Shown here: piece by piece, positions 1 to 64,000 of the stretch
Layout: each line of letters starts with the position of its first letter
Position numbering within the stretch: the first letter of the stretch is position 1
DNA from: Methylorubrum extorquens
GTDB lineage: Bacteria; Pseudomonadota; Alphaproteobacteria; Rhizobiales; Beijerinckiaceae
Assembly: GCF_024169925.1 (NCBI RefSeq)
Contig: NZ_JALJXF010000001.1
Span: 1,184,001-1,248,000, forward strand
Length of the DNA stretch: 64,000 nucleotides
Direction: 5' to 3'
Made by a program: the position numbers and the translations under genes
Notes under the pieces: model-generated
Told to the model about the DNA's origin: nothing
What the model saw: the letters and a program-made list of their open reading frames with translations, nothing else
The model's database searches: none

Positions 1-848
1 ACGTCGCCGCGGCTGGGAAACAGGAAGAGTCTGGCCGAGGCGTAGACCTCGGGCAACGCCTCCTGGCCCAGGAAGCCGTCGAAGCGAGCGGTGAGGCCGG
101 CCCCCGCGAAGCGCGCCTCCATCTCCCCCCGCAGCGGGCCGTCCCCCGCGACCCGGACCGACAGGCGTCGGCCGCGGGCACAGCAGCCGAGCACCACGTC
201 GGTGAAGAAGCGTGCACCCTTCACCTCCTCGTTCAGCATGCCGCAGAACAGGAGGTCGTAGGTCCGCTCGGTGTCGGGCGGGGGCGGGCCGGGCGGCGTC
301 CAGGCCGGAAAGAGCGGGCTCAGGACGAAGTTCCGGGCCGGCAAGCCGTAGCGGGCGAGCACGGCGCCGCTGCCCTGGCTCGGTCCGATCCCGGCGGCGG
401 CCCCCGAGACGATGGCGCGGCGCAGCCAGCGATGCGGGGCCGAGCGCGCGCCCGGATCGGTCTCGGGCACCCCGTCGGTGCGGATCAGCGTCGGGATGCG
501 CCGCAGGCGCGCGGCGCCCGCCGCGAACAGCATGGTCGGCGAGAAGTCGTTGAGCACCAAAGCCGCCGGCTGGAGAGCCGCGAGCCGCGTCACCACCGCC
601 GGGTTCACGTAGAGGTTGCGGATCGAGGAGCGGTGCCAGCGCAGGCCCGGCAGCACCGTGTGCCGGTAGAGCCGCGGCGGCGGCATCACCCATTGCCGGG
701 CGCTCTCGCGCGGGGTGCAGGACAGGACGTGCAGGGCCCGGCCGTCACGGCCAGCGAGCCGTTCCGCCAGACGCTCGTAGAGGACGTGCGTGTAGGGCGC
801 GAGCGCCCCGGTCACGACGACGATCGGGCGCATCGCACCGGCTGCCAT
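1..848 (-). CDS. GT4-family glycosyltransferase (3' part cut by window edge)
   Basis: Reading the minus strand from ATG at 848 (or the in-frame ATG at 833, giving MRPIVVVTGALAPYTH) yields an unbroken frame to the left edge. It begins with the glycine/proline-rich N-terminal strand of a GT-B glycosyltransferase. Near the edge it reads FDGFLGQEALPEVYASARLF, the typical second Rossmann domain segment of GT4 enzymes (EALPEVYASA and FLFPS). It probably adds a sugar to a lipid-linked polysaccharide on the cytoplasmic face. The neighbouring deacetylase, acyltransferase and flippase support a role in exopolysaccharide assembly. The C-terminal EX7E region lies outside the window, so donor and acceptor cannot be named. 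Confidence 0.8.
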   Translation of the reverse strand, partial: MAAGAMRPIVVVTGALAPYTHVLYERLAERLAGRDGRALHVLSCTPRESARQWVMPPPRLYRHTVLPGLRWHRSSIRNLYVNPAVVTRLAALQPAALVLNDFSPTMLFAAGAARLRRIPTLIRTDGVPETDPGARSAPHRWLRRAIVSGAAAGIGPSQGSGAVLARYGLPARNFVLSPLFPAWTPPGPPPPDTERTYDLLFCGMLNEEVKGARFFTDVVLGCCARGRRLSVRVAGDGPLRGEMEARFAGAGLTARFDGFLGQEALPEVYASARLFLFPSRGD

Positions 849-899
849 GGAGGGCGACCTCAGGTCAGGCGCCGCAGGCCCGGCGCCGGTCAGTTGGGA

Positions 900-965
900 T
901 AGAGCATCGTGCCGAAAGGTGATCACCGGCTTTCGGAAAAAGACGATGCGGACACAAGAGTCGAG
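900..965. repeat. Dispersed intergenic repeat, copy 1
   Basis: The sequence starts tagagcatcgtgccgaaagg, continues with ccggctttcggaaaaagacg, and ends with an A-rich tail. The inner halves CCGAAAGG and CTTTCGG can pair, and GCATCGT pairs with ACGATGC, making a stem-loop. The same element recurs near 9261, 15546 and 44518. It lies between the glycosyltransferase start and the deacetylase stop. Confidence 0.8.
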
Positions 966-978
966 AGCGGGAATCGTC

Positions 979-1809
979 TCAAGCAGTCTCCCGCGCCCGC
1001 CATCCCGTCCTGCGGCCGCCCATCAGCGCTTCGAAATCGGAGACCGGCCAATGCGGCTCGACCACGTGGCGGGGCATCGCCGGCAGATCCGCGGCACTCA
1101 GCGCCCGGCCGCGCCGCGTGGTGAAGAAAGTCCGGTAGCCGCTCTCCAGGGCCAGCGCCGGGTCATGTTCCGGATCGAAATCGTGGACGGCGACACCCCA
1201 GGGGCAGGCGAAATGGCGGATCTCCCGACCGGTGAGGGCCGCAAGGTCGCGACGGGAACGGGCGATCTCGTCGGCGACCCGCGCGCGGTCGAGCCGACTC
1301 AGGCGCTGGTGCGTGGCGGTGTGGGATCCGATGTCGAGACCGTCGGCGCACCAGGCCGCGATCTCGGCCCGGCTCATGTAGAGGCGCCCGCTCGGGGACA
1401 GGGACGGCGCCCGGTCGAGGCCGGGCGGCGCGTTCGGCGGCGCGTCGATCCAATCGCTGATCAGGAAGACGATGCCCGGAATGCCCAGGGCCCGCAGAAC
1501 GGGACGCGCCACCTCGAAGGTGTCGGCATAGCCGTCGTCGAAGGTGACGAGGAAGGCGCGGTCGCGGGCGGGCCAGCCCGCGGCGAGACGCTCGGCAGCC
1601 CCGTCGGCATCGATGAAATCGCCGTGCCGGCCGAGATGGCGCAGTTGCGCGGCGAAACGATCCTGCTCGGCTTCGGGCACCTGATGGTAGCATAGGGTGT
1701 AGAGACCGGGCTCTGCACAGGCCAGGGACTTGAACAGGGCGCTCCCGCGCAGGGCGAGTGCGCGCAGGGCCGGAGCGCGGCGCAACGTCGTCTTGACCCA
1801 GTGCTTCAT
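979..1809 (-). CDS. Polysaccharide deacetylase (NodB homology domain)
   Basis: This 276-residue protein starts at MKHWVKTTLRR, chosen because GGGAGG lies about 10 bases upstream; an earlier in-frame ATG is at 1836. It carries the NodB-type metal motif TFDDGYADTF (the adjacent Asp pair) and, further on, SHTATH, the two-histidine metal site of CE4 enzymes. Family members hydrolyse N- or O-acetyl groups from polysaccharides. A basic N-terminus without a clear cleavable signal suggests a membrane-peripheral or cytoplasmic location. It runs in the same direction as the GT4 gene and is separated from it by repeat copy 1. Its substrate is probably the exopolysaccharide made by this cluster (inference). 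Confidence 0.85.
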   Translation of the reverse strand: MKHWVKTTLRRAPALRALALRGSALFKSLACAEPGLYTLCYHQVPEAEQDRFAAQLRHLGRHGDFIDADGAAERLAAGWPARDRAFLVTFDDGYADTFEVARPVLRALGIPGIVFLISDWIDAPPNAPPGLDRAPSLSPSGRLYMSRAEIAAWCADGLDIGSHTATHQRLSRLDRARVADEIARSRRDLAALTGREIRHFACPWGVAVHDFDPEHDPALALESGYRTFFTTRRGRALSAADLPAMPRHVVEPHWPVSDFEALMGGRRTGWRARETA

Positions 1810-2013
1810 CCCGGCCTCACCCTCCCATGCAAGCACCTATCACAGCAATAACCTGATGGCATCTGAACAAATCATCCCGATCACCCGTGGTTAATCTCGC
1901 ATATTGGTTTCATTATTACTGACGGTGCGCTGGCTCGCCCCTTGCTGATCAGTGTCAGGCAGGCCATGGCCTGTCCCGCGCCGGAACGGCCGGCACGGAA
2001 AGGATGTTCGAAG

Positions 2014-3012
2014 GTGGGGCAACTGACGGTCGTCGATGTTACGGACGATCCCGATTGGGACGCGGCGGTTTGGCATCAGCCGGGCGCCAACCTCTACGCG
2101 TCGCGTCGCTGGGGCGAGTACAAGCGCTGCATCGGCTGGGACGTGCGCCGGCTCGCCATCCGCGCCGGCGACGGACAGGCGCTCGCCTATGCCCAGGTTC
2201 AACGCCGTCGCCGCTGGCTCGGCCACATCGTGCTGGCGCAGGGCTGCCCGGTCCTGACACGTCTCGGAGAGAAGCGGGCGGAGGCGGTGTTCCGCGCCTT
2301 CCTCGGCCATCTCGAACTCGGCCGCCTCGATCTGCTCGGCGTGAACTACCAGCAGTTCCAGACGCCGGCGGCGGTGCTGGCCCTGCTCGGCCACGGCTTC
2401 GCACCGGTCGTCACCACCCGGACGCACACGCTGGAACTCGACCTGACCGAGGCGATGGAGGGGATCCGCTCCGCCATGGAGGGCCGCTGGCGCGACGTGC
2501 TCAAGACCGCCGAGCGAAACCCGGATCTCACGACCACATTCCCGACCGGTCCGGCCGAGCGGCTGGCCGCCTTCGAGACCTTCGGCCGCCTCTACGATGC
2601 CCTGAAACGGCGCAAAGGCTTCCGCAACAGCCTCGACACGGCAGCCTTCCGCGATCTGGCCGCGAACGACCCGAACCTCCTGTTCCTCGAGATGCGCGAG
2701 CGCGACGAACCCGTTCTGGTGCGGATCATCCACCGGGCGGCCAACCGCTGGACCGACTTCTACGTCGCCTCGAACGAGCGGGCCAAGGCGACCGGTGCCG
2801 GCCGCCTCGCCCTCTGGCGCCTGATCGAGCGGGCCAAGCGCGAGGGGGCCTCGGTGCTCGATCTCGGCGGCATCGACCCCGCCGGCAACCCGGGCGTCAC
2901 CGAATTCAAGCGCGGCGCCAGCCGCAACGTCGTGGCGTCCAACCCGCTCTGGCTGTTCAGCCGGAGCCGGGCGATGCGCCGCGCCGCGACGGCCATCCTG
3001 GCCACGCGCTGA
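2014..3012 (+). CDS. FemAB/GNAT-like acyl or aminoacyl transferase
   Basis: The 332-residue product is called from GTG at 2014, preceded by GGAAAGGA; an upstream in-frame ATG at 1942 has no obvious ribosome site. It has the FemAB/peptidoglycan-bridge GNAT layout. The N-terminal half includes LYASRRWGEYKRC, and the second acetyltransferase half ends in the glycine-containing VLDLGGIDPAGNPGVTEFK, typical of the FemAB C-terminal lobe (lDfGGi...n.gi..FK). Family members acylate glycans or attach amino acids using CoA or tRNA donors. It lies 14 bases before the flippase gene on the same strand and divergent from the deacetylase. A role in decorating the exported polysaccharide is inferred. Confidence 0.75.
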   Translation: MGQLTVVDVTDDPDWDAAVWHQPGANLYASRRWGEYKRCIGWDVRRLAIRAGDGQALAYAQVQRRRRWLGHIVLAQGCPVLTRLGEKRAEAVFRAFLGHLELGRLDLLGVNYQQFQTPAAVLALLGHGFAPVVTTRTHTLELDLTEAMEGIRSAMEGRWRDVLKTAERNPDLTTTFPTGPAERLAAFETFGRLYDALKRRKGFRNSLDTAAFRDLAANDPNLLFLEMRERDEPVLVRIIHRAANRWTDFYVASNERAKATGAGRLALWRLIERAKREGASVLDLGGIDPAGNPGVTEFKRGASRNVVASNPLWLFSRSRAMRRAATAILATR

Positions 3013-3026
3013 GCAGGAAATCCGCG

Positions 3027-4379
3027 ATGCCCGAAGCCCACACCGCGCCCTCCCTGCCGGCAGGCCTGCTCCGGCGCGCCGCCGGCCTCGTCCGGCGCCC
3101 GCCGGCCGCGCTCACCGCCCTGGCCGACCAAGGCGTCGTCAGCGGCTTCGGCTTCGTCAGCGGCATCGTCGCCGCCCGCCTGCTCGGCATCGCCGAGTTC
3201 GGGCATTTCGCGATGATCCTGATCGTGCTCACCTTCGCGCAGGCCCTGCACAACGCCGTCATCACCGCGCCGATGATGACGCTGGTCGGCGCCCGCAGCG
3301 GCGTCTCGACGGCCTATGCCGCGACCATCCTCGCGGGCGCCTTCCTGCTCTGCGGGCCTGGTGCCGTCTTCGTGGTCATCGCCCTCCTCATCGCCGGGAT
3401 GTCGGGCGAGACGCTTCTGGCGGCCTGCGCCCTGATGCTGGCGCAGAACCTCCAGTTCACCCTGCGCCGCCTCCTGTTTGCGGAAGGTCGGGGCGTGCAG
3501 GCGCTGCTCATGGATTTCGCCCGGGCCGCGAGCTTTCCCTTCGTCGCCGTGCTGATCTGGCTGGAGCACGACGTCATCGGCGGCAACGGCTTTGTCTGGC
3601 TGCTTGCCGCGACCTCGTTCGCGACCTGCCTGCCCTTCGTCGTCGCGTTCGGCCGGCCGATCCTGCGCCGGCCCGGCTGCGTGCAGACCGGTGCGGTCAT
3701 CCGGCGCCACATCCCGCTCGCGCGCTGGCTCCTGCCGATCGTCTTCGTCACCTTCGTCCAGGAGCAGCTCGTCTGGCTGGTCGCGGGCTCGACCCTCGGC
3801 CTCGACGCGCTCGGCGGCCTCAGGGCGGCACAGTACCTCGTCGGGACCGTGCTACTCCTGCTCTCCGCCACGGAGAACGTCCTGCCGGTGGCCGCCGCGC
3901 GCGCCCATTCCGAAGGCGGGGAGGCGGCCCTGCGCGGCTACCTGCTGCGCACGGGCGTGAAGCTCGGAGTGCCGATCGTCACGATCCTCGCGGTCCTCGC
4001 CATTCCCGGCGAGATGTGGCTGCGCCTGATCTTCGGAACGGAGTACGCGGCTTACGCCAACTGTCTGCGCATCCTCTCGGTCAGCGTCGTGATCGTGCTG
4101 GCCCGCGACCTCACCTCGAACTACTTCCGCGCCAAGCAGAACACGCGGGTTCTGTTCGAGTCGCTGTGCGTGAGCATGGTCGTGTCGCTCGCCGTAGTGG
4201 TCCCGCTGATGCAGGCTGGCGGCGTCAGCGGCGCCGCGGCGGCGGTGGGGGCGGGGCACCTCGCCTCCCTCATCTACCTCGTGCTGGCCGCCCGGCGGCA
4301 ATCGCGCCCGGCCTCGGCGTGGCCGATCCTGGGCCGGTGGCGGCGCTCGGTCGGGCCGGCCAAGTCGGCACAGACCTGA
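3027..4379 (+). CDS. Polysaccharide flippase-like membrane protein (PST/Wzx type)
   Basis: ATG at 3027 follows gagcaggaaa and gives 450 residues. The open frame continues far upstream, but that portion overlaps the FemAB-like gene and is not coding. The protein has repeated hydrophobic stretches, about 12 predicted membrane segments. It contains FGFVSGIVAARLLGIAEFGHFA near the N-terminus, the signature stretch of polysaccharide biosynthesis/oligosaccharide flippase proteins. It most likely moves lipid-linked repeat units across the inner membrane. It follows the acyltransferase gene closely and probably shares its transcript. Substrate is unknown. Confidence 0.85.
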   Translation: MPEAHTAPSLPAGLLRRAAGLVRRPPAALTALADQGVVSGFGFVSGIVAARLLGIAEFGHFAMILIVLTFAQALHNAVITAPMMTLVGARSGVSTAYAATILAGAFLLCGPGAVFVVIALLIAGMSGETLLAACALMLAQNLQFTLRRLLFAEGRGVQALLMDFARAASFPFVAVLIWLEHDVIGGNGFVWLLAATSFATCLPFVVAFGRPILRRPGCVQTGAVIRRHIPLARWLLPIVFVTFVQEQLVWLVAGSTLGLDALGGLRAAQYLVGTVLLLLSATENVLPVAAARAHSEGGEAALRGYLLRTGVKLGVPIVTILAVLAIPGEMWLRLIFGTEYAAYANCLRILSVSVVIVLARDLTSNYFRAKQNTRVLFESLCVSMVVSLAVVVPLMQAGGVSGAAAAVGAGHLASLIYLVLAARRQSRPASAWPILGRWRRSVGPAKSAQT

Positions 4380-4559
4380 GCACCGGCGGGGATCGGGGTG
4401 AAATGCAGCCGGCTTGACTGGGCGGGAGACCGTTGCGGGTGGGAAGCGGGCCTTGGCCTTGCTTCCAGAAGCGGACGTTCCGCCTCCGACCCAACCACGC
4501 CATAGAGGGCAAGCGCCACTCTGCTCGTAAGCAGACATCGGCCGCTGTCACCGATGTGA

Positions 4560-5453
4560 TCATGCCGTCAGGGGCTCGCCCGCAAAAAAGTCGACCATGA
4601 GGTCGATCAACGCCCGGAGCCGCCGGCTCGGTAGGCGACCGGAGGCGTGCACGATCCAGACCTCCTCCGGGTCGCCGTGCCGTTCCCCCAGGACGACGAG
4701 GCGCCCCTCCGCGAGATCGCCGGCAGCTATCGTCTGGGGCAGGAAGGCCGCCCCGGCACCGGCCAGCACCGCGTCGCGGATCGCGAGGGGTGACGACAGG
4801 CTCAGGCGTGGGGTCGCCGGCACCCGCACCGGACCGCGCTTCCCGGCGAGCACCCAGCTACCGTCGTCGCCCCAACCACGGCGCACGACCGCCGGCCATG
4901 TCAACGATTGCGGTGCCGCGCCCGCGCATCCGAGGCGCTCGATCAGGGACGGTGCCGCGACTAGTAGGAGTCGATTGCGCCCGAGCCGGCGTCCGCTCAG
5001 CAGGCTGTCGGGTGGCGGGTTGACCCGCACGGCCGCATCGAAGCCTTCCCGGAGGAGGTCGACTTTGCGGTCGTCGACGACGGCTTCCAGCAGCACCTCA
5101 GGGTGCTGGGCGGCGAACTGGGCCGCGATCCGCCCCAGGACCGTATAGCCGAGCAGTACCGGCACGCTGATTCTCAGGCCGCCCCGCAGAGGGGCGTCGC
5201 CCGGGCTGAGTTGATCCTCCAGATCCGCAAGACCGGTGACGAGGCCCGCGGCCCGCTCCCGGAGTTCGTCACCCTCGGGAGTGAGGCGGAGGCGTCGCGA
5301 GTTGCGCTCCATCAGCCTGACGCCGAGCGATTGCTCCAGGGCAATGATCCGGCGCGACAAGGTCGACTTGGGCAGGCCGAGGACGCGCCCCGCCTCGGCG
5401 AAGCTGCCGTGCTCCGCCACGACCAGGAAGTCCCGTACCGCGTTCAGGTCCAT
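4560..5453 (-). CDS. LysR-family transcriptional regulator
   Basis: This is a 297-residue protein from MDLNAVRDFLVVAEHGSF. An N-terminal winged helix (residues 1-60, with STLSRRIIALEQSLGVRLMERN) is followed by a periplasmic-binding-protein-like effector domain, as in LysR regulators of about 300 residues. It is divergent from the pirin gene at 5600, with 146 bases between them, the usual arrangement for a LysR protein controlling its neighbour. It probably senses an electrophile, a quinone or an aromatic compound, given the pirin/NmrA/GST context (inference). Confidence 0.9.
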   Translation of the reverse strand: MDLNAVRDFLVVAEHGSFAEAGRVLGLPKSTLSRRIIALEQSLGVRLMERNSRRLRLTPEGDELRERAAGLVTGLADLEDQLSPGDAPLRGGLRISVPVLLGYTVLGRIAAQFAAQHPEVLLEAVVDDRKVDLLREGFDAAVRVNPPPDSLLSGRRLGRNRLLLVAAPSLIERLGCAGAAPQSLTWPAVVRRGWGDDGSWVLAGKRGPVRVPATPRLSLSSPLAIRDAVLAGAGAAFLPQTIAAGDLAEGRLVVLGERHGDPEEVWIVHASGRLPSRRLRALIDLMVDFFAGEPLTA

Positions 5454-5599
5454 CGTCGTTGCATAATCGGGACGCACCGTCCCTGTCGACCCCGCTTCAC
5501 GACGCGTCCGAAGGGCTTACATCGTCCCATATACAAGACGCCGAACGCGAGGGCCGGATGCCCGGCGATGCGGCCCGCGCCAACCGAGGACGCCACCCC

Positions 5600-6325
5600 A
5601 TGCAGATCCTTCGCGCCTACCAGAGCCAGACGCACGGGAAGGACGACTTCCAGGTCCGTCGCGTGCGCCCCGGTGCCATCGGCGGTCCCGAGGCCGACCC
5701 CGCCCTCGGTCCCCTGGCCGCCATCGACCACGCGAAGCTCAAGCCCGGCAAGGTCGTGAAGATGCACGAGCACCAGAACGACGAGATCCTGAGCTACATG
5801 TGGCGCGGGATCATGGTGCACGAGGACAGCACCGGGCAGCGCATTCCCATCTCGGCCAGCAAGCTGATGATGATGAATGCCGGCGAGAGCTTCTGGCACG
5901 AGGAGAGCGTGCCGGACGAGCCGGTCGAGATGCTCCAGATCTTCGTGCGGCCACGTGAGGCCGACCTGCCCGCGATGGTCGCGTTCCACGACCGTCCCGA
6001 CGGCGCATCCGAGGGCCAGTGGGGGTGGGTCGCCGGTCCCGAGGAGAGCGGCGCCCCCCTGATCATCCGCAACGAGGTCCGCCTCTACGACGTGCACCTG
6101 CACGACGGCCAAGAGGTTGAGGTACCGGCCGTCGAGGGGATGACGCCGTTCCTTTACGTCATCGACGGCGTCGTCGAGATCGGCGGCGAACGCCTCGGCA
6201 GCGGTGACGCCGTCAGCGACCGGGCGCTGCCCACGGTGCGGGCCGCCTCCGACGCCTCGTTGGCGCTGTTCCTCGTCGACACGACCGCCACCGGCTCGAA
6301 GGCCGGGACAATCAGCGGCCACTGA
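5600..6325 (+). CDS. Pirin-family bicupin protein
   Basis: The product of 241 residues starts MQILRAYQSQTHGK, with gagga 12 bases upstream. The N-terminal cupin carries KMHEHQNDEILSYMWRG, with pirin metal ligands H-x-H and E, and a later FWHEES supplies another histidine. Pirins bind Fe(II); some have quercetin 2,3-dioxygenase activity and others act as redox sensors. It is divergent from the LysR gene and 38 bases ahead of the NmrA-like reductase, suggesting an operon under LysR control. The actual activity cannot be told from sequence. Confidence 0.85.
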   Translation: MQILRAYQSQTHGKDDFQVRRVRPGAIGGPEADPALGPLAAIDHAKLKPGKVVKMHEHQNDEILSYMWRGIMVHEDSTGQRIPISASKLMMMNAGESFWHEESVPDEPVEMLQIFVRPREADLPAMVAFHDRPDGASEGQWGWVAGPEESGAPLIIRNEVRLYDVHLHDGQEVEVPAVEGMTPFLYVIDGVVEIGGERLGSGDAVSDRALPTVRAASDASLALFLVDTTATGSKAGTISGH

Positions 6326-6363
6326 GCCGCTCCCCATTCAATCCCTTCAAGACGGAGACGACC

Positions 6364-7230
6364 ATGACCATTCTCGTGACAGGTGCGACCGGGACCATCG
6401 GTTCGCAGGTTGTGCAGCGCCTCGCCGATCAGGGGGCGTCCGTCCGTGCCCTCGTGCGCGACAAGGGCAAGTACCAAGGACCGGCAGGCGTCGAGCCCGT
6501 GCAGGGCAACATGTCCGACGTTGCCTCCACCCGGGAGGCGCTCAAGGGCATCGACACGCTGTTCCTGCTCAACGCCGTTGCGGCCGACGAAATGACCCAG
6601 GCGCTCCTGACACTCGACCTGGCTCGCGAGGCCGGGATCAAGCGGTTCGTCTACTTCTCGGTGCTCAACAGCGCCCTGTTCGACGACGTGCCGCACTTCG
6701 CCGGCAAGAACCTCGCCGAGCGGGTCATCGACACGCAGGGGTTCCCAGCCACCGTCCTGCGGCCGGCGTACTTCATGCAGAACGACCTGATGTTCAAGGA
6801 CGCCCTGAAGGCCGGCGTCTACCCGCAGCCCATCGGCGACGTGGGGCTCGCCATGGTCGATGCCCGGGACATCGCCGATGCAGCCGCAGCCGAGCTGCTG
6901 CGCCGCGAGCGTGCCCCCCATCCGCTCCCCCGGACGACCATCGAGGTGGTCGGCCCCGACACCCTGACGGGAGCCGACATCGCGGCGATCTGGTCCTCGG
7001 TCCTCGGCCGCGACGTGAATTACGGCGGCGATGACCTCGCGGCCTTCGAGGAGCAGGCCGGTAAGATGATGCCTGGCTGGCAGGCGCGCGACCTCAGGAC
7101 GATGCTGCGGGCGTTCCATCGCTACGGCATGGTCCCCGGTCAGGACGCCCGCGCGACGCTCGAAGCCCTGATCGGCCATCCCCTGCGCAGCTACCGCGCC
7201 TTCGCCGAGGAGACGGCATCCGGCTGGTAG
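6364..7230 (+). CDS. NAD(P)-binding NmrA-like atypical SDR
   Basis: The 288-residue protein opens with TILVTGATGTIGSQVVQRLA, the GxxGxxG dinucleotide motif of atypical short-chain dehydrogenases. It continues with features of NmrA/quinone oxidoreductase 2-like proteins (FVYFSVLNSALFDDVPHF, then VLRPAYFMQN). Such proteins bind NAD(P)H and either reduce quinones or act as redox sensors. It is co-directional with the pirin gene and immediately followed by a GST fragment, which points to an electrophile or quinone detoxification cassette (inference). Confidence 0.85.
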   Translation: MTILVTGATGTIGSQVVQRLADQGASVRALVRDKGKYQGPAGVEPVQGNMSDVASTREALKGIDTLFLLNAVAADEMTQALLTLDLAREAGIKRFVYFSVLNSALFDDVPHFAGKNLAERVIDTQGFPATVLRPAYFMQNDLMFKDALKAGVYPQPIGDVGLAMVDARDIADAAAAELLRRERAPHPLPRTTIEVVGPDTLTGADIAAIWSSVLGRDVNYGGDDLAAFEEQAGKMMPGWQARDLRTMLRAFHRYGMVPGQDARATLEALIGHPLRSYRAFAEETASGW

Positions 7231-7278
7231 GCAGTCCGCCCGATCCGAGGTCCCGGGCGAACGCCGGTCCGGGACGCC

Positions 7279-7416
7279 TTAACGCTCGCGGCGACGACCT
7301 TTTTGAAGGAGCCTCTGCACGACACGCTCGGCGCGATCCCGAATTTGCACGCCTGGATAGCGCGGATCGGCGAACGCCCGGCGGTCAAGCGCGGCATGGA
7401 GGTGCCGAAAACCTGA
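7279..7416 (+). pseudogene. C-terminal remnant of a glutathione S-transferase gene
   Basis: The frame ending at TGA 7414-7416 encodes about 45 residues including FLKEPLHDTLGAIPNLHAWI and ERPAVKRGMEVPK. This is the C-terminal helix region of a bacterial glutathione S-transferase (NL..W..ri..RPav.rg). Nothing upstream in this frame encodes the thioredoxin-fold N-terminus, and the preceding bases belong to the NmrA gene end and spacer. I read it as a 5'-deleted GST left behind the pirin/NmrA operon. The remaining bases to about 7580 hold no gene I can support. Confidence 0.7.
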
Positions 7417-7582
7417 GTGGCTCCCGTTCCGGAATGAATGTCGGCTTTTTGAGACGGTCGTTCAAAAGCAGCCCCTCGCAAACTTAAGATGGTAAAGCCG
7501 CGACCGCTGAGCATCGTCTGCCTCCGACAGCCTGACATCATTCAAGTCGATGCTGTCTTGGCACCCGGCCGTCGCCGTGCCG

Positions 7583-8608
7583 TCACGGGCACGCGTAGCG
7601 GAAGCGCCCACTGGAAGTCGGCAGTTGGGTCAACCGGTCGAGACCGCGCTCCATGTCGTGGACGCCCGCCTGCCAGCGGTCGCGGATCGAGGAGGGGGAG
7701 AAGTCGAAGCTCTTCGAGGCGAGCTGGTCCGCGCCGGCCTGATGGACGATGTGCAAGAGCGTTGCGGAGGGGCCGTCCGGATTCAGCCGCTCGCGCAGAG
7801 CATAGGTGCGCGCCAATCCCGATACCGCGCGCCGGGCGGCGCTGGCGAAGATGAGATCGTTGGCCCGCTCCAGCACCGCGTCGAGCGAGCGCGGCCGGTC
7901 GGCCCGCAGCGAGAACAGGTCGAGGGCGATGCAGAGCAGATCGCGGGTCGGCTCGGGCTCGAACAGCGGATCGAGGGGCAGGTTGTTGGTGTAGCCGGCA
8001 TCGCACAGCATGCGGCCGTCGATCTCGACCGGGGGAAAAGCCGGCAGCAGGGCCGCGCTGGCCAGAATGTGCTCGGGCCGGATCGCCTGATGGGTGTTGT
8101 CGAAGAAGACCTCCTCGCCGGTCGCCACGTCGATGCAGGCGATGGTGAGCCGGATTTCGGCCCGGTTCAGGCGTTCGAAATCGACCAGACGCTCGAGCGT
8201 GGCGCGCAGGGGCCTGTGGTCGAACAGGGCGACGTCGTTGGGCACCCAGGGCAGGGCCGACCACAGGCCGGGATAGCGGTGCGTGAAGATGCTGGGCCGC
8301 CCCCAGGCCAGCGTCAGGAGCGAGTGGAGCGCATTGTAGTACTGGCGCGGCTTGAGAAAATCGGTTCCGGAAAGGCCGGTCTGCAGGGTCGCCTCGTTCC
8401 AGAATTGGTGGAGCCGCTCGATCCGGTCCTCCGGTGCGTTGCCGGCGATGATCGCCCCGGTGATCGCCCCCATCGAGGCGCCCACCAATCGGTCCGGCCG
8501 GATGCCGCGGGCCTGCAGAACCTCGAAGGCACCCGCATGGTAGGCACCGAGCGCATTGCCGCCGCCGAACACGATGGCGGTGTCGCGCGGTTGGGAGACT
8601 GTCTGCAT
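7583..8608 (-). CDS. Patatin-like phospholipase
   Basis: This 341-residue protein is taken from MQTVSQPRDTAIVFGGGNAL; the frame extends upstream but without family sequence. It has the glycine-rich oxyanion hole GGGNALGAYHAG, the nucleophile elbow GASMG, and the catalytic aspartate in DAGYTNNLP (the D-G/A-G dyad partner). This is the Ser-Asp dyad of patatin acyl hydrolases. It is expected to hydrolyse phospholipids or other acyl esters. No signal peptide is evident. It is an isolated gene on the minus strand; physiological substrate unknown. Confidence 0.85.
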   Translation of the reverse strand: MQTVSQPRDTAIVFGGGNALGAYHAGAFEVLQARGIRPDRLVGASMGAITGAIIAGNAPEDRIERLHQFWNEATLQTGLSGTDFLKPRQYYNALHSLLTLAWGRPSIFTHRYPGLWSALPWVPNDVALFDHRPLRATLERLVDFERLNRAEIRLTIACIDVATGEEVFFDNTHQAIRPEHILASAALLPAFPPVEIDGRMLCDAGYTNNLPLDPLFEPEPTRDLLCIALDLFSLRADRPRSLDAVLERANDLIFASAARRAVSGLARTYALRERLNPDGPSATLLHIVHQAGADQLASKSFDFSPSSIRDRWQAGVHDMERGLDRLTQLPTSSGRFRYACP

Positions 8609-8941
8609 CGAGGAAACGGACCTTTTCTGCGCGGTGGCCCGAGCCAGACCGCGCCCGTTCGCAGGATCATCGTGGCCCCTCGCGCTCGAGCTAACCCGGC
8701 GGCCGGCCTTCCTGTTCTCGATCCATCGACCGGGGGGGGTGCTGCGGTCCGCGAGGGATGGCGGGGATCGAGCCTTGCTCGCACAGGCATGCCGGTTCGC
8801 CACCGCGGCCTGAGTGCCGCGAAGTGGTCCCGAAAAGGAAGCACGCGTGCTGCAGAGCGTCGGTCGAGGCCGCCGCTTCGCGTTGGCACCTCGGGGTCAG
8901 GGGGCGGGCCGCAAACGATGAGGGATCGCCCCGGCGAGCGA
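8609..8941. other. 333-base spacer, no gene recognised
   Basis: The stretch lies between the patatin start and the DUF4287 stop, both minus strand. Frames that cross it look like antisense or random composition, and I find no tRNA-like fold or clear promoter. It contains a run of eight or nine G residues near 8732-8740. Confidence 0.5.
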
Positions 8942-9154
8942 TCAGCTCCGTTCCGCCGCGAGGACGTGCGCCACGATCGCGTTGGCGTGCCCGTGCCCCA
9001 TGCCGTGGTCCGTCTTCAACATCGCGACCAAGTCCATGTGCTTGGCCGGAAGCCTCTTGCGCACGATCTCCTGCCACGCGCCGATGGGACGCCCATACGT
9101 CTTCTCGATGGACGGAAAGTATGAGGCCGGTCCCTTGATCGGTTCAGCGGACAT
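8942..9154 (-). CDS. Small DUF4287-type protein
   Basis: The 70-residue product starts MSAEPIKGPASYFPSIEKTY. It has the DUF4287 pattern SIEKTYGRPIGAWQ, then LKTDHGMGHGHANAIV. These short proteins, often fused to or next to DUF5655 proteins, are common in actinobacteria and alphaproteobacteria; their biochemical function is not established. The G-H-G-H-A-N segment is a conserved feature. It stands alone between the patatin gene and the repeat preceding the dnaE2 terminator. Confidence 0.75.
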   Translation of the reverse strand: MSAEPIKGPASYFPSIEKTYGRPIGAWQEIVRKRLPAKHMDLVAMLKTDHGMGHGHANAIVAHVLAAERS

Positions 9155-9260
9155 GTCGAGACAGGCTCCGGGCGAGGCGGGCTGAGGGCATCCGTCACGG
9201 ACGGCCCGTGCCGCGGAGCCATCTACGGGGCGAGACGGGTCGCGCGTCAACGCCCCGCGT

Positions 9261-9322
9261 TAGAGCATCGTCCCGAAAGGTGGCCGCCAGCTTTCGGAAA
9301 AGACGATGCAAAGACAAAAGCT
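9261..9322. repeat. Dispersed intergenic repeat, copy 2
   Basis: The sequence starts tagagcatcgtcccgaaagg, continues with agctttcggaaaagacgatg, and has the A-rich tail caaagacaaaag. It is nearly identical to the other copies. It abuts the perfect hairpin at 9323-9363, whose arms also contain GCATCGTC, so the terminator hairpin may derive from the same element. Confidence 0.85.
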
Positions 9323-9363
9323 TAAAGCATCGTCCTGGATCCGATATCCAGGACGATGCTTTA
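9323..9363 (-). terminator. Hairpin terminator of the imuA-imuB-dnaE2 operon
   Basis: An 18-base stem, TAAAGCATCGTCCTGGAT paired with its exact complement, surrounds the loop CCGAT. Read on the minus strand it lies 10 bases past the dnaE2 stop and is followed by AAGCTTTTGTCTTTGC, a T-rich tract. This is a plausible Rho-independent terminator. Confidence 0.7.
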
Positions 9364-9373
9364 GGTGTCGAGC

Positions 9374-12300
9374 CTACCGGAAATTCCGCGCCCGCACCGG
9401 CAGCGCGGCCTCACGCGGATCGGGGCGGACGCTCTGGCCGGTCTCGTCGCCGCGGCCGGTGCGCAGGGCGATCGGCGCCTCGTCGATCCGCTGCAGCAGG
9501 CCGGAGCGGTCGAACAGCTCCGCGGCCACGAGGTGGATCACCGCGCCGACCCGCTGCACCCGTCCGCGGCAGGCCATCAACCGGGCGCCGAGCACGACCC
9601 GGCGCTGCCGGTCGAACAGCTCGGGGCGGACGATCAGGTTGGCGATGCCGGTCTCGTCTTCCAGGGTCATGAACATCGTGCCCTTGGCCGAGCCCGGCCG
9701 CTGGCGCATCAGAACGATCCCGGCGACGACGATCTGCGCCCCGTTGTCCGCCCGCTCGAGTGCCGCGCAGGGTCGTGCGCCCAGATTGGTGAGGGTCTCG
9801 CGCAGGAAGGCGAGGGGGTGCGCGCGCAGGCTGAGGCCCTTGGCGCAGTAATCGGCGACGACCTCGCCGCCCGCGCTCATCGTCGGCAGCGATACGGCGG
9901 GTTCGGCCGTCTGTGCCGGCTCGGCCTGCATCGGTGCGGACAGGGCGGCGAAGAGCGGCAGGGGATCGGGCCGCAGGGCCTTGACCGCCCAGGCGGCCTC
10001 GCGCCGGTTGAGGCCGAGCGAGCGGAAGGCGTCGGCCCGCACGAGGCAGGTGAGGCTCGCCGCCGGCAGGCCGGTCCGGTCCGCCAGCTCGGGCAGGGAG
10101 GCGAAGGACCGCCCGCCGCGTGCCGCCGCGAGACGCTGTCCGTCCCGCTCGGGCAGGCCGCTCGCGAGGCGCAGGCCGAGCCGCACCGCGAAGAGTTTTC
10201 GGCCCTTACCGAGCGATTCCAGGGTGCAGTCCCATTGCGAAGAATTCACGTCGAGGGGGCGGATCTCGACGCCGTGGGCGCGGGCGTCGCGCACGATCTG
10301 CGCGGGGGCGTAGAAGCCCATCGGCTGCGCGTTCAGCAACGCGGCACAGAACACATCCGGATGGTGGCACTTCATCCACGAGGAGGCATAGGCCAACAGC
10401 GCGAAGGAGGCGGCGTGGCTCTCGGGAAAGCCGTAGGAGCCGAAGCCTTCGAGCTGCTTGAAGGTGCGCTCGGCAAAGTCGCGGGCGTAGCCGTTGGCGA
10501 CCATGCCCTCGACGAGGCGGTTCTGGAAGCGGTGGACGCCGCCGGTGAACTTGAAGGTCGCCATCGAGCGGCGCAGCTCGTCCGCTTCCGTGGCGGAGAA
10601 GCCGGCGCCGACCATCGCCACCTGCATCGCCTGCTCCTGGAATAGCGGCACGCCGAGGGTCTTCTCCAAGACCGCCCTCAGTTCCGGCGTCGGGTAGGTG
10701 ACCTCTTCGAGACCCTCGCGGCGGCGCAGATAGGGGTGGACCATGTCGCCCTGGATCGGGCCGGGGCGCACGATCGCCACCTCGATCACGAGATCGTAGA
10801 ACTCTCTGGGCTTCATCCGCGGCAGCATCGCCATCTGGGCGCGACTCTCGATCTGGAACACGCCCAGCGTGTCGGCGCGCCGGATCATCGCGAAGGTCGG
10901 CTCATCCTTTGAGGGGATCGAGGCGAGGTCGTGCGGATCGTTCTTGACCTCGGCCAAGAGGTCGAAGGCGCGGCGCAGGCAGCCGAGCATGCCGAGCCCG
11001 AGCACGTCGACCTTCATGAACTTGAGGGCGTCGATGTCGTCCTTGTCCCACTCGATGACCTGACGGTCGGCCATGGCCGCGGGCTCGACCGGGACCAGCT
11101 CGTCGAGCCGGTCGAGGGTCAGGACGAAGCCGCCGGGATGCTGCGAGAGGTGGCGCGGCGTGCCGATGAGTTCGCGAGCGATCTCCAGGGTCAGGCGCAG
11201 GCGCCGGTCCTCGGGGTTGAGGTTGAGTTCGCGCAATTCGCGCTCGCCGACGCCCTCGCTGCTCCAGCTCCAGGTCATGCGGTTGAGGGCGCCGGTCATG
11301 TCCTCGGGCAGGCCCATCACCTTGCCGACCTCGCGGAGCGCCCCACGCGAGCGGAAGCGGCTGACGATGGCAGTCAGCGCCGAGCGGTGGCGTCCGTAGG
11401 TTTCAAAGATCCACTGGATCACCTCCTCGCGGCGCTCGTGCTCGAAATCGACGTCGATGTCGGGCGGCTCGCGGCGCGCTTCCGACACGAAGCGCTCGAA
11501 CAGCAGGTTCTGCCGCGTCGGATCGATCGAGGTAATGCCGAGACAGAAGCAGACCGCGGAATTGGCCGCCGAGCCGCGCCCCTGGCACAGGATTTTTTCG
11601 CGATTGGCGAAGGCGACGATGGATTCGACCGTGAGAAAGTAGGGGGCGTAGGCCAGCCGCCCGATGAGGCCGAGTTCGTGGTGCAATTGGCGGGTCACAG
11701 GCTCCGGTACGCCGGCCGGATAGCGCCGCGCCGCGCCGGCCCAGGTCAGGCCTTCCAGACGCTCCTGCGGCGAGAGCCCGTCCTCGCGGCTTTCCGTCGG
11801 GTAGGTGTAGGCGAGGTCGTCCAGCGAGAAGGTGCAGGCCGCCGCGATCTCAGCCGTTCGCGCCAGCGCCTCGGGAAAGCGCGCGAACAGGCGCGCGGTC
11901 TCGGCCGGGGCCTTGAGGAAGCGGTCGGCGTGGCGCTCCTTGGCGAACCCCGCCCGGTCGATGGTCAGCCCGAGCCGGATGCAAGCCACCACGTCCTGCA
12001 GCCGGCGCCGCCCCGCGACATGGTAGAGGATGTCGCCGGTGGCGACGACCGGCACCCGCGCGGCGCGGGCGGCGGCGGCCAAAGCGTCGAGCCGGTCCGC
12101 GTCGTCGGGGCGGAAGCGGCGCGTCAGCGCGAGGGAGGCACGGGCACCAAACAGGCTCTTGAGGCGCACGAGATCGTTCGGCAGCGCCGGCCCCGGATGC
12201 TCGGCGAGCAGGATCGCGAAAAGCCCCTCCTGCCACGCCTCCAGATCGCGCCATGTCAGGCGGCAGCGGCCCTTGCCGCCCCTGGCCTTGCCCAGACTGA

Positions 12301-12577
12301 GCAGGCGGCTGAGCCGGCCGTAGGCGGCCCGGTCGGTGGGGTAGACGAGGAGCGGCGAAGCCAGGTCGTCGAGGTCGAGCCGGCAGCCGACCACGAGGCG
12401 CACGCCCGTCACCTTCGCCGCCTGATGCGCCCGCACCATTCCGGCGAGCGAGCCGTGGTCGGTCACGCCCACAGCCGGGATGCCGAGCAGGCTGGCGGCC
12501 GCGAACAATTCCTCCGGGCTCGAGGCGCCACGCAGGAAGGAGAAGTGCGTCGTGACCTGAAGCTCCGGCGTGCTCAC
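9374..12577 (-). CDS. dnaE2: Error-prone DNA polymerase DnaE2 (ImuC)
   Basis: This 1067-residue C-family polymerase starts at GTG 12577, giving [20 protein letters not shown]. The GTGA overlap with the imuB stop implies translational coupling. The N-terminal PHP domain ([23 protein letters not shown]) is followed by the polymerase palm (residues including [17 protein letters not shown], where the PDIDxD acidic residues bind metal), fingers, HhH and a C-terminal OB region ([14 protein letters not shown]). It performs translesion synthesis after DNA damage together with ImuA and ImuB. The length agrees with DnaE2 proteins of about 1080 residues. Confidence 0.95.
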
Positions 12578-14076
12578 GCCTCGCCGAGCCCGTGCAGCCA
12601 CCAGCGCCCGTTGGCCTCCACCGGCGCATCGCGAAAAAGCCAGAAGCGCTCGCCGGCCTCCGTCTCGACCCGGTAATAGTCGCGGGTCAGCGCGGCCTCC
12701 GCGTCTGCCACCCACCACTCGCCGAGGATGCGCTCCGGCCCGTCGGCCCGCGCGATGCGATGGCGGGTGTTGCGCCAGACGAAGAACAGCGGCGGCGCGT
12801 CGGGGATCTCGGCCATCGCCGTGACCGGCTCCGGCGGCGCCAGGAGGCGGGCCGGGCGCGGCAGGTCGGCGGGCCAGAGTGCGCCGAGGGGAGCAGCCAG
12901 AGCCGGCACCCGGCGCACCGCCCGCTCGGGCAGGTCGCTCTCCACCGGTTCCAGCCGATAGACGCGGGCGGCGCCGAGGCGCACCAGCAGGGTATCGACC
13001 AGGGCGGCGAGGTCCGGCGCCTGCGGGCCGGCGGCGAGATGGGTGGCTTGGCGCTCGGCCAGAGGCTCGACCCGCGAGGCGGAGAGCACCGCTTCCTCGA
13101 TACCGAAGCCGGGATCGATCAGCGCGAGGCGCTCAGTGAGCAGCCGGGCGAGGTGGGCGGCGTCGCGGCTCGGCCCCGCCGTGCCGATGCGGATCGCCTG
13201 ATCGAGGCGATCGACGCGGGCGAAGACGAGGTCGAGCCGGCGCGCGCCGAGGCCGCGCCGTTCCAGTTCCGGCACGAGCCGGGCGCAGAGGTCGGCGACG
13301 ACCCGTTGCAGGCTCTCATGGGCGCCGACCGGCTCGGCGAAGCGCAGGGCCACCCGCGGCGTCTCCGGCGCGGCAAGCGCCGTCAGCGGCTCCGGCGCAT
13401 GCCCGAGCGCCCGGTCGAGCCGGAACAGGATCTCGGCACCGAAGCGCAGCCGCAAGGCCGCCCGCGGCTTGTCGCCGAGTTGGCCGATGCGGGTGAGGCC
13501 GACATCCTGCAGCGCCCGCACGGCCTCGAAGCCGAGCCGGAGCGCCGCCACCGGCAGGGGGGCCAGCACCCGCGGCGCGTCTCCGGAGGGCACGATTCCC
13601 CCCTCGCCGAAGCGGGCCACACCCCAGGCGCAGCCTGGCGTGTCGGCGAGCGCGAGCCGCGCCAGGATGCCCGTTCGCTCCAGGCGCGCGGAGAGGTCGG
13701 CGAGCAGCGGGGCCTCGCCGCCGTGGAGATGGGCGGCGCCGGTGATGTCGATCAGCAGCCCGTCGGGCGGATCGAGCGCGACGATCGGCGCGTAGCGCTG
13801 GCACCACAGGCCGAGCCGCGCCAGCGCCGCGGCATCCGCCTCGGGATCGGCGGGGACGAGGTAGAGGCCCGGCACCATTGCGCCGGCATGGGCTGCGCTC
13901 ATGCCCGGTCGCAGGCCGAGGCGGCGGGCAGCGGCGTCCACGTCGGCGAGCCCGCGCCGGGCACCGTCCTGCGCCACGGTGGCAAGCGGCTCATCCGGAG
14001 GCGCGGCGCTGGACCCGCTCCGGCGCAGCCGGTCGGTCGGCCAAGCCGGCAGGTACAGCGAGACGACCCTGCGCAT
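12574..14076 (-). CDS. imuB: ImuB, inactive Y-family polymerase-like mutasome hub
   Basis: The 500-residue protein is taken from [19 protein letters not shown]; a further in-frame ATG lies at 14112. It has the DinB/UmuC-like fold sequence, but where active Y-family polymerases place the first catalytic aspartate it reads [10 protein letters not shown], as expected for ImuB. The C-terminus ([18 protein letters not shown]) is the conserved ImuB tail. Known ImuB proteins bind the beta clamp and link ImuA to DnaE2. It overlaps the imuA end by 86 bases and the dnaE2 start by 4 bases. It is induced through the SOS box at 14789. Confidence 0.93.
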
Positions 14077-14752
14077 CGCAAGCCTCCACGATCCAAGCCC
14101 CCGGCGCCCCACCCCGGCAGCGCTGCAAGTCGAGCCGCCAGCGCGGCCGGCCCATGCGACGGTTCGTTCCTTCAGAGGGGGCGGGCGCCACCCGCCAGCG
14201 GGTTCGCGCGGCGGAGGGCTCCGGCTCGACGGCCTCGCCCGCGCAGAGGCGGTGCACGACGAGCGCGGTAACGCCCGAGCCCTCCGCCGCGAGTTGGAGC
14301 CGGCGGGAGGGGGTGAGCGTCATGCGGGTCAGTTCGCCGACGACGCCGGCCAGCCCGCGATGGCGCAGGCCCTCCTCCATGGCGGGCAGCACCTCGGCAT
14401 CCCGCCACGTCTCGCAATAGACCACCCGGTCGGGATGCAGCCCGACCCGGGCGAGGGCGGGCGCGAACAGGTCTCGGCTGTGCAGGCACCACAGCACCGG
14501 CCCGTCGAGCCGGGCGAGGATGCCGCCGGCAAACAGCACGGCGGTGGCGGCGTAACGCCCGCGCGGGCCGCCCTCATGGATCTGGTGGAGCGCCCCGAGG
14601 GCCAGCCCGCCACCGGGCAAAGCCGCGTCGAGCCCCGCAACCCCGAAGGGGAGGGCGCGAGGGTCCGCCGGCTCGCTGCCGGTCCCGGCACGGTCCGTCA
14701 GGCGGCGAAGCGCGTCCAGCGTCGGCACGTCGTGGGAGCGGAGAGGGGGCAT
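13991..14752 (-). CDS. imuA: ImuA, RecA-like mutasome protein
   Basis: This 253-residue first gene of the SOS mutasome operon has the ImuA/SulA-like core LPFGVAGLDAALPGGGLALG, with the degenerate Walker A region typical of the family, and ALHQIHEGGPRGRYAATAVL. ImuA is needed with ImuB and DnaE2 for damage-induced mutagenesis in alphaproteobacteria, where it replaces UmuD/UmuC. The gene starts 37 bases from the LexA-type box. The extended C-terminus overlaps imuB. Confidence 0.9.
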   Translation of the reverse strand: MPPLRSHDVPTLDALRRLTDRAGTGSEPADPRALPFGVAGLDAALPGGGLALGALHQIHEGGPRGRYAATAVLFAGGILARLDGPVLWCLHSRDLFAPALARVGLHPDRVVYCETWRDAEVLPAMEEGLRHRGLAGVVGELTRMTLTPSRRLQLAAEGSGVTALVVHRLCAGEAVEPEPSAARTRWRVAPAPSEGTNRRMGRPRWRLDLQRCRGGAPGAWIVEACDAQGRLAVPAGLADRPAAPERVQRRASG

Positions 14753-14788
14753 GGGCCTGGGTTCGGGAGGGTTTGAGGGTGCCGTTCA

Positions 14789-14803
14789 GAACAAACAGTG
14801 AAC
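14789..14803 (-). promoter_or_regulatory. SOS (LexA) box of the imuA operon
   Basis: On the minus strand the site reads GTTC-N7-GTTC, the direct-repeat LexA operator of alphaproteobacteria such as Caulobacter and rhizobia. It lies 37 bases before the imuA start codon, where it would overlap the promoter. Confidence 0.85.
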
Positions 14804-14819
14804 ACACCTGAGCCGTAAC

Positions 14820-15129
14820 CCGTCAACCGCTCTTGCGTTGCCATCCCTGTTGAAAATGCGGATTTTATTCCGGTCGCGCCCTTGACCCCGGTTCGGCGGG
14901 CCGGCGACGTACCAAGCCCTGCACGCAGAGCGGGTGCGACGGCTTATCTCACGCAAATCCGCATGCCGACTCGACCCGAGAGCAACAAATCCGGGCGCTG
15001 TTGCCCTTGAACGACAGACGTTTGCCCGCGCTGTCCTATCGTATTGTCTGCCGGGGACTTTGCCGGAGGATGTCGTATGGGATGCGCAATCTGCGTCTTT
15101 CCCGCGAGCTCTCTAGATTTATCAGGGTC
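14820..15129. other. Spacer between imuA regulatory region and receiver gene
   Basis: About 310 bases with no gene. I see no tRNA or strong promoter match. A short direct repeat (TCATGAGTGAC twice, from 15128) sits at the far end and creates a five-codon frame ending on the start of the receiver gene. Confidence 0.45.
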
Positions 15130-15143
15130 ATGAGTGACCAGTC

Positions 15144-15548
15144 ATGAGTGACGCACGACCCACAGGCCACCGGCCCGTCATTCTCGTCGTCGAGGATGAA
15201 CCCGATGAGCGCTACCTCGCGGCCGAGCTGCTGGAGGAGAAGGGCTTCGAGGTCATCGAGGCCGAGACGGCCGAGCGTGCGCTCGACATCCTGCACCAGC
15301 GGGGCGACGGGATCGACGTGGTGTTCTCGGACGTGCGCACGCCGGGCACGATCGGCGGCTTCGAACTCGCGCGGATCATCGGCGTGACGTGGCCGCGCAT
15401 CCGCCTGCTGCTGACCTCAGGCGACGCGGGCGACCAGCCGAGCGACCTGCGCGTCACCGCGACCTTCATGCCCAAGCCCTGGCGGGCACCGGAAATTTTG
15501 ACGTGGCTCGAAGAGGCCGCGGGGCTCAGGGAGCCGCCGGAGGGCTAG
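15144..15548 (+). CDS. Single-domain response regulator
   Basis: The 134-residue CheY-like receiver has ILVVEDEPDERYLAAELL (acidic pocket E-D-E), the phosphoacceptor aspartate in VVFSDVRTPG, the T/S switch in LLLTSGDAG and the conserved lysine in FMPKPW. There is no output domain. It probably acts as a phosphate sink or a protein-interaction switch for a distant kinase. The ATG at 15144 overlaps the stop of a tiny upstream frame (15130-15147). The stop codon TAG is the first triplet of repeat copy 3. Confidence 0.9.
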   Translation: MSDARPTGHRPVILVVEDEPDERYLAAELLEEKGFEVIEAETAERALDILHQRGDGIDVVFSDVRTPGTIGGFELARIIGVTWPRIRLLLTSGDAGDQPSDLRVTATFMPKPWRAPEILTWLEEAAGLREPPEG

Positions 15549-15617
15549 AGCATCGTCCCGAAAGGTGGCCATCGGCTTTCGGAAAAGACGATGCAAAAAC
15601 AAAAATCTAGAGCATCG
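15546..15617. repeat. Dispersed intergenic repeat, copy 3
   Basis: The sequence starts tagagcatcgtcccgaaagg, continues with tcggctttcggaaaagacga, and has the A-rich tail aaaaacaaaaat followed by a second tagagcatcg start. The first three bases form the stop codon of the receiver gene. Confidence 0.85.
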
Positions 15618-15667
15618 CGACATTAGACGCCCCTCTCCCCGCATACGAGGAGAGGGGGAAAACCGGC

Positions 15668-16129
15668 TTACGCCGCCGCGACGGTCGCCTTCACGATCCG
15701 GTCCGGATCGCGCACGGGCTCGCCGCGCTTGATCGTGTCGACCACTTCCATGCCCTCGATCACCTTGCCCCATACCGTGTACTGGCGGTCGAGGAAGCGC
15801 GCGTCGGAGAAGCAGACGAAGAACTGCGAATTCGCCGAGTGCGGGAAGTTGGTGCGCGCCATCGAGCAGGTGCCGCGCACGTGCGGCTCGGCGTTGAACT
15901 CGGCGTTGAGGTCGGGCAGCTCCGAGCCGCCCGAACCGGTGCCGGTCGGGTCGCCGGTCTGGGCCATGAAGCCGTCGATGACGCGGTGGAACGGCACGCC
16001 GTCGTAGAAGCCCTGGGTCGTCAGTGTCTTGATCCGCTCGACGTGGTTGGGGGCGAGGTCGGCGCGCAGCGCGATGACGACGCGGCCCTTGGTGGTCTCA
16101 AGGACGATGGTCTCGTTCGTCTCTGCCAT
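15668..16129 (-). CDS. ppiB: Cytoplasmic peptidyl-prolyl isomerase (cyclophilin)
   Basis: This 153-residue cyclophilin carries FHRVIDGFMAQTGDPTGTG (catalytic Arg in FHRVI, then F-M-x-Q) and SANSQFFVCF. There is no signal peptide, so it is cytoplasmic. It catalyses cis-trans isomerisation of X-Pro bonds during protein folding. It is the last gene of a minus-strand run coaD, ppiA, TonB-like gene, ppiB, and is 3 bases past the small gene upstream. The coaD-cyclophilin order is common in Rhizobiales. Confidence 0.9.
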   Translation of the reverse strand: MAETNETIVLETTKGRVVIALRADLAPNHVERIKTLTTQGFYDGVPFHRVIDGFMAQTGDPTGTGSGGSELPDLNAEFNAEPHVRGTCSMARTNFPHSANSQFFVCFSDARFLDRQYTVWGKVIEGMEVVDTIKRGEPVRDPDRIVKATVAAA

Positions 16130-16132
16130 GAG

Positions 16133-16579
16133 TTAAATTCCCTGTCCTTTAGGTCCGTCGTAGATGAAGCGCAGCGCCAGGGGGCGCCCCGCGATGGCTC
16201 CGCCGAGAGCCGGGGTGAGCCGGACCGGCGTGCAGCGGGCGATCGCATCGAGCGTCGCCCGAATCAGGATGTCCCGGGCTCTCGCATCGCCCGGCGTCTT
16301 CGCAAACGGAGTCTTGGCGAAGGTGATCTGCGGCGTACCGATCACCGAGCCATCCCGGCGCAGAGAGAGACGCGCCGTGATCTCCGCGCGCTCGAACCGG
16401 CTGAGCCCTTCGGGCGCCTTCCAGCAGGCGGCCAGCGCCGGGTAGAGCGCCTTCAAGGTATCGGCCGGGGCCGCCGCCGTGTCACCGGCGGGCAGCGGCA
16501 CATGCTGCGTACCCCGGAAGGTTTGGGGCAGGGTGCGCCAGGGTTCAATGCCGCCGAACGCATCGGCCTCGCCCGCCAT
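16133..16579 (-). CDS. Small envelope protein with TonB/TolA C-terminal-like domain
   Basis: The frame from ATG 16579 gives 148 residues. The same frame extends upstream and reads RRGVCILAAYLAPIASIMAG, a good signal peptide, so the true start may be a non-ATG codon near or inside the ppiA end. The mature part has CWKAP and ITARLSLRRDGSVIGTPQIT, resembling the C-terminal domain of TolA/TonB proteins (W..P..., l.rDGsv...). It probably works in the periplasm. It lies between two cyclophilin genes. Function is not assigned; the similarity is by eye. Confidence 0.55.
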   Translation of the reverse strand: MAGEADAFGGIEPWRTLPQTFRGTQHVPLPAGDTAAAPADTLKALYPALAACWKAPEGLSRFERAEITARLSLRRDGSVIGTPQITFAKTPFAKTPGDARARDILIRATLDAIARCTPVRLTPALGGAIAGRPLALRFIYDGPKGQGI

Positions 16580-16647
16580 GATCGAGGCGATCGGGGCAAG
16601 GTAGGCCGCGAGGATGCAGACCCCGCGGCGCGATGGCCGGCGGGCCG

Positions 16648-17190
16648 CTATTGGCCGCCTCCGGCGAGCGTCATCTTCACGATCTTGTCGGGGTTCTGCA
16701 CGGAGCCGTTATCGGCCTTGGAGCCCTTCTTGATCTTGTCGACCACGTCCATGCCCGAGGTGACGACGCCGACGACGGTGTAGTTGTTGTTCAGGAAGTC
16801 CGCGTCGCCGAGGCAGATGAAGAACTGCGAGTTGGCCGAATTCGGGCTGCCCGAGCGGGCCATGCCGACCGTGCCACGCTTGAACGGCGCGGAAGAGAAC
16901 TCGGCGGGGATGTTGGGCAGGCTGGAGCCGCCGGTGCCGTTGCCCTTGGGATCACCCGTCTGGACCATGAAGCCGTCGATGACGCGGTGGAACTTCAGGC
17001 CGTCGTAGAAGCCTTGGCCGATCAGCGTCTTGAGCTGCTTGACGTGCTTGGGTGCGATCTCCGGGCGCAGTTCGATCGTGACCCGCCCGTCCTTGGTCTC
17101 GAGCGTCACGGTGTTCTCGCCGGCCCGCGCCGGGGCGGCGAAGAGCATGGCGGAGAGGGCGAGTCCGAGGACGGCGTGGCGGCGATTCAT
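16648..17190 (-). CDS. ppiA: Periplasmic peptidyl-prolyl isomerase (cyclophilin)
   Basis: The 180-residue protein starts at MNRRHAVLGLALSAMLFAAP, a clear signal peptide with a likely cut after ARA. The cyclophilin domain shows FHRVIDGFMVQTGDP and NSANSQFFICLGD, matching active-site residues of the family. It assists folding of secreted and outer membrane proteins. It is 26 bases downstream of coaD on the same strand and precedes the TonB-like gene. An upstream in-frame ATG at 17241 would mask the signal peptide and is less likely. Confidence 0.9.
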   Translation of the reverse strand: MNRRHAVLGLALSAMLFAAPARAGENTVTLETKDGRVTIELRPEIAPKHVKQLKTLIGQGFYDGLKFHRVIDGFMVQTGDPKGNGTGGSSLPNIPAEFSSAPFKRGTVGMARSGSPNSANSQFFICLGDADFLNNNYTVVGVVTSGMDVVDKIKKGSKADNGSVQNPDKIVKMTLAGGGQ

Positions 17191-17215
17191 GCGGGCGAAA
17201 GCTCCGTAGTGGGGA

Positions 17216-17719
17216 TCAGGATTTGCCAAAGCGAGCGGCAAGCTGCGCGGCGACGACCGGCGGCACGAAGGGGGAGACGTCGCCGCCCATCGCCGCGATC
17301 TGGCGCACCAGGGTGGCGGTGATCGGGCGCACGCCGGTGGAGGCGGGCAGGAACACGGTCTGGACCTCGGGCGCCATCGCGCCGTTCATGCCGGCGAGTT
17401 GCATCTCGTAATCGAGGTCGGTGCCGTCGCGCAGCCCCCGGATGAACAGGCGCGCCCCGCAGCGACGGGCGGCCGTGACGGCGAGATCGTCGAAGGTGAC
17501 GACCTCCAGGCTCGCACCCTCGGCCGCAGCCAGCGGCTCGCAGGTCTCGCGCAGAAGGGCGGCGCGCTCCTCGGCCGTGAACAGCGGCGCCTTGCCGGGA
17601 TGCACGCCGATGGCCAGCACCAGCCGCGGCACGAGGCGGCAGGCCTGTCGCACCACGTCGAGATGGCCGTTGGTGACCGGATCGAAGGAACCGGCGTAGA
17701 GCGCTGTACGGGTCGTCAC
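17216..17719 (-). CDS. coaD: Phosphopantetheine adenylyltransferase
   Basis: The 167-residue protein begins [20 protein letters not shown], with the nucleotidyltransferase T/HxGH motif (TNGH), and has the later conserved segment [19 protein letters not shown] that is diagnostic of CoaD. It transfers AMP from ATP to 4'-phosphopantetheine, the penultimate step of coenzyme A synthesis in the cytoplasm. The length matches the family (about 160-170). It heads the cyclophilin run. Confidence 0.96.
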
Positions 17720-17771
17720 GGGAACGGGCCTAGAGCATTTTTCCCGCGAACGGAACCGCCGCCAACAGAAA

Positions 17772-17793
17772 CGGGCGCCCCGGAGGGCGCCCG
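17772..17793 (-). terminator. Hairpin after the porin-like gene
   Basis: CGGGCGCCC pairs perfectly with GGGCGCCCG across CGGA. It lies 67 bases past the outer membrane protein stop on the minus strand and is followed by TTTCTGTT. This is a likely terminator, though the T tract is weak. Confidence 0.55.
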
Positions 17794-17859
17794 CTCGAAC
17801 GAGATGGTGTCGGCATCGAAGGCCCCGGTCGAACCGGAGCGCTCAGCCGGCCCTCCGGC

Positions 17860-18684
17860 TTAATAGGAGCCGAACCCGAAATTCAGGCCGACGCGGGCCA
17901 GAGCGCCCTCCGTGCGGGATTCGAGATTGTAGCCGACGCCGGGGCCGCCCGTGCTGCGGATCAGCACCGTGCGGCTGCCGAGGTCGTAGCGCAGATACTC
18001 GGCCTTGACCGTCATCTGCAGGGACCCCGTGAGATCCAGGAAGGAATTGGCCGGGATCGCGTACTCGATACCGCCGCCGTAGGCGTAGCCGGTCTCGAGG
18101 CCGGAGCGGGCACCGGCATAGGTGATCGGCGTTCCCGTGCGGAAGACCGCGGCCGACGTGGCGGTGCCGTAGGCGAAGCCGCCGGTGCCGTAGACCAGGA
18201 CGCGGTCGAAGGCGTAGCCGATACGGCCGCGCACGGTGCCGAGGAAGTCGAGGTCGGCGGCGTAGACGTTGCGGAGGACGTTCGGGTTGAGGGCGGGGTT
18301 GAAGATCGTCTCGGTGCGGCTGCGCGCCAGGTCGAGATACTGCGCGTCGGTCTCGAAGCCGAAGACGAAACCGGTGCCCGGCGTGAGCTGGAAGTTGTAG
18401 CCGGCCTGGCCACCGATGCTGAACCCGTCCTGCGGCAAGGCGACGTTCGCGCGGCGCAGGCCGCCGGTCACGTTGGCCTGGAGCGCACCGATCCCGGTGG
18501 TCCGCAGGGTGTCGCTCTCGGTGTAGGCGTAGCCGCCGTTGGGGCCGAAATAGGCGCCCGTCCAGGCGAAGACGGGGACCGGGGTGAAGACCGGCGCCTC
18601 AGCGCGGCGCGGCAGGTCGGCGGCCAGCGCGGTTCCGGAAAGGAGGACGCCCGCGAGGCCGGAGAGGATCAGGGAGTTGCGCAA
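17860..18684 (-). CDS. Outer membrane beta-barrel protein (Omp25/opacity-like)
   Basis: The 274-residue protein has a signal peptide ending ALA-ADLPRR, the typical start of rhizobial Omp25-like proteins (AAD...). It then has FAWTGAYFGPNGGYAYTES and a C-terminus ending RVGLNFGFGSY, with the terminal aromatic residue required for outer membrane insertion. The alternating pattern suggests an 8-stranded barrel. Its role is probably envelope stability or adhesion. A palindrome lies in its upstream region at 18750-18770 and a hairpin follows the gene. Confidence 0.85.
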   Translation of the reverse strand: MRNSLILSGLAGVLLSGTALAADLPRRAEAPVFTPVPVFAWTGAYFGPNGGYAYTESDTLRTTGIGALQANVTGGLRRANVALPQDGFSIGGQAGYNFQLTPGTGFVFGFETDAQYLDLARSRTETIFNPALNPNVLRNVYAADLDFLGTVRGRIGYAFDRVLVYGTGGFAYGTATSAAVFRTGTPITYAGARSGLETGYAYGGGIEYAIPANSFLDLTGSLQMTVKAEYLRYDLGSRTVLIRSTGGPGVGYNLESRTEGALARVGLNFGFGSY

Positions 18685-18749
18685 GGCTCGAACCGAAGGT
18701 GTGAGGAAAGCCGCACTTTCTCTACCGGCGGTTGGGCACGGAAACTATG

Positions 18750-18770
18750 ATATAACGGCAACAGTTATAT
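18750..18770. promoter_or_regulatory. Perfect dyad ATATAAC-N7-GTTATAT upstream of the porin-like gene
   Basis: A 7+7 inverted repeat with a 7-base spacer lies 66-86 bases before the outer membrane protein start, in an AT-rich stretch unlike the surrounding GC-rich DNA. The shape suggests a transcription factor operator. The regulator is not identifiable here. Confidence 0.45.
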
Positions 18771-18863
18771 TGAGACGACAACACCGCGTCATGACTTGAA
18801 GCGAATACTGTAATTCCGAAAATAATCCCGTATCACAAAATTTTGATCAGCATCGCCCGCCGA

Positions 18864-18897
18864 GCTGCGGAGGGGGCCTGTTCGGCCCCTCCGCAGC
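18864..18897 (-). terminator. Hairpin terminator after gyrA
   Basis: GCTGCGGAGGGG pairs with CCCCTCCGCAGC, with a short inner stem and loop. It begins 8 bases past the gyrA stop on the minus strand. The downstream tract is mixed (TCAAAATTTTGTG further on), so efficiency is uncertain. Confidence 0.6.
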
Positions 18898-18904
18898 CCT
18901 TCGA

Positions 18905-21640
<2,736 letters not shown>

Positions 21641-21726
21641 CGTCGCTCTCTCGATCTACTGTTCGTTCCGACCGGAATCGAAAAACACCGCGGACCCGGT
21701 CCCGCGGCCGATCCCACCCGCGCCTT

Positions 21727-21833
21727 CATCCCGAGATGCCCGCGGAATGCGGGCCTCGAAGGATCCTCCAGTTCGCGTGCGATCCCTGGAGGATCCTTCG
21801 AGGCCTTTGCTCGCGCTTCGGCACCTCGGGATG
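21727..21833. repeat. Long imperfect inverted repeat, second intergenic repeat type
   Basis: GGCCTCGAAGGATCCTCCAG (21752-21771) pairs exactly with 21786-21805 across a 14-base loop, and an outer pair CATCCCGAG (21728-21736) matches CTCGGGATG (21824-21832). It occupies the spacer between gyrA and mobA. It resembles a mobile palindromic element but only one copy lies in this window. Confidence 0.7.
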
Positions 21834-21950
21834 AGGGTAGGGGCAGGATAGCCGTGGCCGACCAAAGGCCGTGGTCTCAGTTACTTAAATATGAATTCCA
21901 GGGGGCTTGCACAACATCCGGGCGCCTCCCAACGGTGCGTTGCCGGCTGG

Positions 21951-22583
21951 TCAGGAAACCCGCGCCAGCAGCGCCTCCGCCGCGGCCAGATCCTCCGGCG
22001 CGTTGAGGTTGAGGAAGGGGTCGATCGGCTCGACCGGCCAGGAGGCCACCGCCGCCCCGTGCCGCTCGATGAAGCCGCCGACGCGCCGCTCGCCCAAAGC
22101 GAGCCAGCCACGCAGATCCTCGCGTAAGTGGATCGGCCAGAGCGCGCTGGTAAAATGGCGCCGCTCGCCCGAGGCCGCGAGCGCGATCGGCTTGCCCTCC
22201 CCCACGGCTGTCGCAACGAGCCGCGCGACGAAGTCCTCGGGCAGGAAGGGCGCGTCTCCCGGCACGCTGACGATGTGGGACAGACCCGCTGCTTCGGCGG
22301 CTTCCAGCCCGGCGAGGATGCCGGCGAGCGGCCCCGGATGGTCCGGCAGGGTGTCGGGCAGGACGGCTCCCGCGAACACCGCCCGGAAACGGGCCGGATC
22401 GCCGTTGGCGCTGAGTGCGAGCCCGCCCGCGCATTGCGGGCCGAGCCGTTCGGCGACGCGCTCCAAGAGGGTGCGTCCAGCGAGCTGGCGCAGGGGCTTG
22501 TCGCCCCCGCCCATCCGCCGCGACAGGCCGCCCGCCAGGATCAGGCCCAATGTGCCCGGACCGGAGACCGGAGAAGGCCTCAC
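21951..22583 (-). CDS. mobA: Molybdenum cofactor guanylyltransferase
   Basis: The 210-residue protein starts at GTG 22583, overlapping the mrp stop as GTGA. It has the nucleotidyltransferase motif LILAGGLSRRMGGGDK (GGxSxRMG..K), then HPGPLAGILAG and SVPGDAPFLPEDFV (metal-binding D), all typical of MobA. It attaches GMP to molybdopterin to make the bis-MGD cofactor. It is translationally coupled to the Fe-S carrier gene mrp. Molybdenum hydroxylase subunits occur at the right end of the window, although those enzymes often use other cofactor forms. Confidence 0.92.
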   Translation of the reverse strand: MRPSPVSGPGTLGLILAGGLSRRMGGGDKPLRQLAGRTLLERVAERLGPQCAGGLALSANGDPARFRAVFAGAVLPDTLPDHPGPLAGILAGLEAAEAAGLSHIVSVPGDAPFLPEDFVARLVATAVGEGKPIALAASGERRHFTSALWPIHLREDLRGWLALGERRVGGFIERHGAAVASWPVEPIDPFLNLNAPEDLAAAEALLARVS

Positions 22584-23716
22584 TCGATGACGATCTTCGG
22601 CGCCGCGCGGCCGACGGGTGCGCCGCTGAGGTTGGCCCAGAGTTTCTGGGCGATCTCGCGGTAGATCTTGGCCTGCGGCCCGTCCGGGTCGGTGGCGACC
22701 ACGGGACGTCCGGCATCCGAGGTCTCACGGATCGCCATGGTGAGCGGGATCTCGCCGAGGAAGGGCACCTCCAGCCGCTCGGCCTCGTGGCGGGCGCCGC
22801 CATGGCCGAAGATTGCGGAAGCCGCCCCGCAATTCGGGCAGATGAAGGTCGCCATGTTCTCGATCACGCCGAGGATCGGCACCGAGACCTTGCGGAACAT
22901 GGTCACGCCGCGGCGCGCGTCGATCAGCGCCAGATCCTGCGGCGTCGAGACGATGACGGCGCCCGACAGGGGCGTCGCCTGCGCCATGGTGAGTTGCGCG
23001 TCGCCGGTGCCGGGGGGCATATCCACGATGAGCACGTCGAGTTCGCCCCAGGCCACGTCGCGCAGCATCTGGGTGATGGCCGACTGCACCATCGGCCCGC
23101 GCCAGATCATCGCCGATTCCGGCTCGATCAGCAGGCCGATCGACATGGCTTTCAGCCCGTAGGCCTGGAGCGGCTCCAGGGTCTTGCCGTCGATCACCCG
23201 CGGCTTGCCGGAGAGGCCGAGAAGCTTCGGCACCGAGGGGCCGTAGATGTCGGCATCGAGCAGGCCGACCTTGAGGCCCTGCGCACTCAAGCCGAGGGCG
23301 AGGTTGCAGGCGGTGGTCGACTTGCCGACGCCGCCCTTGCCCGAGGCCACCGCCACGATGTGGCGCACGCCCGGCAGCGCATTGCCCTGGCGCGGCGGGG
23401 CGCCGGGACCTCCGACAGCGCCTGTCGCTTGACGCGGGGCCGCGCCGGGGGCTGGCGGGTTGGGGGCCCGCTCCGAGGTCAGGCTCGCGAGCACGCTCGA
23501 CACGCCGGGCAGCGTCAGGACGCGGCCCTCCGCCTCGCGCCGCACCGGCTCGAAGCGCTCGGCCTCGCTCGGATCGATCAGAATCGAGAACATCACCCGA
23601 TTGCCCGGGTCGATCACCACCTGCGAGAGGCGGCCGGAATCGGGCAGGGTGGTGCCGCCGCGGTCGACCGTGACGGTCGAGAGTGCCTTCAGCACGTCGT
23701 CGCGCGTGATCGCCAA
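22580..23716 (-). CDS. mrp: Mrp/ApbC-type Fe-S cluster carrier ATPase
   Basis: I choose TTG at 23716 (LAITRDDVLKALSTV), which has GGAG 10 bases upstream, giving 378 residues; the frame runs further upstream without family sequence. An N-terminal MIP18-like domain precedes the P-loop GKGGVGKSTTACNLALGL (deviant Walker A) and the CPNC cluster-binding motif near residue 285. These proteins bind and transfer [4Fe-4S] clusters in the cytoplasm in an ATP-dependent way. The gene is coupled to mobA downstream. Confidence 0.9.
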   Translation of the reverse strand: MAITRDDVLKALSTVTVDRGGTTLPDSGRLSQVVIDPGNRVMFSILIDPSEAERFEPVRREAEGRVLTLPGVSSVLASLTSERAPNPPAPGAAPRQATGAVGGPGAPPRQGNALPGVRHIVAVASGKGGVGKSTTACNLALGLSAQGLKVGLLDADIYGPSVPKLLGLSGKPRVIDGKTLEPLQAYGLKAMSIGLLIEPESAMIWRGPMVQSAITQMLRDVAWGELDVLIVDMPPGTGDAQLTMAQATPLSGAVIVSTPQDLALIDARRGVTMFRKVSVPILGVIENMATFICPNCGAASAIFGHGGARHEAERLEVPFLGEIPLTMAIRETSDAGRPVVATDPDGPQAKIYREIAQKLWANLSGAPVGRAAPKIVIE

Positions 23717-23807
23717 AACTCGAACTCCATCGGGCGCCGGGGCGGGCCATCCCGCTCCCGACCATCTAACCACCCTCGTGGCAAACGCCAGCCTTCGGGC
23801 TATATTC

Positions 23808-24089
23808 TCAGCGCCGCCGCCCCGGCGGAATGGCGATCAGGTTGCACTCTTCCATGGGTCCACGCACGACCGAGCCGTCGCCGCGCCGGTAGACGCCGCG
23901 GCGCAGGTGCCGGCAGCCGACGGGGCCGCGCAGCCGATTCACCCGCTCGACATGGACGCTGCGCGCGCGCCGGTTCGAGAAGTCGTGGCCGCCGATCCGC
24001 ACACCGGGGCCGAAGCGCACCTCCGCCGAGGCCGGCACCGCAGCGGCGACCAGCAGCAGGGCCAGCAGCGCAACCCTCATCTCCTTCAC
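23808..24089 (-). CDS. Small exported hypothetical protein
   Basis: The 93-residue product (or 90 from the internal ATG at MRVALLALLL) has a signal peptide cut after ASA and a basic mature part containing two cysteines and many arginines. I do not recognise a family. It stands alone between mrp and the flavin-binding stress gene. The exported basic character suggests a periplasmic role, but no function can be assigned. Confidence 0.6.
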   Translation of the reverse strand: MKEMRVALLALLLVAAAVPASAEVRFGPGVRIGGHDFSNRRARSVHVERVNRLRGPVGCRHLRRGVYRRGDGSVVRGPMEECNLIAIPPGRRR

Positions 24090-24235
24090 CCGTCACTCTC
24101 CGGCAAAGCTTCGACCCACCCCTGAACCAAGATCGAACTCGCTCGTTGTCGAGGCAATCGCCGGGCAGCGGACCATCGATCGGGGACTCAGCCGGCCCGG
24201 CTCACGCCATTGACGACAGACGGAGTACGGATCTC

Positions 24236-24739
24236 ATGCACCAGGGCAACCATCGCGACCACGAGGGCGCGAAGAAGCTCTTCGAGCTGGTCAAGGACGT
24301 CAAGGTCGCGATGCTGACCACCGCCGACCAGGATGGGACGCTCAACAGCCGCCCGATGTGGAACAACGAGATCGACGAGAACGGCGACATCTGGTTCTTC
24401 ACCAAGCTGCACAGCCCGAAGACCGCCGAGATCGGCCGCGACAACCAAGTTAACCTCTCCTATTCCGACCCGTCGAGCCAGACCTACGTCTCGATCGCCG
24501 GCAAGGCCGAGGTGATCCGCGACCAGAAGCTCATCGACGAGAAGTGGCAGGAGAGCCTCAAGACGTGGTTCCCCAACGGCAAGAACGACCCGGAGGTCGG
24601 CCTGATCCGTATCCATCCCGAGCAGGGCGAGTACTGGGACAGCCCGTCCTCCACGATGGTTCACCTCTACGGCTACGTGAAGGCCTCGCTCACCGGCGAG
24701 AGCCCGAAGACCGAGACCAAGAAGGTCGACCTCGCCTGA
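24236..24739 (+). CDS. General stress protein 26-like flavin-binding split-barrel protein
   Basis: This 167-residue member of the pyridoxamine-phosphate-oxidase-like family starts MHQGNHRDHEGAKKLFELV. The split barrel reads VAMLTTADQDGTLNSRPM and DIWFFTKLHSPKTAEI, as in bacterial stress protein 26 (YdaG/GSP26) homologues that bind FMN or FAD. The role is likely stress-related flavin redox chemistry rather than vitamin B6 synthesis. A strong terminator follows. Confidence 0.85.
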   Translation: MHQGNHRDHEGAKKLFELVKDVKVAMLTTADQDGTLNSRPMWNNEIDENGDIWFFTKLHSPKTAEIGRDNQVNLSYSDPSSQTYVSIAGKAEVIRDQKLIDEKWQESLKTWFPNGKNDPEVGLIRIHPEQGEYWDSPSSTMVHLYGYVKASLTGESPKTETKKVDLA

Positions 24740-24781
24740 TTCTTCCTGGGAACGGGCCTCGTGCCCATTCCCGTGACGTCC

Positions 24782-24814
24782 GGCGCCCCTGCCTCTGGTG
24801 GGGGCGCCTTTTTT
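24782..24814 (+). terminator. Rho-independent terminator
   Basis: GGCGCCCC pairs with GGGGCGCC and is followed directly by six T residues. It lies 43 bases beyond the stress protein stop and before pncB. Confidence 0.85.
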
Positions 24815-24899
24815 GTCATGATGCCCTGCGCCCGCCGACGTTGATCGCTGGGGCGATCCGCCCCAAGCTCGGCCGACGCTCCCTGAACACGGACGGCCC

Positions 24900-26198
24900 A
24901 TGATCGACCTCGCGAAGCGGGTCTACGACCACAATTTCCGCATCGACCCGATCGTGCGTTCGCTGCTCGATACGGATTTCTACAAGCTCCTGATGGCGCA
25001 GATGATCTTCCGCCGTCACCGCGAGCTGAACGTCAGCTTCGGAATCCAGAACCGCACCCGGAGCGTGCGGGTGGCCGACGAAATCGACCTCGGGGAATTG
25101 CGGGCGCAGCTCGACCACGCCCGCACGGTCCGCTTGAGCCGGGGCGAATCCACCTGGCTTCGCGGCAACACCTTCTACGGCAAGCGCCAGATCCTCTCAT
25201 CCGAGTTCATGGCGTGGTTCGAGGCGTTTCAGTTGCCGGAATACGAGTTGGAGACCCGCGACGGACAGGTGGCGCTGACCTTCCACGGCCCCTGGGTCGA
25301 GACCACGATGTGGGAGGTACCGGCCCTCGCGATCCTCAACGAGATGCGCTCCCGCGCGGTGCTGCGCGGCATGGGCAAGTTCGATCTGCAGGTGCTCTAC
25401 GCCCGCGCCATGACCCGTGTCTGGGAGAAGATCGAGCGTTTGAAGCGCCTGCCCGATCTCTCCATCGCCGATTTCGGCACGCGCCGCCGCCACGGCTTCC
25501 TATGGCAGGATTGGTGCGTGCAGGCGATGCGCGAAGGCTTGGGCGAGGGCGCCTTCCTCGGCACCTCGAACTGCCTGATCGCCCTGCGGCGCGAGGTCGA
25601 GGCGGTCGGCACCAACGCCCACGAACTGCCGATGGTCTACGCCGCACTCAGCGGCGACGACGATGAGGCCCTGGCGGCCGCGCCCTACGCGGTGCTCGCC
25701 GACTGGCAGCAGGACTATGCCGGCAACCTGCTGGTGGCGTTGCCTGACACCTACGGCACCACCGGCTTCCTCGCCAACGCACCCGATTGGCTCACCGCCT
25801 GGACCGGCATCCGCATCGACTCGAAGGAGCCGATCGCGGGCGGCGAGGAGGCCCTCGCCTTCTGGGCGTCGCGGGGCTGCGACCCGCGCGAAAAGCTGGC
25901 GATCTTCTCCGACGGGCTCGACATCGACGACATCGAGGCGATCCACGCGCATTTCCACGGCCGCATGCGCATCGGCTACGGCTGGGGCACGCGACTGACC
26001 AACGATTTCCGCGGCCTCGTGCCGGAAGGGCGCCTCGATCCGATCTCGGTGGTCTGCAAGGTGACGGAAGCGGAGGGCCGCCCGACGGTGAAGATCTCCG
26101 ACAACCCGAGCAAGGCCCAGGGGCCGGCGGCGGAAGTGGAGCGTTACAAAAGGGTGTTCGGGGTGGGGGAGCAGGCGGCGGTGGCGGTCGTGGTGTGA
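24900..26198 (+). CDS. pncB: Nicotinate phosphoribosyltransferase
   Basis: The 432-residue protein starts [20 protein letters not shown]. Family features are [17 protein letters not shown] near the N-terminus (substrate pocket), the active-site segment [20 protein letters not shown] and the C-terminal [10 protein letters not shown]. It converts nicotinate, PRPP and ATP to nicotinate mononucleotide in the Preiss-Handler NAD salvage pathway. Length fits the proteobacterial PncB group. It is monocistronic, with a terminator upstream and a toxin-antitoxin pair downstream. Confidence 0.95.
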
Positions 26199-26255
26199 AC
26201 CGATCGGAGGCCGCAAGCGGCTCGATCGAGGCCAGCTTTCGAATGCCACGATGTC

Positions 26256-26498
26256 ATGCATAACGGACGCATGACGGATCTTTTGGATCGGGCCATCGAG
26301 CGCGTCCGCGCTCTTCCGCCCGAAGTGCAGGACGATATGGCCCGCGTTCTTCTCCGCCTCGCCGGCGAGGAGGAATCGGTTCTTGCGCTGGCGCCTGAGG
26401 AAGAGGCTTCCTTCGCCAATTCTCGCGCTCAGGCCGCTCGGCGCGAGTTCGCGACGGACGAGCAGGTGCGCGCGATCTGGACGAAGCACGGCCTGTGA
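26256..26498 (+). CDS. Type II antitoxin (RelB/StbD-like)
   Basis: The 80-residue product starts MHNGRMTDLLDRAIERVRAL, or at the second ATG 26271 (75 residues). It has the sequence style of small antitoxins next to ParE/RelE toxins: an amphipathic N-terminal half, acidic EEEASFANS, and the tail FATDEQVRAIWTKHGL. It would bind and neutralise the toxin encoded directly downstream, whose GTG start overlaps this stop (GTGA). DNA-binding autoregulation is likely for the family, but no operator was identified. Confidence 0.75.
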   Translation: MHNGRMTDLLDRAIERVRALPPEVQDDMARVLLRLAGEEESVLALAPEEEASFANSRAQAARREFATDEQVRAIWTKHGL

Positions 26499-26787
26499 GG
26501 CTGCGCTACACCCCGGATGCCGCCGCAGAACTCGACGCCGTTCTAACCTACATCGCGGAGCGGTCACCACAGGGCGCGCATCGCGCTCAGCAACGCATTC
26601 GAGCGGTGATCGATCTGCTCTTGGAGCAGCCCCACAGCGGGCGCCTGACCAGCCTTCGGCCCATGCGCCGTATCGTGGCGACCCCTTATCCCATCTGATC
26701 TTCTACGAGGCGAGCGACGATGAAATCGTCATCCTCGGCATCCGGCACGCCGCCCGCGATCCGGCATCCATGCCCGGCGCATCCTGA
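26495..26787 (+). pseudogene. ParE/RelE-family toxin, frameshifted
   Basis: From GTG 26495 the product matches ParE toxins (RLRYTPDAAAELDAVLTYIA, then RRIVATPYP) but hits a stop at 26696-26698 after 67 residues. One frame over, the missing C-terminus continues exactly where expected: LIFYEASDDEIVILGIRHAA, then RDPASMPG, to a stop at 26785. Adding one base near 26692 (making PYPYLIFY) restores a 97-residue toxin, the normal length. The loss of one T is the simplest explanation. The antitoxin remains intact. Confidence 0.8.
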
Positions 26788-26809
26788 CGACGGCTGACGA
26801 TAACAAGAA

Positions 26810-26840
26810 GACGGCGCCGGGCTTTCCACCCGGCGCCGTC
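26810..26840 (-). terminator. Terminator of the Ro-rtcB transcript
   Basis: GACGGCGCCGGG pairs perfectly with CCCGGCGCCGTC around a 7-base loop, immediately after the rtcB stop on the minus strand, followed by TTCTTGTTATC. It may also serve the convergent toxin-antitoxin genes. Confidence 0.75.
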
Positions 26841-26841
26841 T

Positions 26842-28242
26842 TCACGACGTCGCGGCCTCCGCGGCGGCCTTCACCGCCCACTTCGCCGCCGCCTTGCGCT
26901 TCCACGGCGCGTCGGCCTCCCAGTCGCCGGCCATGATGCAGCCATAGGGCTCCACCGTGTCGACGACCTCGGCCAGATCGTACTTGGCGATCTGGGCACG
27001 CACCGAGGCGGCGTCCTTGTAGGCGCCCGGCAGCTCCGACAGGTCCGGCTTTCCGCAGAAGAAGCGCACGTCGATGCCCTCGGGCAAAGCGGGTGCGTTC
27101 TCGCGCAGGTAAGCCGTGCGGCTCATGTTGCGGCCCGCCCCGTGCGGGGCAAAGCCCAGCGAGGCCACTTGGTCGCGGTGGCGGGCGATCAGGATCGGCT
27201 CGGCCATGTTGAGCGGGATCAGCGTGCGCCCGTCATCGTCGGCCGAGAATCCTGCCCACGACGGGGTCGCCCCCTTACCGTGGTAGTAGAGCCCGTCGTC
27301 GCGGCGGAAGACGAAGTTGTGCTCGTTCCAGAACCGGTCCGCGACGGCATTGCCGATCCGTCGCGCCACGAGGTCGTGGAGCGCGAAATGGCTCGCCTTG
27401 GTCCAGTCCCGCACGATGTGCAGCGCCTCCCAATAGGCCCGGCCGTCATCGGATTCCGCCCGGATCCAGGCGTTGTGCGCCGGGACCCGCGGAGCAACGA
27501 TCGCCGTGTGTCGGCGAGCCACCGCCATGCCCTTCTTGTAGAGCTGCGCCCCGAGCCCGCGCGAGCCGTGATGGGTGACGAGCGCCACCTGCCCGGTCGA
27601 GGCGAGGTGCCCGACAGAGGCGAAGTGGTTGCCGTCGCCCTGGCTGGCGAAGTGCCCGACCGCGAGACCCGCGAACTCGGCGAGGAAACGGTTGCCCGCA
27701 ACCCCCGCCATCACCGCGTCCGGCGGCGCGACGGCACCCTTTCGGCCACCGGGACCGAAATGCGTGACCGCCTGCATCGCGTCGAGGACGCGCTTCGGGT
27801 CGTCGGCCCGGCGGAACACGGTGATCGCCACCGAGCAGCAGATGTCGGCCGAGTGGAAGCCCGGATGGATCGCGTCCGCGCAGGCGACTGCGCCACCCAC
27901 GGGGATCGTGCCCTCGGCAAAGCCCGAGGGGCAGGCATCCGGCATCACCGCGCCCTTGACGATGGTCGGCACCCGCATGAGCGCGTCCATATGCGCGATC
28001 ACGGCGGCCGCGTTCGCCCGCTCGGCCTCGGTCTCGGCGTCGAGGAAGACGCCGAATGCGAGGGCGTTCGTGCGCATCGGGATGACCTGGGCGGCCGGGT
28101 CGAGGGTGGCCAGATGCGCGCGGATCGCCGCGTCGTCGGCGCCCTCGAGGCGCATCGCGTTGGCGATGGAGACCGCCCGCTTGAACCATTCGCCGGGCTG
28201 GAAGCCCCAGGCGATGAGGTCGCGTCCGTTGATCGCGGTCAT
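26842..28242 (-). CDS. rtcB: RtcB-family RNA ligase
   Basis: The 466-residue RtcB starts MTAINGRDLIAWGFQPGEWF. Metal and guanylylation residues are visible: Asp133 and Cys136 in SADICCSV, GDGNHF (Asn205, His206), HHGSRG (His224, His225) and the guanylate-accepting His367 in PHGAGR. RtcB joins 2',3'-cyclic phosphate or 3'-phosphate RNA ends to 5'-OH ends using GTP and Mn2+. It follows the Ro gene by 87 bases on the same strand. No rtcA is visible. Its partner substrates may be RNAs sorted by Ro and the Y RNA-like array upstream (inference). Confidence 0.95.
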   Translation of the reverse strand: MTAINGRDLIAWGFQPGEWFKRAVSIANAMRLEGADDAAIRAHLATLDPAAQVIPMRTNALAFGVFLDAETEAERANAAAVIAHMDALMRVPTIVKGAVMPDACPSGFAEGTIPVGGAVACADAIHPGFHSADICCSVAITVFRRADDPKRVLDAMQAVTHFGPGGRKGAVAPPDAVMAGVAGNRFLAEFAGLAVGHFASQGDGNHFASVGHLASTGQVALVTHHGSRGLGAQLYKKGMAVARRHTAIVAPRVPAHNAWIRAESDDGRAYWEALHIVRDWTKASHFALHDLVARRIGNAVADRFWNEHNFVFRRDDGLYYHGKGATPSWAGFSADDDGRTLIPLNMAEPILIARHRDQVASLGFAPHGAGRNMSRTAYLRENAPALPEGIDVRFFCGKPDLSELPGAYKDAASVRAQIAKYDLAEVVDTVEPYGCIMAGDWEADAPWKRKAAAKWAVKAAAEAATS

Positions 28243-28329
28243 GATGCCGCTCCGTCTTCCTGAAGTCTTGCTTCTTGAATTTTGGGGGACTGGGGCGGAC
28301 GGCTCGCTGCGAGCCGTCCGCCCCTCTCG

Positions 28330-29937
28330 TCATTCACCGCGGATGAAATCCGCGATCAGCGCGGGCGCCGCCGTGTCGAAGCCGACGACGTCGAGCATGC
28401 CGGCGTCGTTCGGGTCGGCGATGCTGAAGCCGTTGGAGACGAGCCCCACGACCACGAGCTTGGCCGGGATCCCGGTCTTCTCCCGGTACTCCCGCAGAGC
28501 CTGGACCGGGTGGACCGGCCCCGCCCAGGTTTCCGAGTCCGTGTAGACCACGAACGCGTCGGCCTTCACGCCCCGCTCTAGCGCCCACCGCATCGGCAGC
28601 GAACAATCCGTCCCGCCGAAGGGCAGATCAGCGGTCGCCGCCACCGCTTGGTCGAGCCGCATCGACGGCCCGATCGGCAGGGCCGTGAGCGCTGCCCCCT
28701 GGCTCCAGGACTGGCCGGGCTCGGCCGTGAAGCCGAGGGTCTGCCAGTGCTCTTCGGTCGCCGCGGTGACGAGCGCCATCGCGGCGGCCGCCTCGCGGGG
28801 CGTCAGAGCGGAACCCGCAACGGATCCGCAGCTCATCGAGCCGGAGACGTCCAGCGCCAGCACGAGACGCCGGCCCGTGGGCTCGACGCCTCCGAAGGCG
28901 GTGTAGAACGCCGCGTTCAGCGCCTCGATGATGGCCGCCACCGGCTCCCAGGAGAGCCGGCCGCGCTGGCCGCGCCCGGACGCGTAGGTCCGGAGCGCCA
29001 CCAGCAGCGCCATCGGGTGCAGGCGCGCCTTCAGCAGGCGCTCCCGATCCGACAGCACGCCGACCACGTGCGCGGTCGCCGCGGTGAAGGGCGCGAGCGC
29101 CCCCGAAGCGGTGAGCCGGCCGAGCTGGCGCACGAGGGCACCGACCGGCATGCGCTCGATCAGGGCCTCGTTCACCGCGCGGCTCGTCATCAGCCCGGTC
29201 GGCAGCGCCTCCCAGGGCAGATTGTGCGTCCGCACCTGCGCCGCCGCGTAAGCGCCGTCGACGCCCTCCGCCTGTACCGAGGCGAAGGCGTGGACGAGAG
29301 CGGGGGTCTCCTCGGTCAGCGTGCCGCGGCAGATCCAGTCGAACAGCGCCTTCCGGGCCGGCTCGTCCGTCTCCGGGTGAGCCAGCCGCAGGAGGTCGCG
29401 GTGCGACCAGCCCTGGCGGGACCGGTACTTCACCGCCTGGTAGGCGAGCGCGTCCACCGGACGCGCCCGGTACCAGTCGCCGATCGCGCGCCGGAGCGCC
29501 CGGCCCCAGCCGCGCATCGCCTCGACGGCGCCCGCGAACTGGAACAGGTGCGTGCCGGTGCGGCAGACCTGCGGCAGGGCGGCGAGCGCCAGCCGGCGGG
29601 TCGCCTCGGCTTCCGCGGAGGCCGCGAGCGCCAGCGCGAAGATCGCCGGATCCTGCTTCGGCGCCCGGCCCGCCTCGCTCATCGCGACGATGACCGCGAC
29701 CGCCTGCGGACCGTCCTCGGCAATGCAGCGCATCACCGCGGCGGCGTTCTCCCGGGTCAACGCCCGCTCGCCCGCGTAGTACGAGCCGCCTTCCGAGCCG
29801 AGCACGAGGAAGCGGTCGAGCCGCGCCCAGTCGCTCAGCGCGAAGACATGGCCGCCGGCCGAATTCGGCACGGTGCGGGGAAGGGGCTCCGACTGCGGGG
29901 TGCGCCGGAGCGAGAACAGCTTTCCATAGTTCAACAT
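28330..29937 (-). CDS. rsr: Ro60/Rsr orthologue (TROVE and vWA domains)
   Basis: This 535-residue bacterial Ro protein starts MLNYGKLFSLRRTPQSEPLP after the ribosome site GAGAGGAGCGAGC. Residues up to about 350 form the TROVE HEAT-repeat ring (for example KYRSRQGWSHRDLLRLAHP, a conserved TROVE segment). The C-terminal von Willebrand A domain has an intact MIDAS: Asp363-x-Ser365-x-Ser367, Thr443 in GGTD and Asp467 in YTDSE. Ro proteins bind misfolded RNA in the ring cavity and Y RNAs on the outside, and in Deinococcus and Salmonella work with PNPase. The seven-unit Y RNA-like array lies just upstream on the same strand. Confidence 0.95.
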   Translation of the reverse strand: MLNYGKLFSLRRTPQSEPLPRTVPNSAGGHVFALSDWARLDRFLVLGSEGGSYYAGERALTRENAAAVMRCIAEDGPQAVAVIVAMSEAGRAPKQDPAIFALALAASAEAEATRRLALAALPQVCRTGTHLFQFAGAVEAMRGWGRALRRAIGDWYRARPVDALAYQAVKYRSRQGWSHRDLLRLAHPETDEPARKALFDWICRGTLTEETPALVHAFASVQAEGVDGAYAAAQVRTHNLPWEALPTGLMTSRAVNEALIERMPVGALVRQLGRLTASGALAPFTAATAHVVGVLSDRERLLKARLHPMALLVALRTYASGRGQRGRLSWEPVAAIIEALNAAFYTAFGGVEPTGRRLVLALDVSGSMSCGSVAGSALTPREAAAAMALVTAATEEHWQTLGFTAEPGQSWSQGAALTALPIGPSMRLDQAVAATADLPFGGTDCSLPMRWALERGVKADAFVVYTDSETWAGPVHPVQALREYREKTGIPAKLVVVGLVSNGFSIADPNDAGMLDVVGFDTAAPALIADFIRGE

Positions 29938-29989
29938 TGCTCGCTCCTCTCTCCGCGGGGCTATTTTTGGGATGGTCCCCGAGGCTCGT

Positions 29990-30097
29990 TGCGGCGCGCG
30001 GTCGTGAGTCGTGCGAGGGATTCCGGCGCCTTGCGGCGCCTGGGATTCGAACCCTAGGACCAGATCACCCTCGCAATCCGGCCCGCGCGGCCGAATT
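29990..30097 (-). ncRNA. Y RNA-like unit 1 (nearest Ro), with T-arm
   Basis: The 5' strand reads GCGGGCCGGAUUGCGAGGG then UGAUC. GCGAGGG (30013-30019) pairs with CCCTCGC (30068-30074). An outer GC-rich stem (29991-30003 with 30079-30092, one gap and a GU pair) is separated from it by a 9-base bulge on the 3' side. The apical module has a T-arm (30042-30054, loop containing TTCGAA) and the hairpin GGCGCC-GCAA-GGCGCC. It ends 54 bases before the Ro start codon. Confidence 0.65.
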
Positions 30098-30112
30098 CGT
30101 TTGTTCCGTCAG

Positions 30113-30263
30113 CGGCCGTGCGGGCATGGAGGGGAGACAGGAGGTCCGCTCGCGCGGCGTGCGTTGCCCGTCCGCCACCCGGGCATCGGACCTCGCGGCC
30201 CGTGGGATTCGAACCCGGCCTTTCGGCCAACGATCACCTGTCTCCATCGGCCCGCACGGCCGA
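30113..30263 (-). ncRNA. Y RNA-like unit 2, with T-arm, 7-bp stem and D-like arm
   Basis: The outer stem is 13 perfect pairs (30113-30125 with 30250-30262) and the inner stem 9 pairs (30133-30141 with 30237-30245). They are separated by an asymmetric loop (7 bases on the 3' side, 4 on the 5' side), the Ro-binding layout of Y RNAs. The apical part holds a GAAA-capped hairpin, a T-arm (30204-30216), and a 7-bp acceptor-like stem (30142-30148 with 30187-30193) enclosing a D-like arm with GG in its loop (30166-30184). The conserved GGUGAUC follows the inner 5' strand. Confidence 0.78.
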
Positions 30264-30312
30264 TATCTTTGTCGTTCTGCGCCCCTCGGGCGGACGAACG
30301 TCCGGCCTGAAG

Positions 30313-30388
30313 CAGCGCGGTCATGGTGTGAGGAAAGGGGCGCTCTACCCGACTGAGCTACGGACCTTCCCTCTTCGGACCGAGCAAT
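30313..30388 (-). ncRNA. Y RNA-like unit 3, minimal, D-arm only
   Basis: The 5' strand starts CGGUCCGAAGAGGGAAGG, very close to the GGUCCGAAGGUAGUG start of human Y1. CGGTC (30318-30322) pairs with GACCG (30378-30382), GAGGAAAGG (30330-30338) pairs with CCTTCCCTC (30365-30373, one GU), and the 3'-side bulge has seven bases. The apical module is just a tRNA D-arm, GCUCAGUCGGGUAGAGC (30342-30358). This could be mistaken for the 5' half of a broken tRNA gene. Confidence 0.65.
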
Positions 30389-30414
30389 TTGAATAATTTC
30401 CTACAACTCAGCCG

Positions 30415-30556
30415 CGAAAAATCCTGCGGTCGTGGATGTCAGGGACGGGTTTGCTGAGCTACGGGTGTCATGCCCGGCGACAATCGAATTCGCGACCTCC
30501 GCGGCGTGTGCCGCGGCGCTCTACCGATAACCGTCCCCGTTCGGCCCGCAGGGGCC
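30415..30556 (-). ncRNA. Y RNA-like unit 4, circularly permuted tRNA module
   Basis: The Ro-type stem is CCTGCGG (30423-30429) with CCGCAGG (30546-30552) and GGGACGG (30442-30448) with CCGTCCC (30531-30537), with a 12-base bulge on the 3' side. In RNA order the module runs: D-arm 3' strand GGUAGAGC (30525-30518), anticodon-position hairpin (30516-30499), T-arm GCGAA-UUCGAUU-GUCGC (30493-30477), closed acceptor-like hairpin CGGG/CCCG (30476-30462), D-arm 5' strand UAGCUC. This is a whole tRNA shape opened in the D-loop. Five U residues (30421-30417) directly follow, suggesting a terminator-like 3' end. Confidence 0.78.
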
Positions 30557-30596
30557 GCCGGGATGGGGAGTGGGGGATTGTGGCCGCGCCGGAACG

Positions 30597-30720
30597 GCGG
30601 CCACGCGGGCATGGGGGTGCGAACGGGAATGTCCTTTCGGACAACCGCGCCGTCCGCCCGAGGGCATCTGGCATTCGATTCCCTGAGATAACCGTCCGCT
30701 ATCGGCCCGCGTGGCCGACC
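30597..30720 (-). ncRNA. Y RNA-like unit 5, with T-like arm
   Basis: The outer stem is 13 perfect pairs (30598-30610 with 30705-30717) and the inner stem 8 pairs with one GU (30619-30626 with 30692-30699), with an 8-base bulge ATGGGGGT on the 3' side. The 5' strand includes GCGGGCCGAUAGCGGACGG then UUAUC, the best match to the shared pattern. The module has a T-like loop (AUCGAAU, about 30669-30684) and the hairpin GUCC-GAAA-GGAC (30631-30642). Confidence 0.75.
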
Positions 30721-30842
30721 GTCTCTCGTGTGGTCGGATACGAGCACATCGCCCTTGGCCGCTCAGACCCTGGACGGGCGAAAGCGGCGACGCGGTGATC
30801 GTCGTGTTTCATGCCTTGCTCCGTCGAGGCGGGGCCAATGGG

Positions 30843-30918
30843 AAGCGCGGACGTGTAAACGGGCGATCGGGGCTTCACGGGATAGGTGATAACCGATGCC
30901 AACCGGCCCGCGCCGGTG
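30843..30918 (-). ncRNA. Y RNA-like unit 6, small
   Basis: GCGCGG (30845-30850) pairs with CCGCGC (30908-30913). GGC plus ATCGG (30862-30870, one bulged G) pairs with CCGAT plus GCC (30893-30900). The 11-base 3' bulge ACGTGTAAACG separates the stems. The 5' strand carries GCGGGCCGGUUGGCAUCGG then UUAUC. The loop of about 22 bases has no clear tRNA arm. Support comes mainly from the conserved 5' strand and position in the array. Confidence 0.55.
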
Positions 30919-30933
30919 ATGATGTTCGAGCTG

Positions 30934-31020
30934 TGAGCCGGATGTGGGTGCGAGGGAGCGGAAGCTTTCCCGTACGGGTTAAGAGGTAACGCTCGATCTC
31001 TGGCCCGGCTGAGCCGATAG
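30934..31020 (-). ncRNA. Y RNA-like unit 7, first unit after the promoter
   Basis: AGCCGG (30936-30941) pairs with CCGGCT (31005-31010) and GAGCG (30956-30960) with CGCTC (30990-30994), with a long 3'-side bulge. The 5' strand reads AGCCGGGCCAGAGAUCGAGC then GUUACC, a diverged form of the shared pattern. The loop contains CCCGUACGGG, a self-pairing segment. It begins about five bases after the proposed -10 box. It is the least conserved unit. Confidence 0.55.
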
Positions 31021-31024
31021 GTTG

Positions 31025-31053
31025 TGCTTACGGTTGCACCCGGACTGCGTCAA
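31025..31053 (-). promoter_or_regulatory. Sigma70-like promoter of the Y RNA-like array
   Basis: On the minus strand TTGACG (31053-31048) is followed, after exactly 17 bases, by TAAGCA (31030-31025), and the RNA of unit 7 would begin near 31020. The -35 box is near consensus; the -10 box is weak. Confidence 0.5.
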
Positions 31054-31096
31054 CCCGAAACTTGAAAATTCTTTCAGCTTCACGCATCTCCCATCC

Positions 31097-31411
31097 ATGA
31101 ACCCATCCGCCATCACACCCGCCCAGATCCGCGCCGGCCGCGGCCTTCTCAAATGGACGCAAGGCGTTCTGGCCAGTCGCGCCGCGGTCTCGGTCGTGAC
31201 CCTGAACATGATCGAGAGCGATCAGGTCGCCCCGCGCGCAAGGACCCTCGACGCGATCCGCACGGTGCTTGAAGGCGAGGGCATCCGCTTCATCGGCGAC
31301 GCGAGCGAAGGCTTCGGGGTGATGATGCGGCCGGGGCAAGGGGCACAACAAGCATCACAACTGGGGCCGAAGCCGGGGAAGACGTCGAGATCCATGCGGG
31401 CCGCCGAGTGA
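31097..31411 (+). CDS. XRE-family helix-turn-helix regulator
   Basis: The 104-residue protein starts MNPSAITPAQIRAGRGLLKW. The first 65 residues form an XRE helix-turn-helix (QIRAGRGLLKWTQGVLAS, then IESDQVAPRARTLDAIRTVL) of the short type common in alphaproteobacteria; the tail is low complexity. Its stop overlaps the pxpA start (GTGA), so they are co-transcribed. It is divergent from the Y RNA-like array and only about 75 bases from its first unit, so it could regulate that promoter (inference). Confidence 0.85.
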   Translation: MNPSAITPAQIRAGRGLLKWTQGVLASRAAVSVVTLNMIESDQVAPRARTLDAIRTVLEGEGIRFIGDASEGFGVMMRPGQGAQQASQLGPKPGKTSRSMRAAE

Positions 31412-32187
31412 GCGCCCGCATCGATCTCAACGCCGATCTCGGCGAGGGTTTCGGGCCCTGGCGCATGGGCGACGATACCGCGCTCCTCGACATCGTCACC
31501 TCGGCCAACGTCGCGTGTGGCTTCCATGCGGGCGACCCCGACATCATGGTCGAGACGGTGCTCGCCGCGAAGGCGCGGGGCGTGGCCATCGGCGCCCATC
31601 CCGGTTTTTCGGACCTACGCGGCTTTGGCCGAAACCGGATCCAAGAAAGTCCCAGAAGAATCGAGCGCGACATCGCCTACCAGATCGGCGCGTTGCAGGC
31701 CTGCGCCGCTCTGGCCGGTGCCCGCGTCACCCATGTCAAAGCGCACGGGGCGCTCGCCAACCTCTCCAACGAGGACGACGCGGTCGCCGACGCCCTGGCC
31801 CGCGCCGTGGCCTGCGTCGATGCCAGCCTCGTCCTGGTGGTGATGCCGGGGCTCGCTGCCGAGCGCGCCGGGGAGCGGGCCGGGCTGACCCTCATGCGCG
31901 AGATCTACGCCGACCGCGCCTATGCCGAGGACGGCACGCTCGCCCCCCGTGCCTCGCCCGGCGCGGTGATCCAAGACGCGGGCGAAGCCGCCCTGCGCGT
32001 CGCCCGCATGATCGGGGAGGGCGCGGTGTTCACGCTCGGGGGGCGTCGCGTTCCGGTCGCGATCGATACGGTCTGCGTCCACGGCGACAACCCGGAGGCG
32101 CTCGCGATGGCACGAACGGTGCGCGCCGAGCTGGAGCGGGCGGGCTTCAGCCTGCATCCCTTCGCCGAATCGTTCACCGAGGCCTGA
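31408..32187 (+). CDS. pxpA: 5-oxoprolinase subunit A (LamB/YcsF family)
   Basis: The 259-residue protein from GTG 31408 reads SARIDLNADLGEGFGPWRMG at the start (the IDLNxDLGE signature). It also carries NVACGFHAGDP and GAHPGFSDLRGFGR, all diagnostic for PxpA. With PxpB and PxpC it hydrolyses 5-oxoproline to glutamate at the cost of ATP. The B and C subunits are not next to it in this window, which is unusual because the three are often together. It is coupled to the XRE gene. Confidence 0.9.
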   Translation: MSARIDLNADLGEGFGPWRMGDDTALLDIVTSANVACGFHAGDPDIMVETVLAAKARGVAIGAHPGFSDLRGFGRNRIQESPRRIERDIAYQIGALQACAALAGARVTHVKAHGALANLSNEDDAVADALARAVACVDASLVLVVMPGLAAERAGERAGLTLMREIYADRAYAEDGTLAPRASPGAVIQDAGEAALRVARMIGEGAVFTLGGRRVPVAIDTVCVHGDNPEALAMARTVRAELERAGFSLHPFAESFTEA

Positions 32188-32344
32188 GGGACGACGCCGT
32201 CACGGCAACGTTTCAGGGATCGAATCCGGCTGGCTCACGGTTTCTTGAGTTCAGGTGCCTTCGGGCGCAGGCCCGTGCGCTGGCCCGTGACGACGATCGC
32301 CCGGCTCGACCGCGGATCGTCGTGCGAAGCCCGCCCGGACCCTT

Positions 32345-34447
32345 GTGAACAGAACCGAGGCCCGCGACGCGATCCGTCGGGCCTCGGATGAAGCGTGGCG
32401 TGAGAGGGAAGCCCGGCCTGACATGAAGCGTATTTCCCCCGGTGAGGGCTTCATCGTGCCGCCGCGCCCGACGCGCGTTTCCGCGGCCGAGACGCCGAAA
32501 GGTCCGCTCGCCTCCTCCCTCGTCGTGTTCGCGATCATCGTCGCGGGCCTCTTCCTCGCGCGTGAGGTGCTGATCCCCATCGCGATCGCGGTGCTGCTGT
32601 CGTTCGTGCTCGGCCCGCTGGTGAACTTCCTGCGCCGGCTGCGGCTGGGGCGGGCCTTCGCGGTGCTGGTCTCGGTGCTGCTCGCCGCCGGGATCATCGC
32701 CGCGGTGTCCACGGTCATCGGCGTGCAGGTTGCCGAACTCGCGGGGGACGTGCCGCGCTACCAGCGCACCGTCGAGCGCAAGATCGAGGGGCTGCGGGCC
32801 GGCACGCTCGGCCAGACGATGGACTACATCGCCAACATCAACCGGGCGATCCACCAGGGCGGCGAGGAGACCAAGGAGGCGGCCGAGAAGGCCAAGCAGC
32901 AGGCCGCCCGCGACAATCCCCGCAAGGCCGAGCCGGAGCCGCCGAAGCCGATGGTGGTGCAGGTGGAGGAGCGCCGCCCGGGCCCGCTCGAACTGGCCAC
33001 CACCGTGCTCGCGCCGGTGGCCCAGCCGCTTGCCACCGCCGGCATCGTCTTCGTCGTACTCCTGTTCATCCTGATGCAGCGGGAAGACCTGCGCGACCGC
33101 CTGATCCGACTCGCGGGGTCGAGCGACCTCCACCGCACGACCGTGGCGATGGACGACGCGGCCCGGCGGCTCTCGCGCTACTTCCTGGGCCAGCTCGCAC
33201 TCAACTCCGCCTTCGGCCTCGTCATCGGCGTCGGGCTCTGGATCATCGGCGTGCCGAGCCCCGTGCTGTGGGGCATCTTCGCGCTCGTCATGCGCTTCGT
33301 GCCCTATATCGGCGCCTTCCTCTCGGCGGTTCTGCCGATCGCGCTCGCGGCAGCGGTCGATCCGGGCTGGAGCATGGTTCTGGCGACCTTCCTGCTCTTC
33401 GTCATCGTCGAGCCCATCGTCGGGCAGATCATCGAGCCGCTGGTCTACGGCCACTCGACCGGCGTCTCGCCGTTCTCGGTGCTGGTCTCGGCCCTGTTCT
33501 GGACCTGGCTGTGGGGACCGGTGGGCCTCCTGCTCTCGACGCCGCTCACCGTCTGCCTCGTCGTGCTCGGGCGCCACGTCGATCGGCTGGAATTCCTGGA
33601 TGTGCTGTTCAGCAACCGCCCGGCGCTGACGCCGATCGAGAACTTCTACCAGCGCATGCTCGCCGACGACCCGGAGGAGGCGCAGGAACATGCCGACCTG
33701 ATCCTGCGCGAATGCTCGCTCTCGGCCTATTACGACGACGTGGTGCTGAAGGGACTCGAACTCGCCTCCCGCGATGCCGCCCGCGGCGTGCTGACACCGA
33801 GCCAGAAGGACGAGATCCGCGCCTCGATCACCGCCTTGGTGGAGGATCTGGAGGATCGCGAGGATGCCGCGCCCGATCCGGCCTCCAAATCCGCCAAGCT
33901 CTTCGAAGGCGACGGAGAGGGTGCCTGCAAGAATGAGCCGATCGCCGATCCCGAACCCGGCGAGTTGCCCGAAGCGTGGCGGGCCGACGGTGCGGTGCTC
34001 CTCGTCTCCGGCCGCGGCTTCCTCGACGGCGCGGCCACGGCCATCGCCGACCAGCTCCTGCGCAAGCGTGGCTTCGGCACCCGGCAGGTGCCCTTCGCAG
34101 AGGTCGCCCGGGTGCACATTGCCGAGTGGGAGCCGGGTCCGGCGCAGGCGGTCTGCGTGATCTCGCTCGCGTTGTCCGGCGAGCCGACCCACCTGCGCCG
34201 CCTCGTCTCGCGGCTGCGCCAGAAGATCGACACCGTGCCGATCGTCGCCGGGCTGTGGCGCCTCGACGGGCCGATGCTCGCCGACGACGCGGTGCAGGCC
34301 AAGCTCGGCGCGGACGACCACGTCACCTCCCTGCGCGACCTGATCGAGACGATCCTCGCCCTCGCCCGCCACGAGGGCCGCCCGGAGCGGTCCGAGCGGA
34401 GCGATGCGGCCACGCCCCCGCGGCAGGCTCTGCCCGAGCCGGCTTGA
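32345..34447 (+). CDS. AI-2E family permease with long cytoplasmic C-terminus
   Basis: The 700-residue protein has two N-terminal membrane helices (around residues 55-105), a central part with YQRTVERKIEGLRAG, and then a helix bundle with the family segment VPSPVLWGIFALVMRFVPYI and EPIVGQIIEPLVYG. AI-2E family permeases export small molecules or act in ion transport; few have been tested. Residues from about 410 to 700 are hydrophilic, far longer than the usual 350-residue family core, and may be regulatory. A later start at 32423 is possible. hisN follows 55 bases on. Confidence 0.85.
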   Translation: MNRTEARDAIRRASDEAWREREARPDMKRISPGEGFIVPPRPTRVSAAETPKGPLASSLVVFAIIVAGLFLAREVLIPIAIAVLLSFVLGPLVNFLRRLRLGRAFAVLVSVLLAAGIIAAVSTVIGVQVAELAGDVPRYQRTVERKIEGLRAGTLGQTMDYIANINRAIHQGGEETKEAAEKAKQQAARDNPRKAEPEPPKPMVVQVEERRPGPLELATTVLAPVAQPLATAGIVFVVLLFILMQREDLRDRLIRLAGSSDLHRTTVAMDDAARRLSRYFLGQLALNSAFGLVIGVGLWIIGVPSPVLWGIFALVMRFVPYIGAFLSAVLPIALAAAVDPGWSMVLATFLLFVIVEPIVGQIIEPLVYGHSTGVSPFSVLVSALFWTWLWGPVGLLLSTPLTVCLVVLGRHVDRLEFLDVLFSNRPALTPIENFYQRMLADDPEEAQEHADLILRECSLSAYYDDVVLKGLELASRDAARGVLTPSQKDEIRASITALVEDLEDREDAAPDPASKSAKLFEGDGEGACKNEPIADPEPGELPEAWRADGAVLLVSGRGFLDGAATAIADQLLRKRGFGTRQVPFAEVARVHIAEWEPGPAQAVCVISLALSGEPTHLRRLVSRLRQKIDTVPIVAGLWRLDGPMLADDAVQAKLGADDHVTSLRDLIETILALARHEGRPERSERSDAATPPRQALPEPA

Positions 34448-34502
34448 CGGAACGGCCTGTCGGCGGCTTCGTCGCAATCCAACAATGGGAGGCTGCCCCT
34501 CG

Positions 34503-35294
34503 ATGAGCGTCGTCGATCTCGCCCAGTTCATGGAAGACCTCGCCACTCAGTCCGGAGCGGCGATCCTGCCGTTCTTCCGGGCCCATTTCGGCCTCGACGA
34601 CAAGTCCCATGGGACGGGCCACGCCTTCGACCCCGTCACCGAGGCGGACCGTGCGGCGGAAGCCGTGATGCGGCGGATGATCAACGACCGGTTGCCGAAC
34701 CACGGCATCCTCGGCGAGGAGTTCGGCGCGGAGCGGGCGGATGCGGAATGCGTCTGGGTGCTCGACCCCATCGACGGTACCCGTGCCTTCATCAGCGGCC
34801 TGCCGACCTGGGGCACCTTGATCGGGCTCACCCATCACGGCGCAGCGGTGCGCGGGCTGATGCACCAGCCCTATCTCGGCGAGCGCTTCCTCGGCGACGG
34901 CAGGACCGCGAGCGTACGCTCCGCGAAGGGCGAACGCCCCCTGCATACCCGCCGCAACGATGCGCTCGGCAACGCCATCCTCGCCACCACCGACCCACGT
35001 CTTTTCGCCGACGGGGAGGAATCCGAGCGATTCCAGGCGATCGAGGAGCAGGTGAAGATGTCCCGCTACGGCACCGACTGCTACGCCTACTGCATGCTCG
35101 CGGCCGGCCAGATCGACCTCGTGGTCGAGGCGGGGCTGAAGCCCTACGACATCGTCGCGCTGATCCCCATCGTCGAGGGCGCGGGCGGGGTCGTCACGAG
35201 CTGGGACGGGGGCCCGGCCACCGGCGGCGGCCGGATCGTCGCCGCCGGAGACCGCCGACTGCACGAGGCGGCGTTGAACGTGCTCAACCCGTGA
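34503..35294 (+). CDS. hisN: Inositol-monophosphatase-type phosphatase, probably histidinol-phosphatase
   Basis: The 263-residue protein starts MSVVDLAQFMEDLATQSGAA. Metal-binding motifs of the superfamily are present: GEEFG, DPIDGTRAFISGLP (first motif, D-P-I-D-G-T) and the C-terminal KPYDIVALIPIVEGAGG (W/p-D-x-A-a). The GTDCYAYCMLAAGQIDLV stretch resembles HisN proteins, which dephosphorylate histidinol phosphate in alphaproteobacteria, better than SuhB. The start of the gene has no strong ribosome site. It overlaps the convergent hydrolase end by 11 bases. Confidence 0.8.
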   Translation: MSVVDLAQFMEDLATQSGAAILPFFRAHFGLDDKSHGTGHAFDPVTEADRAAEAVMRRMINDRLPNHGILGEEFGAERADAECVWVLDPIDGTRAFISGLPTWGTLIGLTHHGAAVRGLMHQPYLGERFLGDGRTASVRSAKGERPLHTRRNDALGNAILATTDPRLFADGEESERFQAIEEQVKMSRYGTDCYAYCMLAAGQIDLVVEAGLKPYDIVALIPIVEGAGGVVTSWDGGPATGGGRIVAAGDRRLHEAALNVLNP

Positions 35295-36267
35295 GAGCCT
35301 GAGCCTTCTCGGCGATGGCGGGATGGCCGTGGCCAGGGATGAACGCATCGAAGGACGCCCAGAAATCCGCGCGGACCGCGTCGCACTCGGTCAGGATCTC
35401 GTGGCGGGCGCCCGGCAGCACGATCAGGTGCCCGGTCTTGAGCCGGGCGGCGAAGCGCTCGATCGCCGGGGTGCTGCACACGGGATCGGCTCCGGCCCCG
35501 ACGATCAGACACGGCGTGCGGATCCGCCGGATCATCGCCGGATCTTCCAGCCGCCGCATCGCCCGGAAGGCGGAGGCGAGCCAGGCGACGGTCGGGTCGC
35601 CGACCGCTCCGGCGCCGACCTCGCGGGCAGCGGCTGCGTTGCGGGCGTAGCGTGCGGGGTCGGTCGAGAGGCGGTTGCCGGCAAACGGCTTCGTGGCAAT
35701 CGAGGTCTTGCCGCCGGTGGGCACGTAGCTGCGCCCGAGGCCCAGCCGTTGCAGTCCGCGCACGAGCAGCGACACCGCCGCCGGCCAGCGCACCATGCGG
35801 ATCGACAGCATCGGTGCGACGGTGACAAGCCGCCGGAACGGCAGCCGGCCCTTCGCCGCGAGTGTCAGCGCCACCGCCCCGCCCATGGAGTGGGCGAGCC
35901 CGAAATGCGGTTCGGGCATCATCGGCACGAGCACGGTCTCGGTGATCGCCTTGAGGTCGAGACCGTAATCGTCGAAGTGGCGGACATGGCCCTTGTGGGC
36001 GTCGCGGACCTGACGGCCGGAATCGCCCTGGCCGCGCCAGTCGAAGGCGACCACGCAGAAGCCGCGGGCACGCAGATCCGCGATCGTCTCGAAGTACTTC
36101 TCGATGAACTCGGCCCGGCCCTGAAGCAGGCAGACCGTGCCCTTCACGCCCCGCGTCGTCGGCTGCCACGTCGCGGCCCGCAAGGGAACACCGTCGGCGG
36201 TCTCGACCGGCACGAGGCGGGCACCGGGCGGCACCGGATTGCCGGGGGTGGGACGCAGGGTCAGCAC
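35284..36267 (-). CDS. Alpha/beta hydrolase (lysophospholipase/monoacylglycerol lipase-like)
   Basis: This 327-residue protein has the Hydrolase_4 fold: FDWRGQGDSGR, the nucleophile elbow GLAHSMGGAVAL (Ser in HSMGG), a late Asp in IVGAGADPVCS and the catalytic His in LPGARHEIL. No signal peptide is seen. It probably hydrolyses lysophospholipids or monoacylglycerols in the cytoplasm or at the membrane. It is divergent from the hsp20 gene, which has its own heat-type promoter between them. Confidence 0.85.
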   Translation of the reverse strand: MLTLRPTPGNPVPPGARLVPVETADGVPLRAATWQPTTRGVKGTVCLLQGRAEFIEKYFETIADLRARGFCVVAFDWRGQGDSGRQVRDAHKGHVRHFDDYGLDLKAITETVLVPMMPEPHFGLAHSMGGAVALTLAAKGRLPFRRLVTVAPMLSIRMVRWPAAVSLLVRGLQRLGLGRSYVPTGGKTSIATKPFAGNRLSTDPARYARNAAAAREVGAGAVGDPTVAWLASAFRAMRRLEDPAMIRRIRTPCLIVGAGADPVCSTPAIERFAARLKTGHLIVLPGARHEILTECDAVRADFWASFDAFIPGHGHPAIAEKAQALTG

Positions 36268-36327
36268 GGCGGGCTCACCTGGGAAAAAATTTTGCTCAAG
36301 CTCACGCGAAATCCCCGCAAACAGACC

Positions 36328-36356
36328 CTTGCACGGTTTTTGGGGGCCACCAATAT
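36328..36356 (+). promoter_or_regulatory. RpoH-like heat-shock promoter of hsp20
   Basis: CTTGCA (36328-36333) followed after 16 bases by CCAATAT resembles the alphaproteobacterial sigma32 consensus (CTTG, then CCTATNT). It precedes the thermometer-like leader of the hsp20 gene. Confidence 0.45.
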
Positions 36357-36360
36357 CATT

Positions 36361-36452
36361 GAAGCGCCGGCCGAGACGGCGGCGCGACGGTCCGGCCCAA
36401 GGGCGGACCCGAATACATCGAGCATGTTGCTTCTTCTGGAGGATATGTGATG
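36361..36452 (+). promoter_or_regulatory. ROSE-type RNA thermometer in hsp20 leader
   Basis: Two leader hairpins (36365-36381 with CGCCG/CGGCG; 36389-36409 with GGTCCG/CGGACC) precede a third. In this third hairpin TTGCTTCTTCTGGAGGATAT puts UUGCU opposite the Shine-Dalgarno GGAGG, the hallmark of ROSE elements of rhizobial small heat-shock genes. Melting would free the ribosome site at high temperature. Confidence 0.7.
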
Positions 36453-36920
36453 CGTCAGTTCGATCTGGCCCCCCTGTACCGTTCCACCGTCGGTTTCGAC
36501 CGCCTGTTCTCGGCCCTCGACGGTTTCGTGAGCACCGAGGCAGCTCCGACCTACCCGCCCTACAACATCGAGCGAACCGGTGAGAACGTCTACCGCGTCA
36601 CCGTCGCCGTGGCTGGCTTCACCGAGGCCGACCTGTCGATCGAGGTGAAAGAGAACGCTCTCACCATCAAGGGCGAGCGTAAACCCGCCGAAGGTAAGTC
36701 CGCCGAAGTGCTCTACCAGGGCATCGCTGCCCGCGCCTTCGAGCGCCGCTTCCAGCTCGCCGACCACGTCCAGGTCACCGGCGCCGTGCTGGAGAACGGC
36801 CTCCTCCATGTCGATCTCGTCCGCGAGGTCCCGGAGGCTAAGAAGCCGCGTCGCATCGAGATCGCCAGCCGGCCATCGAGCCAGCCGGTGATCGAAGGCT
36901 CGGTCCAGCACGCCGCGTAA
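36450..36920 (+). CDS. hsp20: Small heat-shock protein Hsp20
   Basis: The 156-residue alpha-crystallin family chaperone starts at ATG 36450 (MRQFDLAPLYRSTVGFDRLF), the typical IbpA-like start of Rhizobiales Hsp20 (class A). The alpha-crystallin domain spans about residues 35-130 with NALTIKGERK and LENGLLHVDLVREVPE. A C-terminal I-x-I/V anchor may be RRIEIA. It holds unfolding proteins in the cytoplasm during heat stress. Expression is likely controlled by an RpoH-like promoter and a ROSE leader; a strong terminator follows. Confidence 0.93.
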   Translation: MRQFDLAPLYRSTVGFDRLFSALDGFVSTEAAPTYPPYNIERTGENVYRVTVAVAGFTEADLSIEVKENALTIKGERKPAEGKSAEVLYQGIAARAFERRFQLADHVQVTGAVLENGLLHVDLVREVPEAKKPRRIEIASRPSSQPVIEGSVQHAA

Positions 36921-36953
36921 CCGCTCAGCCGCGAGGCTGATCCCGCAGGGGAG

Positions 36954-36982
36954 CGCCCCGGCCGCCAAGGCCGGGGCGTTTT
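36954..36982 (+). terminator. Rho-independent terminator of hsp20
   Basis: CGCCCCGGCC pairs perfectly with GGCCGGGGCG around GCCAA and is followed by TTTT. Confidence 0.85.
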
Positions 36983-36994
36983 CACATGGCTGGG

Positions 36995-37327
36995 TCAAAA
37001 ATCCCCGAACCGGTCGCCGCGGCCGGGCTCGTAGCAAGTGAAGCCGACGAAGCAGCCCGGATTGTCGCGGGTGGGCACGAAGGCGCGCCGTCCGATCTCC
37101 GTCGCCTCGCAGAACGAGCGGTCGCGCACGAACCGGTCGAAGGTCGGCCCGCCCGTGCCGAGCACCGACGCGCCCTGCCGCATGACCACGGCGCGGGCCT
37201 CGGCGCAGCTCAGCGTCGTGGTGGAGGGACGCTGCGCCAGGGCAGGCCCGATGCCGGCGAGCAGGACCACGCAGACCAGGGCGCATCGCATCACGGGGGT
37301 CCGGAGAGAGGAAATCCGATTCCTCAA
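36995..37327 (-). CDS. Small exported cysteine-containing hypothetical protein
   Basis: The 110-residue frame (98 residues from the internal ATG at MRCALVCVVLLAG) has a signal peptide cut after ALA-QRP. The mature part has four cysteines and segments such as LSCAEARAVVMRQGASVLGT and FCEATEIGRRAFVPTRDNP. Short proteins with this pattern are common in Rhizobiales but have no assigned function that I know. It lies 9 bases past the cupin gene stop and may share its transcript. Confidence 0.65.
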   Translation of the reverse strand: MRNRISSLRTPVMRCALVCVVLLAGIGPALAQRPSTTTLSCAEARAVVMRQGASVLGTGGPTFDRFVRDRSFCEATEIGRRAFVPTRDNPGCFVGFTCYEPGRGDRFGDF

Positions 37328-37336
37328 CCGTGCCGG

Positions 37337-37750
37337 TCACGGATGGATCCCGTCGAGATCCGGCAGCAGCACCACGCTTTCCTGCTCGTTCGGATCGGTG
37401 CGGGCGATGAGCGCCGTGCACGGCTCGGTACGGCTCGGATTGTAGGGCAGGTGCGGCACGCCGGCCGGGATGTAGAAGTATTCGCCGGGCCGCAGCGCGG
37501 TGTGGTACTCCAGCCGCTCGCCCCACCACGTGCAGGACATGCCCGCGAGCGCGTAGATCGCCGTCTCGTGGCCCTCGTGCTTGTGCGCCTTGGCCCGCGC
37601 TCCCGGCGGGATCGTCACCATCTGCAGGTGCAGGCCCGTCGAACCTGCCGATTCCGCCGAGATACCGGGCGCGTAGGACAATCCCTGCTTGCCGATGAAG
37701 GGCTCTCCGGGCCGCATCACCCGGCAGAGCGCCGCGCCCGTACCGGACAT
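37337..37750 (-). CDS. Single-domain cupin protein
   Basis: This 137-residue cupin has the metal motif KAHKHEGHETAIYALAG (two histidines and a glutamate) and a second motif with GEYFYIPAGVPHLPYNPS. The family includes dioxygenases and isomerases, and the fold alone does not define the reaction. No signal peptide is present. It sits 4 bases downstream of the helix-turn-helix gene, suggesting an operon with it. Confidence 0.8.
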   Translation of the reverse strand: MSGTGAALCRVMRPGEPFIGKQGLSYAPGISAESAGSTGLHLQMVTIPPGARAKAHKHEGHETAIYALAGMSCTWWGERLEYHTALRPGEYFYIPAGVPHLPYNPSRTEPCTALIARTDPNEQESVVLLPDLDGIHP

Positions 37751-37754
37751 CGCG

Positions 37755-38189
37755 CTACAGATCCCCGAACGCGAACTGCCCCTGGGGGGCGGCCGGGCGC
37801 TTTGCCGCGCGCGGCGTCTCCTTGCGAACCGCCGGCTTCGGGCGCGGTTTGGGGTCGGCGCGCATCCGCGCCTTCGCCTTGTCGCGCGCCACCGCCTCGG
37901 GGGCGTGCGGATCGTCGTCGAGCCACTTGCCGCGCTTGATCACCTCGTTGACCCGGCCCTGGTTCACCCCGACCTTGAACGCGATCTCCTGCTGGGTCAT
38001 GCCGGTGGAGGCGTGCAGTTCCAGGATCGCGCGGGCGAGGTCGGGCGTCATCTTCTGGCCCGTGATGCGCCGGGCCGGGCGGATGGTGCGGGTCTGGCGG
38101 TCGCGTTCGCGCAGGCGCTCCAGCAGGGCGAGCGCCATATGCATGCTGTGCTCGCGCAGAGCCTCCTCGAATTCCTTCAGCGTCGCCAT
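37755..38189 (-). CDS. Helix-turn-helix DNA-binding protein with basic tail
   Basis: The 144-residue protein starts MATLKEFEEALREHSMHMAL. The centre has a helix-turn-helix, TGMTQQEIAFKVGVNQGRVN then EVIKRGKW. The C-terminal 45 residues are rich in K, R, P and A, like a flexible nucleic-acid-binding tail. It may regulate the cupin gene that follows. No family name is certain; it is not a classical XRE or LysR protein. Confidence 0.65.
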   Translation of the reverse strand: MATLKEFEEALREHSMHMALALLERLRERDRQTRTIRPARRITGQKMTPDLARAILELHASTGMTQQEIAFKVGVNQGRVNEVIKRGKWLDDDPHAPEAVARDKAKARMRADPKPRPKPAVRKETPRAAKRPAAPQGQFAFGDL

Positions 38190-38432
38190 GGCCGGTTCCT
38201 CGTCCAAGGTTCCTCGTCCAGGGGCGGACGTTCAGCGGAGAGAACGCCCCGCCCGTGCCCCAGGTTGCCGATCAGGAGACGCGGGCGCGAGCGGCGGAGC
38301 AAGCGGAGGCAAGGTTTCGTCCACCGCAAAACGCCGGGGCGGGTCGAGACGCCGCAGCGGGCTGGCGTGTTGGCAGAGCATGAGCCGGTCGGTTACACCG
38401 CGCACCATCCAATCGTGCGGGAAATGCCAGCC

Positions 38433-39302
38433 ATGATCAGCCCCGTTCATCCCGTCTCCCGCGCCGAGGCGGTGCCGGGCGCGCCCGGTCTCGTCGAGGC
38501 GCTGGAGAGCGGCTCGGTCCTCGTCTTCCGCGATCTCGACTTCCCTTTCGACGCCTTCGAGCAGCGTTTCGTCGAGCGCCCCTTCGCCGACGGCAAGGCC
38601 AAGAACGTCGCGATCCGCAACGAGACCGCCGAGTTGCGGGGCGGGGCCGGCACCGAGGAGGAGCAGGCACGCCTGCGCGACCTGCTGGTGCGCTACCGCC
38701 GCTTCGCGAAGGATCTGATCGACACCTATCTCCCCGCCTACCGCGAAAAGGTCTCGCTCGCGGGCACCTCCTACCGGCCGTTCGACGTGGACAAGCGCAA
38801 GCTGAGCTGGCGGCGCGACGACACGCGCATGCATGTCGATGCCTTCCCCTCCAACCCGATCGGTGAGCGGCGCATCCTGCGCATCTTCCGCAACATCAAC
38901 GCCGAGGGGCAACCGCGGCTGTGGCGGGTCGGCGAGGATTTCGGCTCGATGGCGGAGAAGTTTCTGCCCAAGCTCCCGGGCTATTCCGGCCTCTCGGCGA
39001 GCGTATTGGCCGCGCTCAAGATCACCAAGGCCAAGCGCACGGAATACGACCACCTGATGCTGCACCTCCACGACGCCCTGAAGCGCGACCTGGACTACCA
39101 GGCCAACGCGCCCCAGGCCGATGTGCGCTTCCAGCCCGGCGAGACCTGGGTGACCTTCTCCGACCTCGTGATGCACGGTGCCATGGGCGGTCGCTACATG
39201 CTGGAGCAGACCGCCTACATCGCGGTCGCCGACCAAGCCGACCCGGAGAAGAGCCCGCAGCGGATCCTGGCGAAGAAGCTCGGACGGCCGCTGAAGCACT
39301 GA
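38433..39302 (+). CDS. kdoO: Kdo hydroxylase (Fe(II)/2-oxoglutarate-dependent)
   Basis: The 289-residue protein starts MISPVHPVSRAEAVPGAPGL. It matches the Kdo_hydroxy family closely: KLSWRRDDTRMHVDAFPSNP (metal H-x-D in HVDAF), RRILRIFRNINAEGQPRLWR (VFtNvNp..pR.WrvGe) and a distal His in DLVMHGAMGGRY. KdoO enzymes hydroxylate the 3-position of Kdo in the lipid A inner core, giving Ko. The neighbourhood contains the acpXL lipid A cluster 3 kb away, consistent with envelope modification. No membrane anchor is obvious. Confidence 0.88.
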   Translation: MISPVHPVSRAEAVPGAPGLVEALESGSVLVFRDLDFPFDAFEQRFVERPFADGKAKNVAIRNETAELRGGAGTEEEQARLRDLLVRYRRFAKDLIDTYLPAYREKVSLAGTSYRPFDVDKRKLSWRRDDTRMHVDAFPSNPIGERRILRIFRNINAEGQPRLWRVGEDFGSMAEKFLPKLPGYSGLSASVLAALKITKAKRTEYDHLMLHLHDALKRDLDYQANAPQADVRFQPGETWVTFSDLVMHGAMGGRYMLEQTAYIAVADQADPEKSPQRILAKKLGRPLKH

Positions 39303-39306
39303 CGGG

Positions 39307-40386
39307 TCAGGCGGGCTCCTCGGGCCCTTCCGTGAACTCCCGCCACAGCAGGATCAAGGCGGCCATCACCGCCGGTCCGACGAACAGGCCGAGCAGCCCG
39401 AAGGTCTCGACGCCGCCGAGGATGCCGAGCAGCACCCACAGGAAGGGTAGGCGGGTGGTGCCGCCGATCAGCGCCGGGCGCACGAAGTGGTCGGCCACAA
39501 AAGTGACGACGAAGCCCGCCGCCACCACGATCGCGGCGGGGACGACCGCGCCGCTTGCCAGGAGCAGCACGGCGGCGAGGCCAAAGGCCAGCGGCGCACC
39601 GAAGGGGATCATCGCGGCCACCGCGGTGAGCGCTCCGAACAGGACCGGGTGCGGTACGCCGGCAAAAGCGTAGACGATCCCGAGCAGAAAGCCCTCGCCG
39701 ATCCCGACGAGGACGAGCCCGTCCACCGTGCCGTGGACGGAGGCCACCATCTGGCGCGCCACCCGCTCGCCGCGCGGCCCGAACAGGCGATGGCTCGCCC
39801 GGAGCGTCTGCGCGATCACCGTATCGCCCTCGCGGAAGAGGAAGAACAGCGCCAGAAGGCAGAAGCCGAACAGCACCACCCGGTGCACCAAACCCGCCCC
39901 GAGGGTTCGGGTGAGGTCGCGGTTCGAGGTCGTGTTGAGCCGCTCGCTCAATTCATGCGCCAGCCCGGCATGGGCGAGGTGGGCGTTCCACCACTCGGTG
40001 ATGGCGGCAGCCCCATAGGGCAGATGCGCGACGAAATCCGGCACCGGAATGCCGTTGCGCTCGGCCTCTCGGGCATAGGCCAGAAGTTCGTGCGCCTCAC
40101 GGCCCGCCTCGACCGCCAACACCGCGATGGGCAGCAGCAGCACCCCGGCGACGAGGCCGGTGAAGACGGCCGGCCACAGGATGTTGTGCCGGCCCGGCGG
40201 GAAGCGGCGGCGAGCGCGGACGAAGAGTGGCCAGAGTGCGATGGCAAGCACCACCGCCCAGACCAGCGCCCTCAGGAAGTCGGACAGGATGTAGAGGCCA
40301 AGCGCCAGCAGCCCGGCGACAAGGAGGGCGCGCAGGACCCTCTGGCTGCGCGCCGCCTCAGATTCCGTCCGATCTGTGCCGCTCAT
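39307..40386 (-). CDS. AI-2E family permease
   Basis: The 359-residue protein from MSGTDRTESEAARSQRVLRA has the standard family length, unlike the 700-residue paralogue at 32345. Helices are predicted around residues 20-85 and again in the last 170 residues (FGFCLLALFFLFREGDTVIA, then VGIGEGFLLGIVYAFAGVPHP). The family is loosely linked to export of small signalling molecules and ions. It is convergent with kdoO (4 bases apart) and follows the diguanylate cyclase gene on the same strand. Confidence 0.85.
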   Translation of the reverse strand: MSGTDRTESEAARSQRVLRALLVAGLLALGLYILSDFLRALVWAVVLAIALWPLFVRARRRFPPGRHNILWPAVFTGLVAGVLLLPIAVLAVEAGREAHELLAYAREAERNGIPVPDFVAHLPYGAAAITEWWNAHLAHAGLAHELSERLNTTSNRDLTRTLGAGLVHRVVLFGFCLLALFFLFREGDTVIAQTLRASHRLFGPRGERVARQMVASVHGTVDGLVLVGIGEGFLLGIVYAFAGVPHPVLFGALTAVAAMIPFGAPLAFGLAAVLLLASGAVVPAAIVVAAGFVVTFVADHFVRPALIGGTTRLPFLWVLLGILGGVETFGLLGLFVGPAVMAALILLWREFTEGPEEPA

Positions 40387-40463
40387 CGCCGCCTTACTCC
40401 GTTTCGCCGCTGTCGTCGGCGCGAGCGACCTATGGCGGACACAGCGGCAATCCAGAGGCGGCG

Positions 40464-41570
40464 TCACGCAGCGGCGCGGTCACGCCCTTGGGCCTTGGCG
40501 CGATAGAGGGAGCGGTCGGCCCGCTCGATGGCAGCGGCAAAATCCGCCTCGCCCGGCTCGACCGCGGCAATGCCGAGGCTGATGGTCCAGGCCGGTAGGC
40601 TATCCGTACGAGCGACCGCGTGGCGGATCTCGTCGGCGAGCCAGCGCGCCTCGGCCGGGCTTCGTTCGGACACGAACAGCACGAACTCGTCGCCGCCGAG
40701 GCGGATGAGGCAGGCGTCGGGCTCGGGGACGACGCCCTGTGCGCAGGCGGCAAGGGCGACGAGCACCCGGTCTCCGACGGCGTGACCATGCCGGTCGTTG
40801 ATCGCCTTGAAGTGATCGACGTCGAGCGCGATCACCGCCGTGCCGGACCGCAGCAGGCGGGGGCCGAGGGCGGCGAGCCCGGCCCGGTTCCAGGCGCCGG
40901 TCAGCGGATCGCGCAGGGCCGCTTCGCGCAACGCGGCCTGTGCCCGCTCGCCCGGCATGGCGATGAGGCCGAGATTCAGCACCGCCAGCAGCATTTGGTC
41001 GGACACGAGGGGGATCAACGCCGCCATGTTGGTGGCCGTGCCGCCGACCGCCTCTGCTGCGATCGCCGCGAGAAAGCCGGGAATGTAGGCCAGCAGCGCG
41101 GCCCCGGCGATCCGCCGCCCGCGCGACGACGGGGAGATCCGGCCGAAGGCGAGCGTGCCGCCGACGATGGCCATGTTGAGCAGGCTGCCGAATGTGCCGC
41201 CGATCCGGGGAGCCGCGCTGTCCGGGCCAAAGGCGAGGGCCGGCAGGATGTAGCCGAGGCCGGAGGCCAGGATCGGCAGCAGCATCCACGGGCGGAAGGG
41301 CGAGCGTCCATCGAACCGGCGCACCCCCGTCAGCACCGCGAGCGTGCTGAGGGACAATCCGGAATAGAGCAGGCCGATCTGAAACGGCGTCTGAGCGAGG
41401 TGGTTGAAGCTCGGGATCGCCGCCGCGTAGATTAGCGAGCCGCCGGCCCAGTGCAGAAAGTGGGTTTCATCGCGCCGCCCGACCCAGAGACATGCGAACA
41501 CGCCGAAAAAGGCGAGGCTCGACAAGGTGCTGCATAGACCCAGCGTCGGGATGTTCGGCAGTTCGGGCAT
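40464..41570 (-). CDS. Membrane-bound diguanylate cyclase
   Basis: The 368-residue protein from MPELPNIPTLGLCSTLSSLA has six predicted membrane helices in the first 190 residues, then a GGDEF domain. Signature residues are intact: DPLTGAWNRAGL (substrate entry), DVDHFKAINDRHGH (metal Asp) and the active loop RLGGDEF. There is no obvious RxxD inhibitory site upstream of GGDEF. It synthesises cyclic di-GMP in response to an unidentified membrane signal. An SOS-like box lies about 200 bases upstream. Confidence 0.92.
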   Translation of the reverse strand: MPELPNIPTLGLCSTLSSLAFFGVFACLWVGRRDETHFLHWAGGSLIYAAAIPSFNHLAQTPFQIGLLYSGLSLSTLAVLTGVRRFDGRSPFRPWMLLPILASGLGYILPALAFGPDSAAPRIGGTFGSLLNMAIVGGTLAFGRISPSSRGRRIAGAALLAYIPGFLAAIAAEAVGGTATNMAALIPLVSDQMLLAVLNLGLIAMPGERAQAALREAALRDPLTGAWNRAGLAALGPRLLRSGTAVIALDVDHFKAINDRHGHAVGDRVLVALAACAQGVVPEPDACLIRLGGDEFVLFVSERSPAEARWLADEIRHAVARTDSLPAWTISLGIAAVEPGEADFAAAIERADRSLYRAKAQGRDRAAA

Positions 41571-41770
41571 GATCCTGAGACAGCGTTCGGATGCCGGGTG
41601 GTACGATTCGGCACCATGCCGCCAAAAAATTAAGAACGAGACTTTTCGGCGAGGCCCATTTTCACGATGCCCGTCGGCTTCCTTCTCGGTTCCCGCAACG
41701 ACGGGATTCGTCGCCCCGCCCTCGTCTCGTCCGACGGGCGGCAAGCCGCGAACGTGCCCGGCGCAAGTTG

Positions 41771-41785
41771 GAACGAACTACGAAC
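41771..41785. promoter_or_regulatory. Second SOS-type box (GAAC-N7-GAAC)
   Basis: GAAC-GAACTAC-GAAC matches the alphaproteobacterial LexA operator (minus strand reads GTTC-N7-GTTC). It is seven bases before a TTGACC -35-like box on the plus strand and 96 bases before the hypothetical gene at 41881. On the other strand it faces the diguanylate cyclase. Which gene it controls is uncertain. The rest of 41571-41880 shows no gene. Confidence 0.5.
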
Positions 41786-41880
41786 AAAGGCTTGACCTGT
41801 TCGCCGCCCAGACGCACTGTTCATGGAACGTTCCGGACTGATTCGCTGCCCCGGCGCAGCGCGCAAGGCAGGAGGCTTCC

Positions 41881-42369
41881 ATGATCGAGATCGGCTTCGA
41901 CGACCACGGGCTCGACCGGCCGGCGCCTGCAACCCGGCAACCGTACCCGGACCGCGACTGGCGCATCCTCGAGGAAGGCCTCGAACACCCGGCAAGCGGC
42001 TATTTCATTGCCCGCGAGGAAATAGCCGGCCGCCGCGGCGACGGGCTGTGGACCTGGCCGATGCAGCTTGCCGAAAAGTCGTGGTGCGCACCGCTGGGTT
42101 TCCGGCGGGTCTTCCTGGCCGCCCTTGAGCGCTACGGCGTGGCGGCCGATACGGATCTCGCCCGCTCCTTCGCCCTCGGCTTCGGCATTCAGGACGCGGG
42201 CCAGCGGCACAACGACCGGTTCGTGGCGCTCGGCGAATTGGTGCGCCCGCGCACGGCGGAGCGTAAGCGGACGCCGCCGGCGGAGGGCCGCCGCACGGGT
42301 CGCGAGCGTCCGCGGCAGGGTGCGGACACCCGTGCGCCGGCGCTCGACCTCAGCCGCTCGGCCGGTTGA
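41881..42369 (+). CDS. Conserved-looking hypothetical protein
   Basis: The 162-residue protein starts MIEIGFDDHGLDRPAPATRQ with ribosome site AGGAGG 7 bases upstream. The first 120 residues look folded (DRDWRILEEGLEHPASGYFI, WTWPMQLAEKSWCAPLGFRR); the last 45 are basic and low complexity. There is no signal peptide or helix pair. I do not recognise the family. The upstream SOS-like box suggests possible damage induction (inference). Confidence 0.7.
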   Translation: MIEIGFDDHGLDRPAPATRQPYPDRDWRILEEGLEHPASGYFIAREEIAGRRGDGLWTWPMQLAEKSWCAPLGFRRVFLAALERYGVAADTDLARSFALGFGIQDAGQRHNDRFVALGELVRPRTAERKRTPPAEGRRTGRERPRQGADTRAPALDLSRSAG

Positions 42370-42573
42370 GGCGCAGCGCGGGAGCCGGGCCGGCCGCAAC
42401 GCCCGAGGTTGCCCGCGCTCCATCGCTTCGTGTAAAGGGTCGCGATCTTTTCATAAGCGCCATCGGGAACCGGCGGCGAAGCGGGGCCGCAGACCGGCTC
42501 GGGCGCCATGGGGCGTGCCGCGCGAGGGTTTGGCGACGCCGGATATGAAGAATCAAGAAAGCGGCCAGCCCTA

Positions 42574-42870
42574 ATGTCGAACGAGACCGCCACCTTCGAC
42601 CGCGTCGCGGACATCATTGCCGAGACGGCGGACATCCCGCGTGACAAGATCACGCCCGAGAGCCACGCCATCGACGATCTCGGCATCGATTCGCTTGCTT
42701 TCCTCGACATCGCCTTCGCGGTCGACAAAGCCTTCGGAATCAAGCTGCCGCTGGAGCGCTGGACCCAGGAAGTCAACGAGGGCAAGGTTCCGGCCGAGCA
42801 GTACTTCGTGCTGAAGAACCTCTGCGCACGCATCGACGCTCTGGTCGCCGAGAAGGCCGCCAAGGCCTGA
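42574..42870 (+). CDS. acpXL: Acyl carrier protein AcpXL
   Basis: This 98-residue acyl carrier protein has the phosphopantetheine serine in [15 protein letters not shown] (Ser40) and the longer, charged C-terminus typical of AcpXL ([20 protein letters not shown]). AcpXL carries the 27-hydroxyoctacosanoyl-type chain used for lipid A in rhizobia. It opens a tight run of five fatty-acid genes: acpXL, fabZ, fabF2, fabF1, SDR. It precedes fabZ by 28 bases. Confidence 0.93.
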
Positions 42871-42898
42871 TCCGTCGGGCTTCAGGGATTCACGCGCG

Positions 42899-43363
42899 AT
42901 GCGGCTCGAATATTTCGAGATGATCGACTCCGTGGTGCGGCTCGACCGTGCCGCCGGCCGCATCGAGGCGCGGGCGCTCGTGCCAGAGGCGAGCCCGGTC
43001 TTCGAGGGGCATTTCCCCGGCCACCCGCTGGTGCCGGGCGTCCTGCTCACCGAAACCATGGCGCAGGCCTCCGGCTACCTCGTGCTCGCCCATCTCGACT
43101 TCGCGCAGATGCCGTTCCTCATGGCAGTGGACAAGGCGCGCTTCCGCTCCTTTGTCGGCCCCGGCGCGACCCTCGACATCACGGCGAGCCTTGAGCACGA
43201 CGGCTCCGGCTACGCGGTGACGAAGGCCGCGATCCGCCACGAGGGCAAGGCCTTGTGCGACGCGGAGCTGCGGTTCCGCACCATGCCGTTTCCGGCGGGC
43301 CTGGACGCGCCGATGCGCGAACGCGCCCGGAAGATCGGCCTTCTGGATGGAGCCCAGCCGTGA
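42899..43363 (+). CDS. fabZXL: 3-hydroxyacyl-ACP dehydratase (FabZ-XL type)
   Basis: The 154-residue hot-dog protein starts MRLEYFEMIDSVVRLDRAAG. The active-site motif is FEGHFPGHPLVPGVL with catalytic His, followed by LLTETMAQASGYL carrying the Glu. It dehydrates 3-hydroxyacyl chains on AcpXL during each elongation round. The stop overlaps the next gene as GTGA, which implies coupling with fabF2. Confidence 0.92.
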   Translation: MRLEYFEMIDSVVRLDRAAGRIEARALVPEASPVFEGHFPGHPLVPGVLLTETMAQASGYLVLAHLDFAQMPFLMAVDKARFRSFVGPGATLDITASLEHDGSGYAVTKAAIRHEGKALCDAELRFRTMPFPAGLDAPMRERARKIGLLDGAQP

Positions 43364-44520
43364 GCCGCCCGCAGGCCCGCGACGTCCAAGCCCGCGACGT
43401 CGTCATTACCGGGATCGGCCTCGTCTCCTGTGCCGGTGAGGGGATCGAGCCTCACCTGACCGCCTTCGCCTCACATGCGCAGCCGCGCACGGATGCGGAG
43501 ACGTTCGCGCCCTATCCGGTGCACCCGGTCGCACCGGTGAGCCTCGATGCCCAGATCCCGAAGAAGTCGGATCAGCGGCAGATGGAGGCGTGGCAGCGGC
43601 TCGGCGTCTACGCCGCCGGCCTCGCACTCGATTCGGCCGGGGTGAAGGAGGATGCGGGCTTCAAGTCGGCACTGCCGCTCGTGGTGGCGGCGGGCGGTGG
43701 CGAACGCGACTACGCGGTCGACGGTGCGATCCTCACCGGCCTGCGCAGGGCCAACGATCCCGGCGCCTTCCTCAACGAGCGGCTCCTCAACGACCTGCGG
43801 CCGACGCTGTTCCTGGCGCAGCTCTCGAACCTGCTCGCGGGCAATATCAGCATCGTCCACGGTGTTACCGGCGCCTCGCGCACCTTCATGGGCGAGGAGT
43901 CGAGTGGCGTCGATGCCCTGCGCATCGCCCATGCCCGGATCGCCTCGGGCCAGGTCGAGACCATGATGGTGGGCGGCTCCTACAACGCCGAGCGGCCGGA
44001 CGTGATGGTCGTCCACGAGATGGGCGGCTACCTCCTCAAGGACAGCTACCGGCCGGTCTTCGAGCGGGGGGCTGGGGGCGGAGGCGGCTTCGTACTCGGG
44101 AGTGCTGCCGCCTTCCTCGTGCTGGAAGCGGCCGAACACGCCGCTGCGCGCGGCGCCAGGGCCCTGGCCCGGCTGATGCCGGTGGCCAACGACCGGGTGG
44201 CCCGCGCGCCGGGCAGCGTGTCCGCGAGCCTGACCCGCCTCATCGGCGAGGCCGGGATTGAGCGGCCGGACGTGGTGCTCTCCGGCGCCACCGGCCTAGC
44301 CGACCTCGCGGCGGAGGAGGTCGCCGGCATCCACGCGGCGCTGCCGGGTGCGCACATCCGCGCCACGGGCGACATGATCGGCCATCCGATGGAGGTCACG
44401 GCCCCGTTCGGGGCGGCTCTCGCCGCGGCGCTTTGCGCGGCAGGATCGGCCGCGGACGTCGCGGTCACCTCGGTCGGCCACCGCCGCGGCGAGGGCGTGA
44501 TCCGCGTCGTGAAAATCTAG
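43360..44520 (+). CDS. fabF2XL: FabF2-XL-like ketosynthase partner lacking the catalytic cysteine
   Basis: This 386-residue thiolase-fold KAS protein starts at GTG 43360. The nucleophile segment reads GASRTFMGEESSGVDAL: where FabF proteins have TAC-S-G, this has GEE (Glu180 in the Cys position). The NAHGT histidine motif is replaced by SGATG; only the second histidine (MIGHPMEV) remains. It likely acts as a chain-length or decarboxylating partner for the intact FabF1-XL downstream, as in KS-alpha/KS-beta pairs (inference). The stop TAG is the first triplet of a dispersed repeat. Confidence 0.85.
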   Translation: MSRPQARDVQARDVVITGIGLVSCAGEGIEPHLTAFASHAQPRTDAETFAPYPVHPVAPVSLDAQIPKKSDQRQMEAWQRLGVYAAGLALDSAGVKEDAGFKSALPLVVAAGGGERDYAVDGAILTGLRRANDPGAFLNERLLNDLRPTLFLAQLSNLLAGNISIVHGVTGASRTFMGEESSGVDALRIAHARIASGQVETMMVGGSYNAERPDVMVVHEMGGYLLKDSYRPVFERGAGGGGGFVLGSAAAFLVLEAAEHAAARGARALARLMPVANDRVARAPGSVSASLTRLIGEAGIERPDVVLSGATGLADLAAEEVAGIHAALPGAHIRATGDMIGHPMEVTAPFGAALAAALCAAGSAADVAVTSVGHRRGEGVIRVVKI

Positions 44521-44640
44521 AGCATCGTCCCGAAAGGTGGCCACCGGCTTTCGGAAAAAGACGATGCACAAACAAGAGCCTAGAGCAACGTCCCGAAAGG
44601 TGGCCGCCGGCTTTCGGGACGATGGCGACGCGAGAACGAG
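44518..44640. repeat. Dispersed intergenic repeat, copies 4 and 5 in tandem
   Basis: Copy 4 starts tagagcatcgtcccgaaagg and ends in acgatgcacaaacaagagcc. Copy 5 starts tagagcaacgtcccgaaagg and ends ctttcgggacgatggcg. Copy 4 begins with the stop codon of the preceding ketosynthase gene. Both lie inside the fatty-acid operon, between fabF2 and fabF1. Confidence 0.85.
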
Positions 44641-44712
44641 TGTCCGCCGCTTCGGAGACCGCGCCGCGGCGGTCCGGATGCGTGCCGGCCGAAACCATGG
44701 TCTGAGGCCCCG

Positions 44713-45999
44713 ATGCCAGAACCGCGCTCCTCATCCACCCACGACGCCCTCGGACGCCCGCTCGTCGCGGTCACGGGCCTCGGCATCGTCACCTCGCTCG
44801 GCCGCGGCGCCACTGAGAACTGGGATGCGCTGACCACCGGACGCTCCGGCATCCGCGCGATCAGCCGCTTCCCCACCGAGGGCCTGCGCACCCGCATTGC
44901 TGGCACCGTCGATTTCCTCGACACCGACCCGCTGGTGGCCCCCCTGCTGTCCGAGCGCTTCGCCATGGTGGCGGCCGAGGAGGCGGTGACGCAATCCGGC
45001 ATCGGCGCAGGCTTTCCGGGCGGGCTGTTCGTGGCGGTGCCGCCGGTCGAGATGGAATGGCCGCAGCGGCAGGCTCTGGCGGATGCCGCGGGCGAACCTG
45101 ACAACGTGACCTATTCGGGGCTTCAGCGGGCCGCCGCGTCCCGCCGCTTCGACGCATGGCACGACCTGTTCATCTTCGGCACGGTGGCCGACCGGCTCGC
45201 CGACCGCTTCGGCACGCGCGGCTCGCCGATCTCGCTTTCGACCGCCTGCTCATCGGGCGCCACCGCGATCCAGCTCGGCGTCGAGGCGATCCGCCGGGGC
45301 GAGATGGACGCCGCGCTCTGCATCGGCACCGACGGCTCGGTGAACCCGGAATCGCTGATCCGCTTCTCGCTGCTCTCGGCACTCTCGACGCAGAACGATC
45401 CGCCCGAGGGCGCCTCGAAGCCGTTCTCGAAGAACCGCGACGGCTTCGTCATGGGCGAGGGCGCCGCCGCCCTGGTTCTGGAGAGCGCCGCGTCGGCACG
45501 AGCGCGCGGCGCAAGGATCCTCGGCTACGTGCTCGGCTGCGGCGAGAAGGGCGATGGCTTCCATCGCACCCGATCCAGCCCGGATGGGGCGCCGGTCATC
45601 GCGGCGATGCGCGCGGCCCTCGACGATGCCGGCGTCACGCCCGAAGCCATCGACCACGTCAACGCCCACGGCACCTCGACGCCGGAGAACGACAAGATGG
45701 AAGCGCTCGGCTGCTCGGCGGTGTTCGGCGAGCGGGTGGGCCGCCTGCCGATCTCTTCCAACAAGTCGATGATCGGCCACACCCTGACCGCGGCCGGCGC
45801 CATCGAGGCGGTGGTCTCGCTGCTGACGATCCAGAATGGGCGCATTCCGCCGACCATCAACTACGCGGTCCCCGATCCCGCGCTGCTCCTCGACGTGGTC
45901 GGAACCGCCCGCGACACCCGCGTCTCGCGGATCCTGTCGAATTCCTTCGGCTTCGGCGGGCAGAACACCTGCCTCGTCCTGGGAGACGAGCCGGCATGA
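44713..45999 (+). CDS. fabF1XL: 3-oxoacyl-ACP synthase (FabF1-XL type)
   Basis: The 428-residue ketosynthase starts MPEPRSSSTHDALGRPLVAV and has the complete triad: Cys in LSTACSSGATAIQLG, His in VNAHGTSTPENDK and His in SMIGHTLTAAGAI, with the C-terminal SNSFGFGGQN. It condenses malonyl-ACP with the growing chain on AcpXL. The stop overlaps the next start (ATGA). It sits after the cysteine-less partner, separated by the tandem repeat. Confidence 0.94.
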   Translation: MPEPRSSSTHDALGRPLVAVTGLGIVTSLGRGATENWDALTTGRSGIRAISRFPTEGLRTRIAGTVDFLDTDPLVAPLLSERFAMVAAEEAVTQSGIGAGFPGGLFVAVPPVEMEWPQRQALADAAGEPDNVTYSGLQRAAASRRFDAWHDLFIFGTVADRLADRFGTRGSPISLSTACSSGATAIQLGVEAIRRGEMDAALCIGTDGSVNPESLIRFSLLSALSTQNDPPEGASKPFSKNRDGFVMGEGAAALVLESAASARARGARILGYVLGCGEKGDGFHRTRSSPDGAPVIAAMRAALDDAGVTPEAIDHVNAHGTSTPENDKMEALGCSAVFGERVGRLPISSNKSMIGHTLTAAGAIEAVVSLLTIQNGRIPPTINYAVPDPALLLDVVGTARDTRVSRILSNSFGFGGQNTCLVLGDEPA

Positions 46000-46769
46000 G
46001 TGCGGACATGAGCACGACCGGCAAGTCCGTTCTCGTCGTCGGCGGCGCCTCCGGGCTCGGTGCAGCCACCGTCCGCGCCCTGGCGGCAGCCGGCCACGCC
46101 GTGACCTTCACCTACCGTTCCTCGCCGGAGCGGGCGCAGGCGCTCGCCGACGAACTCGTGCCGGTGCATGGCGAAGGCAGCGTCACCGCCCGCGCCCTCG
46201 ACCTGTCCGACCGCGACGCGGTGGAGGCGTTCTGCGATTGGGCCGAGGGCGAGGGCTTCTACGGCTATGTCCACAATGCCGGCCAATCGGCGGACGCGCT
46301 CGCAGCCATGCTCGACCGCGAGCGGGCCGAGGCGGCGATGCAGGTGAACTTCTGGTCGATGACCCGGATCGCCAAGGCGCTGGTGCGCGGGATGATCCGG
46401 GCGCGCGCCGGCCGCATCGTCGCCATCGGTTCAGTGGCGGCCCTCCAGGCCAATGCCGGTAACGCGGCCTACGCAGCGACCAAGGGTGCCCTGATCGCCT
46501 ATTGCCGCACGCTGGCGATCGAATCGGCCAAGCGCGGCGTCACCGTCAACGTCATCGCTCCCGGCTTCATCGACACCGAAATGCTGGCCGCCTATGCCAG
46601 CCACCGCGAGGGGATCGAGCGCCAGATCCCGCTCGGGCGTTTCGCCAAGCCGGAAGAGGTCGCGGCGACGGCCGCCTTCCTGATCGGGGAGGGCGGGGCC
46701 TACATCACCGGCGCGGTGCTGCCCGTCGATGGCGGCTTGACCGCGATGATGGGCATCCACCGTACCTGA
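45996..46769 (+). CDS. 3-oxoacyl-ACP reductase-like SDR
   Basis: This 257-residue classical SDR has VLVVGGASGLGAATVRAL (GxxxGxG), then IGSVAALQANAGNAAYAATK with catalytic Ser, Tyr and Lys (YxxxK), and VIAPGFIDTEM. It is likely the ketoreductase of the very-long-chain cycle, using NADPH. Rhizobial clusters at this point carry adh2XL and then lpxXL; here the SDR takes the position and no lpxXL acyltransferase follows. Confidence 0.88.
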   Translation: MSADMSTTGKSVLVVGGASGLGAATVRALAAAGHAVTFTYRSSPERAQALADELVPVHGEGSVTARALDLSDRDAVEAFCDWAEGEGFYGYVHNAGQSADALAAMLDRERAEAAMQVNFWSMTRIAKALVRGMIRARAGRIVAIGSVAALQANAGNAAYAATKGALIAYCRTLAIESAKRGVTVNVIAPGFIDTEMLAAYASHREGIERQIPLGRFAKPEEVAATAAFLIGEGGAYITGAVLPVDGGLTAMMGIHRT

Positions 46770-46780
46770 GCCGGCCCGCG

Positions 46781-47065
46781 ATGCCCCGCTTCCTGCCCGC
46801 GCTCGCCGTCGCCCTGCTGCTCGCAGGCGGCGGATCCGCGTGGGGCGCCGAGACCTTCCGGGTCGAGGGCCTGCCGCGGGACGATAGCCTGACGATCCGC
46901 GAGACGCCGGATGCGGGCGCGCCGGCTCTTGGACAGATCCCGGTCGGGCGCCGGGTGCTCGGCTTCGGCTGCACCAACGAGACGCCGAGTGGGCTCACAT
47001 GGTGCCGGGTGAAGTTCGACCGCACCCTCGGCTGGGCCCGGCGGCGCTACCTGACGCCGGATTGA
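46781..47065 (+). CDS. Exported SH3-domain protein
   Basis: The 94-residue protein has a signal peptide (LPALAVALLLAGGGSAWGAE). The mature part resembles bacterial SH3 type 3 domains, including LTIRETPDAGAPALGQIPVG and WCRVKFDRTLGWARRRYL (GW...yL). It has two cysteines that could pair. Such proteins bind cell wall or other proteins in the periplasm. It follows the SDR gene by 11 bases, so it may be in the same operon although functionally unrelated. Confidence 0.75.
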   Translation: MPRFLPALAVALLLAGGGSAWGAETFRVEGLPRDDSLTIRETPDAGAPALGQIPVGRRVLGFGCTNETPSGLTWCRVKFDRTLGWARRRYLTPD

Positions 47066-47132
47066 GCCCGCGCCAATATCCCGAACGAGGGACACAGGCG
47101 CGTCTTCCCCAAGCTATGGGGCTGGGGCGGTC

Positions 47133-50100
47133 TCACGGCGGCGCCTGCAGCGTCTCGGCGAGGAAATTGACGACGCGCCTCAACTCGACCGGCTTCTGGA
47201 GACGCTCCACATCCGCAAAGTCCGGCGGGATCACCCCCTCGTCGTAGCCGGTGATGAACACGAACGGCACGCCGCGCTCCCGAAGCAGAGCCGCCAGGGT
47301 GAAGGACGGCCCCGAGCCGAGATTGATGTCCACCAGCGCCGCCGCTGGCGCGCGTTCATCCAGTGCCTCGCGCGCCGCCTCCTCGCTCGGGCAGGGTCCG
47401 ATCACCTCCGCCCCCGCCCCCTGCAGCGCGCGTGCCGTATCGGTGGCGAGGTAGTAGTCGTCCTCCACCACGAGGATGCGATAGCCGCTCAAGTCTGATT
47501 CGCCGGTCATGTCGAGCGCTCCTCCGAACACGGTCGCACGTTGCGGCGCATCGGTTTCCAGAATGCTGGCGCCGTCGCGGAGCGGAAACTCGAGGCGGCA
47601 CCGCGCCCCCTCCGGACCGATCTCCAGACGACCGCACCCACCGAGTTCGTAAGGCAGGCGACCCTCGATCAGTTCGCGGCCAAAACCACGGCGAACGGTC
47701 GTGCGGCGATCTGTCCGACGGTCGATCCCGGTCTCCGGCGCCGGCACACCGTCTTCGACCCAGTCGAAGCCGAACCAGGATTCGCCCCGCTTCTCGAACA
47801 CGGTCCAGCGCACCCGCACACAGCCTTCGGGCACCGACAGGGCACCGTATTTCAGGGCATTGGTCGCCAGTTCGTGGACGGCGAGCGTCAGGATCTCCGC
47901 GGCCTTCGGCGAGAGTTCGACCTCGGGTCCGGACAGGTCGTACTGGTCGGCGCGCAGGGCCTGGGCATCGATCTCGTCGTGGACGATGGTGGCCGCCGGT
48001 ACGCCGGCATTGGGAGAGCGGGTCAGCAGGGCCTGGACGCGGGCCAGCGTCAGGAGGCGCCCTCCCACGAGGGAGGCGTAGTCGGAAACGCTTTCCGCCC
48101 GCTCGCCCGTGCGGGCGACGATCGAGCGGGTCACCGCCATGATGTTGCGCACGCGGTGCTGCAATTCGGCGAGCAGCACGGACTGATGTCCGGTCAACAG
48201 CTTGGCCTCGGTCATATCGGAGGACAGGCCACCGATGCGCCGCACCCGGCCCTGCTCGTCGCGTAGGGAAAACAGCGTGCTGCGAATCCAGCGGAAGGCG
48301 CCGTCGCTGGGTCGCTTGATACGGAACTCGTTCACGAGGGATTCGCCGGCTGCGGCCCGCCTCAGGATACCGAAGGCGCGTGCACGATCGTCCGGGATCA
48401 TTTGGCCGGCCCAAACCCGGACGTCCTTCCCGAGCGCCGAAGGCTCGATGCCGTAGACCGTGCTCAGCGCCGGACTGACATACTCCATCTCAAGCGTTTC
48501 CGCGTCGCGGATCCAGAGGACGTCGGAAGAGGCCTCGGCGAATTGCCGAAAGCGCTCCTCGCTCTCGCGCAGGCGCAGTTCGGCGCGTTTGCTGCGCAGG
48601 GCGTGCCAGATCGCGGGGGCCAGCGCCTCGACCGCGTCCAGTTCCTCCGTCCGGTAACCGCCCTCGCGGTTGCCGAGCCCGATCATCCCCCGCGTCCTGT
48701 CACCTTGCTTCAGCGGCACGCCGAGGAAGGCCGTCAGCGGCAAGTGGTCCGCCGGCGTGCCGACGCGATCGGGGTAGGAGGCGGGTTCGTTGACGATGAG
48801 GCCCCGGCCATCCCGCAGCACCTGCCCGTAAATGCCGTGCGCCTCGAGCCCCAGCGCCAGCTTGCCCGGCGGAAGGGTGCTTCCCCCCCCGGGGGCGTGG
48901 GCGACAGAGCGGGCCCGGCTGCGGTCGCTGAAGAACAGGCCGTCGAGACGGCCGGTGGTCTCATCGATCTCGCCTATGAAGCCGATGGCGCTGCCGGTCA
49001 GCTCCTCGGCGACGTCGAGGGAGATGCGTGCCAGTTCCTCCTCCGAGGAGGCGCCGAGCGTCTCGCTGAAGACGAGGTTGATCGCCTGGAGGACGGCGTT
49101 GTTGCGCCGGACACGCTCCTCCGCCTGTCGGCGCTCGGTCACGTCGATCGCAACGCCGACGAAGCGGTCCTCCCCGAGCGGCTGGCCGGAATTGCTGAGC
49201 CACCGGTACTGGCCGTCGGAGCGGCGGACCCGGGCTTCGCGCGTAAAGGGGCGCCGCCGCGTGTAGGCGTCCTCGAAAGCGGCGATGTAGCCGGCGGCGT
49301 CCTCCGGGTGCAGGAACTGCTCCCAGTCCCTGCACCCGGAGGACGCGACGCCGAAGAAGTCGAGGTAGTGGTTGTTGAAGAAGAGCGTGCCGCTCGCGTC
49401 CACGTCCCAGATCAGCACCGGCGCGGCGTCGGCCATGGTCCGCAGCCGCATGTCGGCCTCGCGCGCCGTCCGTTCCGCGCGGGCCCGCTCGATCGCCGCC
49501 CAGATGCGCTCGCCGGTCTCACGGGCCAGCGCGATCTCGGCCTCGGTCCACTCACGCGGCGCCACCATGGACACCGAGAGGACGCCGACCAGTTCGCCGT
49601 GCTTGAGCAGCGGGATGCCGATCCAGGCACACACAAGGCCCCGCGCCACCGCGGAACGGTAAGGTTCGGGAACCAGCGGCGACGTGGTCACGTCGGCGAA
49701 GGCGATCGGCCGGCCCTGCTTGTACAGGGGGATGCCCCACTCGATGAGGGACATCGGATAGGTGCCGACGAGCGAGAGCCGGTCGCCGCTCACGTAATCC
49801 TGGCGGATGATCGCGACGCCCTGGGCCTCGTAGAGTTCGACGTAGTAGGCGTAGTCCACCTTCAGGTGCTCGCCCAGCAATCGGCAGGCCTCGCCTTGGA
49901 TCGCGGCCGGGTCGGCCAACGGACGCAGTGCGTCGCTCAGCCGGAGCAGGAAAGCCTGCTGCTCCTCGCGCTCGCGCAGGGCCAGTTCGGCGAGCTTGTA
50001 CTCGTGGATGTCCTCGCTCGTTCCGTACCAGCGGACGACGCGCCCCGTGGCGTCGCGGCGCGGATAGGCCCGCGAGCGCAGCCAGCGAAACTGCGCGTCG

Positions 50101-50843
50101 CGCATGCGCACGCGGTGCTGGATGTCGGAGGGCTCGCCCGTGCGGACGCAATGCATCCAGTGCTGTGCGATGCGGTCGGCATCCTCCGGGTGCTGCACCG
50201 CCATCCACGTCTCGCCGAGGCCGCTGACGCCGGTCCAGTCGCGGAAGCGCGCCGGCGCGAAGTCGACGGCCCCGTCGGCCGAAGCGGTCCATGAAATCTG
50301 GGGATTGAACTCGACCGTGTGGCGAAGGTGGTCCTCGCTCTCGCGCAGGGCCCGCTCGGCCAGCATCCGATCGGTGGTCTCGAAGGCCGCCAGGTAGAAG
50401 CCGGCGACACGGCCGGCCTCGTCCCGCAACGGTGTCCAGCTCGCGGTGAACCAGCCGAAGGGCCGCTCCGGGCGGGACACAACATCCCAGTAACGGTCGG
50501 TCGTGTGGCGCGCCTGCCCTTGTAGAAGCCGTTCGGCGATCTGCTGCCCTTCCGGCGCGGGCCAGCAATCGAGGAAAGGCCGTCCGAGTGGCGGCGGATC
50601 GATCGCCCGGAGGATCTCATGATAATGATCATTATAAAGTAAATTAAGATTCGGCCCCCAGGCAATGCCGCCGATATGAGAGGCGCCGAGCATCATCTCG
50701 ACGACTGTCTTCAAGCTCTGAGGCCAGCCTTCGATCAGCCCGAGCGGCGTCCGCGCCCACTCGAATGCGCGAATACGCTCCGCCATTCCTCCGCCACGGG
50801 GCCAGTCGATCATCTGTCGTCGCATCTCTTGGCGAAGAAACAT
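47133..50843 (-). CDS. Multi-PAS/GAF HWE histidine kinase with C-terminal receiver
   Basis: A protein of about 1236 residues. PAS and GAF sensor domains fill the first 870 residues (for example FNNHYLDFFGVASSGCRDWE, MIGLGNREGGYRTEELDAVE). An HWE kinase core follows: phosphoacceptor His in AELQHRVRNIMAV, N-box HELATNALKYG and the W-x-E in FGFDWVEDG. The C-terminus is a receiver domain (ILVVEDDYYLATDTAR, phosphoacceptor in VDINLGSG). It is a hybrid sensor for an unknown signal, perhaps light or redox. The exact start is uncertain (candidates 50855 TTG, 50843, 50825). No transmembrane helix is visible. Confidence 0.9.
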   Translation of the reverse strand: MFLRQEMRRQMIDWPRGGGMAERIRAFEWARTPLGLIEGWPQSLKTVVEMMLGASHIGGIAWGPNLNLLYNDHYHEILRAIDPPPLGRPFLDCWPAPEGQQIAERLLQGQARHTTDRYWDVVSRPERPFGWFTASWTPLRDEAGRVAGFYLAAFETTDRMLAERALRESEDHLRHTVEFNPQISWTASADGAVDFAPARFRDWTGVSGLGETWMAVQHPEDADRIAQHWMHCVRTGEPSDIQHRVRMRDAQFRWLRSRAYPRRDATGRVVRWYGTSEDIHEYKLAELALREREEQQAFLLRLSDALRPLADPAAIQGEACRLLGEHLKVDYAYYVELYEAQGVAIIRQDYVSGDRLSLVGTYPMSLIEWGIPLYKQGRPIAFADVTTSPLVPEPYRSAVARGLVCAWIGIPLLKHGELVGVLSVSMVAPREWTEAEIALARETGERIWAAIERARAERTAREADMRLRTMADAAPVLIWDVDASGTLFFNNHYLDFFGVASSGCRDWEQFLHPEDAAGYIAAFEDAYTRRRPFTREARVRRSDGQYRWLSNSGQPLGEDRFVGVAIDVTERRQAEERVRRNNAVLQAINLVFSETLGASSEEELARISLDVAEELTGSAIGFIGEIDETTGRLDGLFFSDRSRARSVAHAPGGGSTLPPGKLALGLEAHGIYGQVLRDGRGLIVNEPASYPDRVGTPADHLPLTAFLGVPLKQGDRTRGMIGLGNREGGYRTEELDAVEALAPAIWHALRSKRAELRLRESEERFRQFAEASSDVLWIRDAETLEMEYVSPALSTVYGIEPSALGKDVRVWAGQMIPDDRARAFGILRRAAAGESLVNEFRIKRPSDGAFRWIRSTLFSLRDEQGRVRRIGGLSSDMTEAKLLTGHQSVLLAELQHRVRNIMAVTRSIVARTGERAESVSDYASLVGGRLLTLARVQALLTRSPNAGVPAATIVHDEIDAQALRADQYDLSGPEVELSPKAAEILTLAVHELATNALKYGALSVPEGCVRVRWTVFEKRGESWFGFDWVEDGVPAPETGIDRRTDRRTTVRRGFGRELIEGRLPYELGGCGRLEIGPEGARCRLEFPLRDGASILETDAPQRATVFGGALDMTGESDLSGYRILVVEDDYYLATDTARALQGAGAEVIGPCPSEEAAREALDERAPAAALVDINLGSGPSFTLAALLRERGVPFVFITGYDEGVIPPDFADVERLQKPVELRRVVNFLAETLQAPP

Positions 50844-51105
50844 GCCTCTTCGCAAAAGTCACTCAGCACAGATTGCTATGGCCTGCCGGAGTCCAAATTA
50901 TACAATATTCTGATCAGTGCGAGGCGGGAGCCGTCCCACCGGCGCCCGTTCGGGCCACTGCGCGCGTATCGGCGCGGAGCGCCGCAGGGGCCTCCACGCC
51001 GCTGCCGTTTCGCGATACGGGAAGGCCGCGGCCTCAAAAGGCCGGCTTCCCCCCAGGGTCCCGGTCGGGACCGGCCCCTCCCGACGGCAGACGAGATCAG
51101 TTCTG

Positions 51106-52128
51106 ATGCAAGCCCTCCAGCTTTTCGGCGATCGCGACCTGCGCCTCACCGAGGTCGAGCCGCCGCCCGCGCCGGGACCGGGCGAAGTGCAGATCCGGGT
51201 CCGGGCGGTCGGCCTCAACTTCATCGATGTGTGGGGCTTTCGCGGCATGGCCTTCGCCAAGCGCAAGCTGCCGCTCACCGTCGGCGCGGAGGCGGCGGGC
51301 GAGGTCGCCGCAATCGGCGAGGGCGTCGAGGGCCTCTCCGTCGGCGATGCGGTGGTGCCCTACGGCGCGCTGACCTGCGGCCGGTGCCGCGCCTGCCGGG
51401 AGGGGCGCGACAACCTGTGCGAGGACGTCTCGGGCGTGATGGGCTTCCATCTCGACGGCTTCGCCCGCGAGCGGGTCAACCTGCCCGCGCGCCTCGTGGT
51501 GCGGGTGCCGGGGGGCGTCGATCACGTCCAGGCGGCCTGCGCCGGCATCGCCTTCGGCACGGTGCAGCACATGCTGTTCGACAACGCGCGGCTGGAGCCG
51601 GGCGAGTCGATCCTCGTCCATGCCGGCGGCTCGGGCATCGGCACGGCGGCGATCAAGATGGCCAAGGCGATCGGCTGCACCGTCTACACGACGGTGGGCG
51701 ACGACACGAAGGGCGAGAAGGCGAAGGCGCTCGGCGCCGATTACGTCGTCAATTACCGCGAGGAACGCTTCGAGGGCGAGGTGCGGCGGCTGACCAAGCG
51801 CAAGGGCGTGGACGTGGTGTTCGAGCATGTCGGCGCCGAGACCTGGAACGGCTCGCTGCTCTGCCTGAAGCGCGGCGGACGGCTCGTCACCTGCGGCTCG
51901 ACCTCGGGCGTCTCGGTGCAGATGAACCTGATGCAGTTGTTCCAGCAGCAATACCGCATCACCGGCTCGTTCGGCTGCCGCATCGCCAACATGAGCCAGA
52001 GCCTCGACAAGATGGCCGCCGGCCTCACCCCGGTCATCGACACGGTGTTGCCGCTCGCCGACTTCGCGCAAGGGCTGGAGCGCCTGGAATCGCGAAAGGT
52101 GTTTGGGAAAATTCTTGTGACGCTCTGA
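51106..52128 (+). CDS. Zinc-containing MDR alcohol dehydrogenase/quinone reductase-like enzyme
   Basis: The 340-residue protein starts MQALQLFGDRDLRLTEVEPP. It carries a structural zinc site with four cysteines (CGRCRACREGRDNLC) and the nucleotide motif VHAGGSGIGTAAIKMAKAIG. At the usual catalytic zinc position it has GLNFIDVW rather than Cys, so it probably lacks the catalytic zinc and resembles quinone or enone reductases. The substrate is unknown. It is convergent with the LysR gene, with 5 bases between the two stops. Confidence 0.82.
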   Translation: MQALQLFGDRDLRLTEVEPPPAPGPGEVQIRVRAVGLNFIDVWGFRGMAFAKRKLPLTVGAEAAGEVAAIGEGVEGLSVGDAVVPYGALTCGRCRACREGRDNLCEDVSGVMGFHLDGFARERVNLPARLVVRVPGGVDHVQAACAGIAFGTVQHMLFDNARLEPGESILVHAGGSGIGTAAIKMAKAIGCTVYTTVGDDTKGEKAKALGADYVVNYREERFEGEVRRLTKRKGVDVVFEHVGAETWNGSLLCLKRGGRLVTCGSTSGVSVQMNLMQLFQQQYRITGSFGCRIANMSQSLDKMAAGLTPVIDTVLPLADFAQGLERLESRKVFGKILVTL

Positions 52129-52133
52129 CCCGT

Positions 52134-53021
52134 TCAGGCGAAGAGGCGGCTGCCGAGGCCGGGGAGGTCGCGAAAGCTGTCCGCCACATGGCCCGCGAGC
52201 GCTCGCGCCGCCGGGCCGGCCCCGTCACGCGGACGCACCAACACGTCGTAGCTGCCGAGTGGGGGCAGGGCCGCAATCCGCTGGAAGGGCGGCCGCGCGA
52301 CGCTCAAGGGGAGCGGCGCCACCGCAAGATCCGCCTCCACCGCCGCGATCTGGCCCTGGCAATGCTCGCTCGTATAGGCGACCCGGTAGGGAATGCCCGC
52401 CCCATCGAGCGCATCGAGCGCCGCCGCCCGCCACGTGCAACCACTCTGGCAGAGCGCGAGCGGCAGGGGTCGGCGCGCCTCGGCGAGGCCACCGCGCAGG
52501 CCGATCCAGACCAGATCTTCGGAGTGAACTACCTGCGCCGCGCGGTTGGACGGGAGATGGCCGGCATAGAGCACGAGGTCGAGTTCGCCCTCGGCGAGGG
52601 CCTCCACCAGAAGGCGGCTCGCATCGAGCCGCACATCAACCTCGACCTGGGGATGGGTGGCGGCGAAGCGGCGCAGCATCGCCGGCAGGGCGAACAGGCC
52701 GGAATCGTTGGGTGCGCCGAAGCGCACTCGCCCCTCCATCGGCGGCGCGTCGAAGAAGGCCACGACCTCGTCGTTCAAGGCGAGCAGGCGGCGACCGAGG
52801 CCGAACAGCGCCTCGCCATCCGCCGTCGGCACGACGGCGCGCGGCTGGCGCAGGAACAGCGCCCGGCCCAAGCGCTCCTCCAGACGCTTGATCTGGAGGC
52901 TGATCGCCGAGGGTGTGCGCCCGACCCGCTCAGCCGCACGAGCGAAGGTGCCGGCCTCGCAGATCGTCACGAAGGTGCGGACGAGATCGAGATCGAGGTT
53001 CGACGGATTGAGCGCACTCAC
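52134..53021 (-). CDS. LysR-family regulator
   Basis: The 295-residue protein starts MSALNPSNLDLDLVRTFVTI. Its winged helix (PSAISLQIKRLEERLGRALF) is followed by a LysR effector domain. It is divergent from the DUF1127 gene at 53148, an arrangement seen in many alphaproteobacteria. It may also regulate the MDR gene, which is convergent. Effector unknown. Confidence 0.9.
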   Translation of the reverse strand: MSALNPSNLDLDLVRTFVTICEAGTFARAAERVGRTPSAISLQIKRLEERLGRALFLRQPRAVVPTADGEALFGLGRRLLALNDEVVAFFDAPPMEGRVRFGAPNDSGLFALPAMLRRFAATHPQVEVDVRLDASRLLVEALAEGELDLVLYAGHLPSNRAAQVVHSEDLVWIGLRGGLAEARRPLPLALCQSGCTWRAAALDALDGAGIPYRVAYTSEHCQGQIAAVEADLAVAPLPLSVARPPFQRIAALPPLGSYDVLVRPRDGAGPAARALAGHVADSFRDLPGLGSRLFA

Positions 53022-53147
53022 GGCGATGATAATCCTGCTGCGTCTCCCGCCCTACGGTGAGCATCCCTCACCGTTTCCATAAAATCAATTCGTTCGATTC
53101 ATCGCATGACACGCCCCATGCTGTCCGCCACAGAAGGGGAGGCAGAG

Positions 53148-53552
53148 ATGATCGAGCGGTTTGGATGGATCGTGCGGTGGGGGATCGCCCGCCTCATGGC
53201 CGCATGGCACCGATACCGGCCGGCGGCCTCGCGCGACGGGCGAGGTAAGGCGGTCGCGGAGGACTTGTCCGGTCTCGACGAGCGGCTTCTGACCGATCTT
53301 GGCGTGACGCGGTCCGGCAAACTGCTCTCCAGCAGCGAAGGGCCGCCGCGTCAGCGCAGGCAGACGAGGACGAGGCCGCCGATCATCAGCCCGCAGCCGA
53401 GGATGCGCCAGGGGTCGGCGGTGTGCTGGGCGAACCCGACCCAGCCGAAATGGTCGAGCAGAACCGAGGTGACGATGGCGGCGGTCACGGTGATGCCGGT
53501 GAAGACGGCAGCACCCAGCCGCTCGGCGATGAAGATCGTGGCGAGCACGTAG
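53148..53552 (+). CDS. DUF1127-type small protein with read-through tail
   Basis: From ATG 53148, with GGGGAGG just upstream, the product has a DUF1127-like region: MIERFGWIVRWGIARLMAAW and AEDLSGLDERLLTDLGVTRS, corresponding to LsdLddreLaDIGlsR. Such short basic proteins are involved in RNA or phosphate regulation in Agrobacterium. After about 66 residues the frame continues to 53552 into DNA that encodes the opposite-strand transporter, so the tail of about 68 residues is probably not selected. I consider residues 1-66 credible. Confidence 0.6.
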   Translation: MIERFGWIVRWGIARLMAAWHRYRPAASRDGRGKAVAEDLSGLDERLLTDLGVTRSGKLLSSSEGPPRQRRQTRTRPPIISPQPRMRQGSAVCWANPTQPKWSSRTEVTMAAVTVMPVKTAAPSRSAMKIVAST

Positions 53553-53794
53553 GTCGCGCCCATCGCCCCGCCGAGCCATGCCCACCACGGCACGCCCGCG
53601 AGCCGCTGGCTCCCCGGCCAGCCGATCCCGATGAAGGGCGCGGCTGCTAGATAGACCGCGACATTGGCCGCGGTGACTACGAGGGCCGCGAGGATCGGCT
53701 GATCGAGCGCCTTGTTCAGAGAGGCGTTGGCGCCCGCCTGCACCGTGTTGAGAATGCCGGCGATGGCGGCCGCGGCGGCGATGAGAAACGGCAT
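53351..53794 (-). CDS. YdcZ/DUF606-type small multidrug/metabolite transporter
   Basis: The 147-residue membrane protein from MPFLIAAAAAIAGILNTVQA has five hydrophobic helices and the DMT/DUF606 pattern AGANASLNKALDQPILAALV and LGGAMGATYVLATIFIAERL. This family is a relative of EamA transporters with half-size proteins that usually pair. The transported substrate is unknown. It overlaps the end of the DUF1127 frame on the other strand. Confidence 0.82.
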   Translation of the reverse strand: MPFLIAAAAAIAGILNTVQAGANASLNKALDQPILAALVVTAANVAVYLAAAPFIGIGWPGSQRLAGVPWWAWLGGAMGATYVLATIFIAERLGAAVFTGITVTAAIVTSVLLDHFGWVGFAQHTADPWRILGCGLMIGGLVLVCLR

Positions 53795-53907
53795 CGTTCG
53801 GCTCCGCTGGGGGATCAGGGCTTCACGAAACTTCCGATCCCCGATCGTGTCCCGCGCCGCCGCTCTGCGGCATGATGCCGTCCGATCGGCGCCCCGATGA
53901 CTGTCCG

Positions 53908-54348
53908 TCAGCGCCGCGGCGTCGGGCGCCAATCCTCGGGCGCCATCTCGAAGCCGGAGAACTCGAAACCCGGCGAGACCGTGCAGCCGACGAGCGTCCA
54001 GGCGCCCAGACTCGTCGCCGTCTGCCAGTGGCCCGCGGGCACCACGATCTGCGGGCGCTGGCCGCGCAGGAGGTCGGGCCCGAGATGGTGGGCGGAGGCG
54101 TCGTGGCCGTTGGGGCTCATCGTGATCACCATCGGCGCGCCGGCATGCCAGTGCCAGATCTCGCCCGCATCCACCCGGTGCCAGGCCGAAGTCTCGCCGA
54201 GGCCGAGCAGATAGTAGATTGCGGTGCCGACCGAGCGGCCCTCGACCGTGCGGGGGTCGCGAAACGTCTCGCGGTAATGTCCGCCTTCCGGGTGGGGCTC
54301 CAACCCGAGGGCGTCGATCACCTGCGCGGCCGTCAGCGTATCGCTCAT
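53908..54348 (-). CDS. DUF985-type cupin
   Basis: This 146-residue member of the cupin_5 (DUF985) family starts MSDTLTAAQVIDALGLEPHP. It has GGHYRETFRDPR, SAWHRVDAGEIWHWHAGAP (histidine ligands) and the conserved LVGCTVSPGFEFSGFEM. Function is not established for the family. The ATG overlaps the stop of the 557-residue gene upstream as ATGA, so they form an operon. Confidence 0.85.
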   Translation of the reverse strand: MSDTLTAAQVIDALGLEPHPEGGHYRETFRDPRTVEGRSVGTAIYYLLGLGETSAWHRVDAGEIWHWHAGAPMVITMSPNGHDASAHHLGPDLLRGQRPQIVVPAGHWQTATSLGAWTLVGCTVSPGFEFSGFEMAPEDWRPTPRR

Positions 54349-56018
54349 GGCGCTTCTTCTTCCCTCTCGTCGCAGCGGACCAGCCAGCCGCGATAATGCA
54401 CCAGCAGCCCCAGGAACGGCAGGAACAGGGCCACGTCGAAGCGGAAGCGGCCCTGCGCATCGACACGCTCGCTCGCCTGCGTCGTCGGCCGCAAGAACCG
54501 CGGCAGGGGCAGCGGGCCGAGCCGCCAGCCCGTTACCGCCATGTCGAGCCCGTCGGCATGGGCACTTACCGCGAGATCCATCGCGAACGGGCCGAAATGC
54601 TCGCGCACCCGCCCGCTCCCGTCGGGGCCGGCGCGCCGCATCCGGCTGGAAAAGCGGCGGCTCGGGAAGTGCCGCGTCCAGCGTTCCGAGCGAGCGTCGA
54701 TGTCGGGCTCCATCGTCACGCGGATCGGCCCGTCCTCCAGGGCGGGCGGCAACCGGAACAGCCCAGCGACAAGCGCGATCAGGGGGCCGCGCCCGCGCGC
54801 CACCGTGGCCCGGCCGCGAAAGACGCCGTCGCCCACCGCGCCGTGCACGGCGCGCAACGGTTCGGGCATCCGCGCGAAGCCGTCCCCGAGCACCTGCTCG
54901 AACAGCGGCACGGGGTGATCGAGGTCGCGGCAGGTGCGGATGGCGAGGCGAGCCATCTCGGCCTCGATCGCTTCCAGCGGCAGCACGCCGACGCAGGGGC
55001 GGGCGCCGGGCGGTATCGGCGCCGCGGACGGATCGGTGAGCCGGCGGATCGCCGCGAGTGCGGGCAGGGTCGGAACGTACGGTCCGTCGCCGGCCTCGGC
55101 GACGAGGCTCCACACGGCGCGGACCGGCCGCCCGGCCGCGTCGATTCCCAGAGCCTCGACGCTCATGCCGCCGCGGTCGCTGCCGAAGCGGTCGAGCCAG
55201 CCGGCGATCGCCAGGAAGGGGCGGGCGAAGGGTACGAGCGAGGGCAGCAAACGCCAGCGCACCGGCAGACTCGCGAGGCTCAGGCCCAGATGCAGCAGGG
55301 GCAGTTCGAGCCCGGCGCGGAACAGGGCCGTGCGCAGGACGGGGAAACGGGCGGGGAGGATATCGAGGTCGGGCGTCTCGCACAGGCTGGCGAAGCGCCG
55401 GCCAAGACCCGGCACCGCGATCCGGTCCAGCAGGCCCCAGCCGGGCCGGTTCTGCCACGTGCCGGCCCGCAGCACCCGCACAGGCTGCCCGGCATAGGAG
55501 AGGATCGCCCGCATCACCGAGAGGCCGCGCGGCGCCCGGTTGCCCGGCACGATGGCGACCCGCACCGTCTCGACCGTGCGCCAGCCCGCGGTGAGCGCGT
55601 CGAGCGCCGCATTCGAAAGGGCAGGGGTCGAGCTGGCGCCGGTCAGCGCGACGACGCCGTTGGCCCGCGCCGCCGCATCGAGGGCAGGAAAGGCCGCCAC
55701 GAAGTCGCGACCGTCGGCGAGATCGAGATAGGGCAGGCCGGCCTCGATCGCCGCGCGGGCGAGCAGGGGCGCCCCGCCCTGGAACGGGCCGGCGGCATCC
55801 ACCGCGACCGTCGCGCCGAGCGCCCGCAACTGCGCCGCATCCACCTCCGTCGCGTCGAGCCGAGCCGCCCGCCCGCGCCCATCCGGCACGCTGCGGGCCA
55901 CGGCCTCCGCCTTGGCGACATCGCGGCCGGCGACGATCACGCGGAGATCGGTGGTCGCGGCAAGCCCGGCGACGAGCCGCGCCCCGAAGGCGCCAGCCCC
56001 GCCCACCACGAGGATCAC
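54345..56018 (-). CDS. Saccharopine-dehydrogenase-like Rossmann protein with DUF4166 C-terminus
   Basis: The start is GTG 56018, giving VILVVGGAGAFGARLVAGLA, 557 residues; the frame runs further upstream but over the next gene. The N-terminal Rossmann domain (GGxGxxG) and the family motifs VDAAGPFQGGAPLLARAAIE and ALTGASSTPALSNAALD mark a saccharopine-dehydrogenase-like NAD(P) protein. The C-terminal 180 residues (LGDGFARMPEPLRAVHGAVG, then WTRHFPSRRFSSRM) match DUF4166. Such fusions occur in Rhizobiales with unknown substrate. It is in an operon with the DUF985 gene. Confidence 0.8.
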   Translation of the reverse strand: MILVVGGAGAFGARLVAGLAATTDLRVIVAGRDVAKAEAVARSVPDGRGRAARLDATEVDAAQLRALGATVAVDAAGPFQGGAPLLARAAIEAGLPYLDLADGRDFVAAFPALDAAARANGVVALTGASSTPALSNAALDALTAGWRTVETVRVAIVPGNRAPRGLSVMRAILSYAGQPVRVLRAGTWQNRPGWGLLDRIAVPGLGRRFASLCETPDLDILPARFPVLRTALFRAGLELPLLHLGLSLASLPVRWRLLPSLVPFARPFLAIAGWLDRFGSDRGGMSVEALGIDAAGRPVRAVWSLVAEAGDGPYVPTLPALAAIRRLTDPSAAPIPPGARPCVGVLPLEAIEAEMARLAIRTCRDLDHPVPLFEQVLGDGFARMPEPLRAVHGAVGDGVFRGRATVARGRGPLIALVAGLFRLPPALEDGPIRVTMEPDIDARSERWTRHFPSRRFSSRMRRAGPDGSGRVREHFGPFAMDLAVSAHADGLDMAVTGWRLGPLPLPRFLRPTTQASERVDAQGRFRFDVALFLPFLGLLVHYRGWLVRCDEREEEAP

Positions 56019-56026
56019 GGGTCCGC

Positions 56027-56911
56027 TCAGGGAATCGCCCCCTGCGGCAAGGCCGAACCCGGCACCCGTGGCGGCGTGAGATTTTGCGGGGCGCCACCGG
56101 TCGGGGGCTGCGCCGCCCGGCCTGCAGTCGCGGCATTCGCGGCCGACCGCGCGGCGGCCTTGGCAGCCTTTTCCGCCTTCTCCGCCTCCGCTGCGACCGC
56201 TTCGGGGGTCGGCGCCATGCGGCGGGCCTTCGGCGGCGGCAGGAGCTTGCCCGAGGGCGCGGTGCCGCATTCGCGAAAGCGCAGCTCGGCCAGGGGCTCG
56301 CCCGTCTCCGCGTTGATCGGCAGGCTGTCGGGAAGGGCCACGAGGGAGGCGTCCCACTGGATCCGCCCCCCGATGGTCCCCTCCAGCGTGGCCGGCGACG
56401 CGCCCCGGCGCAGGGACAGCAGATCCGGCCCGTAGGCGGTGGCGACCTTGCCGGCGACCACAACCTGCAGCACGCGGGTCACGTCGGGCGTCAGCGGGCG
56501 CAGGGGGTTGTCGATGGTGATGCGGCCGCTGCGGGTCACCCACAGATCGAGGTTCTTCTCGCCCTGATAGCGGACTGCTTGGCCCGGATCGCAGGCGACC
56601 GGCGGCGCGGCAAAGTTCATCCCCGTGGACGAGGGGACGGCGGAGGAAATCGGGTTCGCGGCCGGTTCGGCGGGCGGCGTGTCCGCCGATTTCGCGGGCT
56701 CGGTCTCGACCGGCGCGGGCTTGTCCTGCGGCGCGGGTTTGGCCTGCGGCTTAGGGCGGGGCTTGGGCCGTATCTTGCGCTTGGGCGCCTCCGGCACCGC
56801 CTCGGCAGGCGCCGGGGCTGCCTCGTCCTGTGCCACGCCCCTGGAAACCAGGCCGGGGACGAGCATCATCCAGGCCGCTGCGAGAGCGGCGAGCAGGCCG
56901 ACCCGCCTCAT
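56027..56911 (-). CDS. Exported proline/lysine-rich hypothetical protein
   Basis: This 294-residue protein has a signal peptide (LLAALAAAWMMLVPGLVSRG, cut after VAQ). A Pro/Lys/Ala-rich linker (PKRKIRPKPRPKPQAKPAPQ) follows, then a central domain from about residue 100 with ACDPGQAVRYQGEKNLDLWV and FRECGTA, and an Ala-rich C-terminus. The linker resembles TonB-like periplasm-spanning stretches. I do not recognise the central domain. The start overlaps the upstream gene stop (ATGA). Confidence 0.65.
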   Translation of the reverse strand: MRRVGLLAALAAAWMMLVPGLVSRGVAQDEAAPAPAEAVPEAPKRKIRPKPRPKPQAKPAPQDKPAPVETEPAKSADTPPAEPAANPISSAVPSSTGMNFAAPPVACDPGQAVRYQGEKNLDLWVTRSGRITIDNPLRPLTPDVTRVLQVVVAGKVATAYGPDLLSLRRGASPATLEGTIGGRIQWDASLVALPDSLPINAETGEPLAELRFRECGTAPSGKLLPPPKARRMAPTPEAVAAEAEKAEKAAKAAARSAANAATAGRAAQPPTGGAPQNLTPPRVPGSALPQGAIP

Positions 56912-57339
56912 CGGGCCGCCCGGTCCTTCGCCTCGGAGGGCGGGTGCGGGTCCGGCGCGAGCGTCTGCTTCACCACTTGGTTCTGCTGGTCGAGAAGGTG
57001 ATCGAGCATCCGGCTATCGAGTTCTTCCGCTTGAAACTTTCGGGGCTCTCCGGCCGCGGGCCTATCGACCGTTTCACCGTCGATGATGGGGCCGTCAATG
57101 ATGTCGCCATCGCGGATCGGGCCTTCGAGAACGCGCGCATCGAGCACCTGCGCCCCGCGGTCGATCGGACTCGGCTGGGACGGGGTCAGCGCCTTCGCGA
57201 CGGCGTCGGCATCGTCGGCCCATTCCTCCTCGAGGGGAAGGCGCAGGGGCGGCCGGCGCGGCCCCTTGGAGAGCGTTACCACGAAGACGCAGGCGAGCAG
57301 GGTCGCCGCCGCCGCGGCAAGGATCACCAGAGTTTCCAT
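56908..57339 (-). CDS. Single-helix membrane-anchored hypothetical protein
   Basis: The 143-residue protein starts METLVILAAAAATLLACVFV, an N-terminal helix anchor, followed by a hydrophilic acidic region with repeated D/I-G patterns (EGPIRDGDIIDGPIIDGETV) and a C-terminal ELDSRMLDHLLDQQNQVVKQ helix. No family is recognised. It is translationally coupled to the exported protein gene downstream. Together they may form an envelope pair. Confidence 0.55.
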   Translation of the reverse strand: METLVILAAAAATLLACVFVVTLSKGPRRPPLRLPLEEEWADDADAVAKALTPSQPSPIDRGAQVLDARVLEGPIRDGDIIDGPIIDGETVDRPAAGEPRKFQAEELDSRMLDHLLDQQNQVVKQTLAPDPHPPSEAKDRAAR

Positions 57340-57595
57340 GATCGGGCCGACCCTAGACCGGATCGCGCGCCGTTGCACGCGCGGCCGGCTTCGGCCGTGC
57401 CGAGTGAGGTCCGGGATCGGAGGCGACGGTTTACGATTGAGGCCACGCGATGACGGCGGCACATCCCTTCCATCCCCCCTCCACGCCCTTCTACCTCCCT
57501 TGCCGGAACGGTCCTTGCGTCGCGCGCCGAAGGGTGAGAACCGCGTGGTCGCCGCCATCCGACGGTCACCGGCCGCTCACGCCCAGGAACGCTCG

Positions 57596-60565
57596 ATGCC
57601 CCTCGAAGACCCCCATTCCGGCCCGCCGCTTCCCGCGACGCCGACATCCGGGCCCCCGACGGCATCAGCCGCCCCCGCACGGCCCGCGGATCGCGACGTC
57701 TCCGATCGTGACTTGGAGGCCGAGCTGCTCGACCTCGTCGCCCGCACCCGCGAGCAGGCGAGCGAGGATCCGTTCCGCAACCCCGTTCTCGCCGTCACCC
57801 TCGCCATCACCCGCCGGCTCGACCGGGACGAGATCGGGGAATCGGATCTCGACGCCCTGCTCGCCACCCTGCGGCGGCGGGCGCTGACAGACCGGGCCGA
57901 GCGGCTGCGCGCCTATGTCGGCCTCGACGCCGACGCCGCCACGGGGGAAGCGCCCGCGGTGGAGGTCGCGAACCGGCTCGTGGCGGCGGTGGCACGGGGC
58001 TCGGGCGATTTCGACGCGTTTCGCGGGCGCGTCGGCCGCACCGCTTTTGCGGCCGTGTTCACGGCGCATCCCACCTTCGGCATGCCGCGGGCCGTGGCCG
58101 AGTTGATCGCGCGGGCCGCCTCGCTCGCCGACGCGGACCGGCGCGCGCCGATCATCGGCGAGGCCGCCGCCCGCTCGACCCGGCCCGATCCGCAGATCAG
58201 CCTTGATGACGAATTCGAGCAGGCCTGCGTCGCCGCCAACCACGGTCGTGCAGCGATCGACGCCTTCAACGGTGCGATCCTCGACGCCGCCCGCGCCCGC
58301 TGGCCGGACCGCTGGACCGAACTGGTGCCCAAGCCGCTGGCCATCGCGAGCTGGGTCGGCTGCGACACCGACGGCCGCACCGATATCGGCTGGTGGGACA
58401 CGATGCGCTACCGGCTGATCTCGAAGCGCATGCAGTTCGACCGGCTGATGCGCGACCTGCCGGACGTGCCGGCCACCCGCGTGGTGCGCGAACTGACCGC
58501 GGGCGCGCGGGATGCCGTCGAGCGCCAGCTCGCGGGCGCACCGCTGCTCGGCACCAAGCCCTCACTGGAGGCGGTCCACCGCTTCGCCCTAGCCCTCATC
58601 ATCGAGCGCGAGCGCGCGCAGACCGATGCCGGGCCGATCCTGGCCGGGCTCGCCGCCGCGATCGGCGCCGCCGAGTCGGACGCGGACCGCCGCGCCATCG
58701 CCGTGCTGCGCTCAGGCATCGCCGCCCACGGCCTGTCGAACGCCCTGCCGCATTTCCGGCTCAACGCCAGCCAGATTCACAACGCGGTGCGCCGGGTCAT
58801 CGATCTGGAGGGCGAGCCGACCGACGCGGCGCAGCGCCGCTCGCACCTCTCGGCGATCAACACGCTGCTCAACGACGTGCGCCCCGTGCCCGTCGATTTC
58901 GGGGCGCTCGCCGCCGAGCGGGCCTCGGCCGCACGGCTGATGATGACGATCACCCAGATCCTCAAGCATGTCGACGGCACCCACCCGGTGCGCTTCCTCA
59001 TCGCCGAGACCGAGACCGGCTACACGCTGCTCGCCGCACTCTGGCTCGCGCGCCATTACGGCATCTCGGACAAGCTCGAGATCACCCCGCTGTTCGAGAC
59101 CGCGAGTGCGCTGGAACAGGGCATCCGTGTCCTCGACGATGCCCTGCGCAACCCGCATTGGCGGGCCCACCTCAAGCGGCTCGGCCGGCTCTCGGTCCAG
59201 TTCGGCTACTCGGATTCCGGGCGCTATGTCGGCCAGTTGGCGGCGACCTTCTGGATCGAGCGCCTGCGCCTGCGCATCACCGAATTGATGACGCAGAACG
59301 GACTCTCCGACATCGAACTCGTGATCTTCGACACCCACGGCGAATCGATCGGCCGCGGCGCCCACCCAACGAGCCTGCGCGACCGCCTCGCCTATCTCGC
59401 GCCGGAGGATTCGCGCCAGCGCAACGCGCGTGCGGGCATCCGGGAGCGGCTCGAATCGAGCTTCCAGGGCTCGGACGGCTACCTGATGTTCGGCTCGCCC
59501 GAACTCGCGGGCGCCTCGGTGGCACGCATCGCCGAGCACATCTTCGCCGACGCGCTGACCGAGGACGACGCCTTCGCCGATTACGCACTCAACGAGGGCA
59601 AGGCCGCCACGTCCGGCGCCGACCCGATCTACGAGGAGGCCGATTTCGCCGCCGAGTTCTTCCGGGTCGTGCGCCAGGACATGGAGATCCTGGTCGATGA
59701 TCGCGGCTACGCGGCGCTGCTCGGCACCTTCGGCCCCAGCCTGATCGACCGCACCGGCTCGCGCCCCGTGGCGCGCCAGTCGGATGGCGGCGGGCCGGCC
59801 ACGATCACCCATCCACGCCAGATGCGGGCGATCCCCAACAACGCGATCCTGCAGCAGCTCGGCTATCTCGCGAACTCGCTGCACGGCGTCGGCCGCGCCG
59901 CGCACCGGGCGCCGGAGCTGTTCCGGCATATGCGGACGAACTCGGTACGCTTCTCGCGCGCCTTCCGCCTCGTGCAGCACGCCGCCAGCGTCGGCGATCT
60001 CGACGTGATGCGCGCCTACATCGACACGCTCGACCCGGCCGTGTGGCTGGAGCGCGCCCGGCGCACCCGGCGCGACGCCCGGCGCGACGAACTCGTCACC
60101 ATCGCCGCCGCACTGGAGCGGCTGAACCTCTCGCCCGACCTGCGCCGCCTGTTCGGGCGGCTCACCCGCGACGGGCTCTTCCTCCAGGCGGCGGCGCCGG
60201 ATCTCCCCGCGATGTCGACCCGGCTCGCCCTGCTCCACGCGATCCGCCTCGCGCTGATCCACCGGATCTGGTTCCTGGCCGCCCACATTCCGAGCTTCCG
60301 GCCGCAGGCCGGGCTGACCCGGGAGGCGCTGCTGGAGCGGTTCCTGCGCCTCGACATCGACGGATGCCTGAAGCTGCTCGACGAGATCTACCCCGTCACC
60401 CCCGACCCGACGCTGGGCCTCAACTTCGGCGAGCCGCCGGGCCCGCGCGACGTCGGCACCTACGAGACCGAGCACAACACGCTGTTCGGCCCGATCCGGC
60501 GGATGTTCGAGCGGGTGCGGGAGATCTCGGGGATCATCCAGCACGAGGTCGGCGCGTTCGGCTGA
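57596..60565 (+). CDS. ppc: Divergent phosphoenolpyruvate carboxylase-like protein
   Basis: The 989-residue protein from ATG 57596 has the PEPC scaffold: FTAHPTFGMP, QFGYSDSGRYVGQ, FDTHGESIGRGAHPT and GSRPVARQSD. Several signature residues differ from canonical PEPC: the GYSDSxKD lysine is Arg, the GRGGxP loop is GRGAHP, RAIPWIFAWTQ is RAIPNNAILQQ, and the NTG C-terminus is absent (it ends EVGAFG). If active it would add bicarbonate to PEP to make oxaloacetate. The upstream frame extends much further and is not coding. It may be a second, specialised paralogue. Confidence 0.75.
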   Translation: MPLEDPHSGPPLPATPTSGPPTASAAPARPADRDVSDRDLEAELLDLVARTREQASEDPFRNPVLAVTLAITRRLDRDEIGESDLDALLATLRRRALTDRAERLRAYVGLDADAATGEAPAVEVANRLVAAVARGSGDFDAFRGRVGRTAFAAVFTAHPTFGMPRAVAELIARAASLADADRRAPIIGEAAARSTRPDPQISLDDEFEQACVAANHGRAAIDAFNGAILDAARARWPDRWTELVPKPLAIASWVGCDTDGRTDIGWWDTMRYRLISKRMQFDRLMRDLPDVPATRVVRELTAGARDAVERQLAGAPLLGTKPSLEAVHRFALALIIERERAQTDAGPILAGLAAAIGAAESDADRRAIAVLRSGIAAHGLSNALPHFRLNASQIHNAVRRVIDLEGEPTDAAQRRSHLSAINTLLNDVRPVPVDFGALAAERASAARLMMTITQILKHVDGTHPVRFLIAETETGYTLLAALWLARHYGISDKLEITPLFETASALEQGIRVLDDALRNPHWRAHLKRLGRLSVQFGYSDSGRYVGQLAATFWIERLRLRITELMTQNGLSDIELVIFDTHGESIGRGAHPTSLRDRLAYLAPEDSRQRNARAGIRERLESSFQGSDGYLMFGSPELAGASVARIAEHIFADALTEDDAFADYALNEGKAATSGADPIYEEADFAAEFFRVVRQDMEILVDDRGYAALLGTFGPSLIDRTGSRPVARQSDGGGPATITHPRQMRAIPNNAILQQLGYLANSLHGVGRAAHRAPELFRHMRTNSVRFSRAFRLVQHAASVGDLDVMRAYIDTLDPAVWLERARRTRRDARRDELVTIAAALERLNLSPDLRRLFGRLTRDGLFLQAAAPDLPAMSTRLALLHAIRLALIHRIWFLAAHIPSFRPQAGLTREALLERFLRLDIDGCLKLLDEIYPVTPDPTLGLNFGEPPGPRDVGTYETEHNTLFGPIRRMFERVREISGIIQHEVGAFG

Positions 60566-60606
60566 CCCGCGCGAGAGGTAAGGGGGGGCTCGCCCCCCTG
60601 CCGGCG

Positions 60607-60852
60607 TCAGTGCTTCATCATGCTCTCGAAGCTCTCGTGGGGCTCGACCTTGCCGGCGAAGCGCGCGAGCCGGCTCAGGCTCGGTTCGGCGAGGCCCCCG
60701 GCATTGGCGTAGGTGGCGAGCGCGAAGCTCACCAGCAGCTCGGCCTCTTCCAGGGTCATCGCCCGCCCGCTCAGGGTGCTGGCCGCGCCGCGCACCGCGA
60801 GGACGGCTTGGCGGAAGGCGGGGTCGTTCTTCAATTCGTCCAGGCGACTCAT
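60607..60852 (-). CDS. Small hypothetical protein
   Basis: The 81-residue protein starts MSRLDELKNDPAFRQAVLAV. It is helical, with SGRAMTLEEAELLVSFALAT and no cysteines or signal peptide. The frame extends further upstream but with unlikely composition. I do not recognise a family. It stands alone between ppc and two further short genes, convergent with ppc. Confidence 0.55.
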   Translation of the reverse strand: MSRLDELKNDPAFRQAVLAVRGAASTLSGRAMTLEEAELLVSFALATYANAGGLAEPSLSRLARFAGKVEPHESFESMMKH

Positions 60853-61195
60853 CGGGCGTCCTCGGGGCCGTACTCGGTGTCGGGTGATCCTGCCGGCAGG
60901 GCCGGCGATGCGGATCCACGCATGAAACGCCTGCCACCCCGTCCGGTGTCCGGCGGGAGGCAGCCTCGGCGTGCCTCTCAAATCGCCGAGCCACCGACCG
61001 TTCCACCGTCTGACCTGACGGGGTGGCGGCCGTTCCGTGAGAGACACGCGACGCGGCTTAAGCGAACCACGACCGAACGCAAACATCGCTCGGCCCACGG
61101 CGCGGTGCGGTTGTTCTCGCGTCCCCTCGCCATCAGCGCGGGCAGCGATACATTGCCTTTCGATCGTCGGCTTCAGATCGCGGAGGAGGGGCACC
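60853..61195. other. Spacer, no gene recognised
   Basis: 343 bases between divergent small genes. It contains the palindrome CCTGCCGGCAGG near 60889, but I see no promoter pair or tRNA-like fold that I would defend. Confidence 0.45.
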
Positions 61196-61399
61196 ATGGA
61201 CGGTATCGGCGCAGGCATCGACCGGGACGAGACCAACGAGCCCGCCTATCTCGATGGGCGCCGGGCCGCCGAGCGGCGCGAGGAGGCGCAGAACAACCCG
61301 CATCCCTCGGGCTCGGACGATCACCGCCTCTGGCAGGCGGGCCATGCCTCGGTGACGGCGCCCGACGTCGTCGCAGACAAGGTGGGCGACTTCGCCTGA
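61196..61399 (+). CDS. Small hydrophilic hypothetical protein
   Basis: The 67-residue protein starts MDGIGAGIDRDETNEPAYLD, with ribosome site GGAGGAGG upstream. It is charged and lacks membrane or signal segments. The composition (many D, E, R and A) suggests a soluble, possibly disordered protein. Family unknown. Confidence 0.6.
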   Translation: MDGIGAGIDRDETNEPAYLDGRRAAERREEAQNNPHPSGSDDHRLWQAGHASVTAPDVVADKVGDFA

Positions 61400-61546
61400 G
61401 ACGTCCGGAACCTTCACGCGGGATAAGCGTCCCCGTCTCGGTCCCCCCCTCGGGCAACCTTCGCTGGACCGTCGCGGTCGGAGAAGTCGGGATCGGCGAT
61501 GGGGCGTTCTGGAATGGACGCCGACAATCAGCGCGGAGGAGCGGCG

Positions 61547-61891
61547 ATGCGGGTGCTGGAAACGCCGGATGGGCGCTACATCGTCGTGCATGGCCGTCTG
61601 TGGCGGCGCCATCGGCCCGATCTCGAACCGCTGCAGCGCGACCGCTTGGTCCGTGATCTGATGGATGCCCGCCGCGGGGTGCGCGCCGCCAAGCGCTCCG
61701 GCGACGAGGCGGCGCTCGTGAGCGCCCGCGCGGCCGTCGATGCCGCCAAGCACGGGCTCGGCGAGCGCGGCCCGGTCTGGTGGACGGACGGCGCGCCCGA
61801 CCTCAACCGGCGCATGATCGCCAACACGCCCTATGCCGCTTGGTATACGGCCCTGCCCGCCGCCGTGAAGGCCGAGCACGAGCGTCGATGA
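61547..61891 (+). CDS. Small basic hypothetical protein
   Basis: The 114-residue protein from ATG 61547 (MRVLETPDGRYIVVHGRLWR) is preceded by GGAGGAG; earlier in-frame ATGs are at 61499 and 61514. The N-terminal YIVVHGRLWRRHRPDLEPLQ and central DLMDARRGVRAAKR suggest a compact beta-alpha fold, followed by GPVWWTDGAPDLNRRMIANT. Similar proteins occur across Rhizobiales without a known role, as far as I recall. Confidence 0.65.
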   Translation: MRVLETPDGRYIVVHGRLWRRHRPDLEPLQRDRLVRDLMDARRGVRAAKRSGDEAALVSARAAVDAAKHGLGERGPVWWTDGAPDLNRRMIANTPYAAWYTALPAAVKAEHERR

Positions 61892-62305
61892 GAACGGGCG
61901 GGGGCAGCATTTGCTAAAGCCCCGATGTGCGCGACCGCACAGACGATTTCGAGCGATGGCTCGGGGTAGGGCCACTCGCCGCCTCGTGACGCCGATGCGA
62001 CGGACACAACCGTGTCGCGCGATTGCCAGAGCGTCCCAGTTCTGATTAATTCCAGATAAGAAATGCATTCGAGGCCGTCCTGCGGCCTCCGCATCGTCGC
62101 GGCGCAGCGAAACGGCTGTGGCCAGCGGCAGGCACACCTAAGAGCCGGACGGCATCGCCCGTGAAACCGGTCGCCAACGGCACCGCCCACCCGCCTGTCG
62201 GGCTTCGGGCCGGTCCCGGTACGGCATCCCTGGGGAACGGTAGATCGATCCGGCCGCCGGGCGGGCATTCCCTCCGCTCGCGCGCCCTCCCTTCTGAAAC
62301 GGCAG
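61892..62305. other. Upstream region of the molybdenum hydroxylase operon
   Basis: 414 bases with no gene. It contains the promoter candidate at 62023-62051, and the rest is likely 5' leader. Confidence 0.45.
62023..62051 (+). promoter_or_regulatory. Candidate sigma70 promoter
   Basis: TTGCCA (62023-62028) and TTAATT (62046-62051) are separated by 17 bases. It lies 255 bases upstream of the (2Fe-2S) subunit gene, so the leader would be long. This is moderate support only. Confidence 0.35.
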
Positions 62306-62791
62306 ATGGCAACGATGATAAAACTCACGGTCAACGGAGCCGAACGCAGCTTCGACGGCGATCCCGAGATGCCGTTGCTCTGGTACCTGCGCGACGAACT
62401 CGGCCTCACCGGCACCAAGTTCGGCTGCGGCATCGCCCAGTGCGGCGCCTGCACGGTCCATCTCGGCGGCACCGCCGCGCGGTCCTGCATCACGCCGATC
62501 TCCGCGGCGGAAGGTCAGGCGATCACGACGATCGAGGGGCTCTCGCCCGACGGCAACCACCCGGTCCAGGTGGCGTGGCGTGACCTCAACGTCGCCCAGT
62601 GCGGCTACTGCCAGACCGGCCAGATCATGCAGGCGGCGTCCCTCCTCAAGGACTCGCCGAAGCCGACCGACCAGCAGATCGACGAGAACATGAGCGGCAA
62701 CATCTGCCGCTGCGGCACCTATCCGCGCATCCGCGCCGCGATCCATCAGGCTGCCGGTCAGGCGCCCGCTTCCAAGGGAGACAGCCTGTGA
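62306..62791 (+). CDS. Molybdenum hydroxylase small subunit, two [2Fe-2S] clusters
   Basis: The 161-residue protein starts [20 protein letters not shown]. The plant-type ferredoxin motif is [14 protein letters not shown] with a later RSC, and the second cluster has the [11 protein letters not shown] and CRCGTYPR cysteines. This is the electron-transfer subunit (IorA-like) of xanthine dehydrogenase-family aldehyde or N-heterocycle oxidoreductases. Its stop overlaps the GTG start of the large subunit. Confidence 0.93.
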
Positions 62792-64000
62792 TCCACGAAG
62801 CAAAACTGATGGCCGAACTCGCCGCCTCCCAGAACGCCGCCGGTCCGGTCCGGATCGACAATGTCAGCCGCCGCGGCATCCTCGGCGGCATGGGCGCCCT
62901 CGTGCTCGCCCTCTCGCTCGCCGATCGGGCCAAGGCCGACGAGGGCCAGACCGAGGAGCAGAAGGCGAAGAAGTTCGGCGCCGACGGCATGCCCAACGGC
63001 TGGCGCGACGATCCGAAGGTCTTCGTCGCGATCGCCAAGGACGGCACCGTCACCGTCACCAACCACCGCTCCGAGATGGGCCAGGGCGTTCGCACCTCGA
63101 TCGCCTTCACCGTCGCCGACGAGCTGGAGGCCGACTGGTCGAAGGTGAAGGTGGTCCAGGCCTGGGGTGAGGAGACCCACTTCGGCAACCAGGACACCGA
63201 CGGCTCGCGCTCGCTCCGCCACTTCTTCCAGCATTTCCGCCATGCGGGTGCAGCCGCCCGGCTGATGCTGATCCAGGCCGCCGCCAAGCAATGGGGCGTG
63301 CCCGCGGGTGAGGTGAAGGCCGCGAACCACGTCCTGACCCACGCCAAGTCGGGCCGTACGCTCGGCTATGGCGACGTCGCCGAGGCGGCAGCCAGCCTGC
63401 CGGTGCCGGCCCGCGAGAGCGTTCAGCTCAAGAAGCCCGAGGCCTTCCGCTACATCGGCAAGGGCAAGATCGGCCTGATCGACAACCGCGACATCACCAC
63501 CGGCAAGGCGATCTACGCCCTCGACGTGAAACTCGACGGCATGCTCTACGCCGTCGTCGCGCGACCCGCCGTCTATGGCGGCAAGGTCGTCTCATTCGAC
63601 GACACCGAGGCCAAGAAGGTCCCAGGCGTCGTGAAAATCATCAAGATCGAGGGCGGTGAGATCCCGTCCGAGTTCATGCCGCTCGGCGGCATCGCGGTGA
63701 TCGCCAAGAACACCTGGGCGGCGATGAAGGGCCGCGAGGCCCTCAAGATCACCTGGGATGACGGCCCGAACGCGTCCTACGACACCACCGCCTTCCGCAA
63801 GGAACTGGAGAAGGCCGCCCGTGCTCCGGGCAAGGTCGTGCGGGTTGCAGGTGACGTCGATGGCGCGATGAAGACCGCCAAGGCGAAGTTCGAGGCGGAG
63901 TACTTCGTGCCCCACCTCGCCCAGGCGCCAATGGAGCCGCCGGCCGCGGTCGCCCGCATCAAGGATGGCGCCTGCGAGATCTGGGCCTGCACGCAAGGGC
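62788..64000 (+). CDS. Molybdenum hydroxylase large subunit (truncated by window end)
   Basis: From GTG 62788 the open frame runs to the window edge. A twin-arginine-like signal ([20 protein letters not shown]) at about residues 27-46 suggests periplasmic export by Tat. Then comes the molybdopterin-binding family sequence ([40 protein letters not shown]). It is homologous to the large subunit of isoquinoline 1-oxidoreductase (IorB). The active-site glutamate lies beyond the window. The substrate is likely an aldehyde or N-heterocycle. Confidence 0.9.

What the first reader, a model, noticed from the sequence alone, without database searches (positions are those of the whole stretch)
29990..31020. 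Seven-unit tandem array of Y RNA-like genes directly upstream of Ro (rsr) and rtcB
Seen: seven segments on the Ro strand each fold as two short helices separated by an asymmetric loop with the larger bulge on the 3' strand. In most the 5' strand carries GGGCCGA or GGGCCGG, then GGUUAUC or GGUGAUC. Known: Y RNAs bind Ro through a stem with a 3' bulge, and vertebrate Y1 starts GGCUGGUCCGAAGGUAGUG then AGUUAUC. Known bacterial loci carry one or a few Y RNAs near rsr. Inference: this is an expanded Y RNA family giving Ro several interchangeable effector modules, next to an RNA ligase.
Basis: partly seen in the sequence, partly recalled or inferred. Interest (0 to 1): 0.95.

Follow-up and report, generated by a model that had tools for sequence, protein, structure and literature searches.

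The report
Seven Y RNAs carrying varied tRNA look-alikes
Beside the gene for the RNA-binding protein Ro, this bacterium has a row of seven likely Y RNA genes; they share a predicted Ro-docking stem but carry different add-on pieces, several of them resembling transfer RNA cut open at different points, which would let one protein reach several tRNA-handling partners.

Summary
Upstream of Ro (28330..29937 -) seven segments on the Ro strand share a Y-type stem (GGGCCGA/G ... GGUUAUC, larger loop on the 3' side). Orthologous arrays lie beside Ro in 29 genomes of the genus, own included; at a strict cut a stem detector finds 110 units on the Ro strand of these and none on the other. Covariation scores are reached by 0 of 500 shuffles in units 2, 4, 5, 6 and 7; units 1 and 3 have weak or no such support.

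Unit 4 is a four-arm tRNA-like fold opened in the D loop. Unit 5 is YrlA-type (opened in the anticodon arm), but here it has lost its T arm and acceptor. Unit 6 is leucine-like with a variable arm. Unit 7 is a T arm plus acceptor hairpin. Chloroflexi loci carry arrays with Thr-, Lys/Met-, Tyr- and weakly Ser-like modules, and the D-loop opening recurs beside two other TROVE families. Transcription, Ro binding and partners are untested. RtcB adjoins Ro in 12 of 29 loci. Verdict: a new variant of bacterial Y RNAs, a panel of different tRNA mimics serving one Ro.

The parts
28330..29937 (-). Ro60 orthologue (rsr), 535 aa, TROVE + vWA
   Evidence: NCBIfam Rsr 526.9 bits, below its cut-off of 900
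26842..28242 (-). divergent RtcB-type RNA ligase, 466 aa; sequence reads PHGAGR where the RtcB chains read CHGAGR
30936..31010 (-). Unit 1: Y-type stem, short hairpin, no tRNA module
   Evidence: coordinates; orthologues found by scan at low cut in L008, L010, L029; alignment A9, weak covariation
30844..30914 (-). Unit 2: minimal Y RNA, 22-nt inner region
   Evidence: alignment A7 of 26 loci; orthologues in L020 and L024 score below the cut of the nematode family RF01656
30598..30717 (-). Unit 3: 13 + 8 bp Y stem, module with hairpins, no tRNA similarity above shuffles
30423..30552 (-). Unit 4: Y stem closing a four-arm tRNA-like module opened in the D loop (GGUAGAGC ... anticodon-like stem ... 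AGGUC ... T arm ... acceptor hairpin ... UAGCUCAG)
   Evidence: model R1, 83.7 bits at 30448-30531; this copy was in the model's alignment
30315..30385 (-). Unit 5: YrlA-type Y RNA reduced here to the D arm; T arm and acceptor apparently lost between AAGGT repeats
30113..30262 (-). Unit 6: type II (Leu-like) tRNA mimic: variable arm, T arm, acceptor hairpin, D-like arm, extra hairpin
29995..30089 (-). Unit 7: T arm plus acceptor hairpin only
31048..31053 (-). conserved TTGACG, -35-like, 17 nt before TAAGCA (31025-31030); predicted promoter of the array
   Evidence: TCAAGTTT-N4-TTGAC in 29 of 29 loci; the automatic sigma-70 scan found none
31058..31080 (.). imperfect palindrome AAGCTGAAAGAATTTTCAAGTTT, possible operator
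   Evidence: function inferred
31098..31411 (+). divergent HTH_3 regulator gene flanking the array in 29 loci (ATG start read from the sequence)

Best explanation
The stretch upstream of Ro is a row of seven likely Y RNA genes on the Ro strand, which share a predicted Ro-binding stem and differ in the module that the stem carries. Several modules (units 4, 5, 6 and 7) resemble tRNA parts in rotated order; units 1, 2 and 3 show no tRNA likeness. Inferred working: the array is transcribed from a conserved promoter-like site in front of unit 1, cut into single RNAs, and each RNA docks on Ro through the stem. The tRNA-like modules then present a tRNA elbow to enzymes that handle tRNA, such as the exonuclease PNPase (the known partner of the Ro-Y RNA complex in Deinococcus), tRNA modification enzymes, and perhaps the neighbouring RtcB. 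Because the modules imitate different tRNA types and are opened at different points, each Ro-Y RNA complex would meet a different partner or substrate set. Shown here: stem, motif, synteny, covariation, tRNA likeness, recurrence in other phyla and other TROVE families. Not shown: transcripts, processing, Ro binding, partners.
For: Y-type motif exact in five of seven units, strand specificity 110:0 in 29 loci, 4 of 5 window-wide hits in the array. Covariation scores reached by 0/500 shuffles in units 4, 5, 6, 7, 2. The Rfam YrlA model finds unit 5 of relatives at 39-55 bits in 12 of the 13 loci given to it (best E 7.7e-10; the own locus is the one without). Genus-wide, hits of 36.5 bits or more occur in 26 genomes, all among the 30 with a Ro match and none of the 81 without (cut chosen after seeing the list, the next hit is 36.0 in a genome without Ro). 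Against the 40 distinct tRNA sequences of the own genome, doubled modules score 66-86 (unit 5, nine loci), 49-65 (unit 4, ten), 41-49 (unit 6, Leu best in 4 of 4), 36-43 (unit 7, five), shuffled maxima 31-45 with 20 shuffles each. In 80 named Ro loci, 57 rotated tRNA modules lie on the Ro strand, 0 on the other, 0 in one shuffle of each stretch (12 of the 57 are from six loci of this genus, and one, L075, I later judged a tRNA gene). Chloroflexi modules: Thr 72, Lys 57-72, Met 67, Tyr 72 and 87, Ser 42, shuffled maxima 35-48.
Against: No expression or binding data. The YrlA curated score (69) is reached nowhere. The D stem of unit 4 never varies in the 25 aligned loci, so within the genus it has no covariation support, RNAalifold draws another pairing there, and L011 breaks one of its pairs. 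Unit 5 is broken in this genome; unit 3 shows no tRNA likeness and covariation for units 1 and 3 is weak or absent. L029 keeps the array but only about 124 residues of Ro. Likeness of units 6 and 7 to tRNA is modest: two of four unit-6 and one of five unit-7 scores do not exceed their shuffled maximum, and the variable arm of unit 6 has no two-sided change.
Confidence: 0.7

Rival explanations
1. Decoy panel: the tRNA-like modules are baits that soak up enzymes which cut tRNA (anticodon nucleases, phage or toxin RNases), and RtcB reseals what was cut.
For: Different tRNA types are imitated; own unit 4 has an anticodon-like stem closed by 4 nt instead of a 7-nt anticodon loop (sequence); the Salmonella paper itself raises YrlA as a competitive inhibitor of an anticodon nuclease (PMC7790460, passages); RtcB beside Ro in 12 of 29 loci.
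Against: No module of the own array keeps a 7-nt anticodon loop by my reading, the part such nucleases recognise; arrays exist without RtcB nearby; no such nuclease was looked for.
Confidence: 0.2
2. Array in decay: one or two units work and the rest are drifting duplicates.
For: Unit 5 has lost its T arm and acceptor in this genome; units 1 and 3 show little covariation; unit content differs between loci.
Against: Stems are kept by compensating changes in units 2, 4, 5, 6, 7; unit 4 is kept in 28 of 29 loci.
Confidence: 0.25
3. Structured 5' leader of the rsr mRNA rather than separate Y RNAs.
For: The terminator scan finds none on the Ro strand in the array; unit 7 ends 57 nt before the Ro start codon.
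Against: In the Chloroflexi loci most units lie downstream of Ro; the stems carry the Y RNA motif.
Confidence: 0.12
4. A cluster of pseudo-tRNA genes or attachment sites unrelated to Ro.
For: Clear T-arm and D-arm words in several units.
Against: ARAGORN finds no tRNA in the window; rotated order, Y stem, one strand only, beside Ro.
Confidence: 0.02

Closest known systems
YrlA RNA (Rfam RF02553), e.g. Salmonella, structure 6CU1
   Same: Unit 5 in relatives: T arm, acceptor closed by a loop, then D arm, inside a Ro-binding stem; best E 7.7e-10. Circular permutation of 6CU1 relative to tRNA is published (passages of PMC11472068).
   Different: Below the curated cut-off; the outer stem carries GGGCCGA..GGUUAUC, not the CgaAUGC..GgaaCUA of the YrlA consensus printed; own unit 5 is truncated; units 4, 6 and 7 have other layouts.
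Y RNA of Deinococcus and the RYPER complex (Rsr, Y RNA, PNPase)
   Same: Ro orthologue with a neighbouring RNA that has a lower Ro-binding stem and an effector module (PMC4726728 and PMC8394870, passages).
   Different: Seven RNAs for one Ro; PNPase link not tested here.
Vertebrate Y RNAs and nematode sbRNAs
   Same: 5' motif resembling GGNCCGA ...
   Different: No Rfam hit at gathering score in the window; tRNA modules have no animal counterpart known to me.
rsr-yrlBA-rtcBA RNA repair operon of Salmonella
   Same: Ro, Y RNAs and RtcB together (PMC7790460, passages).
   Different: None of the six neighbouring ORFs given to Pfam is RtcA or RtcR; RtcB is divergent and not found whole beside Ro in 17 of 29 loci.

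Membership tests
bacterial Y RNA | encoded next to a Ro orthologue | tested here: met
   stretch between Ro and HTH gene in 29 loci (Ro truncated in L029)
bacterial Y RNA | lower stem with larger loop on the 3' strand and conserved 5' motif | tested here: met
   units 1 and 2 only with lower scores, own unit 5 by geometry only
bacterial Y RNA | stem kept by compensating changes | tested here: met
   units 2, 4, 5, 6, 7; unit 1 weak, unit 3 not
bacterial Y RNA | stable transcript bound by Ro | not testable with these tools
   needs RNA and pull-down
YrlA (RF02553) | T arm - closed acceptor - D arm inside a Ro stem | tested here: met
   unit 5 of relatives; own unit 5 has only the D arm
YrlA (RF02553) | Rfam gathering score of 69 bits | tested here: not met
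   best 58.2 in 111 genomes; no hit in the window
YrlA (RF02553) | YrlA-type outer stem sequence | tested here: not met
   in the three alignments printed much of the outer stem is mismatched against the model
metazoan Y RNA (Rfam) | Rfam match at gathering score | tested here: not met
   0 matches
tRNA gene | ARAGORN call | tested here: not met
   0 genes
Ro60 / Rsr | TROVE and vWA_Ro60 domains | tested here: met
Ro60 / Rsr | NCBIfam NF041674 cut-off 900 | tested here: not met
   526.9 bits, residues 3-535
RtcB | Pfam RtcB over cut-off | tested here: met
   101.2 bits, cut 27
RtcB | RNA ligase activity | not testable with these tools
   divergent; PHGAGR motif seen in sequence

The most novel reading that the evidence does not exclude
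One Ro protein is served by a panel of Y RNAs whose modules were captured from different tRNA types (Asp/Ala-like, Thr/Arg-like, type II Leu-like, and a T-arm/acceptor half) and inserted at different rotation points: the anticodon arm (known, YrlA), the D loop (unit 4), and the border between anticodon and variable arms (unit 6). The same idea recurs in Chloroflexi (Tyr, Thr, Lys/Met, weakly Ser-like) and, for the D-loop opening, beside two other TROVE families, so Ro systems would present sets of tRNA surrogates that sort tRNA-handling enzymes or damaged tRNAs by type.
Probability: 0.5. Interest if true: 0.85.

Novelty: new variant of a known kind. Interest (0 to 1): 0.72.

Why it matters
The tRNA-like module with a structure cited in what I could read is YrlA (6CU1). 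A set of different tRNA mimics for one Ro makes the open question of what the tRNA domain is for directly testable: swap or delete single units and see which enzyme or which tRNA is affected. Unit 4 is a four-arm tRNA-like fold opened at a loop that keeps the D-loop and T-loop letters, a natural test of how much of tRNA a modification enzyme needs. Methylobacterium laboratory strains can be grown and gene-deleted easily (recalled).

Tried and rejected
Structure-only counting of units: not far above shuffles in this GC-rich stretch, so the motif, orthologues and covariation carry the claim. A loose anchored scan of the window gave 68 + 85 hits and is useless at that cut. Rfam at permissive E-values on the array alone gave five chance-like families. 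D-loop-type calls in L075, L103 and L127 were judged tRNA genes (L127 by reading its CCA end) and those in L098, L100, L102, L105 anticodon-type modules mis-scored; all were dropped, as were the 5 on the opposite strand, which shows that the detector at score 50 has a background (16 against 5). Model R1 gives matches at E 0.001 in 240 of 385 genomes of the class; most listed are at the level of real tRNAs (a tRNA-Ala of the own genome scores 39.2), so I count only hits above 50 bits, or lower ones beside a TROVE gene that I read by eye: L317 40.4 bits and two L045 copies at 32 bits, which rest on that reading. Rotating unit 4 and running ARAGORN: the script failed; comparison of doubled modules with tRNAs took its place. 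Coding test of the small ORF between units 2 and 3: start, GGAG-like site and frame kept in 28 of 29 loci, but differences per codon position 0.28/0.25/0.33 give little coding signal. Key papers on bacterial Y RNAs are not held: Chen 2014, Sim and Wolin 2018 (19, 110), Wang 2018 (one search used a wrong DOI, another the right PMC id), Sim 2020 (105), Chen 2013 (111), and a 2016 review by a DOI recalled (94). So I cannot say that D-loop permutation, type II modules or long arrays are unpublished; the rows listed by searches show no paper on them.

Full report
What is there. The window is part of a genome whose close relatives are named Methylobacterium or Methylorubrum (G000:C1:1184001-1248000; names). 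Ro (28330..29937, minus) has both Ro60 domains and matches RO60 (9nen) and Rsr (2nvo; Deinococcus by recall) of the PDB about equally, 403 and 399 bits. An RtcB-type ligase follows it (26842..28242). The 1.1 kb between Ro and a divergent HTH gene holds the array. Of 111 genomes of the genus, 30 have a Ro match, own included; 29 of these loci keep the HTH gene and give a stretch to compare; L030, with Ro fragments only, was dropped. L029 has a truncated Ro but was kept.

The shared stem. Five own units show GGCCGA/G ... GGUUAUC or GGUGAUC. The layout is a lower helix ending in GGGC, a short 5' loop CGA/CGG, an upper helix of 8-9 bp, then UUAUC or UGAUC, with a longer 3' loop ending in CAU/CAC before the lower helix closes. 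Counting by geometry alone is not convincing. With the motif, cut 42 gives 110 units on the Ro strand of 29 loci and 0 on the other strand, and in 80 named loci 81 against 1 upstream and 29 against 0 downstream of Ro; six of those 80 (L055-L060) are loci of this genus with 22 of the 81. In the whole window it gives 5 hits, 4 in the array. At this cut the own array shows units 3, 4, 6 and 7; unit 2 scores 32.5, unit 5 39 by geometry, and unit 1 is seen through orthologues.

Covariation. Unit 4, 25 loci: 94.5% of cells paired, 8 pairs changed on both sides, score reached by 0/500 shuffles. Unit 5, 20 loci (own absent): 93.3%, 9 pairs, 0/500. Unit 6, 12 loci: 97.1%, 6 pairs, 0/500. Unit 7, 10 loci: 88.5%, 7 pairs, 0/500. 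Unit 2, 26 loci (23 distinct): 94.0%, score 0/500, but two-sided pairs reached by 90/500. Unit 1, 9 loci: score 27/500. Unit 3, 14 loci: 134/500. The measure 'further pair types' is not exceptional for units 5, 6, 7 and 2 (43, 103, 116, 500 of 500). These shuffles ignore relatedness and so overstate significance; sliding the partners by 1-3 columns drops pairing to 27-58% in all seven alignments.

The modules. In relatives, unit 5 reads T arm, acceptor hairpin, UA, D arm: the order of YrlA. The Rfam YrlA model agrees at 39 bits or more in 12 of the 13 loci given to it; the thirteenth is the own locus. In the own genome the stretch between two AAGGT words is missing, leaving a D arm on a Y stem (deletion inferred by comparison with seven relatives printed there). 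Unit 4 reads GGUAGAGC, one base, an anticodon-like stem, AGGUC, T arm with a 7-nt loop, acceptor hairpin, UA, GCUCAG: all four arms of tRNA with tRNA spacing, opened inside the D loop. It is present in 28 of 29 loci (25 by pattern; L009, L011 and L018 by model R1; in L027 the only R1 hit, 44.4 bits, is its unit 5). L018 has a roughly 100-nt insertion in its acceptor loop. Because GAGC/GCUC never changes in the 25 aligned loci, the D stem there rests on register and letters; RNAalifold prefers another pairing and L011 breaks one pair. Outside the genus I read the same order in L069 (59.4 bits), L316 (62.3), L317 (40.4) and twice in L045 (32.3 and 31.9, the level of ordinary tRNA hits); one L045 copy has AAGC with GCUU, a two-sided change in that D stem. 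Unit 6 has a variable-arm hairpin, a 3-bp T stem with its loop, an acceptor hairpin, a D-like arm GCCCG/CGGGC, and a further hairpin; two-sided changes are seen in the upper stem, acceptor, D-like arm and last hairpin, not in the variable arm. Unit 7 has only T arm and acceptor hairpin.

Which tRNA. Modules of ten loci were doubled and aligned to the 40 distinct tRNA sequences read from the own genome, with 20 shuffles each. Unit 5 (nine loci; own not included): 66-86, best isotype Thr, Arg, Asp, Gly, Lys or Asn by locus, so type I in general. Unit 4 (ten): 49-65, Asp best or joint best in all ten, Ala(CGC) second or tied in six. Unit 6 (four): 41-49, Leu best in 4 of 4, above the shuffled maximum in two. 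Unit 7 (five): 36-43, Lys best in four and Pro in one, above the shuffled maximum in four. Shuffled maxima run from 31 to 45 across modules. Units 1 and 3 are at noise.

Elsewhere. In the 80 named loci (2.5 kb on each side of Ro) 57 rotated modules lie on the Ro strand, none on the other, none in one shuffle of each stretch. Twelve of the 57 come from six loci of this genus, and L075's I later judged a tRNA gene. Chloroflexi loci L097, L098, L100 and L102 carry 6-9 units by the scan at cut 36, most downstream of Ro. Against the 43 sequences that ARAGORN reads for the L097 genome, 12 modules of L097 and L098 were compared (60 shuffles each): Thr 72; Lys 57, 68 (tied with Asn) and 72; Met 67; Tyr 72 and 87 (next isotype 49 and 52); Ser 42 (Asn 40); four at noise; shuffled maxima 35-48. 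So panels of different tRNA mimics exist beyond this genus. Beside two other TROVE families the outer stem has other letters: GGCGAAUGC ... GGAACUAC near the MANK-type proteins, as in the YrlA consensus, and GGUGGUGAAGAU ... UGUUACUUCG near a 441-aa family, where L316 has an array with both the D-loop and the anticodon opening followed by TROVE and RtcB genes.

RtcB. With about 1.5 kb of flank, a whole RtcB is found next to Ro in 12 of 29 loci and remnants in L010; in L022 and L023 the contig ends within 1 kb. A search of 111 genomes finds some match in 25, including 69-70% copies in genomes without a Ro match. The array does not need it nearby.

How it would work. Established for relatives: Rsr binds the Y stem, and in Deinococcus the Y RNA tethers Rsr to PNPase (PMC4726728, PMC8394870, passages read); YrlA is a substrate of DusA and TruB (PMC8394870); in Salmonella Ro, Y RNAs and RtcB sit in one operon switched on by damaged tRNAs (PMC7790460, passages). 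Inference for this locus: one promoter in front of unit 1 (TCAAGTTT-N4-TTGAC in 29 of 29 loci, though the sigma-70 scan does not call it), processing into single RNAs, and sorting of partners by module.

Verdict.

Noticed in passing
window 30699-30812 (-): Small ORF between units 2 and 3 (MKHDD..VAAFARPG.., 37 aa) with a GGAG site; start and frame kept in 28 of 29 loci, its stop lying in unit 3 here; codon-position test gives little coding signal.
   Followed up: partly
window 30315-30385: Unit 5 of this genome lacks T arm and acceptor, apparently by a deletion between AAGGT repeats; seven relatives printed keep them.
   Followed up: yes
L029 1354-1776: Genome G043 keeps the array and an RtcB but only about 124 residues of Ro.
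   Followed up: no
L018 1072-1263: Unit 4 with a roughly 100-nt insertion containing inverted repeats in the acceptor loop.
   Followed up: no
L316 3010-3401, L317 3437-3517: A 441-aa TROVE family with its own stem motif (GGUGGUGAAGAU..UGUUACUUCG), tRNA-like RNAs upstream and RtcB downstream.
   Followed up: partly
L045, L046, L047, L048, L049, L051: MANK-type TROVE genes with YrlA-like RNAs within about 0.8 kb downstream; L045 has two that I read as D-loop-opened.
   Followed up: partly
window 31058-31080: Palindrome between the array promoter and the HTH gene, possibly the regulator's operator.
   Followed up: no
L213, L135, L178, L196, L203: Viral contigs with Ro carry 3-6 Y-stem hits on the Ro strand; totals over 80 viral loci 42 against 2 on the other strand.
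   Followed up: no
L024 419-489, L020 495-565: Unit 2 orthologues score 32-33 bits with the nematode family RF01656 (cut 38).
   Followed up: no
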